Virus record (IMG/VR): IMGVR_UViG_3300025112_000023
Span: 1-48,891 of that record
Direction: 5' to 3' (one strand)
From: a virus
Length of the DNA stretch: 48,891 nt
Shown here: piece after piece, positions 1 to 48,891 of the stretch
Layout: each line of letters starts with the position of its first letter
Numbering within the stretch: position 1 is the first letter of the stretch
Made by a program: the position numbers and the translations under genes
The notes under the pieces: model-generated
Database searches by the model: none
Told to the model about the DNA's origin: nothing
The model's input: only the letters and a program-made list of their open reading frames with translations

Positions 1-218
1 GACCCTATTTGATTTATATCTAATGTCAGCCCAGACCCATCAAGATCAAGCGCCGTCATCGTGCCAGCTACAGCCTCCAACCCACCTATGATATTGCTAG
101 AGCCTAACTGCTCTATATCAATGTTGGCATTAGCCCCGGTCTGATTAACGAATATCTCATTGTCTGCCCACGATACTACAGGGATCATCAGCAGAGATAA
201 CAGGATGTATCTATTCAT
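1..218 (-). CDS. Curlin-repeat secreted protein, partial (runs off left edge)
   Basis: I translated this short partial gene by hand. It starts with an ATG at 218 preceded by GGAG at good spacing, and it overlaps the end of csgG. The first 18 or so residues (MNRYILLSLLMIPVVSWA) look like a Sec signal peptide. The mature part begins NEIFVNQTGANANIDIEQLG and continues with SSN, then a second unit LTLDINQIG at the edge. The spaced Q-x-G-x-x-N pattern is that of curlin repeats (CsgA/CsgB amyloid subunits). Together with csgF and csgG immediately upstream in the same transcript, this suggests an exported amyloid-like subunit. The number of repeats and the C-terminus lie outside the window, so whether it is CsgA-like, CsgB-like or only a repeat-bearing relative cannot be decided here. 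Confidence 0.72.
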   Translation of the reverse strand, partial: MNRYILLSLLMIPVVSWADNEIFVNQTGANANIDIEQLGSSNIIGGLEAVAGTMTALDLDGSGLTLDINQIG

Positions 219-1038
219 CGCTATCCTCCATAATCCAATAACTTTCCTCGATTCCTTTCCGTATAATCTCTAGCACCGCCGCCTCTATCGCATCTTGCAG
301 CGCTATATTCACGCTCTCATTCTTTACTGCACCACCCTCGATCTCTACGACTTCTGTATTCGAGCTAACGAATCTAAATACATCACCAGAAACAGCGGCA
401 GAAAGGACGGCTTTGGTAGTCAATACCTCTAACAATACCTCGCCAGTTGATACAGAAATTAACCGCAACGATACGACAACCGTATCCTCTCTGTATTCCT
501 TAGATGCCCCAATGCCTAGAAACCTAGCACCAGCACCCCCCGAGGATGTGTTGCTTTCGTAGCCTACCACTCCCCCGCTCATGATTAAACCAGCGAACTT
601 GAGCGGCATTAGCTTCTCTTCGTTTTTGAAATCACGCCGAGTATTTCGTATTAACTGACGCTCTTTCGTAACGCTATCCAGCCCGACCCGCTCCACCACA
701 TCAAAGAACCCACCATTCTCAGACCCCGCATTCTTTAACGCACGGATTAGATACGTGTATGGTGCCTGTGTAATGGCTGAACTAAAGGATGCGAACTGGC
801 TGTTGCTTAACCTCGCACCTGTGTGATCAAGAAATCCATCTGCATAGATGGCAATCACCGGGCGTTGTATTGGCTTTTTAACTGCAAGCAGATCCGCATT
901 AACCACAGAGGCAACGTCTGCCATCCGCATCTTCTTTATCGGCGGAACTTTAATCTTCTGCGGATCTAATAAACTGGCGCAGCCGCCGTTAAAAAGTAAA
1001 CTGACCCACAGGAATAGTAATAGTCGTGACATTTCCAT
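211..1038 (-). CDS. csgG: CsgG-like curli secretion pore lipoprotein
   Basis: This 275-residue protein closely resembles CsgG, the outer-membrane nonameric channel that exports curlin subunits (E. coli CsgG is 277 residues). The N-terminus is a lipoprotein signal ending in FNGGC-AS; the lipobox is imperfect because Asn sits at -3. Family blocks visible in order are VVERVGLDSVTKERQLIR, then GLIMSGGVVGYESN, SGGAGARFLGIGA and SVSTGEVLLEV, ending in VFRFV. An in-frame TTG at 1074 would add a poor N-terminal extension. I chose the ATG at 1038, with AGG five bases upstream; a further ATG at 1032 also gives a good signal peptide. The start lies inside the end of csgF, so translation is probably coupled, and the stop overlaps the curlin-repeat gene. 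Identity is strong; function in a phage context is inferred. Confidence 0.93.
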   Translation of the reverse strand: MEMSRLLLFLWVSLLFNGGCASLLDPQKIKVPPIKKMRMADVASVVNADLLAVKKPIQRPVIAIYADGFLDHTGARLSNSQFASFSSAITQAPYTYLIRALKNAGSENGGFFDVVERVGLDSVTKERQLIRNTRRDFKNEEKLMPLKFAGLIMSGGVVGYESNTSSGGAGARFLGIGASKEYREDTVVVSLRLISVSTGEVLLEVLTTKAVLSAAVSGDVFRFVSSNTEVVEIEGGAVKNESVNIALQDAIEAAVLEIIRKGIEESYWIMEDSDE

Positions 1039-1441
1039 CGCTGCCTGTGATGCGTAAGGTAATCTCTTCGCCAATCACCTCGTATTCTATAGAGTTATCC
1101 AGCAATTCAATGAACCCCTGCATCTGTGGGTGTTCACCAAATAGCTGATCTACTAATTGCCTAGATAGTTGGGCATACACTCGGCTTTCAAAATTACGCA
1201 AAAATCTAGCCAACGTTGTGTTGTCCGCCTCCCTTTCTAGCTCATCCTGTAACGCCTGTATCTCTTGTTCTAGCGCCTCTTTTCTAGTGTGCTCCTGATT
1301 CTCTATCGTTAGATAATGACCACTCTGGTTCTCCCCACTGAATGATGGGCTTTTGAATTTGAATGTCATTTGATCGCCATGCGCAGAGAGCGGAAGGGAT
1401 GCAAGGACAAATACAAATAGGTTTATATATGGTCTTATCAT
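989..1441 (-). CDS. csgF: CsgF-like curli assembly adaptor
   Basis: This 150-residue protein has a signal peptide (MIRPYINLFVFVLASLPLSA) and a mature N-terminus DQMTFKFKSPSFSGEN. That matches the CsgF segment that plugs into the CsgG channel (E. coli mature CsgF begins GTMTFQFRNPNFGGNP). Known CsgF binds the outer face of CsgG and links export to nucleation of the amyloid. The middle is charged and probably helical (KEALEQEIQALQDELEREA). The C-terminus is beta-like, with TLRITGSDGNVTTITIPVG resembling the family's end. The ribosome site AAAGGT precedes the ATG. It overlaps csgG by about 50 bases and follows the holin-like gene by 9 bases, so it belongs to the lysis end of the late transcript. 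The short N-terminal motif plus linkage to csgG make the call firm. Confidence 0.9.
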   Translation of the reverse strand: MIRPYINLFVFVLASLPLSAHGDQMTFKFKSPSFSGENQSGHYLTIENQEHTRKEALEQEIQALQDELEREADNTTLARFLRNFESRVYAQLSRQLVDQLFGEHPQMQGFIELLDNSIEYEVIGEEITLRITGSDGNVTTITIPVGQFTF

Positions 1442-1450
1442 AGGTGACCT

Positions 1451-1801
1451 TTAATCTTTTCGCTGATCATCTCTATCAGCTTTGGCAATCTTTTCATGGT
1501 CAATAAGATTAGGAACGCCGAGCAGTGTTTTAAGCAGCACGTCCTGCCGAATCGTTTGATTATCCACAGCTCGCACCCGATCTATCAGGCTGATGATAAT
1601 ACCGTGCTGCGTTTCCAACTGCGTCATTAATCGGTGTTCCATGTTATCCATCTTGGTATTGATGCTGTCATCTATCGCATCAACTTTCTGTTCAAGAGTG
1701 TTCATAATCTTACCGAGCAGCTGCCACAGCAGCCAACCCAGACCTAAAAGACCAGCAACAGGTACGCCAACCTCATTGATAATAGTAATGAAATCATTCA
1801 T
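1451..1801 (-). CDS. Small membrane protein, holin-like
   Basis: This 116-residue protein has one hydrophobic segment near the N-terminus (roughly residues 12-32, VGVPVAGLLGLGWLLWQLLG) followed by a long charged helical region (EQKVDAIDDSINTKMDNMEH) likely to form a coiled coil. Its ATG shares one base with the stop of the M15 endolysin gene (TAATG), so the two are translationally coupled. Position next to a peptidoglycan hydrolase and the one-membrane-segment layout suggest a holin or other lysis accessory protein. This is inference from context and topology, because holins are too diverse to recognise by sequence alone. Confidence 0.55.
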   Translation of the reverse strand: MNDFITIINEVGVPVAGLLGLGWLLWQLLGKIMNTLEQKVDAIDDSINTKMDNMEHRLMTQLETQHGIIISLIDRVRAVDNQTIRQDVLLKTLLGVPNLIDHEKIAKADRDDQRKD

Positions 1802-2265
1802 TACTCAAATGACGTGTAGGATTTGCCATGGTATACAAGCGACTCCCTGCGGTTGTATTCGGGAGATACATAGGACACATGAATCCAGCCACTATTGGGA
1901 TCTATACCGTCGTAGAATTCTAGGATCAGCTGATCGAACTCCAGATTGTCTTTGATCCAGCGGGCAACCTCATCATTGGCTATGCCACCAATCTCAAAGT
2001 CTACCGCCCGACCTAAACAATGCTGTGACGAGGGCTTACTACCAATGGCCTTGTTTAAACTGGCTGAACGAAAGCCACTGCTGGGAGTGAAAGGCTTTCC
2101 AAACTGCATACGCACAGGTTCAAGAATAGCTCGCGCCAGCTCCACCATGCACTCTATCTCTATCGGGCCGGGAGTGTTGTCAATACCCTGCCGTATTGCT
2201 GTCTGTGAACGGCACATCTCTTTCAGGCTGAAGTGATCGCTAATCTTTTGGTTCATGTCTGTCAT
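1801..2265 (-). CDS. Endolysin, peptidase M15 family
   Basis: This 154-residue protein is a peptidase M15A-type (PF08291-like) zinc peptidase, expected to cut peptide cross-links of the cell wall and so act as the phage endolysin. The zinc ligands are His82 and Asp89 in SSQHCLGRAVDFE and His129 in GWIHVSY. The preceding block TPSSGFRSASLNKAIG is also typical of the family. No signal peptide is present, so release needs a holin; the next gene downstream is a candidate. The ATG overlaps the stop of the 2823-residue gene as ATGA, and another Met lies at residue 4. A copy of the GTTTAAAC palindrome (2053-2060) lies within the coding sequence. Confidence 0.9.
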   Translation of the reverse strand: MTDMNQKISDHFSLKEMCRSQTAIRQGIDNTPGPIEIECMVELARAILEPVRMQFGKPFTPSSGFRSASLNKAIGSKPSSQHCLGRAVDFEIGGIANDEVARWIKDNLEFDQLILEFYDGIDPNSGWIHVSYVSPEYNRRESLVYHGKSYTSFE

Positions 2266-5200
2266 TTTTTAGGCTTTATTTTGCGATAGGCGTCTGTGGA
2301 TATATCAATATCCCTTAGTTGCTGCGCTAAGTTCGCTTCTTTTTGTTTAATATATTTATGATAACTTGCCACCCTTACTCTTCTTTCCTCCGGTGAAAGG
2401 CGCTGGTTCTTTAACATCTTTTTATAGGCCGCCTCGACCTTAGCTAAATCCTGCTTCGCGTAATGCACAACCTCCCGAGCCTTATTGGGATCAATGTTGT
2501 AAAGGTTAAGGCCAGCAAATCGCAAAGCGGCTTGTGTCACCGTGTCACCCTCGTAGCCGCGTGCCGTACGCTTACCATTAACGGCATCAAACATGCGCGT
2601 AGTCGCCCCATAATCCGTATGCAGAAACCCCGGTAACATGAATTGATTTGCTGTCCAAAAGATAGCGTCGGGTATTTGCCCGCGTCCTCTCAACATATTT
2701 TCTTCTGCTCCGGCAACAAAGAGCGGTTCAGCAGTATCAACAATGGGCCTGCCCGTAAAGGGGTCATGGTTTGTCAGCCCCATTCCAAGAGTAATACCGG
2801 GACCACCAAACAATCCTACCGTCTGAGCAATGGACTGTAGGCTTGGCTTGTCTGCTTGCGCGACACCTGTTGCTGCCTTGCCAATCTTTAATAACTCATT
2901 ACCTATCTCCAAGAATGCGCCCCATGGGGTGATATAGCCTAGATTAATAAATTGTACACGCCCCTTGGAATCACGTATGGGAACAGGCAGAGAATTACCC
3001 GGTTGTCTGGCAAACTCAGGCAGCATCTTTTTAACAGCCTCGTAGTCATCGTCACCAATATCAAAAGCCTGTTTAAACATTTCCGGTAGAGCTAGAGACA
3101 AGGCAACATAAGGCGCAAAGCGCATCGGATTGTTCAGCGCTGTCTTTATCAGTAACGGAGCTACCTTGTAGTAAAACGTGAGAAACGGTATACCAAATGG
3201 AGACGTTCGTGTTTGACGTACCAAAGGATGTACGAGGGAGTAATCGAACAACGTTTCATTGGCAATAAGAAAGGCTTCATCGGCACTCTGACCACGACGT
3301 TCCATGACATCAATAGCCATAGCTGTCTTGCCTACTACCTCCACTGTCTGATAAAGATTGGAGGCGTTTTGTGCGAGCTTGTCCCATGTATTGAACTTAA
3401 ACCAGTTGAACACACCAGCATCTTTCATTCCGACGCCACCAAGGAATTGCAGCATGTCCTCGCTCCATCGAAACAGTTCTGCCTCGGTGAAGGATGCTTC
3501 TGATACGCCCCGGTCAAGCATTTCCCTGTAATGCAGAGAATTTTCCATGTCACCGCGTTTGAAAGCACGAACCTCCTGTATAGCTTTATACATGTTGGGC
3601 AGGATGCTTCGCATAGGCATGCCGTTCAGGTGCATCAGAATCATATTGGAGAAGGTATTACGAGCAACGGTTGGTGGATTTAATGGAACCTTCAGTGTCT
3701 TCCAGATAGCCGTAGCTTGGCGACCCAGCTTCATGCCTTTAACGGCGGCGTTATCACCCCAACCCACGTAACTAACACCAGTAATAACGTCATCGAAAAT
3801 TGATCTATGCACTGCCATACCCGCAAGCATGCCGTACTGTTTACCATTGGGAACCCGTTTAAACTCTGCTTTCCCATCCGAACCTAAAACCTTTACGCCA
3901 TCCGTGTTGATGGCCATAACCTTGGCCGGATCTATAGCTCCAGTCTTAGGGTCTTTAATAGACTGAAGATTGTTTTCTTCTGCATATTTCGCCACAACGG
4001 GCGCGGCTGTTGCGCGCATTCTTTCTGCTGTAGCACGTTGTCTTGCCGCCTTATTCGGATCGCCCGCCTCTACATATCTGGCAATCTGATCCATAGTATC
4101 TGCATGGCGGTAGAGCCATAAGGCAGAAACATTCTGAGTCGTACCATTACCGTTGTCCCATAGAACCTGAAGCGCATCTTTAGGAATAGCCCAGTTGCGG
4201 TTCTGTGATACTGCGTCAAAAAATTCCATCATGGCTAAGTCGCGCAAAGGACGTTGAATCGACTGCGACACAAGAAATTCAGGAGCCAGCTCTGCTATAT
4301 CTCCAAGCACCTCTCTAGCCTCTTCGTTCATTTCCTTACGTCTGTTGAGGTAGCTGTACTTTGCTCCCGCAGGATTTTGCATTACGTGCTGGATATACAG
4401 CCTTGGCAAATAAGATCGTCGTCGTTCATAGAATTTTTCAGCAGGAAGCAGCCCTCTCTCTACTAACTCTTCTCCAATATCTTCGATCATATTCTTGGCT
4501 CGCTCTGCCGCCTTCGCCACAGTTGGGTCGATAGCCTTTAGCTTGTCAAACAGCTGCTGCTCGCCTTCGTTCGGCCCCCTAGTTAAATAGTTATATAAAG
4601 CCTTGCGTAAGTTTTCCGAATCTCCTCTCGCCTTGGGATTTTTCTTATCAAGATATGGGGCTAGGTCATGATGAATTGTCTTCAGTGTCCGTTCAGTTCT
4701 ATTTATTAAGCCGAGAGATTTACCACGTAGAATCAGATACTCCGAAATCTGTGGTAACCCCTTGAGAGGATGAAGCAGAGTGCCATCTTTCATAGCTGCC
4801 AAACGCTTGAGCAGCCTGCTTGTAAAAGTATTACGTTCCGTGGTGCCTTCGGCTTGCGCCATAGCCATACGAAACGCCGGTACGGGATCATAGATGGAGT
4901 AGTTGCCTTCCAACCCTTGCATCTCTTCTGTAATAGGGAAGTAGCGCAAGGCATTACGCACATTGGATACAAGAATCTCGTCACCCTCACGCATGTCTTG
5001 AGGAATACGGTACGGCCCAACTGGTGCTTCCCCAGCCTCTACGGCAGCATACGCGGCAATATCAAGCTCGTCCCTTTGTTCCGCCGTAAGATCGGCTTGC
5101 AAAGCAGTCGGCTCCCCCGCTTCCAGTTTTCGCCGCTCCTCTGGAGTAAGCGCATAAAATGATGAAGGCGGCATCCTTCCAACATCTTCCTCCTTAACGA

Positions 5201-8200
5201 TCTGAAGCCCTTCAAGCTCCCCGGTTTCATCGCTTCTCTGTCCGAGCCATAACATTTGTTTGTCATCTTTATAAGAACGTTTATCAGCCCCCTTCAGATA
5301 ATCACTAAGACGTTCACGAAAAAGATTTGGGATTTGCCTATCATATTGGCCATGGCTTGCGTCAACAGGAATATCCACGCTGCCATCAGGCCGTATAGCT
5401 TTGCGTACACTATCGGTAAGAAGAGGGGAGACACGATTATAGTCACGTACACTATCATTAGCTCCGGACTCTAAATCTCTAGCAGTACCCTCCAACTCTT
5501 TCACCTTGTCTGAAATAAAACTCACCATATCTTCTGTGGTGAAAAAAGAGTCGCCGGTAAGCTCCTTATTAATCTCTATCTGATCCTGAACAAGAGCAGT
5601 AATATCCTTGCCTAGCCAATCCTCTAGCGCTAATGAAGAAGTGCCATAATCCGCATTGCCTGCTCCTGTAGCATCACCTAACTCACGATCTTTCCCAAAG
5701 AAATAACTTCCTCCTTTCTTTATTGGGCCGCTAGAAGTGGGGACTGTATATTCGACCTTGTAAGCGTTAACCATAGAAGGATGGTTGTCGGCAAGATATT
5801 CAGATAGCGCAATAGTCAACGCTCCTTTGATGCCGGTACCGCCAGCCTCTGCTACATCCTTAGTGGCTTCATCAAGGTAAGTGTACGCTCTGTTCGGCTC
5901 CACACGACGAAGAAAATGTGCAAAGTCTTTGTATTCCAGTCGGCGTCGAGTGACTGGGGAGGAGAGCTTTGGATGCAAAATACCCTCCATTCTCGGCCAC
6001 AAATCCATCAAGGGTATTTGAATCGGCCCGGTAACAACCTCGTCACCGTAATACTTTTCCATTAACTGAGGGTTGAAATCTAAATTCAAATACAAGTCTT
6101 CAGAACTTGTGACATCTTCTGTTGGCAAAGATATCTCCATACCACTAATATCCTGAAGAAGAACAATCTCTTCTGCCGACAATCCGGCAATATGATTCTT
6201 GAATGAATGCCGATAGCGTTCCATCTGTAATTCGCTGTTAGCAATCGCAATACCGTCATAGCCTCCGTTGCCCGCCATACGAACAATGTGTCCAACTGCA
6301 AGGTTGGTCCATTCAGCCGTCTTCTTGAAGGGAGCGTCCGGAACCACCGGCCCATAAACTTCCTTTTCGTACCTCGGAAGATTGGGGCTACTGCGTATTA
6401 CATTCTTCTCAGCGCGACTGAGGGCTTCAAAATCTTTGTCATAAATATCCTTAGCTGCCGCCTTCATCATTTCATCACGAGCCTTCTGATGAAGATCAGA
6501 CTGTATCTCCTCGACAATCAGAATCTTTTTCCCGTCTTCTGTCATGAGGTCAGTTAACCGCATGAAGACGATGACATTGTTAACATCCTGAAAATGATCG
6601 CCGTTCCAAAGAAGCTCTCCTTTTTGCCCCTTTTTAATAGCGCCGGGGAGTGCCGGTGCACTCAATAAAACCTCACGATAATTATTATCCTGATAGCCTC
6701 GATGACCAAAAAGCGTAAATGCAGGGTAAGCCTCTGGCATATAGGAACGTTCGTCGCCAAGATCATCACGCTCGCTATTTTCAAATGATTCCATATCCTG
6801 TCTGGCTTCATTCGTTTTATCCATGTAATCCATTATCTGTGGCGACATCCCCGCCCCCGACAATTCAAATTCATCTAGCCCAAAAGACCCAGACAACTGA
6901 CCGATCTTGCTAAGGCTCATGTTATTTTCGGGATTGCTGAGATAGTCAACGATTTCTTTAGTAGTGACTTCGGATTTAAGTATGTCCTCATTCGTAGTGC
7001 CGTATTTACGGAGGAGAGCTTTTAAATCTGGAGTGACTAAATCCTGCCAACTACCCGTAACACCGATGGTATGCACGGCAGGCCGAGCTATAGAGGCTAG
7101 GGCCACACTAGGATTCTCTAAGACAATATAACGAGCAACAGTTGATTCCATTGCAACCACTCGATCACGGAGTATTTGCAATTGCACCTGCCCGTCGTTG
7201 TTATAACGGGCATCCATGGGATCACCATAGACAATAGTCTCCAACAACATTTCATTATTAGAAACGTACTGCTCTATTTGTGTTTTTGTAACCTGATCAT
7301 CAGGATTGAATCGATTAAGGAAATCCAGTAAACGAGAAGACTCAACCTCTGCCTTTCGTACTGACCACTCCTTGTCTTTAATTTTGAACTTGGCCTTCTG
7401 AGGATCAGAAAATATGGCAATCCACTCAGAAGCCTTCGCGGTATCTTTGGCTGTTGTCTTCAAATACTCCTTAACACCAGATAAAACATAGGGCTGCTGA
7501 CTCCGGCGAGCTGTCGGGCTGCCGTTCCTGACCATTGCCAATGCAGTATTCTTTTGGTCAAACCCTGTAGGATCAGTGATAGTACGCCGCGTCTGTGCCG
7601 CTATCTGACCGCTGCGTATCTGGTCTAATACATCCTCTAGCCTTTGGCCTTCGATTCTTGGCCCAGTAAATAAATCCTTAATCTGTTTAAACAGCTGATA
7701 GAGACGATCAAGTACGCCTCTCAACGGTGCCGTAAACTCGCTTGGTGCCTTGCCGGTAAGGTCTAGGGTTCGGTTGTATAGGCCAGAAGCATAAGCAAGC
7801 AGCTCACCTATTTCTCCTTCAGCATCTTCAGGAATAGCACGTTCATATAAGCCCGGACCTACATTGGGTTGCTTCTCTAACTCTTTAAAATGCCGACGTA
7901 CAATCTTCCGCAAACGCTCCGTGTTATCGCGTATCGTTTTCTCTTGTTGTCGTGTGAAGAAACGTGTGTCTCTTCCCCATAGATAGTGAGTGGCTTCATG
8001 GTACGCCCGATTCTGTGGATCTAGGTGCCCATCTTGTAACGATACAGCCACAACATTTTGTGCTTGCAGCCCTAACTGCGGTGTATTCGTAGTAGGATCG
8101 ACCACTATATTAGCCACCGTCGCTTGGGCTTCAGGTCCAGCAATGCGGTGAATGATGCCCATGACCTCCTTGACAACTTCCGCATTCATAGTTCCTACAG

Positions 8201-10733
8201 GTACCCTTGGAACGCTAATAGCTCCACCAGAACCGGGAACATCAACTAGCTCAATATCATCTAGTTTGGCCACAGGAGTACGTCGTGCATCCCTTCTTGC
8301 ACCCGCTATCTGATCATCTGGAATATTGTATTTTCTCGATAACGTTTCGAGGGCTTCGTTAACTTGAGTGTTTGCAGCCTGCTCCTCACCAACAGGACTA
8401 ACCTCAACATCTTCGACTATATTTCCAGACATGTCGGTTACTGTGAAAGCAACGACACCCGATTCCGCACCTGTAGTCATTGCAAGATTGTGCTCCCCTT
8501 TTATGGCCGCCACTTGCTCCATGGATGCGAGCAACGTCTCTCGCTGAGTCCCCGTCATATCCTTTAATAACGAGTCGGGGTTTCCAGTTGTCTGTCCAAT
8601 AAGCTCTTTTAGTTTTCTTTCCTTAATGCCTAGTGTTTTCTGTTTGTCTTTTATCGCCTTTTCGGAAAGGCCGATCTTGTTTTGCTCGACGAATTCTCGA
8701 AACGACGGTATCTGATAAGGATCCCAGCTATTAGGCTCACCACCATGCTCCTCCTGTTGTGCCTTGGCATCTTCTCTTGCCTCTTCTTGAACTCGGGCTG
8801 CATAATTCTTCGATAAACTCTCGTATTCTTCTACCGTGATATTTAAACCGGCGGCTGATCTTTTCTGATCTTCAGCCGAAGGGTTAGGTCCACCCTTCCT
8901 ACCTTTTCTGTAGGCAATATCGCTGTCTGGATCAGGAACAGACAGGCTCCCCCGTGGGCCATAGGTGGTGGTGTAGACTTGAGTCCCGGGAGTATCTTCT
9001 TCTACTATCTGCTCTTCGGTCGTCCGACGACCAGCACGTTCAATAATTCTCTCAGTGCCTGTTAAATTAGGATCAACAGCGCCCCCAACACCTTCTTCAG
9101 ATTCAAGGTCTTCAAGCCCTGTCTCCTTACCAGCGTCTTCAGCAACAACATCTGATATTTGTTGTGGTTGTGATATGTCTCGTTCACTGGCGATGCCACG
9201 ACGCTGAAACTCTGCATGAATAGCCCGCATCGTGTAGTTATCAACTGGCGTGAGAACAGCGCCCTCTTTATTTATTCTCTTCTGTAACTTCTCGCGCTCC
9301 ACCGCAAGCTGTGCCGTGGAGAAATCGCCCAGCTCTCGCTTTGCAGGTTTGCCATCTTCGCCCACTATCGGTATGGAGTAACGAGAGCTAAGTAGTTCCT
9401 CGTCGGAATAAAATGAGTAGCCCTCAATGCCAACATGCGGTTCTCTGGGAACATCTACTATTTCTGGCTGGCCATCTTTTTCGATAGCCATTTGGACAAC
9501 GCCCCACGTGGGATCACCAATCAGCTTCCCTTGATATTCCTCACCGTCAGGGCCATATACAGCCCTTGGTTCTTCTAATGTTTCTGGAGATACGGGATCG
9601 AGAGGAGGGGTTTGAAGATGTTCTTCTCTAAGCTCGCCTTCACTTCTTGGTTTATCCGGCATACGTCCGCGATTGCGGAACATCAAGCTGAATATCGTAC
9701 CGGCCCCAGAGCCATACCCGAAATCAGATAAAGCGCTTTCACCCAATGGCCTGTCTGGGTCATATAATGTCTTGGCTGCGAGTTCCTGCATGATCCCCGC
9801 CGCCGCCTCTTGTGCACCCTCAAGGCCACCAGAAGTAAGATGTCCGACCATTCTTTTGACAAGGCTGCCGGTATCAAAGCCCTTTGGCAATCCTCTTAAA
9901 ATAATCTCAATAGGCACAAGCTCTGTAAAACCAATGCCGACCCCGGCTAATGCGCTTAATGCGCGTTTGCCCTTGGTATAATCACCACCAGCTTTTTCAT
10001 ACGCCTCCAGCATCTGGTTGGCTTCGCCTGCACCGGCAGCACCGGCAGCCGTCCACTTGAGGGCGCTCAACCCCTTAGCTAAATTCAGAGTATTTTTTGC
10101 AGCAGCGGCCATGGCTGCACCCTCTGCGCCTCCCAGCATAGCAGCCCGCCCTGCCATAGCAGCCCCTCTCCCGGCTACTCCAGCCTGTCCCAGACCGGGA
10201 ATGGCAAATAAAATCATGCTGCCAAGAGCTTGGGAAAGTTTACCCACCATGCCTTTCTCATGGCCGACCCATTCACCGGCATCGCGCAACCATTGGAAAG
10301 CCTCGCCTTGCTGCGCATCAATCGCATCCTCAAAGCCAGCGGTATCGAGCGCTATATCAGCGAGCGAAAATAAACCCTCGCCCATACTGAGAGCCGTTTG
10401 TACAGCACCACGAGTAATACCACGAGGGATTGCCCACAGCGCTGAGTCTGTGTCTTCTTCTTCTTCTGTTGGAATAAAAGATTGATCAGCTCGCGCACTG
10501 ATAATGCCTCGTGGAGAGAGGACTCCCTGCTCCTCTATAAGCGCAGAAGGAGCTTCTGGCTCCGCTTCTGCCTCTAGCCCAATAGCTTGTCCAACTAGAC
10601 TCCCCGGACGAATCGTTCGCCGTGTAGCAAAAGGATGTGGTTCTTGCTCGGTAAGGAAAGCCTCAGATAGAAGCTCTACCGGATCTACATTTTGTTTTTC
10701 AGCGAGCGCAATAAGCTCTTCAATTGTTGCCAT
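2262..10733 (-). CDS. Giant polyvalent virion protein with metallopeptidase-like motif
   Basis: This 2823-residue protein is the largest in the window and fits the large polyvalent proteins that phages carry in the virion and eject with DNA. By eye it has: an acidic N-terminus; Ala/Gly-rich hydrophobic helices at about residues 120-290; a long Glu-rich region; a zinc-peptidase-like HEATH motif (HExxH) near residue 910; a conserved block around 1400-1500 (ILIVEEIQSDLHQ, then PDAPFKKT and GGYDGIAIANSELQMERY) that recurs in such phage proteins; and a C-terminal helical domain from about 2350 (LNPPTVARNTFSNMILMHLN) with hydrophobic segments. It sits between internal virion proteins and the endolysin. 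Four GTTTAAAC copies lie in this part of the genome, three within this gene. No catalytic activity is proven by the motif alone. Confidence 0.75.
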   Translation of the reverse strand: MATIEELIALAEKQNVDPVELLSEAFLTEQEPHPFATRRTIRPGSLVGQAIGLEAEAEPEAPSALIEEQGVLSPRGIISARADQSFIPTEEEEDTDSALWAIPRGITRGAVQTALSMGEGLFSLADIALDTAGFEDAIDAQQGEAFQWLRDAGEWVGHEKGMVGKLSQALGSMILFAIPGLGQAGVAGRGAAMAGRAAMLGGAEGAAMAAAAKNTLNLAKGLSALKWTAAGAAGAGEANQMLEAYEKAGGDYTKGKRALSALAGVGIGFTELVPIEIILRGLPKGFDTGSLVKRMVGHLTSGGLEGAQEAAAGIMQELAAKTLYDPDRPLGESALSDFGYGSGAGTIFSLMFRNRGRMPDKPRSEGELREEHLQTPPLDPVSPETLEEPRAVYGPDGEEYQGKLIGDPTWGVVQMAIEKDGQPEIVDVPREPHVGIEGYSFYSDEELLSSRYSIPIVGEDGKPAKRELGDFSTAQLAVEREKLQKRINKEGAVLTPVDNYTMRAIHAEFQRRGIASERDISQPQQISDVVAEDAGKETGLEDLESEEGVGGAVDPNLTGTERIIERAGRRTTEEQIVEEDTPGTQVYTTTYGPRGSLSVPDPDSDIAYRKGRKGGPNPSAEDQKRSAAGLNITVEEYESLSKNYAARVQEEAREDAKAQQEEHGGEPNSWDPYQIPSFREFVEQNKIGLSEKAIKDKQKTLGIKERKLKELIGQTTGNPDSLLKDMTGTQRETLLASMEQVAAIKGEHNLAMTTGAESGVVAFTVTDMSGNIVEDVEVSPVGEEQAANTQVNEALETLSRKYNIPDDQIAGARRDARRTPVAKLDDIELVDVPGSGGAISVPRVPVGTMNAEVVKEVMGIIHRIAGPEAQATVANIVVDPTTNTPQLGLQAQNVVAVSLQDGHLDPQNRAYHEATHYLWGRDTRFFTRQQEKTIRDNTERLRKIVRRHFKELEKQPNVGPGLYERAIPEDAEGEIGELLAYASGLYNRTLDLTGKAPSEFTAPLRGVLDRLYQLFKQIKDLFTGPRIEGQRLEDVLDQIRSGQIAAQTRRTITDPTGFDQKNTALAMVRNGSPTARRSQQPYVLSGVKEYLKTTAKDTAKASEWIAIFSDPQKAKFKIKDKEWSVRKAEVESSRLLDFLNRFNPDDQVTKTQIEQYVSNNEMLLETIVYGDPMDARYNNDGQVQLQILRDRVVAMESTVARYIVLENPSVALASIARPAVHTIGVTGSWQDLVTPDLKALLRKYGTTNEDILKSEVTTKEIVDYLSNPENNMSLSKIGQLSGSFGLDEFELSGAGMSPQIMDYMDKTNEARQDMESFENSERDDLGDERSYMPEAYPAFTLFGHRGYQDNNYREVLLSAPALPGAIKKGQKGELLWNGDHFQDVNNVIVFMRLTDLMTEDGKKILIVEEIQSDLHQKARDEMMKAAAKDIYDKDFEALSRAEKNVIRSSPNLPRYEKEVYGPVVPDAPFKKTAEWTNLAVGHIVRMAGNGGYDGIAIANSELQMERYRHSFKNHIAGLSAEEIVLLQDISGMEISLPTEDVTSSEDLYLNLDFNPQLMEKYYGDEVVTGPIQIPLMDLWPRMEGILHPKLSSPVTRRRLEYKDFAHFLRRVEPNRAYTYLDEATKDVAEAGGTGIKGALTIALSEYLADNHPSMVNAYKVEYTVPTSSGPIKKGGSYFFGKDRELGDATGAGNADYGTSSLALEDWLGKDITALVQDQIEINKELTGDSFFTTEDMVSFISDKVKELEGTARDLESGANDSVRDYNRVSPLLTDSVRKAIRPDGSVDIPVDASHGQYDRQIPNLFRERLSDYLKGADKRSYKDDKQMLWLGQRSDETGELEGLQIVKEEDVGRMPPSSFYALTPEERRKLEAGEPTALQADLTAEQRDELDIAAYAAVEAGEAPVGPYRIPQDMREGDEILVSNVRNALRYFPITEEMQGLEGNYSIYDPVPAFRMAMAQAEGTTERNTFTSRLLKRLAAMKDGTLLHPLKGLPQISEYLILRGKSLGLINRTERTLKTIHHDLAPYLDKKNPKARGDSENLRKALYNYLTRGPNEGEQQLFDKLKAIDPTVAKAAERAKNMIEDIGEELVERGLLPAEKFYERRRSYLPRLYIQHVMQNPAGAKYSYLNRRKEMNEEAREVLGDIAELAPEFLVSQSIQRPLRDLAMMEFFDAVSQNRNWAIPKDALQVLWDNGNGTTQNVSALWLYRHADTMDQIARYVEAGDPNKAARQRATAERMRATAAPVVAKYAEENNLQSIKDPKTGAIDPAKVMAINTDGVKVLGSDGKAEFKRVPNGKQYGMLAGMAVHRSIFDDVITGVSYVGWGDNAAVKGMKLGRQATAIWKTLKVPLNPPTVARNTFSNMILMHLNGMPMRSILPNMYKAIQEVRAFKRGDMENSLHYREMLDRGVSEASFTEAELFRWSEDMLQFLGGVGMKDAGVFNWFKFNTWDKLAQNASNLYQTVEVVGKTAMAIDVMERRGQSADEAFLIANETLFDYSLVHPLVRQTRTSPFGIPFLTFYYKVAPLLIKTALNNPMRFAPYVALSLALPEMFKQAFDIGDDDYEAVKKMLPEFARQPGNSLPVPIRDSKGRVQFINLGYITPWGAFLEIGNELLKIGKAATGVAQADKPSLQSIAQTVGLFGGPGITLGMGLTNHDPFTGRPIVDTAEPLFVAGAEENMLRGRGQIPDAIFWTANQFMLPGFLHTDYGATTRMFDAVNGKRTARGYEGDTVTQAALRFAGLNLYNIDPNKAREVVHYAKQDLAKVEAAYKKMLKNQRLSPEERRVRVASYHKYIKQKEANLAQQLRDIDISTDAYRKIKPKK

Positions 10734-10757
10734 ATCTCTACCGCGTAATGACGACGG

Positions 10758-12881
10758 TTATAAATCAATCCACTTGTACGCTCGTCGTAACTCTTGTGCT
10801 ACAGCCGTCGCATCTTTGATAGATGTTGTTTTTAAAATAGCCGCAAGATCAGGGCCGAAATATTCCATCACTGTCCTGTCACCAATTCTTCTTTCATTGG
10901 AATCCTCAATCTCTTTCCACAATTCATTCATTGCGTTCTCAAGAGGATTCGGGATATCTGGGTTCTTTCTGGCTTCTATTGTCTTCTCTTGCAGTTCTCG
11001 AAATAGTTTCTTTAATGTTAAGTTAATGGTGCCTTGGGCGCTTGGAACACCCACTATGGCACCCTCTAGGCTGTAGTGCGCCTGCCATTGTTTTGTATCA
11101 GTGAGATGCCCTAACGCATCCTTTGCCATAGCGGCTGTATTATCGGCAATTTGATCCTCATACTTCATGAAGTAAGTTCTTCTCGCCTGTTTTATTTCCG
11201 CTTGTTTCCCACCTGCCGTTATTACGGAGTTGTAATTTTCACGAGCATTATCAATAACTTTATCGCTTATATCAGCTTGTAACCTTAGTGCATCGAGATA
11301 ATTCTTACTTGTCGTAGAGGCTACCGAAGCACGAGTTGCCATCTCATTCCCTAGTTCGACACGCCGTTTAAACGCCGCATTAGCTCTGCCCGCTTTGCGT
11401 GTGAAAGAATCGGTAGCATGCTGATACAGCGCCTTCTGCTCCTGTCCCGTTAGCTTGTTCATTACTCCGGCAGCGCCTGACATCGCACCTGCCATCGCAG
11501 TCATAAAGTTGGGACTACCCTTCTCTGCGGCATCAAAGAATGCTTGGGCAAGACCATAATCTATTTGCTTCTTGAATCTATCCTTAATGGATTGACGATC
11601 TGGAATTTCTTCGTCCAGCACATCAAGCTCACCAAGATACTTATCAATATCGTCGCTATATTCCTGCATGCGCTTGGTATCATCGGCATCCAGCTTAGAT
11701 AACTTATTTGTCAGCTCAGTGCTTGTCGTATCAGAACTTAGTCTCATTCTGCTCAAGGCACTATTTCTTCCTGCTTGCCCATGTATAAATGAGGTAGTGG
11801 CCATTTTATATAAGGCATCTTGGCCCTCCCCTCCAGCAGTTTGAACATCCTGTAGGTTTCTAAACCTATCCGGACTCATCCAATACGGCTTAGAACCCGT
11901 TTGGCCATTTCTTTCAGCTGAATCATCCTCACTTACCACTGCGGTGGCATCCACAACTACAGGAGCACGACCCCCAGCACTACCATTTTCGATAATTGGC
12001 GCGCCTTTTAATCGAGGTCCAAACGCTGCCAAACCGGGCGGGGCTCCTTCCGGAATAAAGCCCGTCTCCTTCTCGCCACGTTGTGTAGAACTATATAGTT
12101 CACCTATCTGGCCTCGGCCAATAGGTCTATCCTCAGCAGAACGCCACCCTCCTATTGCCGCTTGACCTGCCTCACGTCTGGCCTGTTCTTCGGCATTCAA
12201 CGCATTCGTTACTCTCTCAGATTCAGTAGCTATATATGGATCCTGCTCAGGGATGTAAATAGGCTCACCCGCTTCTTGGTACGTAAGGTTATAGACATCA
12301 GGACGTTCTTTGGCATACGCCGCCTCGTAGGCATTCTTTACCTCATTAAAAGCAGCCGGATCTAGCACATAATTTTTCGCTTGTTCCGGCGTGATTCCAG
12401 TCATGGCTAAAAAATCATCTTCCCAGAATGATCCACCACCCTGAAAGCGACGTAACAGCCCACCCATGCTGGCCATTGGTGGTCCTTGCATCGGCATTTG
12501 AGGAGCCATTTGAGGTGGCATACCTTGAGGCATTTGAGGTGGCATCTGTGGTGGCATACCTTGAGGCATCTGTGGTGGCATCTGTGGTGGCATACCTTGA
12601 GGCATCTGTGGTGGCATCTGTTGAGGCATCTGTTGAGGCATACCTTGACCCGGCATCCCCTGTGGCTGCTGTTGCCCCATAGCCCGTTGTATTAGTTGAT
12701 CCACAACACTAGGGTCATATTGTGGCTGGGCCGCCGCTTCAGCACGTATATCCTGCCGATTCTTTAACTCGGATGCAGCAATGACTGGTTCGATTCCTTC
12801 AGTCTGAGTCAGCTCTACCAGCATTTCATCTGGCAATGAAGAGATACGTTCAGCTAGACGAACAAGATTTTCAAGCGCCAT
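10758..12881 (-). CDS. Putative internal virion protein with Met-Pro-Gln repeats
   Basis: This 707-residue protein has an N-terminal helical part (MALENLVRLAERISSLPDEM), then a low-complexity stretch of QMPQGMPPQMPP-type repeats at about residues 70-130, then the motif GGLLRRFQGGGSFW that I associate with internal or tail-associated proteins of marine phages. The remaining 500 residues are hydrophilic and largely helical, with an Ala-rich patch (NFMTAMAGAMSGAAGVMNKL). It lies directly upstream of the giant polyvalent protein in the same transcript, as do the two repeat-rich genes before it, so a role as an ejected internal protein is likely. I do not recognise a defined enzymatic domain. Confidence 0.6.
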   Translation of the reverse strand: MALENLVRLAERISSLPDEMLVELTQTEGIEPVIAASELKNRQDIRAEAAAQPQYDPSVVDQLIQRAMGQQQPQGMPGQGMPQQMPQQMPPQMPQGMPPQMPPQMPQGMPPQMPPQMPQGMPPQMAPQMPMQGPPMASMGGLLRRFQGGGSFWEDDFLAMTGITPEQAKNYVLDPAAFNEVKNAYEAAYAKERPDVYNLTYQEAGEPIYIPEQDPYIATESERVTNALNAEEQARREAGQAAIGGWRSAEDRPIGRGQIGELYSSTQRGEKETGFIPEGAPPGLAAFGPRLKGAPIIENGSAGGRAPVVVDATAVVSEDDSAERNGQTGSKPYWMSPDRFRNLQDVQTAGGEGQDALYKMATTSFIHGQAGRNSALSRMRLSSDTTSTELTNKLSKLDADDTKRMQEYSDDIDKYLGELDVLDEEIPDRQSIKDRFKKQIDYGLAQAFFDAAEKGSPNFMTAMAGAMSGAAGVMNKLTGQEQKALYQHATDSFTRKAGRANAAFKRRVELGNEMATRASVASTTSKNYLDALRLQADISDKVIDNARENYNSVITAGGKQAEIKQARRTYFMKYEDQIADNTAAMAKDALGHLTDTKQWQAHYSLEGAIVGVPSAQGTINLTLKKLFRELQEKTIEARKNPDIPNPLENAMNELWKEIEDSNERRIGDRTVMEYFGPDLAAILKTTSIKDATAVAQELRRAYKWIDL
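12500..12670 (-). repeat. Met-Pro-Gln coding repeats
   Basis: Repeats encoding QMPQGMPPQMPP in the 707-residue protein. The unit is roughly 12 residues with 15-21 base sub-units. Confidence 0.75.
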
Positions 12882-12883
12882 AA

Positions 12884-14506
12884 TTAAACACCCATACCTC
12901 TCATCATTGACATACCACCAAGACCCATATTAAGCGCTTGCGCGTAAGGGTTTGGCGGTGGTTGCATCTGTTGTCGCTCCCAACCCATTTCAACAGGAAG
13001 TCCTTGTAACAGAGACGAGTAATATGCCAGCGATTCTCTCGGGTAATCACGTTGATTAAGAAAATCTTGTACACCCTGCGCCAACTGCCTTTGTCGTAGT
13101 TGCTGGAACTGGCCCCCGACATCCTGCAATGCTTGCATACGTTGCAAGTCGAGCATTTGTTCTCCCTTAGAAATCTGTGGCAATAACTGAGCCGCTGCTA
13201 ACCGGCGTCGTTGTTGATCCTGAAATGCTTGCTGATTTGCCATTTGAGCCTGCAAACCCATACGGCCAGCTGCCTGTCGCGCCTGTTCTTGCGCTTGATA
13301 GCCACCCAAAGCAATACGCCCTTGAGCTTGTCTAGCTGCCTCCGTCGCTTGCTGCGCTGTCACCCCCAAGCGGCCCTGCGTTTGTCTAGCCTGCTCCATC
13401 AATTGCTGTGCTGTCAGCCCCATGCGCCCTTGAGTCTGTCTGGCTTGTTCCATCGCTTGTTGTGCGGTAAGACCCATTTGTGCAGCCGCACGCCTACTTT
13501 CATCAGTTAGCTGCCCTGCCTGCATTCCTTGCTGAATATCCTTGGCAGTTAATCCAGCCGCTCGTTCAAAGCCCTTCTCCAATTGCTGGGCTTCAATATC
13601 TTTTAGTTGTTCCCCTAATTCGCGGTCTGCAAGAAACTGCTCTACACCATGACGACTGCCGCCAAATGCTCCCTGTTTCGCCGCCTCTAAACCACGTTTG
13701 GCCGAAGCCTCTTCTGCCCGCTGTGTTGCTCTACTTTGTAACCTGTCAAGAACAGCTGTCTGATACGGACTTTCATAGTCCGCCATAGTATCTTTAATAC
13801 GTTCACGGCCAAATTCTCGACCAAGATAACGTGTTCCGATTGGCCCCGCATCATAGCCACGATAAATCGGCCCTGCATTATAGCCGCGTTGAATCGGTGC
13901 AGCTCTATATAAACCCCCTGATGGTGGTCCCCACTGTCCGCCGGGAGCAAAGTCAGACGGAGGACCACCCTGTACAGTCATCGGACCCTTACCAGAAGTA
14001 CGACTAGGCGGCCCGTAAGTGCCATCAGGATTAGGATAATCATAAATTACATTACTTAAATCCCAATCTGGCGTTGGAGAAACACCCTGTCCAGTCATGG
14101 GGCCTTTACCAGAAGTACGACTAGGCTGCTGACCCCCCAAGATAGTGATGGGACCTCCGGGAATACCGGGAGGCGCACCAAAACTCGGCAACTGGCCCGC
14201 TTCATAATAGCTTGATACCGGCGGAATTTGCGTGTTTCCTGCAAGCTCTGCTGCCGTCATTCTTGCACGATCAACCCCCGGTAACGCCCGATTAGCAATT
14301 GCCTGAATGCCTTGATAGGCTCCCAATTGTTCTGGTTGAAAGCCAGCAATTCGCTGGCCTCCATAAGATTGATACGGCAAAGCCAACAAAGCTTCCCCTT
14401 TCTGCATCATCTTTCTGTAATAAGGCTCTGCATATTCCGGTAAGCTGCTTTGCGTTACCGTCGATGAGACTTGTTGCGGACGTGAACTACCGCTACTTTT
14501 ACCCAT
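12884..14506 (-). CDS. Repeat-rich internal virion protein
   Basis: This is 540 residues from the ATG at 14506, which has GGAG seven bases upstream. An in-frame upstream start would add 15 residues without support. The N-terminus (VTQSSLPEYAEPYYRKMMQK) is a conserved opening in internal proteins of marine short-tailed phages. The middle holds SGKGPMTGQG, VIYDYPNPDGTYGP and PSDFAPGGQWGP modules that recur in the 1719-residue protein encoded upstream. Residues about 345-430 are five or so tandem 18-residue helical repeats of the form MGLTAQQAMEQARQTQGR. The C-terminus is Gly/Met-rich. The start overlaps the stop of the GNAT-like gene by 8 bases. Virion location is inferred from neighbours. Confidence 0.62.
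   Translation of the reverse strand: MGKSSGSSRPQQVSSTVTQSSLPEYAEPYYRKMMQKGEALLALPYQSYGGQRIAGFQPEQLGAYQGIQAIANRALPGVDRARMTAAELAGNTQIPPVSSYYEAGQLPSFGAPPGIPGGPITILGGQQPSRTSGKGPMTGQGVSPTPDWDLSNVIYDYPNPDGTYGPPSRTSGKGPMTVQGGPPSDFAPGGQWGPPSGGLYRAAPIQRGYNAGPIYRGYDAGPIGTRYLGREFGRERIKDTMADYESPYQTAVLDRLQSRATQRAEEASAKRGLEAAKQGAFGGSRHGVEQFLADRELGEQLKDIEAQQLEKGFERAAGLTAKDIQQGMQAGQLTDESRRAAAQMGLTAQQAMEQARQTQGRMGLTAQQLMEQARQTQGRLGVTAQQATEAARQAQGRIALGGYQAQEQARQAAGRMGLQAQMANQQAFQDQQRRRLAAAQLLPQISKGEQMLDLQRMQALQDVGGQFQQLRQRQLAQGVQDFLNQRDYPRESLAYYSSLLQGLPVEMGWERQQMQPPPNPYAQALNMGLGGMSMMRGMGV
13205..13475 (-). repeat. 54-bp tandem repeats (18 residues)
   Basis: About five units of MGLTAQQAMEQARQTQGR type in the 540-residue protein, helical and Gln/Ala-rich. 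Confidence 0.75.
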
Positions 14507-14998
14507 TTGCCATCTCCAATCCTTCAACCAACTCCAACTGGGGTCGATCAAAAGCTACTGTAATTTCAGGTTTCTCAAAACGCTTGCTTACTATTATGTA
14601 TTCTTCTTCCCAGCCATCTGGCTGTAGCTTACGCGCCCAACCACGCCTGCCTGTTAATTCCATACCGTCACAACCACAGGTCTTTGCCCATTGTTCAAGT
14701 AGCTCTAGTATGTCTGACTTCCATTCGTCTAAACGACTCCCGGTACAATACTGTATAGACAGTAATCGTCTCTGTGGATATTGCATGACTTCCGTAATTA
14801 CCACACCAATAATAGGTAGCCCTTCTTTCTCCTCATCCCATATAGCCCAAAACTGCTGCTTACCAGAAAATAGTTCATGCAGAATATCCTGACGCTCAAA
14901 GCGTCCATTGCTAACCCTCTGCAACTTATCAATAAGCCGCTCGGATCTTCTCCATACGCCGCCAAGCATCTCTGTAGGCGTCATAGACATCTCTAGCA

Positions 14999-14999
<1 letters not shown>
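14499..14999 (-). CDS. GNAT-fold-like virion-associated protein
   Basis: This 166-residue protein has the pattern of a GNAT-like fold: an N-terminal helix (LIDKLQRVSNGRFERQDI), strands around FWAIWDEEKEGLPIIGVVITE, a helix (LLEQWAKTCGCDGMEL) and the motif TGRRGWARKLQPDGWEE near residue 120. Similar TGRRGW proteins occur beside internal virion genes of podoviruses. The acetyl-CoA pyrophosphate loop is not evident, so enzymatic activity is doubtful and a structural role is as likely. Its ATG shares a base with the stop of the preceding gene (TAATG), with GAGG upstream. Recognition is moderate. Confidence 0.5.
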
Positions 15000-20158
<5,159 letters not shown>

Positions 20159-20172
20159 AATCTACTCTCTGC

Positions 20173-20180
20173 GTTTAAAC
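20173..20180. repeat. GTTTAAAC at gene junction
   Basis: Begins one base after the stop of the gene at 20182-20514 and 15 bases before the start of the 1719-residue gene. The extended form GCGTTTAAACGC is a perfect 12-base palindrome. Confidence 0.8.
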
Positions 20181-20181
20181 G

Positions 20182-20514
20182 CTATGATACCTCAAGGATC
20201 GACACAAACACGTCAAAATAATCGGCGGTTGCTGCCGTCATCTTCAGAATATCGCTTTCGTCCAGCACGATCACCTCACCATTTTGTAAAAACGCTTTCC
20301 GCGTTACCGCAGCTACCGTTGCCTTATCAAAGATTGTAGTTGCCGATGCTGATGTGTCTGTCACCTGTACTGTTAGTGCCGCCGCATTCGATGCGTTTGT
20401 GTTATAAACGCTTACCGTTTTTACAATAGCCACTTTAGCTGTCGGTACGGTGTATATCGACGTTGCCGTAGTAGCCGATAAAGACGTAATCGCATTAACA
20501 TAGTTATTTGCCAT
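20182..20514 (-). CDS. Small beta-rich structural protein
   Basis: This is 110 residues from the ATG at 20514, whose first base is also the last base of the preceding gene's stop (TAATG); an upstream in-frame start is unnecessary. The sequence (NAITSLSATTATSIYTVPTAKVAIVKTVSVYN, in part) is Thr/Ala/Val-rich with alternating hydrophobics, typical of small beta-sandwich head or tail decoration proteins of marine phages. It resembles in style the 97-residue protein at 34237-34530. It lies between the P22 gp10-like tail gene and the large repeat protein, so tail association is plausible. A GTTTAAAC copy begins directly after its TAG stop. Confidence 0.6.
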   Translation of the reverse strand: MANNYVNAITSLSATTATSIYTVPTAKVAIVKTVSVYNTNASNAAALTVQVTDTSASATTIFDKATVAAVTRKAFLQNGEVIVLDESDILKMTAATADYFDVFVSILEVS

Positions 20515-20684
20515 TACGCTAAAAACCAATCCATCGCTTCAACCGGGTCAGAGGTTTCACGCGATGTTTGTATTGTCGCAAAGTTTAAACGCAATTGATT
20601 GATCAATCTTCTCATATAATTAGGATCGTATTCTTCCTTTGGAAGCTCCAAAGGAATACGAAAGCCTGCGTCCGTATCACTCAT
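20514..20684 (-). CDS. 56-residue hypothetical protein
   Basis: I found this gene by translating the gap between two larger genes. It encodes MSDTDAGFRIPLELPKEEYD and continues with helical PNYMRRLINQLRLNFATIQ, ending MDWFLA. The ATG overlaps the stop of the 611-residue tail gene (ATGA) and the stop overlaps the next ATG (TAATG), the same coupling used throughout this operon, which supports it as real. A copy of GTTTAAAC lies inside it, read as LRLNF. Function is unknown; the context is tail or internal virion proteins. Confidence 0.75.
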   Translation of the reverse strand: MSDTDAGFRIPLELPKEEYDPNYMRRLINQLRLNFATIQTSRETSDPVEAMDWFLA

Positions 20685-22516
20685 CGCCTTCCATCCTGTC
20701 GTACATCGAGACGAACATCACCTAAACGCCACCCATTGGCCACGTCTGAATTCTCGACTCTCACCCGCATCTGACGCCCTCTAGCACGCACATGCGTCAT
20801 TTCCGTAGTAGACCCTACACTTGCCGTACTCGCCGTCACCAGCGTACCAGCGCCGCTAGATCGTGTCTTTAAGCTATATGTCACTGTCGGACTCTCTGCC
20901 GTACCAACAAATAGGATGTCTGGTAAAAGCCTGCGAATAAAAGCAAAATGATCGCCGTCATCGACATCAAAATCTGCCGTCTCGACATAAGCTGCCATCG
21001 CAGCGCCATCATTGTCATAGCCGACTTCATGGCTATATATATAGGTATCTGCCGAAGCAATCGGGGTGTCTGTCGATGTCCCCGCATCCAGCCACGAGGT
21101 ACGTACCAATTGTCCTATTGACCAATTGTTCTCTAAATAATTGTACATAACATACCGGTCAATCTCGTCGGACGAACTGGAGCAGTAAAACCACATGACC
21201 TCATTGAAGTTAGCATTACGTGTTGCAAATACCTTATAGGCTTGTTTTTGATTGAAATCATCAAAGACATAGGCCCGCACAGTACAAGGCATTGTCTGAA
21301 TACTTCCGCTGTAGATATAGAAGTTGTTCATATCCATGAAATAGACAACGTTGTTGGCATTAATTGCAGCATTAGGCGACACAATGCTGACCCCTTCAAC
21401 AATAAGATCCACACCAAATATCAATGGTGCGCCGATAAAGCGCATGCTATAGATAGAAGTATCAGTCCAGATGATGATTTCCTGACGAGTACGCAGGGCA
21501 CTAATAATCTGCGATCCAGAAGACAAGCGAATATCTCCGGAAGTATTTGTTGTGGTTGGCACCCAATCAGCTGCATCGGCCTGATCTGACCAGCGAACTT
21601 GCAAATGATCCGCTGTACTACTGCCATATGCATTACAACCAAACGCAATCAAGTGCCGATCCTTTTCTGAAACAAGTGCCATCAAGGCTGACGAAGGAGG
21701 ACTTGCCGCTCCCGATAAAGCGGATAAAGCAACAGCTCGTGTGCTGACGCCCGCACTTTTGTCCCAGTAATACACAGCACCCAACCGAGGACTGGCAACT
21801 AAATCCTCACCAAAGTTATCTAATGTCCATAGGCGTAACTGAGAAACAAACCCTGTTGTATTTTCTCCCCAAGCAGATTCGCCAAAGTAACCCGACCCCC
21901 ACCCAATGCCATCTACATAAACATCAAGACCAATATTGATCTGATAGGCTCCAACAACGCTAGAGCCACCATTACCAGAGTCACTACTATTAGCTAATAC
22001 CTCGTCGCCGGAAGTATCTTTTGCCTCGATAGTATAAACATTATCACTGGTAATACTGGTTATCTCATATTCTTGGTTAAGAACAGCGGCGGTGATATTA
22101 CCGCCCAAAGTGGCGGCCCCACTAAAGGTGACGTAATCACCTTTAACTGCACCATGCGATGTGTCGGTTACATTAAGTGTTGCATCATCATTAGCAACCT
22201 TGGCAAAGGTAACATCCCCAGCAGATGTGGTTACCCTTATCGGAGTAATGTCGTTGTAAGTATCCCCCTGCAAGACATATAGTTTTTTATGTGTGCCAAT
22301 AGCTATTAACTTATCTGTGTTAAGCGCAACCCATTGGTGCATCTTTCTGGATGTCCCAATAAACGTATTGGTATTGAGCTTTTCCCAACCACCTATTTTT
22401 TCAGGACGACCAGACCTGAAACGAACAAAGTTGGCATCATACCAACCGCCTTCGTTGCTATATGCCGTTCCTTCTCTATTGATTCCCGGCTTAAAGTTAT
22501 AGCGAGTTAGTGGCAT
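20681..22516 (-). CDS. Tail/DNA-stabilisation protein, P22 gp10-like
   Basis: This 611-residue protein opens with MPLTRYNFKPGINREGTAYS and then WYDANFVRFRSGRPEKIGGW, a signature of podovirus tail proteins related to P22 gp10 (packaged DNA stabilisation) and other tubular tail components. The body is beta-rich with repeated Trp-containing strands and Thr-rich segments (VTFAKVANDDATLNVTD, then GDYVTFSGAATLGG), as expected of a beta-propeller. In P22, gp10 binds the portal-gp4 connector and closes the head. The stop overlaps the 56-residue gene. The start lies six bases after a GTTTAAAC copy that supplies the stop of the small gene upstream. The family call is good; the precise tail position is inferred. 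Confidence 0.75.
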   Translation of the reverse strand: MPLTRYNFKPGINREGTAYSNEGGWYDANFVRFRSGRPEKIGGWEKLNTNTFIGTSRKMHQWVALNTDKLIAIGTHKKLYVLQGDTYNDITPIRVTTSAGDVTFAKVANDDATLNVTDTSHGAVKGDYVTFSGAATLGGNITAAVLNQEYEITSITSDNVYTIEAKDTSGDEVLANSSDSGNGGSSVVGAYQINIGLDVYVDGIGWGSGYFGESAWGENTTGFVSQLRLWTLDNFGEDLVASPRLGAVYYWDKSAGVSTRAVALSALSGAASPPSSALMALVSEKDRHLIAFGCNAYGSSTADHLQVRWSDQADAADWVPTTTNTSGDIRLSSGSQIISALRTRQEIIIWTDTSIYSMRFIGAPLIFGVDLIVEGVSIVSPNAAINANNVVYFMDMNNFYIYSGSIQTMPCTVRAYVFDDFNQKQAYKVFATRNANFNEVMWFYCSSSSDEIDRYVMYNYLENNWSIGQLVRTSWLDAGTSTDTPIASADTYIYSHEVGYDNDGAAMAAYVETADFDVDDGDHFAFIRRLLPDILFVGTAESPTVTYSLKTRSSGAGTLVTASTASVGSTTEMTHVRARGRQMRVRVENSDVANGWRLGDVRLDVRQDGRR

Positions 22517-22521
22517 TTGAT

Positions 22522-22529
22522 GTTTAAAC
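22522..22529. repeat. GTTTAAAC supplying a stop codon
   Basis: Contains the stop of the 55-residue gene (GTT TAA) and lies five bases upstream of the tail gene's ATG. Confidence 0.8.
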
Positions 22530-22691
22530 GCTCTTGGCTTTTTCTATCGGCACATCTTTTGTGGTGTACGCTTCATTCACGCTTTTAGTGGTTAGATCGT
22601 CACCTACGAAACGACCATCGTCGTCACGTGCTCTGACTCTAACCTCTTCAACGCCACGGAACACCCGCTTAAACCAACGTCTAACTCCCAT
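22524..22691 (-). CDS. 55-residue hypothetical protein
   Basis: This short gene was translated by hand: MGVRRWFKRVFRGVEEVRVR, then ARDDDGRFVGDDLTTKSVNE, ending IEKAKSV. It is basic at the N-terminus and hydrophilic overall. The stop codon is the TAA inside a GTTTAAAC palindrome (GTT TAA AC), so the protein ends in Val. Its start overlaps the end of the coiled-coil gene upstream. Function is unknown. Confidence 0.65.
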   Translation of the reverse strand: MGVRRWFKRVFRGVEEVRVRARDDDGRFVGDDLTTKSVNEAYTTKDVPIEKAKSV

Positions 22692-22950
22692 TAGCACTCT
22701 CCTCTATCTGTAACAGAACAACGCATTGCTGAAACGCAAGCTGGGCAGTCTCAATCTTATTTGCCAACTCATTAAGTTGAGCCTGAGAAACATTAATTTC
22801 CTGCTGTAACTGCGCCTGCTTGGCCTGTAGGCGCTCTATATTCGGAGAAACCTCAGCCGCATCTGGAAATGGGATCTCAACCACTTCGGGGAGAGGAAGC
22901 TCTATCTCCTCTAACTGTTCTTCTTCTTTAATGAGGTCTTCTTCTGCCAT
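22681..22950 (-). CDS. Small acidic coiled-coil protein
   Basis: This is 89 residues from the ATG at 22950, with a purine-rich GGAAGAAG upstream. An in-frame upstream start would add 21 residues lying over the oxygenase gene. The N-terminal half is very acidic with a Glu/Pro/Leu pattern (EEEQLEEIELPLPEVVEIPF). The second half is a clear heptad-type coiled coil (IERLQAKQAQLQQEINVSQ and onward). It overlaps the oxygenase gene by 23 bases and the next gene by 11 bases. A structural spacer or tail-assembly role would fit, but nothing specific can be assigned. Confidence 0.65.
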   Translation of the reverse strand: MAEEDLIKEEEQLEEIELPLPEVVEIPFPDAAEVSPNIERLQAKQAQLQQEINVSQAQLNELANKIETAQLAFQQCVVLLQIEESANGS

Positions 22951-23629
22951 CTTCTTCCACCTTCCATACATTAAGATTTGCCGCCACAGTACGGCGTTCG
23001 CCTTCACCCTCAAATGGATACACCATATGCTGTAGCCAACTTGGGAACATTAAAAACTTACCTACTTCGGGCTTTATTACAAAGCTTTGAGGAGGTCGTA
23101 GTCGCTCTACATCAATCAATGAATTAATGCCGTAGTTAAACGCAAGACAACCGTCGCTATTCCCTGAAGCACCATACAGGCTATACTCAGGACTTCCTGC
23201 TGTTGGTTGATCTAGTATCTGCGGAGGCACCTTAGTCCACGATGTACAGGAAATTCCCATAATCGTCTTAGTGCCATGATCGTGGATGGGGTTATAGTCC
23301 CGCTCATAGCTATGTACGGACCATAATTCATCGATACCAACCTGACGATCACCAAGATCATTGCCAGTATTTTTAAAATTTTTCAAATATTCAGTCGCAA
23401 GCATTCCAGTCATCTGGCAATAGTCCGTTAGCCTTGGATCGTTATGATCCATAGTTAATTGCTGCCCATGCCCAATCTGCCCTACTAAGGTTCCAGCATG
23501 GGAGATGCGGTCCTCCTGCTCCATCAGATCATCCAAATATGTATTCAGCCCCGATACTATTGCGTCAGGTATCTGTGCTTCCAGCAGGAAAACCGCCGGG
23601 AGCGTATGTACCTGATATTCCTGTTCCAT
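22928..23629 (-). CDS. 2OG-Fe(II) oxygenase
   Basis: This 233-residue protein fits the phage 2-oxoglutarate/Fe(II) oxygenases of PF13759 type. The proximal metal site is HDH at residues 116-118 in NPIHDHGTKTIMGIS, the distal His is 201 in FPSWLQHMVYPFEG, and the 2OG-binding Arg is 212 or 213 in ERRTVAANLNVW. Such genes are common in marine phages next to tail-fibre genes, with substrates mostly unproven; hydroxylation of a virion or host protein is one idea. Here it lies between the fibre with its accessory protein and the tail-stabilisation gene. Its ATG shares a base with the upstream stop (TAATG). Confidence 0.8.
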   Translation of the reverse strand: MEQEYQVHTLPAVFLLEAQIPDAIVSGLNTYLDDLMEQEDRISHAGTLVGQIGHGQQLTMDHNDPRLTDYCQMTGMLATEYLKNFKNTGNDLGDRQVGIDELWSVHSYERDYNPIHDHGTKTIMGISCTSWTKVPPQILDQPTAGSPEYSLYGASGNSDGCLAFNYGINSLIDVERLRPPQSFVIKPEVGKFLMFPSWLQHMVYPFEGEGERRTVAANLNVWKVEEDGRRRPH

Positions 23630-23958
23630 TAGGATGGAATAGGATAGTTATCGTTAGGCGTCGGGAGCACCGGTGGATTAGTAATTACGGAATCCACTTG
23701 ACTCGCAAATACAACATCCCAATGCGCTACTGGGCACAGCGCTACAATTTGAGCTTTGGTCCATGAGTTTTGAGCCTTCGGAGTAAAAATCACATTACCA
23801 TCAGAGTCGGTGGCATTTACATGCGTTGAGAATTCAGACTTGTAGTACGTCGCATCTCCTTCCGAGTCGTTCTCATAGGTATAAGTTAAGTCCCATTCTT
23901 GGACTTTGCTACTCTTGTTATAAGGGATAGCTGTCGTCAGATTTTTAGTCACTGCCAT
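23629..23958 (-). CDS. Fibre-linked hypothetical protein
   Basis: This 109-residue protein begins MAVTKNLTTAIPYNKSSKVQ and is rich in Thr, Asn and aromatic residues (EWDLTYTYENDSEGDATYYK), ending in a Pro-rich tail (NPPVLPTPNDNYPIPS). There is no signal or membrane segment. It is sandwiched between the S74 fibre gene and the oxygenase with one-base TAATG overlaps at both ends, so it is probably a tail-tip or fibre-associated accessory protein. I have seen similar small proteins beside marine phage fibres but know no function. Confidence 0.6.
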   Translation of the reverse strand: MAVTKNLTTAIPYNKSSKVQEWDLTYTYENDSEGDATYYKSEFSTHVNATDSDGNVIFTPKAQNSWTKAQIVALCPVAHWDVVFASQVDSVITNPPVLPTPNDNYPIPS

Positions 23959-26900
23959 TAGTTTTGCTCCTTTTTAAGTGTTTCAATTTCAGCAGAAAGT
24001 TCTTGAATTGCATTTACCAGCATCGGTACAAACTTGCTGTATTTAAGGCCGTACATCTGGCCGTCTTCACTAAGACTGGAGATTAGATTTTTCTTATCTG
24101 ATTTGCCAAAGCCTAGCTGCTCCTCTAAAGAATTCACATCCTGTGCAAGAAAGCCCACATCCAGCTGATCTTTCTTATAGGTACCGTCAGGGTGAGTATC
24201 ACTCTCATCGCCATAAAGACTACGCTGATCCCAACGGTAAGTTTTTGGTTGTAGTTGATTGATGAACTCTAAACCGACATCTAAATCTTTTACGTCAGTT
24301 TTATCCCGTGCGTCAGAGGCAACTGTCCAATCCACTTGAATGTGTGCCTCAGTAATGTTTTCGTCACCCAATACTATTTCATTACTACCTGTGGTTATAG
24401 CACCGCCGGGGCTTCCTGATTTACCTGCTTGATATCCAAGAAACAGGTTGTTGGAGCCTGTGGTTACACTTAAACCTGCGTCAAAACCAAGTGCTGTATT
24501 ATTAGCACCCGTACTATTTGCGGTCAAAGAGTCTTTACCTACTGCTGTATTACCAGCACCTGTGGTATTAGCGTCTAGTGATGTGGCACCTACGGCAGTA
24601 TTATTAGCTGCTGTATTAGCGGTTAGCGCCTCATTACCTAGTGCAGTATTATCATGCTGAGTGGTTGTAGCCGCTATAGCACCCTGACCAATACCTACAT
24701 TACGTGCACCGCTAGAAACATTTTGCATTGCATAGCGGCCAATACCGATGTTGTAGTTGCCTGATACATCTCCAGTGTTCATAGACCCATAACCGATGGC
24801 AATAAATTTACCACCTGCTGTACTGGCTGCTCCTGCCTGCCAACCAATTGCTACGTTTTCATCCCCAGTAGTATTTGAATCAAGAGCTTCGTAGCCAATT
24901 GCTACATTATGATCGCCTGTTGTAATTGCAACACCAGAGTTGTAGCCAAGCGCTGTGTTATTAACGCCTGTAGTATTTGCCGATAAAGAGCTTTTACCTA
25001 CTGCTGTATTACCAGCACCCGTGGTATTAGCATCTAGTGATGCGGAACCCACGGCAGTATTATTGGCGGCTACATTTAACAATAACGCATTATGACCTAC
25101 CGCAGTGTTATTGCTGGTGGTCGCATTGGTATAAAGTGCTGAGTAACCTAGCGCCGTATTATTATTACCCGTCGTCTGGCTCAGTCCAGCGCTGAAGCCC
25201 ACTGCTGTAATACTCCCCGCAGTATTTGCGGTTAGAGCTTGATAGCCTATTGCGGTATTACCAGCAGTCGTCGTAACTGCATCAAGAGCTTGATAACCAA
25301 CTGCTACATTATTACTACCAGTAGTAGCTTCTAGGAGTGCATAAGCCCCTACTGCTGTATTGCTTTGTCCCGATGAAGTTTCATAACTAGCGTGATACCC
25401 TACTGCGACGTTGGATGATGAAGTAGCGTCTATCAAAGCTGACTCACCAATAGCTACATTATAGGCTCCCGTTTCATTAGTATATAAAGCACTTTGACCA
25501 ATAGCTACATTAGAGTTAGCAGTAGTATTGTTAGCTAATGCGCCTCTTCCAACCGCTATATTTTGAGTGCCCGTAGTATTGTTATACAAGGCTTCTCGAC
25601 CAACAGCTACATTACTATCTGCGGTAGTATTTGCAGCTAAGGCCGAGATTCCAATCGCTACATTGCTGGCACCAGTAGAGTTCGCCCCGAGAGAGTTATA
25701 TCCAACGGCTGTATTACTAGCACCTGTAGTATTAGCATCTAGCGATGAATAACCCACCGCTGTATTGCTATCCCCCAGATTGAGTTTGAGAGCATATTTG
25801 CCTACAGCCGTGTTCTGGCTACCCGATTCATTTTCCATCAGGGATTCATGACCGATAGCCGTATTATGTGCGCCTGAAGTATTATCTCTAAGCGCCCTAA
25901 ATCCGACTGCTGTCAGTGCGCCTGCTGTTGAAACCGAACTAAGCGCGCTCGCACCAAGAGCAACGCTTTCTGATGCTGTAGTATTAGCCGATAAAGAAGC
26001 TTTACCTACCGCTGTATTATTAGTGCCTGTAGTATTTGCATCTAGTGATTGCATACCTACTGCGGTATTAACCCCTGTCGTATTGACAGTTAAAGCATTA
26101 TATCCCAGCGCGGTGCTGCCACTGCCTGTAGTATTTGCATTTAATGCCCCATAACCAAGAGCCGTCAACTCACCGCCCGTAGTATTTGTTGATAATACAT
26201 TGGAACCAACTGCTGTATTAGCTGCACCTGTGCTATTTGCAACGAGGGCTTGATAACCAACGCCAACGTTAGCAGTACCTGAACTATTAGCTTTAAGCGC
26301 TTGATAACCAATAGCAGTTAAATTACTAACTGTAGTAATTGTATCGAGAGCTTCGTGACCAATGGCTATGTTGTAACTACCCGTGGTTCTATTTTGCATA
26401 GAACGCATTCCTAGGGATATATTACTACTGCCTGTAGTAGCATCCTTTTGTGACTCGTAACCAATGGCTACATTATATTGCCCGGATGTATTGTCTTTAA
26501 GCGCCTGATACGAGATTGCAACGTTATTTGAGCCTCCAGCATTGTTATACAGCGCGGATTGACCAATGGCAGTATTATAATTCCCTGTGTTGAGGTATAG
26601 CGCGCCGTCACCTATACCAACATTACCAGCACCCGAGACGTTCGTTATTAATGCATTTGTCCCTAAAGCTGTATTACTAGCACCAGTAGTATTTGCCGAT
26701 AAAGAGCTATAACCAACTGCCGTGTTATTAGCGCCTGTAGTATTAGCGTCTAGGGCTTGATAACCAACGCCAACGTTAGCAGTACCTGAAGTATTAGCAG
26801 TAAGAGCTTGGTAACCTACGGCTGTTAGACCGCTTACTGTTGTAATTGCATCTAGAGCTTGCTTACCAACTGCTACATTGTTACTGCCTGTAGTATTAGC

Positions 26901-28631
26901 ATTCAAAGCAGAATAACCAAGAGCAGAATTGGACCCGCCCGTAGTATTTGAAATCATCACGTCACCACCAACTCCTGTATTAGTAGCACCTGTACTGGTC
27001 ACCAGTAGTGCATAAGCACCTACCCCAGTATTGTTGGCAGCAGTATTTTCACGTAGCGCTTGGTAGCCTATAGCCGTATTGTAACTAGATGTACTATTCG
27101 TCGATAAAGCCTTACTGCCGAGCGCAGTATTGGACCCACCCGTAGTTATAGAATCACCCGCAATGTTTCCAATCAGGGTGTTATGAGTTCCAGTGCTGAC
27201 TGCTACACCAGCTTGATAACCAAGTGCACTGTTATCGTTACCGGTGGCTACTTTAAGTGCTTCAAATCCAACTGCTGTTGCAGTTGTACCTGTAGACATT
27301 GTGAGCAACGCAGATGAGCCTACAGCAGTGTGACCACTTGCCGTGGTAACGGCCCCACCCGCGTTATCTCCGACAAAAGTATTATCAGCTCCGGTGGTAA
27401 CAGCATCACCAGCAGCATTGCCCACCAAAGTATTTTCAGTACCCGTGCTAACAGCCACACCTGACTGATAGCCCACCGCCGTATTGTTATTGCCCGTGGC
27501 AACCTTCAGCGCCTCAAATCCAACCGCAGTACCCGTAGTACCTGTGGACATTGTGAGCAACGCAGATGAACCTACTGCCGTATGGCCAGAAGCCGTAGTG
27601 ACAGCCCCTCCGGCATTATCACCAACGAAAGTATTGTCAGCGCCCGTAGTTACAGCGTCACCAGCAGCAGCTCCGACAGATACATTATCTACCCCGGTAG
27701 TGGCAGCAGTAAGCGCCTGATAACCAACCGCTACGTTACCAGCATCTGCGCCAGCATTTAATGTTGCTAATGCAGCTGATCCAACCGCTACATTTTGTCC
27801 GTTTCCATCTTCTGTTGCTAACGCTCCAGAACCAACTGCTGTATTGTCGCCACCCGTTGTTATGGCACCACCCGCATTATCTCCAATCAGGGTGTTATCT
27901 GAACCTGTTGTCACTGCGTCACCAGCCGAATCACCAACCGCAACATTATCTGTACCGGAAGTATTCGCAGTTAAAGCAGACGTACCGACAGCCACGTTAT
28001 TACTTGCAGTTGTGGCAACCAGTAAAGCACCGGAACCAATAGCTACATTAGATCCACCCGTAGTTATAGCGCCTGCTGCATTGTCCCCTACTGCCGTGTT
28101 ATCAGTACCCGTAGTCACTGCATCCAGCGCATTCTCACCGATAGCAACGTTATCCGTGCCGGTGGTGAGGGCCACACCCATCGCACCTGATCCAAGAGCG
28201 ATATTGCCGGTGCCGCCTAAGACATCAAGCACATCCGTAACCGCTGCACCTGATCCAGCCCCATCGGTTACAAGCATACGAATACCGCCAGACGGGATCA
28301 CTACATTAGCCCCGGTACCTTGCGAAATCGTAACCGCATCGCCTGCGTTATTCTCAATGCACCAGACTTTAGACAATGTATTAGGCGCGAGCGTGACTGT
28401 GCAGGCTTGTGACAAGCTACCAGTCAACTTCATGTTCATCGCACGGGCAGCATCAGAAGCCCCGTCTGCTACTGTGATAGTTGCGGTAGACGCATCGGAC
28501 AACGCTTCGCTGCCGACACTAAACGCCTCACCGATCAACTCTAAATTCGTGTTTGTAGTCGTTCCCCACGTACCTGATTCGTCGCCAGTTGCGATTTCTT
28601 TCAGTCGTAGATCATTTACATATGTCGCCAT
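23958..28631 (-). CDS. Long repetitive tail fibre with S74 self-cleaving chaperone
   Basis: This is a 1557-residue fibre or spike. The N-terminus (MATYVNDLRLKEIATGDESG and TWGTTTNTNLELIGEAF) is a typical marine-phage fibre attachment segment. From about residue 145 to 1400 the protein is an almost unbroken array of 17-residue repeats of the form TTGTDNVAIGENALDAV, about 70 by length. They resemble trimeric autotransporter (YadA/Hia) head repeats, which fold as a left-handed beta-roll. The last 125 residues are a peptidase S74 intramolecular chaperone (SDARDKTDVKDLDVG, LEFINQLQPKTYRWDQR), ending in a helical MLVNAIQELSAEIETLKKE. In known cases this domain trimerises the fibre and then cleaves itself off before the Ser of the SDxRxK motif. 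Role in receptor binding is inferred. Confidence 0.88.
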   Translation of the reverse strand: MATYVNDLRLKEIATGDESGTWGTTTNTNLELIGEAFSVGSEALSDASTATITVADGASDAARAMNMKLTGSLSQACTVTLAPNTLSKVWCIENNAGDAVTISQGTGANVVIPSGGIRMLVTDGAGSGAAVTDVLDVLGGTGNIALGSGAMGVALTTGTDNVAIGENALDAVTTGTDNTAVGDNAAGAITTGGSNVAIGSGALLVATTASNNVAVGTSALTANTSGTDNVAVGDSAGDAVTTGSDNTLIGDNAGGAITTGGDNTAVGSGALATEDGNGQNVAVGSAALATLNAGADAGNVAVGYQALTAATTGVDNVSVGAAAGDAVTTGADNTFVGDNAGGAVTTASGHTAVGSSALLTMSTGTTGTAVGFEALKVATGNNNTAVGYQSGVAVSTGTENTLVGNAAGDAVTTGADNTFVGDNAGGAVTTASGHTAVGSSALLTMSTGTTATAVGFEALKVATGNDNSALGYQAGVAVSTGTHNTLIGNIAGDSITTGGSNTALGSKALSTNSTSSYNTAIGYQALRENTAANNTGVGAYALLVTSTGATNTGVGGDVMISNTTGGSNSALGYSALNANTTGSNNVAVGKQALDAITTVSGLTAVGYQALTANTSGTANVGVGYQALDANTTGANNTAVGYSSLSANTTGASNTALGTNALITNVSGAGNVGIGDGALYLNTGNYNTAIGQSALYNNAGGSNNVAISYQALKDNTSGQYNVAIGYESQKDATTGSSNISLGMRSMQNRTTGSYNIAIGHEALDTITTVSNLTAIGYQALKANSSGTANVGVGYQALVANSTGAANTAVGSNVLSTNTTGGELTALGYGALNANTTGSGSTALGYNALTVNTTGVNTAVGMQSLDANTTGTNNTAVGKASLSANTTASESVALGASALSSVSTAGALTAVGFRALRDNTSGAHNTAIGHESLMENESGSQNTAVGKYALKLNLGDSNTAVGYSSLDANTTGASNTAVGYNSLGANSTGASNVAIGISALAANTTADSNVAVGREALYNNTTGTQNIAVGRGALANNTTANSNVAIGQSALYTNETGAYNVAIGESALIDATSSSNVAVGYHASYETSSGQSNTAVGAYALLEATTGSNNVAVGYQALDAVTTTAGNTAIGYQALTANTAGSITAVGFSAGLSQTTGNNNTALGYSALYTNATTSNNTAVGHNALLLNVAANNTAVGSASLDANTTGAGNTAVGKSSLSANTTGVNNTALGYNSGVAITTGDHNVAIGYEALDSNTTGDENVAIGWQAGAASTAGGKFIAIGYGSMNTGDVSGNYNIGIGRYAMQNVSSGARNVGIGQGAIAATTTQHDNTALGNEALTANTAANNTAVGATSLDANTTGAGNTAVGKDSLTANSTGANNTALGFDAGLSVTTGSNNLFLGYQAGKSGSPGGAITTGSNEIVLGDENITEAHIQVDWTVASDARDKTDVKDLDVGLEFINQLQPKTYRWDQRSLYGDESDTHPDGTYKKDQLDVGFLAQDVNSLEEQLGFGKSDKKNLISSLSEDGQMYGLKYSKFVPMLVNAIQELSAEIETLKKEQN
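24440..28200 (-). repeat. 51-bp fibre repeat array
   Basis: About 70 diverged 17-codon units of the S74 fibre gene. A longer block of several units around 27160-27400 is nearly repeated around 27410-27660. Confidence 0.85.
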
Positions 28632-28871
28632 TTAAGTTACCTCTTCCCAATCTGGATCTTGTGCATCACTAATCGCTGACCAAGATACTGTTTGTGCTCC
28701 TGATATTTCGCTCCAATTAGGCGTTTGATCTGTCTCAACATAACGCCACAAACCACCCTGTACGGTACCAACCTCGCCAGTACCTGCAACACCCGTAATT
28801 TCAATCGAGTTTGCTTGACCCCAAGTACCCGATCCCCATGTGCCACGACTCCAACCTGTAACATTTGCCAC
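28632..28871 (-). CDS. Small Trp/Gly-rich structural protein
   Basis: This 79-residue protein starts at a GTG (28871) preceded by GAGAGGATT. It opens MANVTGWSRGTWGSGTWGQA and ends with repeated Trp motifs (PNWSEISGAQTVSWSAI, then DPDWEEV). The NVTGWxRGTWGSGxWG pattern is recurrent in marine phage genomes beside tail-fibre genes. The stop abuts the fibre ATG. Probably a tail component; no biochemical role known to me. Confidence 0.65.
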   Translation of the reverse strand: MANVTGWSRGTWGSGTWGQANSIEITGVAGTGEVGTVQGGLWRYVETDQTPNWSEISGAQTVSWSAISDAQDPDWEEVT

Positions 28872-28881
28872 AATCCTCTCA

Positions 28882-29313
28882 CTAGGCTATGCGGATAACC
28901 GCATTGCTAGCATCCGCTGTCGGAAACACAATGGTAAAACTTCCAGTGACGCTGGTCTTATCACCACCGAAATCAAAAACCGCTACAGCCGGGTCGCCAG
29001 ACGCTGAATCATTAAAGATCATACAGCCTCTGGCAGTAACCGTGCAGGTGCCAAAGGTTAAATCCGCAAAGTCCGCGAACGCTGTAGTCCCTGATGTGGT
29101 CGGATCGATCCGTGTTAACGCCGCACCCTTGGCCGTATAGTTCGTTCCTGTTGCCTCTTGAGCACTACTATATGCCGTAGTCGCAGCACTCATCGTGGCA
29201 GAACTGGTGTACAACGCCAAATTAAACGTAGAGCCACCTGAAAGTAAAAAATTGTGCTTGGCTTCCAGAAGCTCTTTCTTAAAACTTGTACACATTGCTT
29301 GGGTGATTGCCAT
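28882..29313 (-). CDS. Virion structural protein, conserved in marine phages
   Basis: This is 143 residues from the ATG at 29313, with GGAGG upstream; the ATG shares a base with the preceding TGA. It begins MAITQAMCTSFKKELLEAKH and contains FNLALYTSSATMSAATTAYS, followed by a beta-rich C-terminal half (VTGSFTIVFPTADASNAVIR). This family is frequent among tail or neck proteins of marine phages. Position between the fibre-proximal gene and small conserved genes agrees with a tail role. The specific function is not known. Confidence 0.68.
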   Translation of the reverse strand: MAITQAMCTSFKKELLEAKHNFLLSGGSTFNLALYTSSATMSAATTAYSSAQEATGTNYTAKGAALTRIDPTTSGTTAFADFADLTFGTCTVTARGCMIFNDSASGDPAVAVFDFGGDKTSVTGSFTIVFPTADASNAVIRIA

Positions 29314-29603
29314 CAAAGCCTCCTAATAATCTCGGCCATATCACCGTGGCCCTGTTTTTCAAGTAGATTACATATCGTACACATATGACTCTCGATAGCC
29401 TTGTGCATGTAATCCGCAAGCAGCACTTCTACACGCTCCTTAAACGCATGCGCCTGCTGCCGAAGGGGTTCAGGGGCCGTATTACTAATCCCCACAATCC
29501 TGTTCACCGCCATCTTAGCCCATTCTTCCGGGGTATGGCCGCGATGATTAGTCGTCTCTACCCCAAGATTTCCAACCGACGCATCTAACTCAACTTGGAA
29601 CAT
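29313..29603 (-). CDS. Conserved small phage protein
   Basis: This 96-residue helical protein contains ETTNHRGHTPEEWAKMAVNR, NTAPEPLRQQAHAFKERV and a C-terminal GHGDMAEIIRRL. Two Cys residues (MCTICN) occur but do not form an obvious zinc site. I recognise the pattern (HRGxTPEE, TAPxxxRxQAHAFK) as a conserved hypothetical located in structural operons of marine phages. The stop overlaps the next start. A head- or neck-assembly role is possible; none is established from the sequence. Confidence 0.65.
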   Translation of the reverse strand: MFQVELDASVGNLGVETTNHRGHTPEEWAKMAVNRIVGISNTAPEPLRQQAHAFKERVEVLLADYMHKAIESHMCTICNLLEKQGHGDMAEIIRRL

Positions 29604-30343
29604 CAGTAACTCGTTGGCTCGACAGGCTTCACGCCTGCCTGTTTTGCTGGCTTAACATTATCCTCACGTCCATGAATCGATACGACCACCTCTTCTTCCT
29701 GCTCAATATTAGAAAAGGATGTTACCTTGAGCTTGCCTTCTTCGGCATATACGACTGGAGGATTCTCTAAACGATGATACCCATACAACTTATCCTTCTC
29801 AGTAACGTTTGTATCTAAGAGTGGAGAACCCGGTGCTACGGCAATATCCATCCCTGTCGCAAGGCAACGTGCCAGCCAGAACTCACAACACGCTCGACCT
29901 AACTCACCAAAGTGCATATTGGTGCTATAGGTAAAGTCTGCCCCAAATACATTAAGACGCTTAACCCTTTTCCACAAAGCAAAGGCAATCGCATAGGAGA
30001 TGGTGTTATTAAAATAACCACACCCTAATTCTCCGACAATCTCTTTTAAGGGATACAACGTAATTGCCGGAACCCGATCATCTAATTCGCAAGAATATAC
30101 CGGACATGTCAGCGCTGGCAGCGTCTTCCGCATAACTTCCGTTTGACCACCCGCATCATCGCTATCAAAGAATCGTGAGGCAGGGTCCATCATGAAGACA
30201 CGATCCGCATCAACTACAGCACACATCGAATTAATTGCCCATACCTCGTCATACTCTTCGCTGTGTGTGATAGAGAGATGATAGTCCAACTGGCTATGAC
30301 CAAGCCCTAACAGGGCAATATTTTTGCCTTCTAAGTCAGACAT
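29603..30343 (-). CDS. Rossmann-like conserved phage protein
   Basis: This 246-residue protein starts MSDLEGKNIALLGLGHSQLD, a beta-alpha-beta opening with a Gly-rich turn. It continues with EVWAINSMCAVVDADRVFMM, DPASRF, LNVFGADFTYSTNMHFGELG, and APGSPLLDTN near the end. The layout suggests a Rossmann-type fold like that in MptE/DUF115-like proteins, which transfer phosphate or sugar groups. In marine phages this conserved gene sits between adaptor and tail genes. I infer a nucleotide-binding fold only; no catalytic residues can be named with confidence. Confidence 0.5.
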   Translation of the reverse strand: MSDLEGKNIALLGLGHSQLDYHLSITHSEEYDEVWAINSMCAVVDADRVFMMDPASRFFDSDDAGGQTEVMRKTLPALTCPVYSCELDDRVPAITLYPLKEIVGELGCGYFNNTISYAIAFALWKRVKRLNVFGADFTYSTNMHFGELGRACCEFWLARCLATGMDIAVAPGSPLLDTNVTEKDKLYGYHRLENPPVVYAEEGKLKVTSFSNIEQEEEVVVSIHGREDNVKPAKQAGVKPVEPTSY

Positions 30344-30987
30344 TAGCTAACCTTAATCCTCAACTGACCATCCCGATACGCATCTGTACGATCATAGCCG
30401 TCACCTTCCATCTTCAATGCCTCAACTGATGTTTCAAATTGCTTTGCATAAGATTGCACTACATCCGGTTCACCCTTCATAAAGATGTAGGCTTGAAGCA
30501 ATGAGCCATACAAAAGAGCATCCTCTGCATTTGTACCAAGCCAGCTAGTACCAGAACTAGCCGCCGTAATCGACTCCGGCTTATAAAAGTAATGCAACTC
30601 CGAGGTATAGTTAGAACCCGGCGTAGGTCCAATAATGAATGTATCGTCATCAAATAAGGCGTAATACTTAGGCACACCCGTTGTTGCCGGATTCGGATAC
30701 ACCTCACGAATGTAGTTAACATCCTTATTGATCAGATACTCATGACTGCTGCTATTAATAATCGCCAATGAATAGGGACGCAGGAAGTCATTTGGAGCCG
30801 ATAGATAAGCATTGGAGGCAGTCATCGTACCCGTTACGTTCTTACGAAAGACAGGCAGCTGAACTGCACGCAGGATCGTCACTTCGGCCTGTTGGATAAA
30901 TACAGCAATATTGTTAGAGAACGTCGTCTCCGTATTCTCGGTATAGTCCTTAATAGCCTGCGTCAATGTGGTGTAATTCCAAGCCAT
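30343..30987 (-). CDS. Head-tail adaptor protein, SU10-adaptor-like
   Basis: This 214-residue protein starts MAWNYTTLTQAIKDYTENTE and contains FIQQAEVTILRAVQLPVFRK, LSAPNDFLRPYSLAI, GVPKYYALFDDDTFIIGPTP and a C-terminal helix. This helix-strand layout with SAPNDFLRPYSL is that of the adaptor proteins that ring the portal in SU10-like and other short-tailed phages. In those phages the adaptor joins the portal to the nozzle. The ATG overlaps the preceding stop (TGATG). Confidence 0.68.
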   Translation of the reverse strand: MAWNYTTLTQAIKDYTENTETTFSNNIAVFIQQAEVTILRAVQLPVFRKNVTGTMTASNAYLSAPNDFLRPYSLAIINSSSHEYLINKDVNYIREVYPNPATTGVPKYYALFDDDTFIIGPTPGSNYTSELHYFYKPESITAASSGTSWLGTNAEDALLYGSLLQAYIFMKGEPDVVQSYAKQFETSVEALKMEGDGYDRTDAYRDGQLRIKVS

Positions 30988-31331
30988 CAGCTTATTGTCA
31001 CCTTAATAAAACCAACCTCACCGCGCATATCCAAACCTACTGTGCGGCTTCCAAAAGCGGTTACGCCACCACCGATAGGATCCCACGCAGAAAGCCTACG
31101 ACTCTCGTTCAGCGCAGTGTCAGGCCGTGGATTGCGTAATGCTTGTGGGTCTGTGGTATGCATCCGGCCCAGCTGCAATTGCGGCTGATCTTTATCCAAT
31201 ACATCCCTACCCACCCGAAATCCGGTGGGATAACCACCCTTGATTTGAGGCACGAGATCCTTCAACTTGTAACGAAAGCCTGTTCGATCACAAAAGCCGA
31301 AGGCATATTTACCCCTAGTATAGCTAGTCAA
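30987..31331 (-). CDS. Conserved structural protein (RGKYAFGFCDRTG family)
   Basis: This 114-residue protein begins MTSYTRGKYAFGFCDRTGFR and contains GFRVGRDVLDKDQPQLQLG and DPQALRNPRPD. The start is a TTG at 31331 with GGAGG six bases upstream; no nearby ATG would keep the conserved N-terminus. The start overlaps the stop of the preceding connector gene. I recognise the family as a conserved structural protein of marine phages located between the two connector genes; its exact position in the virion is unknown. Confidence 0.65.
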   Translation of the reverse strand: MTSYTRGKYAFGFCDRTGFRYKLKDLVPQIKGGYPTGFRVGRDVLDKDQPQLQLGRMHTTDPQALRNPRPDTALNESRRLSAWDPIGGGVTAFGSRTVGLDMRGEVGFIKVTIS

Positions 31332-32017
31332 TCGTAGCCTCCCGGCACCATAAATAATGATGCTTTCTCTCGATCTGCCTCAGAGGCAAGTTGCCACTGC
31401 TCATCATAGATTTGCTTTAATAAGGTGGCACGATTAGTTGCCTCCGGGCTTTTAAGGCTTATCTGATAAGCAAGACCAGCCACCATGCAGGGTAAATAGC
31501 GGGCCGGGATATCAACGTTATTCGTTCCCGGAGAACCACTATCTTCAATGCGCTGCAAATAATAATAGATAAGAGTATATGTCTGGGCATCATCAGGAAC
31601 AGGCCACAGGTTAATGGCTATTGCCCCCGGATCACGCTCGATCCAATACTGCAAAGGCTTACTTTGCTCCAGCTTATTGGTCAGATGTGCATACTGACTA
31701 ATAGAAATGCGAGTCATCATCTGATCCGATTGATTCGATGTACTACCCGAATCAGTACGAATAAATGCTTCCACCACATCCAGTTCGTCACTATCTAAAG
31801 CATAGCGAGCCGTCCCAGCAGTAATAGCTTGGGTTCCTTCTTGGATCGTCCAGAGATTTAATCCCCGGTTCTGCCATTCAAGAAACATTAAATCAAGACT
31901 ACGACGAGCCGTGCGGTAGTCGTAGCCGGAACGAGCCTCTAATCCAGCACGTTCAAACGCCTCTTCAACAATATCGCCAAGATCAAGATTGAAAGTATAG
32001 GTGCCGCTGGTTGCCAT
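31328..32017 (-). CDS. Connector/adaptor protein (P22 gp4 / T7 gp11-like role)
   Basis: This 229-residue protein contains NLDLGDIVEEAFERAGLEAR, then TARRSLDLMFLEWQNRGLNL and WTIQ near the N-terminus, and later YLPCMVAGLAYQISLKSP and a helical C-terminus. The LDLGDIxEEAFERxG opening is typical of podovirus head-tail connector proteins, which dock on the portal after packaging. It is the first of two connector-type genes, with the TRGKYAFGF gene between them. It follows the small membrane-protein gene by seven bases and lacks a strong ribosome site of its own, so it may depend on coupling. Confidence 0.65.
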   Translation of the reverse strand: MATSGTYTFNLDLGDIVEEAFERAGLEARSGYDYRTARRSLDLMFLEWQNRGLNLWTIQEGTQAITAGTARYALDSDELDVVEAFIRTDSGSTSNQSDQMMTRISISQYAHLTNKLEQSKPLQYWIERDPGAIAINLWPVPDDAQTYTLIYYYLQRIEDSGSPGTNNVDIPARYLPCMVAGLAYQISLKSPEATNRATLLKQIYDEQWQLASEADREKASLFMVPGGYD

Positions 32018-32023
32018 CTAGGC

Positions 32024-32194
32024 TCACGCGTCTCCCTTATCCTTCGCCTTACCGAAGTTCAGGGCTATAAAATCAATGATCTTGTAGGCCCATGCCACGG
32101 CTTGATCATCTTTCGGCGTGGGTGTTACCGCTGCAATGGCTGAACATGCTGTCACCGCTGCGGTTGCGTACATCAGAATTGATGCAATATCCAT
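32024..32194 (-). CDS. 56-residue membrane protein
   Basis: Translated by hand from the gap between two larger genes: MDIASILMYATAAVTACSAI, then AAVTPTPKDDQAVAWAYKII and DFIALNFGKAKDKGDA. The ATG at 32194 has GGAGG at good spacing. The first 24 residues form one hydrophobic segment, and the rest is a short amphipathic helix with the motif ALNFGKAK. I have seen short proteins with TPTPKDD and ALNFGKAKD in marine phage genomes. A holin or other membrane lysis factor is possible but unproven. Confidence 0.72.
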   Translation of the reverse strand: MDIASILMYATAAVTACSAIAAVTPTPKDDQAVAWAYKIIDFIALNFGKAKDKGDA

Positions 32195-32203
32195 GGTTTC
32201 CTC

Positions 32204-32584
32204 CTATGGATTAATGGTAGAGGGGTTGTGTTTAATTATCCCCCCACTTTTGTACTTTTTATCAATCAACTGATTGATAGAGCCACCACCGGCCATCTTT
32301 TTACGCCGAGAAGTACCCGGATTTTTTGGCCGCTTTGGTCCGGGAACATGCCTCGGAGGCTGATCTGAAGGGAATCCGGGCGTAGTTCTTGGTGGTGACC
32401 TTCTGGGCGGATCTGAAGGAAAGCCGGGATTAGTGTTTCTCGGCGGCTTCTTTTTAGGCGGCCTTGTAGGAAAGCCGGGGGTAGTATTTCTCGGTGGTTT
32501 TCCTCTTTTATGGCCAGTAGGCGGTTTAGGCGCTCTGAAATCTCTACGTGCTTTGCGCCTGCTCCTTCGGGTATCTTTGGGCAT
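32204..32584 (-). CDS. Basic Pro-rich protein with duplicated C-terminal motif
   Basis: This 126-residue, strongly basic, Pro-rich protein begins MPKDTRRSRRKARRDFRAPK and holds repeats of the form PPRNTNPGFPSDPPRR. Its last 30 residues (GGGSINQLIDKKYKSGG then IIKHNPSTINP) are nearly identical to the C-terminus of the gene directly upstream, so one arose from the other by duplication. The ribosome site AAGGAGG precedes the ATG. The Lys/Arg content suggests a nucleic-acid-binding or virion-packaged protein; this is inference from composition only. Confidence 0.6.
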   Translation of the reverse strand: MPKDTRRSRRKARRDFRAPKPPTGHKRGKPPRNTTPGFPTRPPKKKPPRNTNPGFPSDPPRRSPPRTTPGFPSDQPPRHVPGPKRPKNPGTSRRKKMAGGGSINQLIDKKYKSGGIIKHNPSTINP

Positions 32585-32595
32585 TTCGCCTCCTT

Positions 32596-33141
32596 CTAAG
32601 GGTTAATGGTAGAGGGATTGTGCTTAATCCTTCCACCATGTTTATATTTTCTATCAATCAACTGATTCACAGAACCGCCCCAAACTGATTGCGTGGGAGG
32701 GGGCGGAATTCTTAAGGCGGGAGGGGGCGCTTTCTTACGGTTAGACCCTGACGGTGTTTGACTCCTATCCTGTGTAAGAAAGCCCACACTGGGCAAACGC
32801 CTCGCATTGGGATGATAAAACGTGGGAATAGAGCGAGGATGACCTGAGCGCCCTGCTGCCATTGCCGAACGAGGACCTCCCCTACTACCACGAGGACGGC
32901 GACGTGAGGGTGTACGGCGCGGCGTTACCGCTCCACCACCTTGATATTTCTTCACCTTACTCTTCTTCGGCTTAGTTGATTTACTATCATAGTAACTAGG
33001 CATTTTGCCTCCTTGTTTACGCTGTTCGCTGAGAGCAATGGCTATCGCTTGCTTGCGATTCTTAACCTTACCACCGGAGCCAGACTTTAGTTTACCGCGT
33101 TTAAACTCTCTCATGACGATACTTGCTTTATCTTTCGCCAT
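32596..33141 (-). CDS. DUF6496-like basic protein fused to a Pro/Arg-rich paralogue; internal start at 33003
   Basis: This 181-residue protein has two parts. Residues 1-46 (MREFKRGKLKSGSGGKVKNR, then KQAIAIALSEQRK) match the short basic DUF6496 type common in marine phages. Residues 47-181 begin MPSYYDSKSTKPKKSK and resemble the next gene: Pro/Arg-rich with the same C-terminus (GGSVNQLIDRKYKHGG). The internal ATG at 33003 has AAGGAGG four bases upstream, nearly the same as the site before the neighbouring paralogue. A 135-residue product may therefore be made as well as the full one. The main start at 33141 directly follows a GTTTAAAC copy, and the GGAGG upstream of it is about 18 bases away, so its translation signal is odd. 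Confidence 0.6.
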   Translation of the reverse strand: MAKDKASIVMREFKRGKLKSGSGGKVKNRKQAIAIALSEQRKQGGKMPSYYDSKSTKPKKSKVKKYQGGGAVTPRRTPSRRRPRGSRGGPRSAMAAGRSGHPRSIPTFYHPNARRLPSVGFLTQDRSQTPSGSNRKKAPPPALRIPPPPTQSVWGGSVNQLIDRKYKHGGRIKHNPSTINP

Positions 33142-33149
33142 GTTTAAAC
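33142..33149. repeat. GTTTAAAC directly before a start codon
   Basis: Abuts the ATG of the DUF6496-like gene, between a distant GGAGG and the start. Confidence 0.8.
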
Positions 33150-33171
33150 GCTTTTTACGCCTCCATATACT

Positions 33172-33179
33172 GTTTAAAC
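33172..33179. repeat. GTTTAAAC directly after a stop codon
   Basis: One base after the stop of the 78-residue gene; with the copy at 33142 it brackets the intergenic gap. Confidence 0.8.
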
Positions 33180-33180
33180 G

Positions 33181-33417
33181 TTATGCCGCAACACCTGCGT
33201 CTTCTGCAAAAGAGCGTGCCAGTTGCAGGATCGCGTGGGGCGACATCATTAAAAACTGATTAGCGTTAATCGTATGAACTGCAACCACTGTACCTGTTGT
33301 TTGCAGAACGACTTCATGATTATCGACATCCAGAGATATTGTGACCGGCACTCCAGTCAACGGGCGACTCAGTTCAAACAAGCAGTCGATAATATGGTTT
33401 TCTAATTGCCTATTCAT
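33181..33417 (-). CDS. 78-residue hypothetical protein
   Basis: This small protein (MNRQLENHIIDCLFELSRPL, then TISLDVDNHEVVLQTTGTV) looks like an alpha-beta domain with no signal or membrane segment. It overlaps the nuclease gene upstream by eight bases. One base after its stop a GTTTAAAC copy begins, and a second copy lies 30 bases further on, just before the next start. I recognise no family. Confidence 0.5.
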   Translation of the reverse strand: MNRQLENHIIDCLFELSRPLTGVPVTISLDVDNHEVVLQTTGTVVAVHTINANQFLMMSPHAILQLARSFAEDAGVAA

Positions 33418-33826
33418 TATTCAGCTTATCTACCTTCTCTCGATTGGCCAGATGAATCTGGCGTATATCATCTTTCGAGTTCCCAAAATACGGAGCCGCA
33501 TGCCCTACCTCACACATGATATCGTTAATGCAATTGCCATCACTATCCATAAGCTGCCCAAGTATCCGGCCAAACTTACCACGTCCGTCTTTATAGGTCT
33601 GAATGGTTATGGAATCCCCGGCCTCCTGAATAGAACCCTGTAAAAACGCCTTACTCAGCAATCCGTACTTCTTCTCTTCTAAGTCACGGGTACGACTTTC
33701 GGGTGTATCAATACCGTACAAACGAATGCGCTGCTTGGTAAGCACCACGGAAAATCCCAAATCGATATCACAATCGACGGTATCTCCATCAATCACTCGC
33801 GTTATTGTTGCCCGGTACTGATACAT
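33410..33826 (-). CDS. Staphylococcal-nuclease-like (SNase) nuclease
   Basis: This is 138 residues from the ATG at 33826, which shares its base with the preceding stop (TGATG). It has a thermonuclease fold: ATITRVIDGDTVDCDIDLG, RIRLYGIDTPESR and KFGRILGQ. By eye, Asp13 to Asp20, Arg35, Glu43 and Arg87 match the catalytic Asp, Arg, Glu and Arg of staphylococcal nuclease. There is no signal peptide, so it acts inside the cell or in the virion. Such nucleases occur in phage structural operons and could degrade host DNA or act during entry; the role here is open. Confidence 0.85.
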   Translation of the reverse strand: MYQYRATITRVIDGDTVDCDIDLGFSVVLTKQRIRLYGIDTPESRTRDLEEKKYGLLSKAFLQGSIQEAGDSITIQTYKDGRGKFGRILGQLMDSDGNCINDIMCEVGHAAPYFGNSKDDIRQIHLANREKVDKLNNE

Positions 33827-34029
33827 CACGATGCCATAAAGGGAGAGAAAAGACTCAAGACAGCCATACCAATGATGGTGGCATACAGCCCCATCACCCA
33901 GCGATCCAGTTTGTCAAAGCGATCCGAGCCATCATCCAGCCTCCGTAGGATAGAATCATAGCGCAACGCACATTCTCGTTCATGTGCATTCAATTCCATA
34001 GCAACCTCTGATGCGGTCTTTTCTGCCAT
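33826..34029 (-). CDS. XhlA-like small membrane protein
   Basis: This 67-residue protein has an N-terminal helical part (ELNAHERECALRYDSILRRL, DDGSDRFDKLDR) and a C-terminal hydrophobic segment (WVMGLYATIIGMAVLSLF). The NAHERECALRY plus FDKL plus terminal membrane-anchor layout is that of XhlA-type haemolysin or holin-accessory proteins. Its gene lies far from the endolysin, so a role as a second lysis factor or as a membrane anchor during infection remains open. The stop overlaps the nuclease start. Confidence 0.6.
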   Translation of the reverse strand: MAEKTASEVAMELNAHERECALRYDSILRRLDDGSDRFDKLDRWVMGLYATIIGMAVLSLFSPFMAS

Positions 34030-34032
34030 GGA

Positions 34033-34233
34033 TTACTTTTTCGCTCTCGGTGCCTTCTTGGCTGGCGCTTTCTTAGCCGGGGCCAGCACCTTCATGGCTG
34101 CCTCCGCCTCTTTCTTGGTCATCAGCTCACCCACAACGACGACATCTTCGCCATCAATCGTGGTTACTACCTGATAAACCGGCTCACCACTTGGGATGCG
34201 CTCACCATTCTGGACTACCTTGTACTTTGCCAT
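34033..34233 (-). CDS. Small protein with Lys/Ala histone-like tail
   Basis: This 66-residue protein has a compact N-terminal beta-rich part (MAKYKVVQNGERIPSGEPVY, VTTIDGEDVVVVGELM) and a C-terminal AKKAPAKKAPRAKK tail, similar in composition to histone H1-like basic tails. The ribosome site AGGA precedes the ATG. DNA binding through the tail is a guess from composition; the family is unknown to me. Confidence 0.55.
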   Translation of the reverse strand: MAKYKVVQNGERIPSGEPVYQVVTTIDGEDVVVVGELMTKKEAEAAMKVLAPAKKAPAKKAPRAKK

Positions 34234-34236
34234 GTC

Positions 34237-34530
34237 TTATCCTGCCCATACCACAGTTACAAAAGAAACATTCGTTACATCACAATACACTCGATCCGAA
34301 AAACGAATGCCGTTCTCAGGGAACCATACCTGATCTGTCGCCGTCGCTGACGCAGGCGTATCAATCGTCACCAGCGTTGATCCGCCGGAACCATTCTTTA
34401 ACGCGATAGTCCCAGCGGAACCAGAAGCCACGTAATACACGGCTTTAACCCGTGCTGGTTGGGCTTTCCCTGATGTACCCGTGATATAGCCATCGGCGCT
34501 TACCCGAGTTGTGTGAACATCAGACTGCAT
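34237..34530 (-). CDS. Small beta-rich structural protein
   Basis: This 97-residue protein (MQSDVHTTRVSADGYITGTS, then ARVKAVYYVASGSAGTIALK) is beta-rich, ending in VSFVTVVWAG. AAGGAG lies seven bases upstream of the ATG. In style it resembles the 110-residue protein at 20182-20514. Location just after the decoration-type gene and the major capsid gene suggests a minor head protein. I recognise the type from marine phages but not a function. Confidence 0.6.
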   Translation of the reverse strand: MQSDVHTTRVSADGYITGTSGKAQPARVKAVYYVASGSAGTIALKNGSGGSTLVTIDTPASATATDQVWFPENGIRFSDRVYCDVTNVSFVTVVWAG

Positions 34531-34544
34531 ATCACTACTCCTTG

Positions 34545-35102
34545 TTATTCAAATGGGGTAGCTAGGGTGCCGTCACCATGCAGATATGCTTCGCAATGCC
34601 AAACTGCCGCGCTGGTAGCGACCAGACGAATAATACCGCCCACAAGCCAACCTTGTGCCGCCGTCCCCAAATCAATGGTGTCGTCGTCACTGGCATCAGG
34701 GATGAAGGTGTTGTTGTCGGTTGCGGTGGCTGGATCAAAGATATAAGCAAAACCAGAGAACAAGTCACTGCTATTGTCTGTATTGATCTGGCCTGCGCCG
34801 GTAAAGGTGGTGCCAACAATGAACGTATAGTTCAAACCGGCAGCCGCCGTAGGTAGTGTTACCACAATACCCGCTGCTCTGTTCAGGGTATAAACCGTAC
34901 CTGAGTCGGTTGATTCAACGCTTTTGGTCGCAGACGTAATGCTGCTGACGTTGGAATAAGCCGAGACATAACCCGTCGTGGTGATATTACCACTGGTGTC
35001 AATGTCTAAGTTGGTCGTGATAGCTCCGGTTCCAGCAGTTTTGCTGATCTGCTCGAAGCCACCCTCTGAACGGACTGGGCCGTTAAAAGTCGTGTTAGCC
35101 AT
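34545..35102 (-). CDS. Probable head decoration or fibre-like structural protein
   Basis: This 185-residue protein begins MANTTFNGPVRSEGGFEQIS and is Thr/Ser/Gly-rich and beta-predicted (GIVVTLPTAAAGLNYTFIVG, AQGWLVGGIIRLVA). The ANTTFNGPVRSEGGF opening recurs in marine phages immediately downstream of the major capsid gene. GGAG lies six bases upstream of the ATG, which follows the terminator-like and parS-like elements. A capsid-decorating role is inferred from position. Confidence 0.65.
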   Translation of the reverse strand: MANTTFNGPVRSEGGFEQISKTAGTGAITTNLDIDTSGNITTTGYVSAYSNVSSITSATKSVESTDSGTVYTLNRAAGIVVTLPTAAAGLNYTFIVGTTFTGAGQINTDNSSDLFSGFAYIFDPATATDNNTFIPDASDDDTIDLGTAAQGWLVGGIIRLVATSAAVWHCEAYLHGDGTLATPFE

Positions 35103-35127
35103 GTAAGTCTCCTGTCTTGGCTAGTGT

Positions 35128-35157
35128 CTGCCAATGTTTCACATGAAACACTGACAG
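35128..35157 (-). ncRNA. Long hairpin in capsid-decoration intergenic mRNA
   Basis: On the transcribed (minus) strand this 30-base segment folds into one stem whose 14 base pairs are all Watson-Crick except two G-U pairs. The two centre-most bases would form the turn, so a pair or two next to them would open. The wobble pairs work only on the minus strand, which argues for an RNA structure such as an RNase III or stability element. There is no U-tract, so it is not a standard terminator. Its core is the parS-like palindrome. Confidence 0.5.
35135..35150. promoter_or_regulatory. parS-like ParB-binding palindrome
   Basis: The sequence TGTTTCACATGAAACA differs at one position from the widespread bacterial parS consensus TGTTTCACGTGAAACA. 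It lies between the major capsid gene and the next gene. No parA or parB gene is visible in the window. It may bind a host ParB, or the match may be a by-product of the RNA hairpin in which it is embedded. Confidence 0.4.
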
Positions 35158-35164
35158 TCAGGAT

Positions 35165-35195
35165 AAAAGGAAAAGGGGCAGTTTCCTACCCCCTT
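35165..35195 (-). terminator. Intrinsic terminator after major capsid gene
   Basis: Eight bases after the capsid stop the transcript has AAGGGG, a loop, CCCCTT and then TTCCTTTT. This stem of six GC-rich pairs followed by a T-rich run fits an intrinsic terminator, probably partial, which would set the ratio of capsid to downstream transcripts. Confidence 0.6.
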
Positions 35196-35202
35196 ACCCA
35201 CA

Positions 35203-36141
35203 TCAGCTTGCGCCGGGTGATCCGTAGATTCCCAACGGGTCAGAAACACCGAAAGAATAACGTTCACGCGCTTTATAGCGCACGTTACCCGTATCGAAGT
35301 CGCCGTCCATACTGTTTTCCATTGCCGTTCTCTCGAACATTTTCAGGCCGTTTGGAACGTCTGTAACGAGAAACCAAGCATTGGTGTCCGTCAGGTAATG
35401 GTTTACCGAATACCCTTCCGGAATCGTACCGTTCGCTCGAATCGCATTGATGTCGTTGTCCGCTGTCGCTACACGTCCTTCGGACTCTAGGATGCGGGTT
35501 GCAACAAACATCAGATTCGGCGGGATAACCAGCTTACGCGGTCTGGCTGCTATCAGCAGTCCGCGTTCGTCAGTCCAGCCAGCAATTGCAATAACTGCCG
35601 CTTCCAGCGATGTCTCATTAAGATCCGCCGCTGTTGCAGGTCGATTATCGTTTTTGCCGCCAGTAACCAACGGGTGGCCATCACCACCAGTTACACCATC
35701 GCTAGACGCCGTGAACAGGTTAACCCCGTCCCCCGTCTGATAGCTATTGGTGAAACCGTTATTGAGCGGGTTTACAGCCTTCACCTGCTTGGTGTAAGCC
35801 ATAGCACGAGCCAGCGCTTTGGTATAGCGAGCCGAGAGCGAGTCATAGAGGTTATCCTCCATAGCTTCTTCTGTGATCGCAAATCCCATAGCAATGGTTT
35901 CGTGGTTATACCGAGCCGTGAAAGCCTCTTGCGCTGCGTCATAACTGATCGCCGCACCTTCGTCCTTCACTGGAGCCGCCGCAAATCCAGAGAGTTTCAC
36001 TTCTTCCTCGAAAGATCGATCCGAAGATTCCGTCTCGTAGATTGCTTTGTGCTCGTCCTCGTATTTCCCATACTCCAACCCAAACAAGGCATTCAAGCCG
36101 GGGAGGAGTTCTTTCAACATCTGTGCGCGTGAAATCGCCAT
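35203..36141 (-). CDS. Major capsid protein
   Basis: This 312-residue protein has features of an HK97-fold major capsid protein: N-terminal MLKELLPGLNALFGLEYGKY, an early acidic helix, then FAAAPVKDEGAAISYDAAQE, FTARYNHETIAMGFAITEEA, a domain with LVIPPNLMFVATRILESEGR and a C-terminal YKARERYSFGVSDPLGIYGS. Capsids with GxAITEEAMEDN and the terminal RERYSFGVSDPLGIYG are typical of marine phages. The ribosome site AAGGAGG, eight bases before the ATG, is one of the strongest in the window, as expected for the most abundant protein. It follows scaffold and head genes and precedes a terminator. Confidence 0.9.
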   Translation of the reverse strand: MAISRAQMLKELLPGLNALFGLEYGKYEDEHKAIYETESSDRSFEEEVKLSGFAAAPVKDEGAAISYDAAQEAFTARYNHETIAMGFAITEEAMEDNLYDSLSARYTKALARAMAYTKQVKAVNPLNNGFTNSYQTGDGVNLFTASSDGVTGGDGHPLVTGGKNDNRPATAADLNETSLEAAVIAIAGWTDERGLLIAARPRKLVIPPNLMFVATRILESEGRVATADNDINAIRANGTIPEGYSVNHYLTDTNAWFLVTDVPNGLKMFERTAMENSMDGDFDTGNVRYKARERYSFGVSDPLGIYGSPGAS

Positions 36142-36154
36142 GATCTATTCCTCC

Positions 36155-36733
36155 TTAAATACCTGTGGTATTGGTTAACTGATGCCCTACATTGAATTTC
36201 ACAATGACATCAGTATAGGTATCGCCCACGGAACTCGTCGGGCCATCGACAAAATCGACAACCTTAACCGGGAACGTATTAGTGGTTGCTACCGTCGAAC
36301 CGTCAAAAGCATTTTTGCTATTGCCGATAGACGTAGAACCTGCCGTCTGAACAACGGATGCATTCGCACCGAGAGCCGCTTGAGCAACGGTTTCATCACT
36401 CTGCATCTGAAACAGAACTTCCGGGTCTGTCACAACATAGGCCATTGCATCTGATGCTGCCATATCGGCGGGCCATTGTTGATTAAACGTCATCTGTTTC
36501 GATGTGGAATCGGTGTATTTGCATCCCATGAAAATCCCTATGGGTGTCAACGCTGCTGTACCGGCGTCTTTTTCGACCGTACCGGCAGTCACAAGTTTGA
36601 CAAAATCCCCATAGAAGATCGCGGTGTCATACGCACTAGCAATCTTGATGTGCTGAACTTTTCCTGTATAGGAACCGCTTGCACTCGTCGTATTGATAGG
36701 GCGGGCACCGTAGGGGGCTGCTGTTGTAGCCAT
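36155..36733 (-). CDS. Head decoration/stabilisation protein
   Basis: This 192-residue protein (MATTAAPYGARPINTTSASG, then YDTAIFYGDFVKLVTAGTVE, GIFMGCKYTDSTSKQMTFNQ) is beta-rich and Ala/Thr-rich. A gene of this kind, with the GARPxN opening and the GIFxGCxYTD motif, commonly stands directly before the major capsid gene in marine phages. A role in decorating or stabilising the head is inferred from this position and composition. Confidence 0.65.
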   Translation of the reverse strand: MATTAAPYGARPINTTSASGSYTGKVQHIKIASAYDTAIFYGDFVKLVTAGTVEKDAGTAALTPIGIFMGCKYTDSTSKQMTFNQQWPADMAASDAMAYVVTDPEVLFQMQSDETVAQAALGANASVVQTAGSTSIGNSKNAFDGSTVATTNTFPVKVVDFVDGPTSSVGDTYTDVIVKFNVGHQLTNTTGI

Positions 36734-36755
36734 TTACATGTACCTCATCATAAAT

Positions 36756-37214
36756 TTAGGTGTTACCGCGACCAAAGGTTACCCGCGTATTACGATCCGG
36801 ACGCAACAAAGGCATCCTTGGATCATTCTCTCGCATGTAACTTTGATCAACGCTTTCCATTTGCTGCGCGGCCTTTTCTTCGTAATGACGCTGACGGGCT
36901 TCTGCAACTTCCTCGGGAGCCTTACATAAAAGTAATCCGCCCATTTCGACACAACCCGGAAATCGAGAATCATGATCTGGCATAATCTCTAACTCAGGAT
37001 GATCTTCTGCCTTCACCGGCTCCCATCCTTCGCGGAATCGCATAGACACATTCGTATTATCGGCAGAGCCGATCATATTCGTGCGTATCCAGCGAAACGC
37101 ATAACCCGGAATAGGGATTGGGTCTGGCAATACAGACGGTGGCTTCCAATTTTCAATACGCTCACTGGACTCTCTGTCTTCCAACGTGCGCGGGGTACGC
37201 TTTTCTTCACTCAT
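36756..37214 (-). CDS. Conserved head-region protein
   Basis: This 152-residue charged protein contains IPIPGYAFRWIRTNMIGSAD, FREGWEPVKAEDHPELEI, LLLCKAPEEVAEARQRHYEE and a C-terminal MRENDPRMPLLRPDRNTRVT. The pattern (WxxxNxxGxxDNxNVxxRxxEGWEPV, APEE, MRENDPRMP) is conserved in marine phages between scaffold and capsid genes. It has an AAGGAGG site, and its start overlaps the scaffold stop (ATGA). It could be a minor head or assembly protein; no direct evidence of function is visible. Confidence 0.62.
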   Translation of the reverse strand: MSEEKRTPRTLEDRESSERIENWKPPSVLPDPIPIPGYAFRWIRTNMIGSADNTNVSMRFREGWEPVKAEDHPELEIMPDHDSRFPGCVEMGGLLLCKAPEEVAEARQRHYEEKAAQQMESVDQSYMRENDPRMPLLRPDRNTRVTFGRGNT

Positions 37215-38182
37215 AACAATGCCTCCTTAGCTGCATCTATTTGCATTTGTTTAGCATACTGCTGTGGAGTAATGCCCAGCCGCTTGGAAAGATCCACTTG
37301 GCTTTTGTTGAGCTTTACTTGGCGTCTTTGCTTGCCCTCTCTTTGTGCAGGAGCAACTACCGTGGTGTTCCTTTTGGAGGAACCAACAGAATTTTCTGTT
37401 TCCTGTTGAAAATACTGCGGAAATGCACGCGCTAACTCAGTGTTAATATGCTCGAAGTAAGCATCACTTGAAGAGTTTATACCTCGACTTGCTAGATTTT
37501 GGTGCATCCCCAGTGCAAAACCAGACATCGCTTCATAACCCGGTTGTTGGAACCAAGTGTTTCTAGCAATCCATGCCTGCGTCCGTTCGTCCAACTGCGG
37601 TGCTTGCATCGCTTGTTGTTGAACAGGCTGCTGCATGGGTTGCTGCATCTGCGGTTGATAGTTCTGCAAATAAGATTTATCAGTCTGCGCTTTTGTCAAC
37701 GCCTCCTGTGCCGATACCATCGCGTCGGTATCGCCATCGTCATAGGCTTTTTTGTATACCTGTTTAGCGGATTCGATTTCAGCATCGGCCCGCGTGGAGA
37801 CACTACTTAATAGCGCCTGTTCACTGCGACCAACCAAATTAGTCAAATGCGTGTTTTGTCCGTGCACCTGTTTGGCATACGTCAACGCCTCGTCGCGTAA
37901 ACGTGCTGCCTCATCTTTGGCTCGTCGTTGTTCGTGGTATTCGTATTTAAGACGATTGATATGATCCTTCGTCTCTTTATCAATCCCTTCTATCTCTGCA
38001 TCAATATCAAATGCGTCATTGGGATTGAGAGCACGCGGTGCGCGCTGATCCTCGGGCGGGCGATCATCGACAACTTCAATGTCAAGATCCTCCCGCGCCT
38101 CATCCTCCAATGTCTTCATGACATCGGCTTCATCCGGTAAAAAGTTATCTACATCAGACACGGTGTATACCTCTTGGGTCAT
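37211..38182 (-). CDS. Capsid scaffolding protein
   Basis: This 323-residue protein has the layout of a scaffold: an acidic N-terminus (DEADVMKTLEDEAREDLDIE), long helical heptads (DKETKDHINRLKYEYHEQRR), a Gln/Pro/Met-rich spacer (QPQMQQPMQQPVQQQ) and a basic helical C-terminus (KLNKSQVDLSKRLGITPQQY) that would contact the capsid protein. It sits between portal and capsid. The start used here overlaps the GroES-like gene by 29 bases; a GTG at 38161 with AGAGG eight bases upstream, overlapping by only eight, is an equally good alternative. Confidence 0.82.
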   Translation of the reverse strand: MTQEVYTVSDVDNFLPDEADVMKTLEDEAREDLDIEVVDDRPPEDQRAPRALNPNDAFDIDAEIEGIDKETKDHINRLKYEYHEQRRAKDEAARLRDEALTYAKQVHGQNTHLTNLVGRSEQALLSSVSTRADAEIESAKQVYKKAYDDGDTDAMVSAQEALTKAQTDKSYLQNYQPQMQQPMQQPVQQQAMQAPQLDERTQAWIARNTWFQQPGYEAMSGFALGMHQNLASRGINSSSDAYFEHINTELARAFPQYFQQETENSVGSSKRNTTVVAPAQREGKQRRQVKLNKSQVDLSKRLGITPQQYAKQMQIDAAKEALL

Positions 38183-38519
38183 CCACCACGGCTTCTACAG
38201 TATCGTCGTTGATGATCCGGAACTCTTTGCCATGAATCTTAATCCGTGTCCCACTAAAAGCTCGCATGATGATGAAGTCGCCTTCTTTACACCATGGGCC
38301 ATGAGGGAAACGGGTTTCATCTCGATAGCAATCCGGCCCCATTTTGATCACAAACCCCACAACGGAGGCTACTTCTTCGATCATCATAGTTTCATGGGGT
38401 TTGAGAATACCGCCGTCCGTCTTTTCTTTGATTTCGGGCAGTCCAACGAGGATGCGATATCCGGTAGGTTCTGGCAGTTGAGTTGCTGTTTCCTCTCGAA
38501 TATCTGTTACTTCGGCCAT
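38154..38519 (-). CDS. GroES-like (Cpn10) co-chaperonin
   Basis: This is 121 residues from the ATG at 38519, with AAGG eight bases upstream; an in-frame start further up would add 17 unsupported residues. The sequence PTGYRILVGLPEIKEKTDGG, ILKPHE, VASVVGFVIKMGPDCY and EGDFIIMRAFSGTRIKIHGK follows the 10-kDa chaperonin pattern: an RILV opening, a KTxGGIxxP mobile loop, and two glycine-rich turns. It lies between portal and scaffold, so it probably assists capsid-protein folding with the host GroEL, as phage T4 Gp31 does. Such genes occur in several marine phages. Confidence 0.82.
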   Translation of the reverse strand: MAEVTDIREETATQLPEPTGYRILVGLPEIKEKTDGGILKPHETMMIEEVASVVGFVIKMGPDCYRDETRFPHGPWCKEGDFIIMRAFSGTRIKIHGKEFRIINDDTVEAVVDDPRGIHRV

Positions 38520-38579
38520 GTTGTTAACCTTCAGTCCACTTAGAAGGGGAAGCGGTGTACCCCTGCTCACTTATGAGCG

Positions 38580-38783
38580 TCATTCCTCTACAAAAATCTT
38601 TTCGACAATTTCCTGAATATCACGTCTAGCAAACTGAACGCCTTCAATCTGTCCACGAAGCAATTCGTATTGACTAAAATTCTCAATAGCTCCGGTAATA
38701 ATAACGTCTTTTAAACGTGACTCCGTTTCGTTTAAACGCGACATTAACAAATCTATGAATCTCGGGTCAACAAAATCATTCAT
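38580..38783 (-). CDS. 67-residue conserved hypothetical helical protein
   Basis: This short helical protein (MNDFVDPRFIDLLMSRLNET, then YELLRGQIEGVQFARRDI) follows the portal gene with a TGATG overlap, the portal stop sharing the ATG. A GTTTAAAC copy falls inside it, read as RLN. Position between portal and the GroES-like gene suggests a head-assembly accessory. I know no function. Confidence 0.62.
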   Translation of the reverse strand: MNDFVDPRFIDLLMSRLNETESRLKDVIITGAIENFSQYELLRGQIEGVQFARRDIQEIVEKIFVEE

Positions 38784-41398
38784 CAGCGATTCTTCAACAG
38801 ACTATCAGCAATCTTGCGACCAATCTCTGCACCCTTCGCTTCCTGATCTGCGCTTATGCGGCGATCCCCCTGCTCATGCCCCAACAGACTATCAGCTATC
38901 TTACGGCCAATCTCTGCTCCTTTCGCTTCCTGATCCGCACTTACACGGCGATCCTTCTGTTCGCGCTCTGACTGTCGCTCGGCAACCTCTGCGCCAATCT
39001 TCGCCCCAGCCACACGTTCGTCGCTTGCGATCTTGAAACGTTGCAGATCGTCGCGCATCTGTGCTTTCTGGGCTTCCAGCTCCAGCTTCTGCTGTTCAGC
39101 TTGCTGTTTTGCTTGATCCGTCTGAACGTCTGCCTGTACCTTTTGCTTCTTGATTTCCAACTCTTCACGCTGCATTTGCATGATCGGGTCTTCTGCCATC
39201 TCCTGATTCTTCTGTTCCTGTATCTCTTGCTGATCTTTGCCAAGCAATTGTTCCGCTGCCTGTGCAACAAGCCCTGACAGGCGAGATTCGATCTCTTCTG
39301 GCAGTTCCGTTCCCAGCGGTGGTAATTCGATACCCAGCTCTCTTTCGATTTCGTCCCGGTACTTGAAAGCAAGGTGTTCGGTAACATGAGCTGACGCAGC
39401 CGCCAGTGTTGCCTCTGCTGTTGGTGAGTCCTCCATAGATTGCATAATCTTTGGGTCTTGCGCCATAGCCATATGCGTCTGTATATGCGCCTCATGATCC
39501 TGATACTGAAAGGCTTTAATAGGTCTGTTATTGAGCAGGCCCATATTCTCTGCTACCGGATCTTCCGGCTTCATATCGTCATCAACCGGAACAATCTTAT
39601 CCGGATCACGAATACCTAATACTCCCAACATTTGCCTGTGCAGAAGCGGCAAGTCGTAAAGTTGTGGCGCTTGGGCTGCTAACTGTAAAGCAGATTGATA
39701 TTGCATGATTCGCTGCGACATCGTGGCAGCATTCGGATTAGACACCGGTATCACATCCACGCGACGGTCAAAGTCCTCCGCAATGGCATCCGGATTGCCA
39801 TTCACATCATAGGGATAGGCGGGTGGTCCGAAGTCTTCAATGATAGTGACAAGTATCTTTAACTCATTTTTAAGGGACGCATGTAGTCTTGCCTGTATCG
39901 CTGACATGACCTTCATGTTCTTTTCCATCAGCGCCAAGGTGGTGCCCACCGGAGCCTGATTATTCATGTCCGACACCTTCACATCGGTGATGGCGGCGAA
40001 GCGCCTGCCCTCTTCAACGATGTTGTTCAGCAACTGAAACAGCGTTCCAGAGGGTTCTTTGTAAGGCAGGAAGGAAATATTCTCTTTGATGGTACCGCCG
40101 GGGACATCCACATCTCTGAACTCACCGGGCATAATAGGGGTGTCATCCCCTTTGATACGCATGCCGCGAGCCTTTAAGCCTCCGGGCAGGTTCGCCAGAG
40201 TACCCGCATCCACCAGCTGACGCAGCAGGGATGTTGCAGACTTGACCAAGCCACCAATCAGATGGATCAGTCCCAGTCCGTAAAACCCTAATCCCGGCAG
40301 ATATTCATAGTGTACGAAGTGAGTACGTCGTAGATGCAGCGGATCATCTTCATAATAGTTTCTACGAATGGACAGTATTGCGCCCGAATCTTTGTCAAGA
40401 GTGACAACATAGGGCAGCGCGATGCCCGTCTCCTCGCCATCCAGCATATCCTCGAAGCCGTCCAGATCCAGCTCGACGTGCATTTCCAGCAGGGTATGAA
40501 CGGAATCGCCACTCAAATACCCGGTATTACTCCGAGAGCTGGGGTTCTCACCAGTCAGCTCACCATACTTGGAGCGAACTTCATCAATATCCAGCTCGGT
40601 ATCAGAGATCTCTTCATCCCGATAAAAGCCATTAACTTGCAGTTTACGAATGTCATTCTTAGTCTTACGCATCACATGCGTAAGTCGGGTGGTGGTATTT
40701 AAGTCAGTAGCCCCATCAAACACCACCATGTCCTCAGACGGCACGAACATTGCACAAGGGCGTTCCATGTTCGGATCATGGTAAACTTTTTTAAACGCAC
40801 TCCCCGCGAGCGGCAGCGAGAACAGCATCCGCTCTGTCTCACTGCGGTATTCCGTCATGCGTTCGGTCATCAGGTAGTTCATGTAATCCTGTACCCGAGA
40901 AGCCTGCTCCTCTCTCTCACGGGTAACTTTGCCCATGATATGAGTTCTGGCCGGTCCTGCTGCCGGGAAGATTTCTGAGATTGCCTGTGACTGAAAGCGT
41001 ACTACGGCTTCAGCCAGCAGAGGATGATGCACCCCACAAGCACCGGGCCATGGGGTGGTGCGGTCTTCGACCTTTAACCCTAGCTGATCCAGCCCCGCCA
41101 TGTAGGCTTCTTCCCAATCACGACGGGATGCCTTGTCATCTTCATAAGCGCTTTGTAGTTCAGAGCCAATAGCATCCAATATGTGTTCATCGATATGTTC
41201 GGCAAGGTTAGCGTCGAACGGTATCTCGTCCGCTTCAAGTTCTGGCTGGAAATCAATAAGCATGCCGCCATCTTCTGTCTCGATAGATACGGTATCTGGA
41301 TTGTCAATACCAATTACAAGAGCCTCTTCATCTACTGCATCAAGGCGCTGTTGTAAATCGGCCATTTCCAAAGGCGTTATTGCTTTATCAACGGCCAT
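38783..41398 (-). CDS. Portal protein with C-terminal tandem repeats
   Basis: This 871-residue protein is the portal, the dodecameric ring through which DNA is packaged and ejected. Near the N-terminus TTPWPGACGVHHPLLAEAVV then RFQSQAISEIFPA is characteristic of podovirus portals. The middle has the YEYLPGLGFYGLGLIHLIGG and DVPGGTIKENISFLPYKEP parts of the family. From about residue 690 it becomes a Gln/Glu-rich coiled coil, the barrel end. The last 60 residues contain two near-exact 29-residue repeats (RRISADQEAKGAEIGRKIAD type), with a degenerate third before them. The AAGGAGG ribosome site precedes the ATG, and GTTTAAAC lies just upstream of that. Confidence 0.92.
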   Translation of the reverse strand: MAVDKAITPLEMADLQQRLDAVDEEALVIGIDNPDTVSIETEDGGMLIDFQPELEADEIPFDANLAEHIDEHILDAIGSELQSAYEDDKASRRDWEEAYMAGLDQLGLKVEDRTTPWPGACGVHHPLLAEAVVRFQSQAISEIFPAAGPARTHIMGKVTREREEQASRVQDYMNYLMTERMTEYRSETERMLFSLPLAGSAFKKVYHDPNMERPCAMFVPSEDMVVFDGATDLNTTTRLTHVMRKTKNDIRKLQVNGFYRDEEISDTELDIDEVRSKYGELTGENPSSRSNTGYLSGDSVHTLLEMHVELDLDGFEDMLDGEETGIALPYVVTLDKDSGAILSIRRNYYEDDPLHLRRTHFVHYEYLPGLGFYGLGLIHLIGGLVKSATSLLRQLVDAGTLANLPGGLKARGMRIKGDDTPIMPGEFRDVDVPGGTIKENISFLPYKEPSGTLFQLLNNIVEEGRRFAAITDVKVSDMNNQAPVGTTLALMEKNMKVMSAIQARLHASLKNELKILVTIIEDFGPPAYPYDVNGNPDAIAEDFDRRVDVIPVSNPNAATMSQRIMQYQSALQLAAQAPQLYDLPLLHRQMLGVLGIRDPDKIVPVDDDMKPEDPVAENMGLLNNRPIKAFQYQDHEAHIQTHMAMAQDPKIMQSMEDSPTAEATLAAASAHVTEHLAFKYRDEIERELGIELPPLGTELPEEIESRLSGLVAQAAEQLLGKDQQEIQEQKNQEMAEDPIMQMQREELEIKKQKVQADVQTDQAKQQAEQQKLELEAQKAQMRDDLQRFKIASDERVAGAKIGAEVAERQSEREQKDRRVSADQEAKGAEIGRKIADSLLGHEQGDRRISADQEAKGAEIGRKIADSLLKNR
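38799..38972 (-). repeat. Tandem 87-bp repeat in portal gene
   Basis: Two near-identical 87-bp units, offset exactly 29 codons, encode RRISADQEAKGAEIGRKIAD-type sequence at the portal C-terminus. The copies differ mainly at wobble positions, which means the duplication is old or under protein-level selection. Confidence 0.8.
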
Positions 41399-41419
41399 AG
41401 GTCCTCCTTATCGCAGCAA

Positions 41420-41427
41420 GTTTAAAC
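41420..41427. repeat. GTTTAAAC between terL and portal
   Basis: Lies three bases after the terL stop and upstream of the portal ribosome site AAGGAGG. Confidence 0.8.
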
Positions 41428-41430
41428 GTC

Positions 41431-42954
41431 TTAATAATAATTGGCAATGCGAGGTACATCCGTACCCATCTCCTCATCGTCCTCAAGCGCAATGAATCCT
41501 CCTTGACGGAAACGTAGCAGGGCTTGGGTTGAAGAGTCCACTAGGTCATCATGATCACCTACCGGGAAGGCAGCAAACTGTTCGATGACCTCCTCTGCCC
41601 AGCGGGTCTTCGGTGCCCAGACCACACCTGATGCGAAGAAGTCAGCAACCGCATTAACCCTCGATACCTTATCATTGCCTCGCGTTGGGGTGTACTCCGT
41701 TACAGGGATTCCAATACGACGAAGCTCAAATATCAATGGCGCACCCGCTGCCTTTGCCTCAACGATGCAGGCATCTGGTCGCCACTCAAGATACATCTCC
41801 TGCGCCCTGACTTTAAGTTCAGGAAACTCCAGTCGCTCCTGTAAGGCGTCCAAGAGAATAATCTGCGGCATCTTCATACCGTCTTCGTTGTCTGCATAGA
41901 AGACGCCCCATGTAGTACAGGCTGAGTAGTCAGCGCGTTCATGCTTTAAAAACGCGGTATCCCATGATTGAATAATAAATGAGACGACAGGGGGCTGCCT
42001 TTCTTCCCACTCTCGCCACCACTCACGCTTAACAATAGCACTCTCTTCAGAGGTAGGTTGCTGCTGATACTGGGCTTCCCACTTGGAAACGGGCAGTGTA
42101 GCGCGGATTTTTTCCAGTTCATCAAGAGGCCAATAGTCTGGCCAAAGGCTATTGCCAGATGGTAAAATTGCAGGTAATTCAATAACTTCCCATTCATCTG
42201 AGCCTTCCCTTGTAATGGAATCGCGCATGATCTGTCCGCACAAATCCTTCTGGCTCCAGCGTGTCATCACAATAATGATGGCCCCACCGGGCTGTAACCG
42301 CTGTCTGGGACCGGAGGTGAACCATTCATAAGTATTGTCAAACACTTTGGGATCAGCTTGCTGCCCCTGCTGTTCGGAATGGGGATCGTCAATCACCAAG
42401 AGGTCCGCACCACGCCCCGTCACCGCGCCACCGACGCCCACTGAAAAGTATTCCCCACCGCCCGATACGTCGAAACGACCCGCCGCCTTGGAATCAGCCG
42501 TCAGCGACACATCAGGAAACAATTGCATGTATTCTTCACTACCAATGAGGTTACGCACCATCCGACCAAAGCGAACAGCAAGCTCTGCGGTGTGGGATGC
42601 CATGATTATCTTCTTATCGGGTGACCGACCCATGATCCATGCAGGCAACAACCACGACGTGAGCTGCGATTTACCCATACGCGGGGGCATATTGATCATT
42701 AAACGCTTCAGATCGCCTGTAGCGACCCTCTCAAACGCCTTAGCCATACTCCTATGATGCGCTCCCTCTATAAAAGCAGGCCAAACCCCAGCAGAAAACT
42801 CTAAGAACGACTCAGCCGCCTTCTCTTGCCGTATAGAAGTCTCTAATGACCCTAACAACCGCGACACTTCCTCCCTCTCCTTACTAGAAAGCATCAACAT
42901 CCTTTCAGGAGTCAACTGATCTTTAAGTTTTACGAACTGTTGTTCTATTGACAT
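41431..42954 (-). CDS. terL: Terminase large subunit
   Basis: This 507-residue protein is the packaging ATPase and nuclease. The Walker A motif is MPPRMGKSQL at about residues 89-98, Walker B is LLVIDDPH near residue 185, and the coupling motif follows in IIIVMTRWSQKDL. The C-terminal nuclease domain shows SWDTAF near 321 and DHDDLVDSSTQALL near 473, giving the acidic metal ligands of the RNase H-like fold. It follows terS, separated by the oxygenase-like gene, and precedes the portal. The ribosome site GAAGG lies only two bases before the ATG, so the start is not certain, but no better one is visible. Confidence 0.95.
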   Translation of the reverse strand: MSIEQQFVKLKDQLTPERMLMLSSKEREEVSRLLGSLETSIRQEKAAESFLEFSAGVWPAFIEGAHHRSMAKAFERVATGDLKRLMINMPPRMGKSQLTSWLLPAWIMGRSPDKKIIMASHTAELAVRFGRMVRNLIGSEEYMQLFPDVSLTADSKAAGRFDVSGGGEYFSVGVGGAVTGRGADLLVIDDPHSEQQGQQADPKVFDNTYEWFTSGPRQRLQPGGAIIIVMTRWSQKDLCGQIMRDSITREGSDEWEVIELPAILPSGNSLWPDYWPLDELEKIRATLPVSKWEAQYQQQPTSEESAIVKREWWREWEERQPPVVSFIIQSWDTAFLKHERADYSACTTWGVFYADNEDGMKMPQIILLDALQERLEFPELKVRAQEMYLEWRPDACIVEAKAAGAPLIFELRRIGIPVTEYTPTRGNDKVSRVNAVADFFASGVVWAPKTRWAEEVIEQFAAFPVGDHDDLVDSSTQALLRFRQGGFIALEDDEEMGTDVPRIANYY

Positions 42955-43117
42955 AGCCTTCTACCTGTCTAACAATACTTCTCGTGAGGTGCTGTATGGC
43001 ATGTCTTGGTTCCTGACACAATAGGCATGACGTATCCCACCCATCCCCTTTAAAGGGATACTCCAACCTCACACTCAAGCCCCATTCCCCCTCCCCGGGG
43101 CTTGTCTGCGCGTCTTA
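42955..43117. other. Intergenic gap between terL and the oxygenase gene
   Basis: The 163-base gap holds two inverted repeats. One is CCCTTTAAAGGG at 43046-43057, flanked by GTATCCC (43032-43038) and GGGATAC (43055-43061). The other is the hairpin at 43076-43104. No convincing gene is seen; a 19-codon ORF at 43028-42969 is judged doubtful. Confidence 0.6.
43076..43104 (-). terminator. Hairpin after the 2OG oxygenase-like gene
   Basis: CAAGCCCC and GGGGCTTG form an eight-pair GC-rich stem with a 13-base loop, 13 bases after the stop of the gene at 43118-43768. There is no T-run on the transcribed strand, so it may stall or protect the transcript and not terminate strictly. Confidence 0.4.
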
Positions 43118-43768
43118 TTACCAAAACATGATTAATTTATCTCTATCACATCTAACTATGTGACCCTGAAGCGTAATTCTGTACTCATTTTCCCTATATT
43201 TTTTAAAACTAGCCACTTTGTGTCGTTTCTTCCCATCCTGTATTACCATTTCACCCACAACATGCGGATAATAACCAGAATCGAAGTCCATTCCTCCACC
43301 GCCAGTGGGCAGCATGATTGGGAGTGTAAACGTATTCACATCTTTAACACCCAAACCTAAAGTTATGTGTGGAAGATCAATGTGCCAACCGCCAGAAATA
43401 GATAATGACCTTTCATCTGAAGGAAATATGTGAAAACCCGGTAGCGCTAAGAGCGGATCATAAAATAATTTCTCCCCTAACTCCCTACCAAGCACTTCAC
43501 CAACCCGTTTGTACAATGGTGCAAAGGTTTTTATCAACAAACCATTCAATTTCTTAGCGCCAGAGAAATATTCCGCAGTATTGCCATCAAGATAAGCAGA
43601 TTTGCCTAACGTAAAGAACGGAAAGTCGTTTGATCGTGACTCCCACAGCTCCTTTAACCCCAAAACAGAGTCAACAACCTCACCCATTGGGTAATCTACA
43701 CCTACCCTATTTAAACTTGGCTCTTCTATCGCGGGATCTATAACGTTTTCGTAAACAGATATTGACAT
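43118..43768 (-). CDS. 2OG-Fe(II) oxygenase-like protein, moron-type
   Basis: This 216-residue protein has a probable double-stranded beta-helix with GGWHIDLPHITLGLG, giving His129-x-Asp131, then FTLPIMLPTGGGGMDF and a distal His203 in LQGHIVRCDRD with Arg206 after it. This HxD...H layout is that of 2OG/Fe(II) oxygenases, although homology to a named family is uncertain. It splits terS from terL. It has its own promoter-like sequence upstream and a hairpin downstream and is flanked by unusual non-coding gaps, so it looks like a separately transcribed cargo (moron) gene. Its substrate is unknown. Confidence 0.6.
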   Translation of the reverse strand: MSISVYENVIDPAIEEPSLNRVGVDYPMGEVVDSVLGLKELWESRSNDFPFFTLGKSAYLDGNTAEYFSGAKKLNGLLIKTFAPLYKRVGEVLGRELGEKLFYDPLLALPGFHIFPSDERSLSISGGWHIDLPHITLGLGVKDVNTFTLPIMLPTGGGGMDFDSGYYPHVVGEMVIQDGKKRHKVASFKKYRENEYRITLQGHIVRCDRDKLIMFW

Positions 43769-43798
43769 ATCATTGCCATCCTAGATGGGACCCAAAGT

Positions 43799-43826
43799 GT
43801 TTTATGGGGGTGGGGGGTCATGTCAA
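43799..43826 (-). promoter_or_regulatory. Sigma70-like promoter for the oxygenase moron
   Basis: On the minus strand TTGACA (43826-43821) is followed after 16 bases by TAAAAC (43804-43799), about 30 bases before the ATG at 43768. The -35 is perfect and the -10 matches at four of six positions. The spacer is C-rich (two C-tracts). Confidence 0.5.
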
Positions 43827-43869
43827 TAGCTTGTAAGGGCAAATCTATAATTTTGGTAGTCGTTCGTGT

Positions 43870-43947
43870 GAAAAGCTATATAAGAGGGTGCGCGGAGTCC
43901 CGCGTGCGCGTGCGGGGGGGCGGGGGGGCGCATAATGCGCGGGATTG
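43870..43947. other. G-tract and hairpin segment downstream of terS
   Basis: This segment contains CGCGG-AGTC-CCGCG (hairpin), two runs of seven Gs separated by one C (43914-43928), and the palindrome GCGCAT-A-ATGCGC (43928-43940), directly behind the terS stop. The G-runs could form a G-quadruplex on the plus strand. Phage packaging recognition sites are often next to terS, so this is a candidate pac or cos region, unproven. Confidence 0.35.
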
Positions 43948-44394
43948 TCAAGCGCTTGGAGGCTCATTTGTGCCAACAATCGCGTTTAAACGCTCCAACA
44001 CGTCTTCAGGATCGTCGATGCGCTCACTCACTACGTGAGATTGCTCCACATATAGCCTCGATACCTTGCCCGCATAATGCGCGGCCTGTATTGCGGCGCT
44101 GAACTGTCCCGCATCCTCTGCTGACTTGCTGAGTTCTTCCATCCTCGCCACGTGATGCGCCAAAGAAACGCGCTCATCACGCTCATTCTCGCTTACGCAG
44201 CGTGCAATCTCGCTCTGTACCTTCGGTAACTTATAAAGCTTATATCCAACATCGGCTGCATTCCCACCAGCCTTGTAACCCGCTCGCACTGCTGCATCTC
44301 TCTTCGAGAGTCCTTCGGCGCAATACCGCGCAAATAGGCGCTGCTTGACCGTAAGACCATCTCGACCACTCGGGATATCAACGACCTTTCCCAC
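43948..44394 (-). CDS. terS: Terminase small subunit
   Basis: This 148-residue protein is a small terminase of Terminase_2 type (PF03592-like): VKQRLFARYCAEGLSKRDAA, VRAGYKAGGNAADVGYKLY, then VQSEIARCVSENERDERVSL. The N-terminal helix-turn-helix would bind the packaging site, and the rest is the helical oligomerisation part. The start is GTG at 44394, with CGGAG eight bases upstream; the GTTTAAAC palindrome (44396-44403) lies between that site and the start. It is the first gene of the leftward late region. A GTTTAAAC copy also falls within the gene 33 bases before the stop. Confidence 0.88.
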   Translation of the reverse strand: MGKVVDIPSGRDGLTVKQRLFARYCAEGLSKRDAAVRAGYKAGGNAADVGYKLYKLPKVQSEIARCVSENERDERVSLAHHVARMEELSKSAEDAGQFSAAIQAAHYAGKVSRLYVEQSHVVSERIDDPEDVLERLNAIVGTNEPPSA

Positions 44395-44395
44395 T

Positions 44396-44403
44396 GTTTA
44401 AAC
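44396..44403. repeat. GTTTAAAC at terS start
   Basis: Overlaps the ribosome site (CGGAG) and ends one base before the GTG start of terS. Confidence 0.8.
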
Positions 44404-44412
44404 TCCGCTACT

Positions 44413-44425
44413 TGACCTACGGTCA
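44413..44425. promoter_or_regulatory. Palindromic operator-like site TGACC-TAC-GGTCA
   Basis: A perfect five-base inverted repeat with a three-base centre lies 19 bases upstream of the small-terminase start. Its position suggests a repressor or activator site; no cognate regulator is visible in the window. Confidence 0.35.
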
Positions 44426-44460
44426 GCACTCTATCACCAACGTCAATTCAACATAAACCC

Positions 44461-44489
44461 TTGACATGTTTAAACGAGTCAGGCAATGT
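44461..44489 (+). promoter_or_regulatory. Candidate promoter for the rightward genes
   Basis: TTGACA is followed after 17 bases by CAATGT, a weak -10. A GTTTAAAC copy (44468-44475) lies in the spacer, so a protein bound there would block polymerase or alternatively recruit it. The distance to the ATG at 44520 is about 30 bases. Confidence 0.4.
44468..44475. repeat. GTTTAAAC in rightward promoter spacer
   Basis: Lies one base after the TTGACA box in the divergent control region, a position where a bound protein would affect transcription. Confidence 0.8.
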
Positions 44490-44497
44490 TGAGACGA

Positions 44498-44513
44498 ATC
44501 GCAACAAACGGAG
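44498..44513 (+). promoter_or_regulatory. Conserved leader copy 1
   Basis: ATCGCAACAAACGGAG, six bases before the ATG of the SprT-like gene; the end is the ribosome site. Confidence 0.7.
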
Positions 44514-44519
44514 CACGAA

Positions 44520-45134
44520 ATGACCGATACCAACTACGTTGATAGAGAGACATGGCTAAACGCTGCGGCTATCCTGCTGCAAGCAGAAGTCTTTACACTC
44601 GCACAGATCCCTGCCGAGGCATGGGAGACGAAACAGTACCGCATCACTTGCGGTTTCCCTTTGGGATATCGCGGAAGTAGAACAGGTAAGGTGACCCTTG
44701 GTCAGGCGTTTGATCCCAGTATAAGCGCTGATGGTACATACGAAGTATGTATTAACCCCATCTTGGACGAACCCATAAGGGTTCTGGATGTGCTTGCTCA
44801 TGAATTGGTTCATGTGTATGCAGGGATTGCCTGTGGTCACCGAGGTGACTTTAAGACCATCGCTAGAGGGATTGGGCTTACCGGGCCGCTTACAGCGACT
44901 GTCGCCAGTAGTGGACTTGAGCAGACCCTTAAGGGTATTGCCGAGCAACTAGGTAGCTACCCACATGCAGCGATCAATCCGTCGCTTCGTAAGAAGCAAG
45001 GCACCAGACTGCTGAAACTTCAGTGCAGTGAATGCGGGTTCATCGCTCGTATCACTGCTAAATGGGCACATCGTATAACGGCTTTTAGCCGCTGCCCGGT
45101 GTGTGACGAAATCACGACTCTCGAAGTCGTTTAA
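44520..45134 (+). CDS. SprT-like zinc metalloprotease with zinc ribbon
   Basis: This 204-residue protein has the motif HELVHVYAGIACGH near residues 94-107, the HExxH plus downstream His of gluzincin-like SprT proteins. A C-terminal zinc ribbon follows: CSECGF (about 168) and CPVC (about 192). SprT/Spartan relatives cut proteins on DNA or have regulatory roles; in phages the target is unknown. It is the first gene of the rightward region, with the leader ATCGCAACAAACGGAG seven bases before the ATG. The stop codon is the TAA of a GTTTAAAC palindrome, so the protein ends in Val. It forms a likely operon with the AAA ATPase 23 bases downstream. Confidence 0.72.
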   Translation: MTDTNYVDRETWLNAAAILLQAEVFTLAQIPAEAWETKQYRITCGFPLGYRGSRTGKVTLGQAFDPSISADGTYEVCINPILDEPIRVLDVLAHELVHVYAGIACGHRGDFKTIARGIGLTGPLTATVASSGLEQTLKGIAEQLGSYPHAAINPSLRKKQGTRLLKLQCSECGFIARITAKWAHRITAFSRCPVCDEITTLEVV

Positions 45135-45136
45135 AC
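45129..45136. repeat. GTTTAAAC supplying a stop codon, then leader
   Basis: Ends the SprT-like gene as GTT TAA AC and runs directly into the leader ATCGCAACAAGGAG of the ATPase gene. Confidence 0.85.
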
Positions 45137-45150
45137 ATCGCAACAAGGAG
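45137..45150 (+). promoter_or_regulatory. Conserved leader copy 2
   Basis: ATCGCAACAAGGAG before the ATPase gene, adjoining a GTTTAAAC copy. Confidence 0.75.
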
Positions 45151-45157
45151 CAAACTT

Positions 45158-46252
45158 ATGTTTGACCATTCTACCAAAATCAAGCCTGAAACGGCAGCAT
45201 ATATGGCTAAAAAGTTAGCGTCGATTACATCCGTTAACGCGGACCTCGATGCTAGCCAGCGCGCCATACTCAAGCGGCTGGCAGTTGCCTACGGCAAACC
45301 AGTCAACAGCCCCATAAGGGAACTGATCAGCCTATGGCTGCATGGACCGGACGCTGGCAGTGCGAACGTTGGCGAAGCCATCAGCTCAGCCATCAATGAC
45401 GCCCTACGGGATATCAACGGCATGAACGAGACACAGATCAAGGATCTGGTACGAAAAGAAGCCGAGCGTATCGTCAGAGACGAGTTCACACAGCCACCAC
45501 GGGAGATAGTCCTACGGACTGGCAGCGGCAGCAAAACACTGCCTGCTGAGACACGACACGAAGTGTTCGAGGACGTGCTGATGTTCATCGCGCAGCGTGA
45601 GAGTGTCTACCTTGTAGGTCCAGCCGGATCAGGTAAGACGACGCTTGCAAAGCAAGCAGCCGACGCACTTGAGCTACCATTCTACTCGACGGGGGCGCTA
45701 GTCATGAAGCATGAGCTTGAAGGGTTCATTGATCCGCATGGCAACTACGTTGAGACCGAGTTTTACAAAGCGTTTAAACATGGCGGCGTATTTCTCTTCG
45801 ATGAGATCGACGGCTCGTCCCCGGCGGCAGTGCTGGCGTTCAACGGCCACATGGCCAACGGCATCGCATCATTCCCCTGCGGCATGGTCGAGCGTCACCC
45901 AGACTTCGTTGTGATCGCAGCAGCGAACACATACGGGAATGGTGCAGATAGACAGTACGTCGGACGTAATCAACTAGATGCCGCCAGCCTAGATCGATTC
46001 GCGTTTCTATCCATGAACTACGATGAGGTGTTCGAAACAGACATATGTGCAGACTCAGATTGGGCCTCGCATGTCCAGCGCATCAGGCAAACGACCAACG
46101 AATTAAAAATTCGTCACATCGTCTCGCCTCGCGCAAGCATCAAGGGTGCTCGCATGCTGGCCGCTGGCATGGATCAGGAAAAGGTTGAGCAAGCGTACAT
46201 CTGGAAGGGACTCGAAGAGTCCGACATCGAGAAAATAAAAGCGGGATGTTAA
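45158..46252 (+). CDS. MoxR/CobS-type AAA ATPase
   Basis: This 364-residue protein carries a AAA+ ATPase of the MoxR/CbbQ/CobS type. Walker A is GPAGSGKTT near residue 154, Walker B is VFLFDEID near 210, sensor 1 is IAAANTYG near 253 and the arginine region is LDRFAF near 278. The region before residue 135 is a mostly helical domain without a recognised family. MoxR-type ATPases act with VWA-domain partners in assembling or activating other proteins. The gene follows the SprT-like gene with its own leader, and its stop lies just upstream of the next gene; an earlier ATG for that gene would overlap it. Confidence 0.85.
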   Translation: MFDHSTKIKPETAAYMAKKLASITSVNADLDASQRAILKRLAVAYGKPVNSPIRELISLWLHGPDAGSANVGEAISSAINDALRDINGMNETQIKDLVRKEAERIVRDEFTQPPREIVLRTGSGSKTLPAETRHEVFEDVLMFIAQRESVYLVGPAGSGKTTLAKQAADALELPFYSTGALVMKHELEGFIDPHGNYVETEFYKAFKHGGVFLFDEIDGSSPAAVLAFNGHMANGIASFPCGMVERHPDFVVIAAANTYGNGADRQYVGRNQLDAASLDRFAFLSMNYDEVFETDICADSDWASHVQRIRQTTNELKIRHIVSPRASIKGARMLAAGMDQEKVEQAYIWKGLEESDIEKIKAGC

Positions 46253-46278
46253 CAGGGGTTGACACGCCGTTTCGATTC

Positions 46279-46293
46279 ATCGCAACATATAGG
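46279..46293 (+). promoter_or_regulatory. Conserved leader copy 3 (diverged)
   Basis: ATCGCAACATATAGG before the chosen ATG at 46297. It decides the start of that gene against the ATG at 46246. Confidence 0.5.
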
Positions 46294-46296
46294 CAA

Positions 46297-47154
46297 ATGA
46301 GGGCAGACATGTACACATACAAACGAGATTGGGACGAGTTCCTTGCCGACATCGAAAGCCGAGAGATCGGTAAGGCATGGACATCACCGTCAAGCATGGA
46401 CAGCGACGGGTATGAATTCACCGGAACGCACACATGGGATGAAGCGCACACACTACTGAAGCATGGCTGGCGTGAGGGTCGGTCAAAACTGGCCGAGGCG
46501 ACCGAGTTTGCTAAAGCAACCACACATCAGGGTACTGCCGAGGCATGGCAGCATGCCCCGGCTGGAGCGTTCCCGAATGTACCAGCATACTGCGCTGGCA
46601 TAGCCGAGTGCATGATGACGCCGCCCGGTGAGGAGCAGCGCTCATCGATGCCTATCGTGACCATTGCGGTCAACATTGGAGCCGCTGCATTTACCCCAAC
46701 CAACATGATGATCAATCGAGGTGCGGCCATTGTCGCTTTAATCGACAGCATCGAGGCGCAAGGTCAGCGGGTCGAGTTGATCTGCTGCACCCGTACCCAG
46801 TTATCTAATAACGACGGACACCTAGTGATGCACGTCACAGTGAAACGTGCCGAAGAGCACGTCAATCTGGATCGCATCGCCTTTGCCATGGCACACCCCA
46901 GTATGCTCCGTCGCATGAAGTTCAGGGTTCAGGAGTTCACCTTGCCGAAGGTCGAGCACGGCTACGGCATCTCAAGAGATTTTGAAGAAGAGGATTTCGA
47001 TCTTGGCACGATGTATGTGCCACACTTCCCACACAGTCGCAGTAAACAGCGCGACATGTACGGGACTGAAGAGCGAGCAGTGCAGACGATGGCCGAGATG
47101 TGGCAGAGTGCCACCACTGCATGGCAAGCCAATCAACTAGATGAAGCTGTTTAA
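46297..47154 (+). CDS. AAA-partner protein of DUF7192 type
   Basis: This is 285 residues from the ATG at 46297, chosen because the recurring leader (ATCGCAACATATAGG) stands just before it. An in-frame ATG at 46246 would overlap the ATPase stop, and an ATG at 46309 has GAGG before it. The sequence contains YKRDWDEFLADIES, EAHTLLKHGWREGR, a Pro-rich AYCAGIAECMMTPPG and a beta-rich VTIAVNIGAAAFTPTNMMIN. This matches proteins I associate with DUF7192, which in phages commonly follow a MoxR/CobS-like ATPase and may be VWA-like. The stop codon is the TAA within a GTTTAAAC copy, so the protein ends in Val. Confidence 0.62.
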   Translation: MRADMYTYKRDWDEFLADIESREIGKAWTSPSSMDSDGYEFTGTHTWDEAHTLLKHGWREGRSKLAEATEFAKATTHQGTAEAWQHAPAGAFPNVPAYCAGIAECMMTPPGEEQRSSMPIVTIAVNIGAAAFTPTNMMINRGAAIVALIDSIEAQGQRVELICCTRTQLSNNDGHLVMHVTVKRAEEHVNLDRIAFAMAHPSMLRRMKFRVQEFTLPKVEHGYGISRDFEEEDFDLGTMYVPHFPHSRSKQRDMYGTEERAVQTMAEMWQSATTAWQANQLDEAV

Positions 47155-47156
47155 AC
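47149..47156. repeat. GTTTAAAC supplying a stop codon, then leader
   Basis: Ends the DUF7192-type gene as GTT TAA AC, two bases before the leader of the zinc-binding protein gene. Confidence 0.85.
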
Positions 47157-47158
47157 AC

Positions 47159-47173
47159 ATCGCAACAAAGGAG
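47159..47173 (+). promoter_or_regulatory. Conserved leader copy 4
   Basis: ATCGCAACAAAGGAG before the zinc-binding protein gene. Confidence 0.75.
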
Positions 47174-47180
47174 ATATGAC

Positions 47181-47390
47181 ATGACGACAAAGCATAACTG
47201 CGGCGGCCCTGTCTTCGGACGCAAGACACCCGGCTGCCCAAGGTGTGACGAATTGCTGGCGGGTGCTGAACCCGTCCGCTGGGGATGGGATGAAAGACGC
47301 GAAGAACAAGCGCGACGAATCGCGGCCATCCGTGCACATGATTGCGTCGAAAGCAGATGCGGTCGTGTCTGCACTGCATTCGAATGGTGA
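47181..47390 (+). CDS. Small zinc-binding protein
   Basis: This 69-residue protein (MTTKHNCGGPVFGRKTPGCP, RCDEL) has a CxxC pair (CPRC) plus further Cys and His residues (HDCVESRCGRVC). The opening NCGGPxFGRKxPGCPRCDEL and the ending CTAFEW are shared with small zinc-finger-like proteins in many phages; the function is unknown to me. The leader ATCGCAACAAAGGAG precedes the ATG. Confidence 0.72.
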   Translation: MTTKHNCGGPVFGRKTPGCPRCDELLAGAEPVRWGWDERREEQARRIAAIRAHDCVESRCGRVCTAFEW

Positions 47391-47393
47391 TAA

Positions 47394-47408
47394 ATCGCAA
47401 CAAAGGAG
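47394..47408 (+). promoter_or_regulatory. Conserved leader copy 5
   Basis: ATCGCAACAAAGGAG before the gene at 47416; it decides that start. Confidence 0.75.
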
Positions 47409-47415
47409 AACGATT

Positions 47416-47688
47416 ATGCGTAAGAATCCACACTCCCCAGTACTGACGGGGTTGCTGTTTCACACCCAGTGGCAATTGTCTGGTGTACCCGTGTACATAC
47501 GCCGACACTATGGCGGCTGGCTCGTGACCTACCAAGTTGCGGATGATCCCCGTTATTGTGCCGAAATGCACTTCGGGAATGCAGGCGCATGGAATGATGC
47601 GAGGAGATTCGCGTCAGATAAGAAGCGGCTTCTACTTGAAGCCATTAACATCGCAACAAAGGAGAACGATGATGAGCAAAGTGATTGA
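47416..47688 (+). CDS. 90-residue hypothetical protein
   Basis: The ATG at 47416 is chosen because the leader ATCGCAACAAAGGAG stands seven bases before it. The protein is MRKNPHSPVLTGLLFHTQWQ, then IRRHYGGWLVTYQVADDPRY and a helical charged C-terminus. The end of the gene contains another copy of the leader, which serves the next gene. There is no membrane segment or known motif. Confidence 0.62.
   Translation: MRKNPHSPVLTGLLFHTQWQLSGVPVYIRRHYGGWLVTYQVADDPRYCAEMHFGNAGAWNDARRFASDKKRLLLEAINIATKENDDEQSD
47650..47664 (+). promoter_or_regulatory. Conserved leader copy 6 (inside a gene)
   Basis: ATCGCAACAAAGGAG lies in the 3' end of the gene at 47416-47688 and is read there as NIATKE, while serving the gene starting at 47669. 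Confidence 0.75.
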
Positions 47689-47908
47689 TAGGTACGTGAA
47701 AGCTAACCCCGACAAATTCTATAGCTGGCACACGGAGTATGATGGATATGGGGAGGACTATAACTACGACCTGCCTAGTTATTGGGTTTACTGTAACGAG
47801 GGATACATTTGCCCAGAGAAAGAATGCGGCACCATTCACACGAAGACAGTCAAAGAAGCAATGAGACTTATGCGAACCGTTGTGGAGGTGCAGCATGACG
47901 GCGTATAA
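47669..47908 (+). CDS. 79-residue hypothetical protein
   Basis: The start ATG at 47669 (or the next ATG at 47672) follows the leader (47650-47664). The protein is MMSKVIDRYVKANPDKFYSW, then EYDGYGEDYNYDLPSYWVYC, with Cys residues in CNEGYICPEKECGT that could hold zinc. It overlaps the gene before it by 20 bases and the gene after it by 14. No family recognised. Confidence 0.6.
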   Translation: MMSKVIDRYVKANPDKFYSWHTEYDGYGEDYNYDLPSYWVYCNEGYICPEKECGTIHTKTVKEAMRLMRTVVEVQHDGV

Positions 47909-48074
47909 AGTAACCGTAAGGGCTGAAACGCTCACCACCTATTACGTCGAGGCAGAAGACGCAGACCACGCAGAGGACATCCTCCGATGCGAGGGATTAC
48001 AGGTTTTTATGCCATACGAAACGCGGATTCTGCGCGACGATTATGATGTTGTCTCAGTGGAGGAGCAAGCATGA
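47895..48074 (+). CDS. 59-residue hypothetical protein
   Basis: The ATG at 47895 has GGAG seven bases before it. The sequence MTAYKVTVRAETLTTYYVEA then EDADHAEDILRCEG looks like a small alpha-beta domain with the YxVxAxDxxxA pattern seen in several short phage proteins. It ends SVEEQA, and its stop overlaps the next ATG (ATGA). Confidence 0.6.
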   Translation: MTAYKVTVRAETLTTYYVEAEDADHAEDILRCEGLQVFMPYETRILRDDYDVVSVEEQA

Positions 48075-48238
48075 CTGATCTTGAGGACGTGCTCGATAAG
48101 ATGCACGCAGACCTGATGGCGCTCGGATACGCTGACATGGCAAACGATTTGATCGACTGCGTATACGAGTGGACGCTTTTAGGTTACTGGGGGTTGTCAT
48201 CAAAAGACCTACCCAACTACTTCGACGACACTGTTTAA
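48071..48238 (+). CDS. 55-residue hypothetical protein
   Basis: Translated by hand: MTDLEDVLDKMHADLMALGY, then ADMANDLIDCVYEWTLLGYW and GLSSKDLPNYFDDTV. The ATG overlaps the previous stop, and its own stop is the TAA in a GTTTAAAC palindrome, again giving a terminal Val. It is helical and acidic; no family is recognised. Confidence 0.68.
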   Translation: MTDLEDVLDKMHADLMALGYADMANDLIDCVYEWTLLGYWGLSSKDLPNYFDDTV

Positions 48239-48240
48239 AC
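48233..48240. repeat. GTTTAAAC supplying a stop codon, then leader
   Basis: Ends the 55-residue gene as GTT TAA AC, one base before the leader of the next gene. Confidence 0.85.
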
Positions 48241-48241
48241 A

Positions 48242-48260
48242 ATCGCAACAACAAAAGGAG
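48242..48260 (+). promoter_or_regulatory. Conserved leader copy 7 (long variant)
   Basis: ATCGCAACAACAAAAGGAG before the gene at 48269; it has an extra four bases in the A-rich part. Confidence 0.7.
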
Positions 48261-48268
48261 ATGCGACG

Positions 48269-48445
48269 ATGAACGAGAAGCAACTAACGGCTGCGGCCAG
48301 AAAGATAGGTATGCCAGCGATCACAAAGATGATTGCGCGCAAGACCAGCGCCCTGCGTGAGCGGGATGGGATGGTGCATGTAGCTGACCTCATTGATGAG
48401 GTCGTGCAGGAAATCAACAGCAAACAAGAGGAGGCAGAACGATGA
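48269..48445 (+). CDS. 58-residue hypothetical protein
   Basis: Translated by hand: MNEKQLTAAARKIGMPAITK, then MIARKTSALRERDGMVHVAD and a helical LIDEVVQEINSKQEEAER. The longer leader variant with ACAAAAGGAG stands just before the ATG. The stop overlaps the next ATG (ATGA). Confidence 0.65.
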   Translation: MNEKQLTAAARKIGMPAITKMIARKTSALRERDGMVHVADLIDEVVQEINSKQEEAER

Positions 48446-48825
48446 GTATCATCGATGCACAAGACAAGTTCACTGATGAGGTGAACAAAGCCCTGACAAC
48501 TGACCAGAACACACCCTTATGGCTGGATGACGTGGAGCACGTCGCTATCACACCAGCCGCGCAGGAGTTGCTCGCAGATATACACGGCGAGGCTGATGGA
48601 GAGACCTATGCGTCTTTCCTGATCCTCCTGCTGGCGTCCGGCGACTTCGGCGCTGTTGAGCGTGATGATCGCATGACCAATATGCATGCGATTAAGCATG
48701 GGGGAATGGTGATGGGGGTATATCCGGCAGATCCGAAGAACGAATCACAAGAGGGCAACGTGATTTGGTTGATCGTTGACCCCGGTCACAAAATCCTGAC
48801 GGTGCTAACACCTAATGACTACTAG
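48442..48825 (+). CDS. 127-residue hypothetical protein
   Basis: This protein (MSIIDAQDKFTDEVNKALTT, then WLDDVEHVAITPAAQELLAD) has an N-terminal helical part and a C-terminal beta-rich part (VIWLIVDPGHKILTVLTPND). No signal, membrane segment or catalytic motif is visible. The ATG overlaps the preceding stop. The family is unknown to me. Confidence 0.6.
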   Translation: MSIIDAQDKFTDEVNKALTTDQNTPLWLDDVEHVAITPAAQELLADIHGEADGETYASFLILLLASGDFGAVERDDRMTNMHAIKHGGMVMGVYPADPKNESQEGNVIWLIVDPGHKILTVLTPNDY

Positions 48826-48891
48826 ACATCTAAAGCAATTACGAACATGGCGTTCCACCGCTGCCGACAAGGGCAGCGAGTGGGGCGTGAG
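48815..48891 (+). CDS. Possible partial gene at right edge
   Basis: An ATG at 48815 overlaps the end of the preceding gene by 11 bases and stays open to the window edge: MTTRHLKQLRTWRSTAADKG then SEWGV. There is no clear ribosome site. It follows the overlapping style of its neighbours, but the fragment is short. Confidence 0.35.
   Translation, partial: MTTRHLKQLRTWRSTAADKGSEWGV

Follow-up and report, generated by a model that had tools for sequence, protein, structure and literature searches.

Cluster K mycobacteriophages carry start-associated sequences (SAS), short asymmetric repeats that contain a Shine-Dalgarno (SD) sequence and lie in one orientation before the starts of non-structural genes (PMC3203893; PMC11373665; PMC12699233). 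These sequences occur in 11 to 19 copies per genome and are rare in other phages, and their bases outside the SD are kept without pairing to 16S rRNA (PMC11373665; PMC12699233). In a subset, the ESAS, a SigA-like promoter and an inverted repeat of 17 bp also lie upstream (PMC11373665). T4-like phages carry early-promoter stem-loop cassettes (PeSLs), which are repeated many times in short early intergenic gaps and are reported to have a stem-loop, an early promoter, a short leader, and an SD (Arbiol 2010 and Comeau 2014, via PMC4503421). A third system, the stoperators of Cluster A mycobacteriophages, consists of tens of asymmetric copies spread genome-wide, some of them at early promoters and gene boundaries (PMC9283540).

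We analyzed a virus record from IMG/VR that is 48,891 bases long (this whole stretch is the window). The record is a fragment and breaks off within the early region. Its structural genes are read leftward and include those for the terminase large subunit (TerL; 41431-42954), the portal (38783-41398), and the major head protein (35203-36141). From 44520 to the record end, a short series of genes with 10 starts is read rightward. The nearest TerL proteins are those of DSL-LC04, 023Pt_psg01, and Pelagibacter phages HTVC027P/023P, and the phage is not T4-like. It is a marine phage, and its host is probably Gram-negative. The lone match in a search of a genome collection for the host was a MAG labelled Cytophagaceae, possibly a binning artefact, in which no exact 13-mer was found.

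A preliminary description of this DNA had likened a leader before the rightward genes to the mycobacteriophage sequences, a likeness that extends to position, orientation, gene class, and the possession of bases that do not pair with 16S rRNA but not to sequence. Like the Cluster K SAS, the window leader lies directly before starts, in one orientation and at non-structural genes only, and keeps TCGCAAC beyond the 16S-pairing bases while SD spacing varies. Unlike them, it reads ATCGCAACA(AA)GGAG (SAS consensus, GGGATAGGAGCCC), belongs to a phage of another group with a probably Gram-negative host, and in the window's clade stands with its conserved part at varying distances from the SD. As for the ESAS, some TTGACA promoters of the clade contain GTTTAAAC in their spacer or come with GTTACTATAGTAAC-like palindromes, and the 17-bp repeat was not seen. 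Set beside the PeSLs, the clade likewise has an early promoter and a leader, its stem-loops are enriched upstream of the leaders as a group and do not occur at every one, and Escherichia phage kvi (RB49 type) has a leader, TATAATACACACATCGAAACAAAGGAGG, that is nearly the same as that of the window. In contrast to PeSLs, a promoter is found at only 12 of 61 leader-bearing early genes rather than in every cassette, the phage is not a T4-like myovirus, and the leader has CGCAACA and not CGAAACA. Since a defining feature of each system is lacking, our best reading is that the leader resembles Cluster K start-associated sequences and T4-like early-promoter cassettes and belongs to neither.

Leader copies before the rightward genes

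The core ATCGCAAC occurs seven times on the plus strand shortly 5' of starts, in agreement with the seven leader-bearing rightward genes of the preliminary description, and each copy begins at the leader position given in Table 1. In only three of the seven is the 15-mer ATCGCAACAAAGGAG matched exactly. Copies differ in the ribosome part (ACGGAGC, AAGGAG, and ACAAAAGGAG, with a weak form at 46279), and therefore the constant part of the leader is ATCGCAACA. As a correction to the preliminary description, the SD is displaced or poor at genes 44520 and 46309. The three leaderless starts at 47895, 48071, and 48442 do overlap the previous gene, by 4 to 14 nt, and no leftward gene in the window has a leader, again as first described; the sole minus-strand ATCGCAAC (28595) lies inside a gene and not 5' of a start.

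With up to three mismatches allowed, the 15-mer has six matches in the window, a number reached by 0 of 100 shuffles (mean, 1.4). TCGCAAC is not over-represented in the whole window (8 occurrences on both strands versus 6.8 expected), and yet seven of the eight lie within 45 nt upstream of the 10 rightward starts (binomial P of ~1e-16, or ~2e-12 once all 7-mers are allowed for). No Rfam family matched at the leaders. The geometry of the predicted promoter before leader 1 is repeated in four orthologous leaders (L201, L007, L009, and L011).

Table 1. Features of the rightward early region of the window
Feature	Position	Strand	Details
Predicted early promoter	44461..44489	+	TTGACA 44461-44466, 17-nt spacer, CAATGT 44484-44489
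GTTTAAAC in spacer of predicted promoter	44468-44475		from sequence
Leader 1, ATCGCAACAAACGGAG	44498..44513	+	before gene 44520
Product of gene 44520			HEXXH metalloprotease-like, phrog_6361
GTTTAAAC palindrome adjoining leader 2	45129..45136	.	provides TAA stop of previous gene
Leader 2, ATCGCAACAAGGAG	45137..45150	+	before gene 45158 (AAA ATPase)
TTGACA plus leader 3	46259..46293	+	TTGACA 46259-46264; no -10 at usual distance
Leader 3, ATCGCAACATATAGG	46279-46293	+	before gene 46309 (DUF7192)
GTTTAAAC palindrome 5' of leader 4	47149..47156	.	contains stop codon of previous gene
Leader 4, ATCGCAACAAAGGAG	47159..47173	+	before gene 47181
Leader 5, ATCGCAACAAAGGAG	47394..47408	+	before gene 47416
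Small stem-loop GGCTTC-TACTT-GAAGCC	47627..47643	+	immediately 5' of leader 6
Leader 6, ATCGCAACAAAGGAG	47650..47664	+	before gene 47669 (or 47672)
GTTTAAAC palindrome 5' of leader 7	48233..48240	.	contains stop codon of previous gene
Leader 7, ATCGCAACAACAAAAGGAG	48242..48260	+	before gene 48269

The leader among relatives and in unrelated large phages

Searching IMG/VR with TerL yielded 80 loci. At a TerL identity of 76% or more, loci generally have the leader on the early-gene strand together with many copies of GTTTAAAC, with short loci that lack early genes having GTTTAAAC only, and loci with TerL at most about 70% identical (sister groups) have neither. In five sister-group genomes with a similar gene plan, the leader occurs at zero or one gene per genome, and the named sister phages DSL-LC04, HTVC027P, and 023Pt_psg01 have plain SD sequences and no leader. 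Orthologues of gene 44520, with protein identity down to 34%, gave 28 distinct upstream regions, nearly every one of which has TCGCAAC, while the surrounding sequence and the distance to the SD differ; for orthologues of gene 45158 (AAA ATPase), CGCAAC is present in 15 of 17. Across aligned pairs of clade genomes, which are not independent samples, leader copies were kept in 25 of 31 cases (81%), compared with 19 of 74 (26%) for CGCAAC words elsewhere. Judged from these alignments, the leader is kept by selection. By approximate counts from a home-made gene caller, leaders precede 50 of the 120 genes on the early strand that follow a gap of at least 15 nt, 11 of the 101 without a gap, and 13 of 425 structural-strand genes.

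The start lies 6 to 38 nt downstream of CGCAAC, and extra bases or a G-rich hairpin may be present 5' of the SD, the latter lying between CGCAACA and the SD in two relatives. Because its distance from the SD varies, CGCAAC is an element of its own, independent of the SD. This variability bears on the idea that the leader is an ordinary strong ribosome site of the host type, possibly with extra 16S pairing. Beyond the SD, ATCGCAACA cannot pair with the 3' end of 16S rRNA; the preliminary description had stated that the part before the ribosome site is not needed for 16S pairing. Elsewhere in 16S rRNA, GCAACAAAGGA is a perfect 11-nt complement of positions 1118-1128 of the E. coli molecule (helix 39 region), and the occurrence of the leader in unrelated phages would also suit an ordinary site. 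However, the conserved ATC before GCAAC is unpaired at 1118-1128, insertions between CGCAAC and AAGGAG break the 11-mer in many leaders while CGCAAC stays, and ATCGCAACA pairs with E. coli 16S rRNA no better than its own shuffles. Furthermore, the structural genes of leader-bearing phages and the sister phages use plain SDs. Extra pairing through GCAACAAAGGA was rejected because conservation does not track the 11-nt match, which we keep as a lead, and we consider the ordinary-site explanation as a whole unlikely.

Outside the clade, the exact 15-mer gives scattered, mostly single matches, and its reading as a common phage ribosome site was rejected. The exception is a group of large phage contigs (70-210 kb), which have the 15-mer without GTTTAAAC. 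These phages contain dozens of units per genome of the form TTGACA-N17-TATAAT-ACA(T/C)AC-ATCGCAACAAGGAG-N5-8-ATG. We scanned for TATAAT-N3..7-CATCGCAACA and split the matches by the presence of an SD and a start downstream. Among the matches listed, the gap was exactly N5 in 101 of 107 distinct units with TATAAT, leader, SD, and start, in contrast to a flat spread of gaps (5, 6, 9, 7, and 5) for matches without a start. Given this N5 spacing and the usual 7 nt from the -10 to +1, the predicted transcript start is the A of ATCGCAACA. RB49-type T4-like phages have the close variant TATAATACACACATCGAAACAAAGGAGG.

Because the leader recurs in unrelated phages, we favor a reader on the host side, or an effect in cis alone, over a partner coded by the phage. 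The preliminary description had suggested a protein or small RNA as partner, and one dedicated to and coded by the phage found no support here. With such a phage partner, ATCGCAACA would be an RNA operator through which translation of the early genes is switched as a set. In keeping with an operator, ATCGCAACA is sequence-strict, is limited to non-structural genes, and is kept at promoterless positions at a variable distance from the SD. Against it, no phage RNA-binding candidate was recognized among the proteins tested, no conserved intergenic antisense sequence was found besides the leaders' own complements, and the unrelated large phages, which lack GTTTAAAC, would need the same partner. 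DUF3310, which has been proposed as the SAS partner in mycobacteriophage Adephagia (PMC11373665), was absent from the clade records tested; the only record that had it was a sister record lacking the leader. An operator read by a phage-coded partner thus seems improbable.

Early promoters and the genome-wide palindrome

The leaders are tied to early promoters, a link that the preliminary description missed, as it did the GTTTAAAC palindrome. A TTGACA-type promoter lies within 90 nt of 12 of 61 early genes with a leader, compared with 1 of 160 early genes without one and 1 of 427 late (structural-strand) genes. In this context, TTGACA is followed after about 17 nt by a -10 (for example CAATGT, TATTGT, or TACTAT) and then by CGCAAC, mostly at 9 to 13 nt from the -10, which is looser than the 8 nt of the large phages; several gene 44520 orthologues read TTGACA-N17-(C/T)A(A/T)TGT-N10-CGCAAC. 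Most leaders, including at least five of the seven in the window, have no recognizable promoter, and so the promoter link cannot explain why CGCAACA is kept at those sites. In the promoterless context, the leader often lies directly 3' of GTTTAAAC or overlaps it, with GTTTAAACGCAACAAAGGAG as the form in relatives. The overlap of GTTTAAAC and CGCAAC (GTTTAAACGCAACA) is found at 21 of 101 leaders of relatives, and 13 more have the two within 10 nt; in the window, three leaders have GTTTAAAC 0 to 2 nt upstream of ATCGCAAC. The two contexts can replace each other, gene 48269 having GTTTAAAC in the window and the promoter-like sequence TTGACA-N17-TTTACA in L201, with the leader in both. Many leaders have neither. 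Stem-loops are enriched upstream of the leaders as a group, not at each leader (mean z of -1.55 +/- 0.18 for 101 leaders versus -0.47 +/- 0.09 for late genes).

The GTTTAAAC 8-mer occurs 21 times in the window (<1 expected) and 347 times in 11 clade records (0.2 to 2 expected per record), and 73% of the copies have Y and R as flanking bases. It is enriched about threefold within 30 nt of gene boundaries, with two thirds of the copies elsewhere, mostly inside genes. Aligned sites were kept in 10 of 10 cases between the window and G014 (77% identity) and in 21 of 25 between G005 and G006 (75% identity), as against 17 to 22% for control words of the same composition. Even deep in genes, sites were kept in 60 of 75 comparisons (~80%), which points to a function at the DNA level separate from the leader, as a protein site or a modification site. 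A phage DNA-binding protein probably recognizes GTTTAAAC. In having tens of copies of one site, some at early promoters or gene boundaries, GTTTAAAC (and not the leader) recalls the Cluster A stoperators, but it is palindromic, two thirds of its copies lie away from gene boundaries, and no repressor was identified. The titles and abstracts of matches in the phage literature held nothing relevant to GTTTAAAC, which may outrank the leader as a discovery.

In a further explanation, the leader is a DNA element only, serving as the initial transcribed sequence of a promoter, as part of GTTTAAAC, or as both, with no role in translation. The 21 overlapping sites and the fixed +1 position in the large phages, among the matches listed, speak for this explanation. 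Conversely, most GTTTAAAC sites, including those kept inside genes, have no CGCAAC alongside, many leaders have neither a promoter nor GTTTAAAC, and the leader stays on the sense strand 5' of the start. These observations make a purely DNA-level leader very unlikely.

A candidate initiation module for early genes

Because the leader is selected, lies at expected early transcript starts, and recurs in unrelated large phages, we favor, at a probability of roughly 0.6, its reading as a portable 5'-leader and translation-initiation module of early (non-structural) genes rather than an ordinary ribosome site. The module would consist of AUCGCAACA, a short A/C-rich stretch, a strong SD, and a start codon, and its complete form would lie directly 3' of a sigma-70 type early promoter, with the transcript predicted to start at, or 1 to 3 nt from, the A of AUCGCAACA. 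Behind a promoter, the leader would be both the initially transcribed sequence and an open stretch, free of structure, on which the 30S subunit lands. Between genes of an early operon, the module would be used without a promoter, with GTTTAAAC, often together with a stem-loop, standing in the place of the promoter, and would act there as an intercistronic translation start only. Genes that overlap their neighbor would be translationally coupled and need no leader. GTTTAAAC would be a separate DNA-level element that overlaps the first early promoter in the window. That the leader is used without a promoter inside operons, and is kept at such sites, suggests that it works on the RNA, and translation initiation would be the simplest such role. 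Counting against this mechanism, a leader that is merely A/C-rich and unstructured would not require the strict conservation seen at the CG of CGCAAC.

Less probably, AUCGCAACA might be a shared 5'-terminal translation-initiation signal that is read by a conserved host factor and serves to favor early mRNAs, with unrelated phages having reached it by convergence or exchange, accompanied in this clade by a network of GTTTAAAC sites bound by a phage protein. The GTTTAAAC sites themselves are strongly selected and genome-wide in this group of marine phages and, judging by the literature examined, are unreported. The start-associated sequences of mycobacteriophages have been unexplained since 2011, and the marine phage leader provides a second, independent example. 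Its positional link to predicted transcription starts, together with the near-identical leader of the unrelated large phages, suggests that start-associated elements indicate where early transcripts begin.

Palindrome distribution

The 8-nt palindrome GTTTAAAC, which precedes or overlaps many promoterless leaders, occurs 21 times in the window against about 0.7 expected, and the window's relatives carry 7 to 48 copies per record. Its flanks follow the pattern Y..R and gene boundaries are enriched for it, while copies inside genes are conserved too, mostly at 55 to 100% versus 4 to 22% for similar words. GTTTAAAC looks like a clade-specific site for DNA binding or modification.

Feature coordinates (L274, a relative; others, window)
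Feature	Position	Strand
GTTTAAAC, example sites	2053, 3071, 7685, 20173, 33099, 33142, 33172, 41420, 43984, 44396, 44468, 45129, 47149, 48233	
RF03012 match	35100-35163	-
RF03012 match	L274:1753-1804	-
Gene flanking G-rich block	43118-43768	leftward
G-rich block	43770-43950	
First rightward gene	44520-45134	rightward
SutA-domain protein	L274:15263-15565	

Leaders and non-coding elements

At two loci, L021 and L190, GAGGGGGCTTGGCCCCC and GGGGGGGCTTGTCCCCCC hairpin insertions separate the leader's CGCAACA core from AAGGAG, as if a looped-out hairpin were tolerated. Unclassified large phages (contigs L105, L129, L147, L157, L317, L351, L368 and L386) repeat the early promoter unit TTGACA-N17-TATAATACATACATCGCAACAAGGAG-ATG in dozens of near-identical copies per genome, often with an inverted repeat in the promoter spacer.

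The non-coding G-rich block, whose other leftward neighbor is the small terminase gene, contains GC-rich inverted repeats and CGCATAATGCGC, and comparable blocks exist in relatives L027 and L040. It is a candidate packaging site or RNA. Matches to Rfam RF03012 (Mu-gpT-DE RNA) adjoin the major head protein gene in both the window and L274.

Early proteins

The first rightward gene, followed by AAA ATPase and then DUF7192 genes, encodes a SprT-like product of phrog_6361, a family without assigned function, with a HEXXH motif (HELVH) and zinc-finger-like cysteines. An early protein of L274 carries the SutA RNA-polymerase-binding domain (PF20661). SutA is known from Pseudomonas, and the domain is thus a hint that the host is a gammaproteobacterium and that the phage protein influences the host's RNA polymerase.

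Follow-up and report, generated by a model that had tools for sequence, protein, structure and literature searches.

The window analysed here, a viral DNA of 48,891 nucleotides (IMG/VR record IMGVR_UViG_3300025112_000023), carries three open reading frames on the plus strand in its ORF listing: gene 1 at 44520-45134 (204 aa), gene 2 at 45158-46252 (364 aa) and gene 3 at 46246-47154 (302 aa). The original prediction had placed three genes with joined leaders here, and its coordinates proved exact, apart from a likelier later start of gene 3. The leader box TCGCAACA occurs seven times on the plus strand (44499, 45138, 46280, 47160, 47395, 47651 and 48243) and has no copy on the minus strand; six of the seven read CGCAACAA, followed by GGAG and ATG. 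The box TCGCAACAA..CGGAG lies ahead of gene 1 (44499-44519, +), and like boxes precede gene 2 (45138-45157, +), gene 3 and the downstream genes, which agrees with the joined leaders. The gene 3 box, a TCGCAACAT variant at 46280-46308 (+), falls within the annotated 5' end of the gene. Given this box, and given where the protein begins in relatives (MRAPMYTY... in L002), gene 3 more likely begins at 46297 or 46309 than at the annotated 46246. One sigma-70 promoter was found in the region against 4.2 expected from shuffling, and therefore we claim no promoter.

Gene 1 (+) encodes a SprT-like zinc metalloprotease. It matches phrog_6361 at 3.7e-36, and it has the HELVH active-site motif (44799-44813, +) with a distal His (GH) in the alignment and a C-terminal CxxC...CxxC zinc ribbon (45024-45104, +), in keeping with the zinc protease with zinc ribbon first proposed. 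Against the Pfam SprT-like family (PF10263) it scored 16.3 bits (E=0.0093), under the 25.6-bit gathering cut-off, which the SprTs of L002, L028, L033, L045 and L103 likewise missed; phmmer with this protein returned nothing from PDB sequences. Foldseek with the AF2 model (pLDDT 93.1) placed SPRTN (6mdw) first (prob 0.99, E 1.6e-3), although by VIA the match to 6mdw (Z 7.3) is tied with selecase and abylysin. Model residues 160-204 align weakly with zinc-ribbon segments of MCM4 and rubredoxin (Z 4.3-4.7). The protein resembles SPRTN/SprT-like proteases in its HExxH zincin fold, as modelled, its zinc ribbon and its top-ranked PDB match (6mdw), but differs in belonging to phrog_6361, in lying under the Pfam cut-off and in standing in an operon with an ATPase. 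In addition, three members of the phage cassette family are catalytically broken: of 58 unique cassette SprTs, 55 keep HExxH and 54 have all four positions, including the downstream His, intact, whereas L045, L047/L048 and L049 have lost HExxH residues. Since these three have lost catalytic residues, proteolysis may not be the role of every cassette SprT.

Gene 2 (+) encodes the AAA+ ATPase of MoxR/CobS kind that had been expected. It exceeds the Pfam AAA_5 cut-off (39.1 against 22 bits) and matches phrog_249, labelled 'porphyrin biosynthesis', at 5.9e-56; residues 144-288 match CobS in the PDB weakly (9ujv, E=1.6e-4). Sequence and alignment locate Walker A (GPAGSGKTT, 45617-45643, +) and Walker B (LFDEID, 45794-45811, +), and the sensor 1 Asn and Arg finger are also found in the AAA_5 domain. 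Residues G154, G157, G159, K160, D215, E216, N257 and R280 are invariant in all eight alignment rows. No NCBIfam model reached its cut-off for this protein among the best 25 of 41 matches. The homology with the CobS of cobaltochelatase is distant, and unlike CobS the window ATPase has no CobS equivalog score and keeps other partners.

Gene 3, which encodes 281 aa when read from 46309 to 47154 (+), belongs to Pfam family DUF7192 (7.2e-38, 131 bits, cut-off 27). Its AF2 model (pLDDT 92.6, pTM 0.87) is predicted to be a VWA fold, and the top four PDB matches in Foldseek were NorD VWA domains from NorQ-NorD (NorD, E=7.3e-5). VIA gave Z 9.0 against 9qhd (8.6 A, 184 aligned) and Z 8.9 against the Rea1 MIDAS domain 6qt8 (4.2 A, 166 aligned), values near 9 that the tool itself rates as modest; for VWA domains with no AAA+ ring as partner, Z was at most 6.4. 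The VWA-like core (residues 112-281; 46642-47151, +) has a conserved K179 and an HPSMLRR motif, and reads NxGxA in place of the MIDAS DxSxS. Of 59 DUF7192 sequences, 11 have D at the first MIDAS position and 24 have N. As modelled, then, DUF7192 is a VWA-fold protein without an intact MIDAS. Viral matches ranking next after DUF7192 members included CobT-like/VWFA phage proteins, and the DUF7192 profile found nothing credible among PDB sequences (best E 0.36).

The loss of the MIDAS need not prevent pairing with an ATPase. The NorD VWA finger inserts into the NorQ pore, and NorD MIDAS mutants still bind NorQ, according to passages of PMC13036017 and PMC9976466; a MIDAS-less DUF7192 could therefore still be a MoxR partner. 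The fold shared with the NorD VWA and the Rea1 MIDAS domain fits the original proposal that gene 3 encodes such a partner, and DUF7192 is in all likelihood the VWA adaptor of the ATPase. NorQ-NorD, a MoxR ATPase with a VWA partner, provides the nearest fold, and RavA-ViaA and CbbQ-CbbO are further systems of this composition (described in part of PMC9976466). In contrast to the window cassette, the NorQ-NorD type is cellular, keeps its MIDAS, serves metal insertion or activation and includes no protease.

We then compared two sets of viral loci, the best 80 of 158 confirmed ATPase loci and the best 80 of 411 SprT loci; with only the best 80 of each list used, the frequencies lean towards near relatives. 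In the ATPase set 79 loci were counted, L066 being left out because an overlapping ORF had been picked instead; 72 had at least 800 nt downstream and 75 at least 900 nt upstream. Within these best 80 of 158, DUF7192 occurred at all 72 loci with room downstream, and within 1.5 kb downstream of the ATPase in 70 of them (52 of 54 after dereplication). SprT was present at 27 of 75, where it either adjoined the ATPase or came immediately after DUF7192 in every case, and absent from the other 48. Because most ATPase-DUF7192 loci carry no SprT, the pair would work without it. In the reverse direction, 58 of the best 80 of 411 SprT loci had at least 2.2 kb of room (22 with less were set aside), and ATPase and DUF7192 came next in 50 of these 58. 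The co-occurrence and order of the genes recur in other phages. What had been described as one cassette holds for the nearly constant ATPase-DUF7192 pair and for the place of SprT beside it, but SprT itself is an optional third member.

The three genes are a recurrent, co-inherited operon rather than chance neighbours. Across 41 dereplicated cassettes, protein distances correlated with r of 0.84, 0.80 and 0.92 (0 of 2000 shuffles each), and gene order was the same in most of them. The close marine relatives L002-L005 (76-80% aa; L005 stops within the ATPase gene) retain the order, as do dozens of distant relatives, and a DNA-level search for the cassette among phages gave a single 90-base match. 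When 48 records were searched whole, 11 had SprT, solely in the cassette. We consider it very probable that the three genes form one functional unit, although linkage by itself is no proof of a physical complex. Exceptions occur: L129 has a SprT 58% identical to that of the window, yet the 1 kb that follows it contains no ATPase. Nine isolate records searched whole contained no SprT, apart from two matches in S-SSM7 that are riddled with stops and were discounted as chance, and none of eight SprT isolates searched whole gave ATPase or DUF7192, the positive control being silent in part of these. We also considered a zincin at every SprT-less locus, and rejected it: HExxH lies near the ATPase in eight genes over 68 loci, of which only Tunturi_4 gp84 is peptidase-like (Peptidase_M78, E=0.03, below cut-off). 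Scanning viral contigs with the protein from Tunturi_4 yielded one further locus.

No ORF matched two of the three HMMs (SprT, ATPase, DUF7192), so the cassette is not a fused protein but three separate genes. A triad of the same kind, with the protease fused to the VWA part, exists in two further phage lineages. Phage N4 encodes an AAA_5-like ATPase (gp24), related to the window type (hhalign 94%), and gp25, in which a DUF2201_N metallopeptidase with HExxH is joined to a DUF2201 VWA-like part. The window cassette, with its protease and VWA genes separate, falls outside this DUF2201/N4 gp25 type of metallopeptidase-VWA fusion. Homology between the parts was rejected, since hhalign gave 3% for SprT against DUF2201_N and 0.3% for DUF7192 against gp25; consequently, the likeness is one of architecture. 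In T4-like cyanophages the 'peptidase' adjoining 'cobS' combines HEVGH with DWSGSM/TDG in all three examined. There, as in group 2.2 jumbo phages (passages of PMC7824862), an AAA_5 ATPase adjoins one fused HExxH-VWA protein with a canonical MIDAS, whereas the window has a SprT-family protease and a separate, MIDAS-degenerate DUF7192. The related jumbo-phage fusion is thus already published in that source; we describe the separate-gene SprT-ATPase-DUF7192 form.

The window cassette adjoins terminase genes. It diverges from the late genes, and small genes of unknown function lie on the same strand. In relatives, primase/helicase, exonuclease and methyltransferase genes lie downstream, the ATPase-DUF7192 pair of R22Y adjoins a primase, and the cyanophage peptidase-cobS pair sits between gp46 and gp45. 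The divergence from the late genes and the replication genes downstream in relatives are consistent with early or middle expression. Lone phage SprTs stand among genes for polymerase, SSB, RecA, exonuclease, helicase or DNA-binding proteins in six of seven annotated records, and when 22 records were searched for DNA polymerase A, replication genes could be placed in only four. Among the isolates, the unannotated Epa5 and MT835474 were left out of the neighbourhood counts. The passages searched in Listeria and Kayvirus transcriptome papers hold nothing about a cassette-type ATPase.

In our model the ATPase would assemble into an AAA+ ring of the MoxR type, on which DUF7192, as a VWA-fold adaptor, would dock and hand the motor's force to a target, by analogy with NorD. 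The SprT-like protein would be recruited as the effector and use its zinc ribbon in engaging a DNA-bound protein; where HExxH is intact, as in the window, it would cut the target once the ring loosens or exposes it. Most probably, the machine would serve to clear or destroy proteins on DNA while the phage genome is being replicated or the host taken over. We place the replication phase in this model because cassette-type genes lie with replication genes, and we give the whole machine, acting on DNA-bound proteins in that phase, about an even chance. Coupling of proteolysis to remodelling seems somewhat more probable than not, and that the targets are DNA-bound proteins is an evenly balanced guess.

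Of the other explanations, an unlikely one is a virion-assembly chaperone, in which the ATPase-VWA pair would build parts of the tail or head, with the protease trimming structural proteins. This role was proposed for the pair of MoxR and metallopeptidase-vWA in group 2.2 jumbo phages, for which the MoxR-vWA system of Acidianus two-tailed virus serves as precedent (passages of PMC7824862). The adjacent terminase genes would suit it, as would the ATPase of Kayvirus fRuSau02, which is listed among proteins detected in virions by mass spectrometry; the authors caution about carry-over, and DUF7192 does not figure in the passages (PMC5618024). However, the divergence from the late genes, the replication-type genes downstream in relatives and the R22Y and cyanophage versions among replication genes all speak against assembly.

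The reading raised by the original prediction, a device dedicated to takeover or anti-defence that would pull out and degrade a host protein, is quite improbable. The cassette does open a divergent unit of small genes, patchy phage SprT proteins have been suggested to target host proteins (in part of PMC7824862), and the mechanism overlaps with that of the machine we prefer. Nevertheless, PADLOC gave only weak matches (ATPase to IetA at 3.3e-6, gene 3 weakly to Cas7, SprT none), and DUF7192 is so widespread in phages that a housekeeping role would suit it equally. The chance is slim that only ATPase and DUF7192 belong to one module, SprT being a common neighbour that does separate work in DNA metabolism: the SprTs without the pair in many phages (none detected in the eight SprT isolates, given the partly silent control) and the pairs without SprT point that way, but the 11 SprTs all beside the pair, the kept order and distance correlation, and the fused triads elsewhere do not. 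Finally, a B12 cofactor or metal chelatase gene, with CobS as an auxiliary metabolic gene, is extremely unlikely and was rejected: despite the PHROG label, the weak 9ujv match and passages that term phage CobS and CobT B12 genes (PMC11705849, PMC11288001), the ATPase reaches no NCBIfam cut-off among the best 25 of 41 matches, its partner is a DUF7192 with degenerate MIDAS, the cassette adds a protease, and R22Y, named as a CobS carrier, has an adjoining DUF7192.

Returning to the remodelling machine, these three neighbouring genes in many water-dwelling phages look like one such device, and some phage genes described under 'vitamin B12' appear to encode the motors of related machines. Tentatively, and with slightly more doubt than confidence, we hypothesize that phages brought motor, VWA adaptor and zinc protease together on at least three occasions (in cyanophages, in N4 and as SprT-ATPase-DUF7192), that DUF7192 represents a new class of MoxR adaptor without MIDAS, and that B12-labelled phage 'cobS' would be the motor of a machine stripping or degrading DNA proteins for genome copying. 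Were proteolysis coupled to the ring, phages would have an ATP-dependent protease that differs from ClpP, Lon and FtsH. The machine reading would replace a metabolic label (CobS, porphyrin biosynthesis), and coliphage N4 offers a place for a genetic test of the triad. DUF7192, a Pfam domain of unknown function, gains a predicted fold and a probable partner; tblastn with it reached 320 phage records.

The original prediction grouped three plus-strand genes into one cassette, encoding a SprT-like protease (gene 1, 44520-45134), a MoxR/CobS-type AAA+ ATPase (gene 2, 45158-46252) and a DUF7192 protein (gene 3, 46246-47154). We confirmed that the three stand together in the window, and other viral loci upheld the grouping. 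A search with an ATPase alignment confirmed 158 loci, of which the best 80 were kept; 79 of these had a called ATPase ORF, 72 had at least 800 nt downstream and 75 at least 900 nt upstream. DUF7192 was present in all 72 of these best-80 loci with room for it, within 1.5 kb downstream in 70 and upstream of the ATPase in the two exceptions (L041 and L077); dereplication of the same best 80 left it downstream in 52 of 54. Among ATPase matches from a genome collection, five of seven carried the pair (L096-L100), the remaining two matches being weak. In some phages more than one DUF7192 gene lies close to a single ATPase (locus L011, 3313-4197 and 7378-8256; L078; L093; L068).

SprT is an optional member of the cassette and is independent elsewhere. 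It was found in 27 of the 75 ATPase loci that have 900 nt or more of upstream sequence (16/50 dereplicated; best 80 of 158). It directly precedes the ATPase except in L033 and L035, where it follows DUF7192. When 48 virus records were searched in full, 11 contained SprT, each as a single copy and always within the cassette. Conversely, a search with a SprT alignment, from which the best 80 of 411 loci were used, left 58 in which 2.2 kb of sequence was available, and ATPase plus DUF7192 adjoined SprT in 50; the other eight hold distant SprTs. Locus L129, which carries a close SprT, has no ATPase within the next 1 kb. The ATPase and DUF7192 genes also adjoin or lie near each other in Kayvirus Stab21, Listeria AG20, Tunturi_4, a Manatee Spring podovirus, mycobacteriophage Silverleaf and Rhizobium phage RHph_X2_24, and whole-record searches of these phages found no SprT. 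Downstream of the Tunturi_4 pair lies gp84 (L009, 7628-8119), a zincin-like protein with HELGH. SprT itself is carried by 163 phage records, and neither ATPase nor DUF7192 was detected in the eight of them searched whole. In six of seven annotated records examined, SprT sits amid polymerase, clamp-loader, SSB, RecA, exonuclease, DNA-binding or helicase genes, Marky being the exception.

Across 41 dereplicated cassettes of 76, with mean identities of 49% (SprT), 46% (ATPase) and 34% (DUF7192), the distance matrices of the three proteins correlate at 0.84, 0.80 and 0.92, values reached in 0 of 2000 shuffles. Linked genes are expected to share their history, so this correlation shows co-inheritance, not contact.

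Gene 3 belongs to DUF7192 (Pfam), and the suggestion that it is a MoxR partner gained support from its predicted fold. The model, built from an alignment of 59 DUF7192 proteins (pLDDT 92.6, pTM 0.87), was compared with 350,542 PDB chains by Foldseek, and its top four matches were NorD VWA domains (7.3e-5 to 5.2e-3), all from structures of NorD bound to the MoxR ATPase NorQ. A second structural alignment ranked NorD first at Z 9.0, then the Rea1/midasin MIDAS domain at 8.9, compared with Z of at most 6.4 for the listed VWA domains that do not partner an AAA+ ring; in a viral model library, the nearest models outside DUF7192 include CobT-like and VWFA phage proteins. These matches support DUF7192 as a predicted VWA-fold partner of a MoxR ATPase. 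Its metal site is degenerate: the window has NxGxA where DxSxS is expected, and the first position is D in 11 and N in 24 of the 59 proteins. Conserved in its stead are K179 (58/59), R201 (58), P197 (52), R202 (51) and H196 (48). A MIDAS-free MoxR partner is plausible, since in the available text of PMC9976466 changes to the NorD MIDAS spare NorQ binding while abolishing target activation, and in that of PMC13036017 a hairpin finger of the NorD VWA domain inserts into the ring pore. Such a DUF7192 would require other means of holding its target.

Gene 1 is a SprT-like zincin. It matches phrog_6361, and its alignment displays HELVH, a distal His and a four-Cys ribbon; its Pfam score falls below the family cut-off. 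The predicted model (pLDDT 93.1) has as its top PDB match 6mdw, described as 'protease dependent DPC repair', which we take to be human SPRTN; the structural score of 7.3 is tied with selecase and abylysin (Z 7.2 each). HExxH is kept in 55 of 58 unique cassette SprTs and in 21/21 from loci without an ATPase ORF. The three others have broken catalytic residues, HQ..R (L045, 3769-4389), QQ..Y (L047/L048, 3892-4572) and QQ..H (L049, 3670-4284), and retain most ribbon cysteines; judging from these residues, the subunit must presumably act there without cutting.

Gene 2 is an AAA_5 ATPase (Pfam) of phrog_249, whose PHROG label is porphyrin biosynthesis, and phage CobS is described as a B12 gene in the available portions of PMC11705849 and PMC11288001. 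The B12 label does not fit well, because in R22Y, the phage of PMC11705849, DUF7192 adjoins the ATPase.

In the window, minus-strand structural and packaging genes reach as far as the small terminase gene (43948-44394); the cassette opens the plus strand at 44520, and small unknown genes run from it to the right end. As the cassette diverges from the late genes, as the same strand in relatives runs on through small genes to primase/helicase, exonuclease and methyltransferase genes, and as the cyanophage and R22Y pairs lie in replication clusters, its position speaks for the replication phase and would argue against a purely structural role. We favor a mechanism in which the ATPase ring and its VWA adaptor, DUF7192, would loosen a DNA-bound protein, which SprT would then cut. 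The host-takeover or anti-defense use proposed originally is possible as a special case of this loosening and cutting.

Other phages carry similar triads. In coliphage N4, gp24 is an AAA_5-like ATPase just below the cut-off, the counterpart of the cassette ATPase, and gp25 fuses a DUF2201_N metallopeptidase to a DUF2201 VWA-like domain, functions encoded by separate genes in the window. The apparent resemblance is one of composition, since no sequence link ties SprT or DUF7192 to gp25. The latter (L187, 3165-4307, NC_008720) is annotated as an HNH endonuclease, its Pfam assignments being far above cut-off. In T4-like cyanophages the gene preceding cobS/CbbQ, between gp46 and gp45, is annotated merely as 'peptidase'; in the three phages examined (S-SSM7, L188; S-RIM44, L189; RB11-B, L190) it encodes HEVGH near the N-terminus and a canonical MIDAS (DWSGSM, TDG) in the C-terminal half, and Pfam gave no family for the one protein scanned. 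The available text of PMC7824862 reports a pair of this kind, MoxR with a metallopeptidase-vWA protein, from group 2.2 jumbo phages and proposes that it serves virion assembly. DUF2201 is named in the literature and DUF7192 in none of the papers found; titles and abstract openings among the matches listed for MoxR, VWA and SprT contained no SprT-MoxR-DUF7192 cassette.

The joined leaders noted originally correspond to a repeated translation leader, TCGCAACA / TCGCAACAA..GGAG..ATG, preceding plus-strand genes at 44499, 45138, 46280, 47160, 47395, 47651 and 48243; in the 48,891-base virus record the box TCGCAACA occurs seven times on the plus strand and never on the minus strand. Because the gene 3 box at 46280 lies past the annotated ATG (46246) and relatives begin there, its true start is probably 46297 or 46309.

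The window contains 21 copies of an 8-bp palindrome, GTTTAAAC, and 19-kb stretches from three relatives have 27, 22 and 24; no other 8-bp palindrome exceeds five copies there (loci concerned: the whole window, L183, L184, L185, L023, L150 and others). By the ORF set used, 10 of the window's 21 copies lie partly or wholly outside coding sequence, against only 4.6% non-coding bases. This distribution suggests a phage-wide operator or a recognition site of another kind. A copy at 44468 precedes the cassette, and others at 45129 and 47149 lie between cassette genes. The window's minus strand also encodes a 2OG-Fe(II) oxygenase (phrog_81, 22928-23629) amid structural genes, and a protein of 2823 aa that contains an endolysin-like stretch (phrog_7348, 2262-10733) adjoining other very large proteins.
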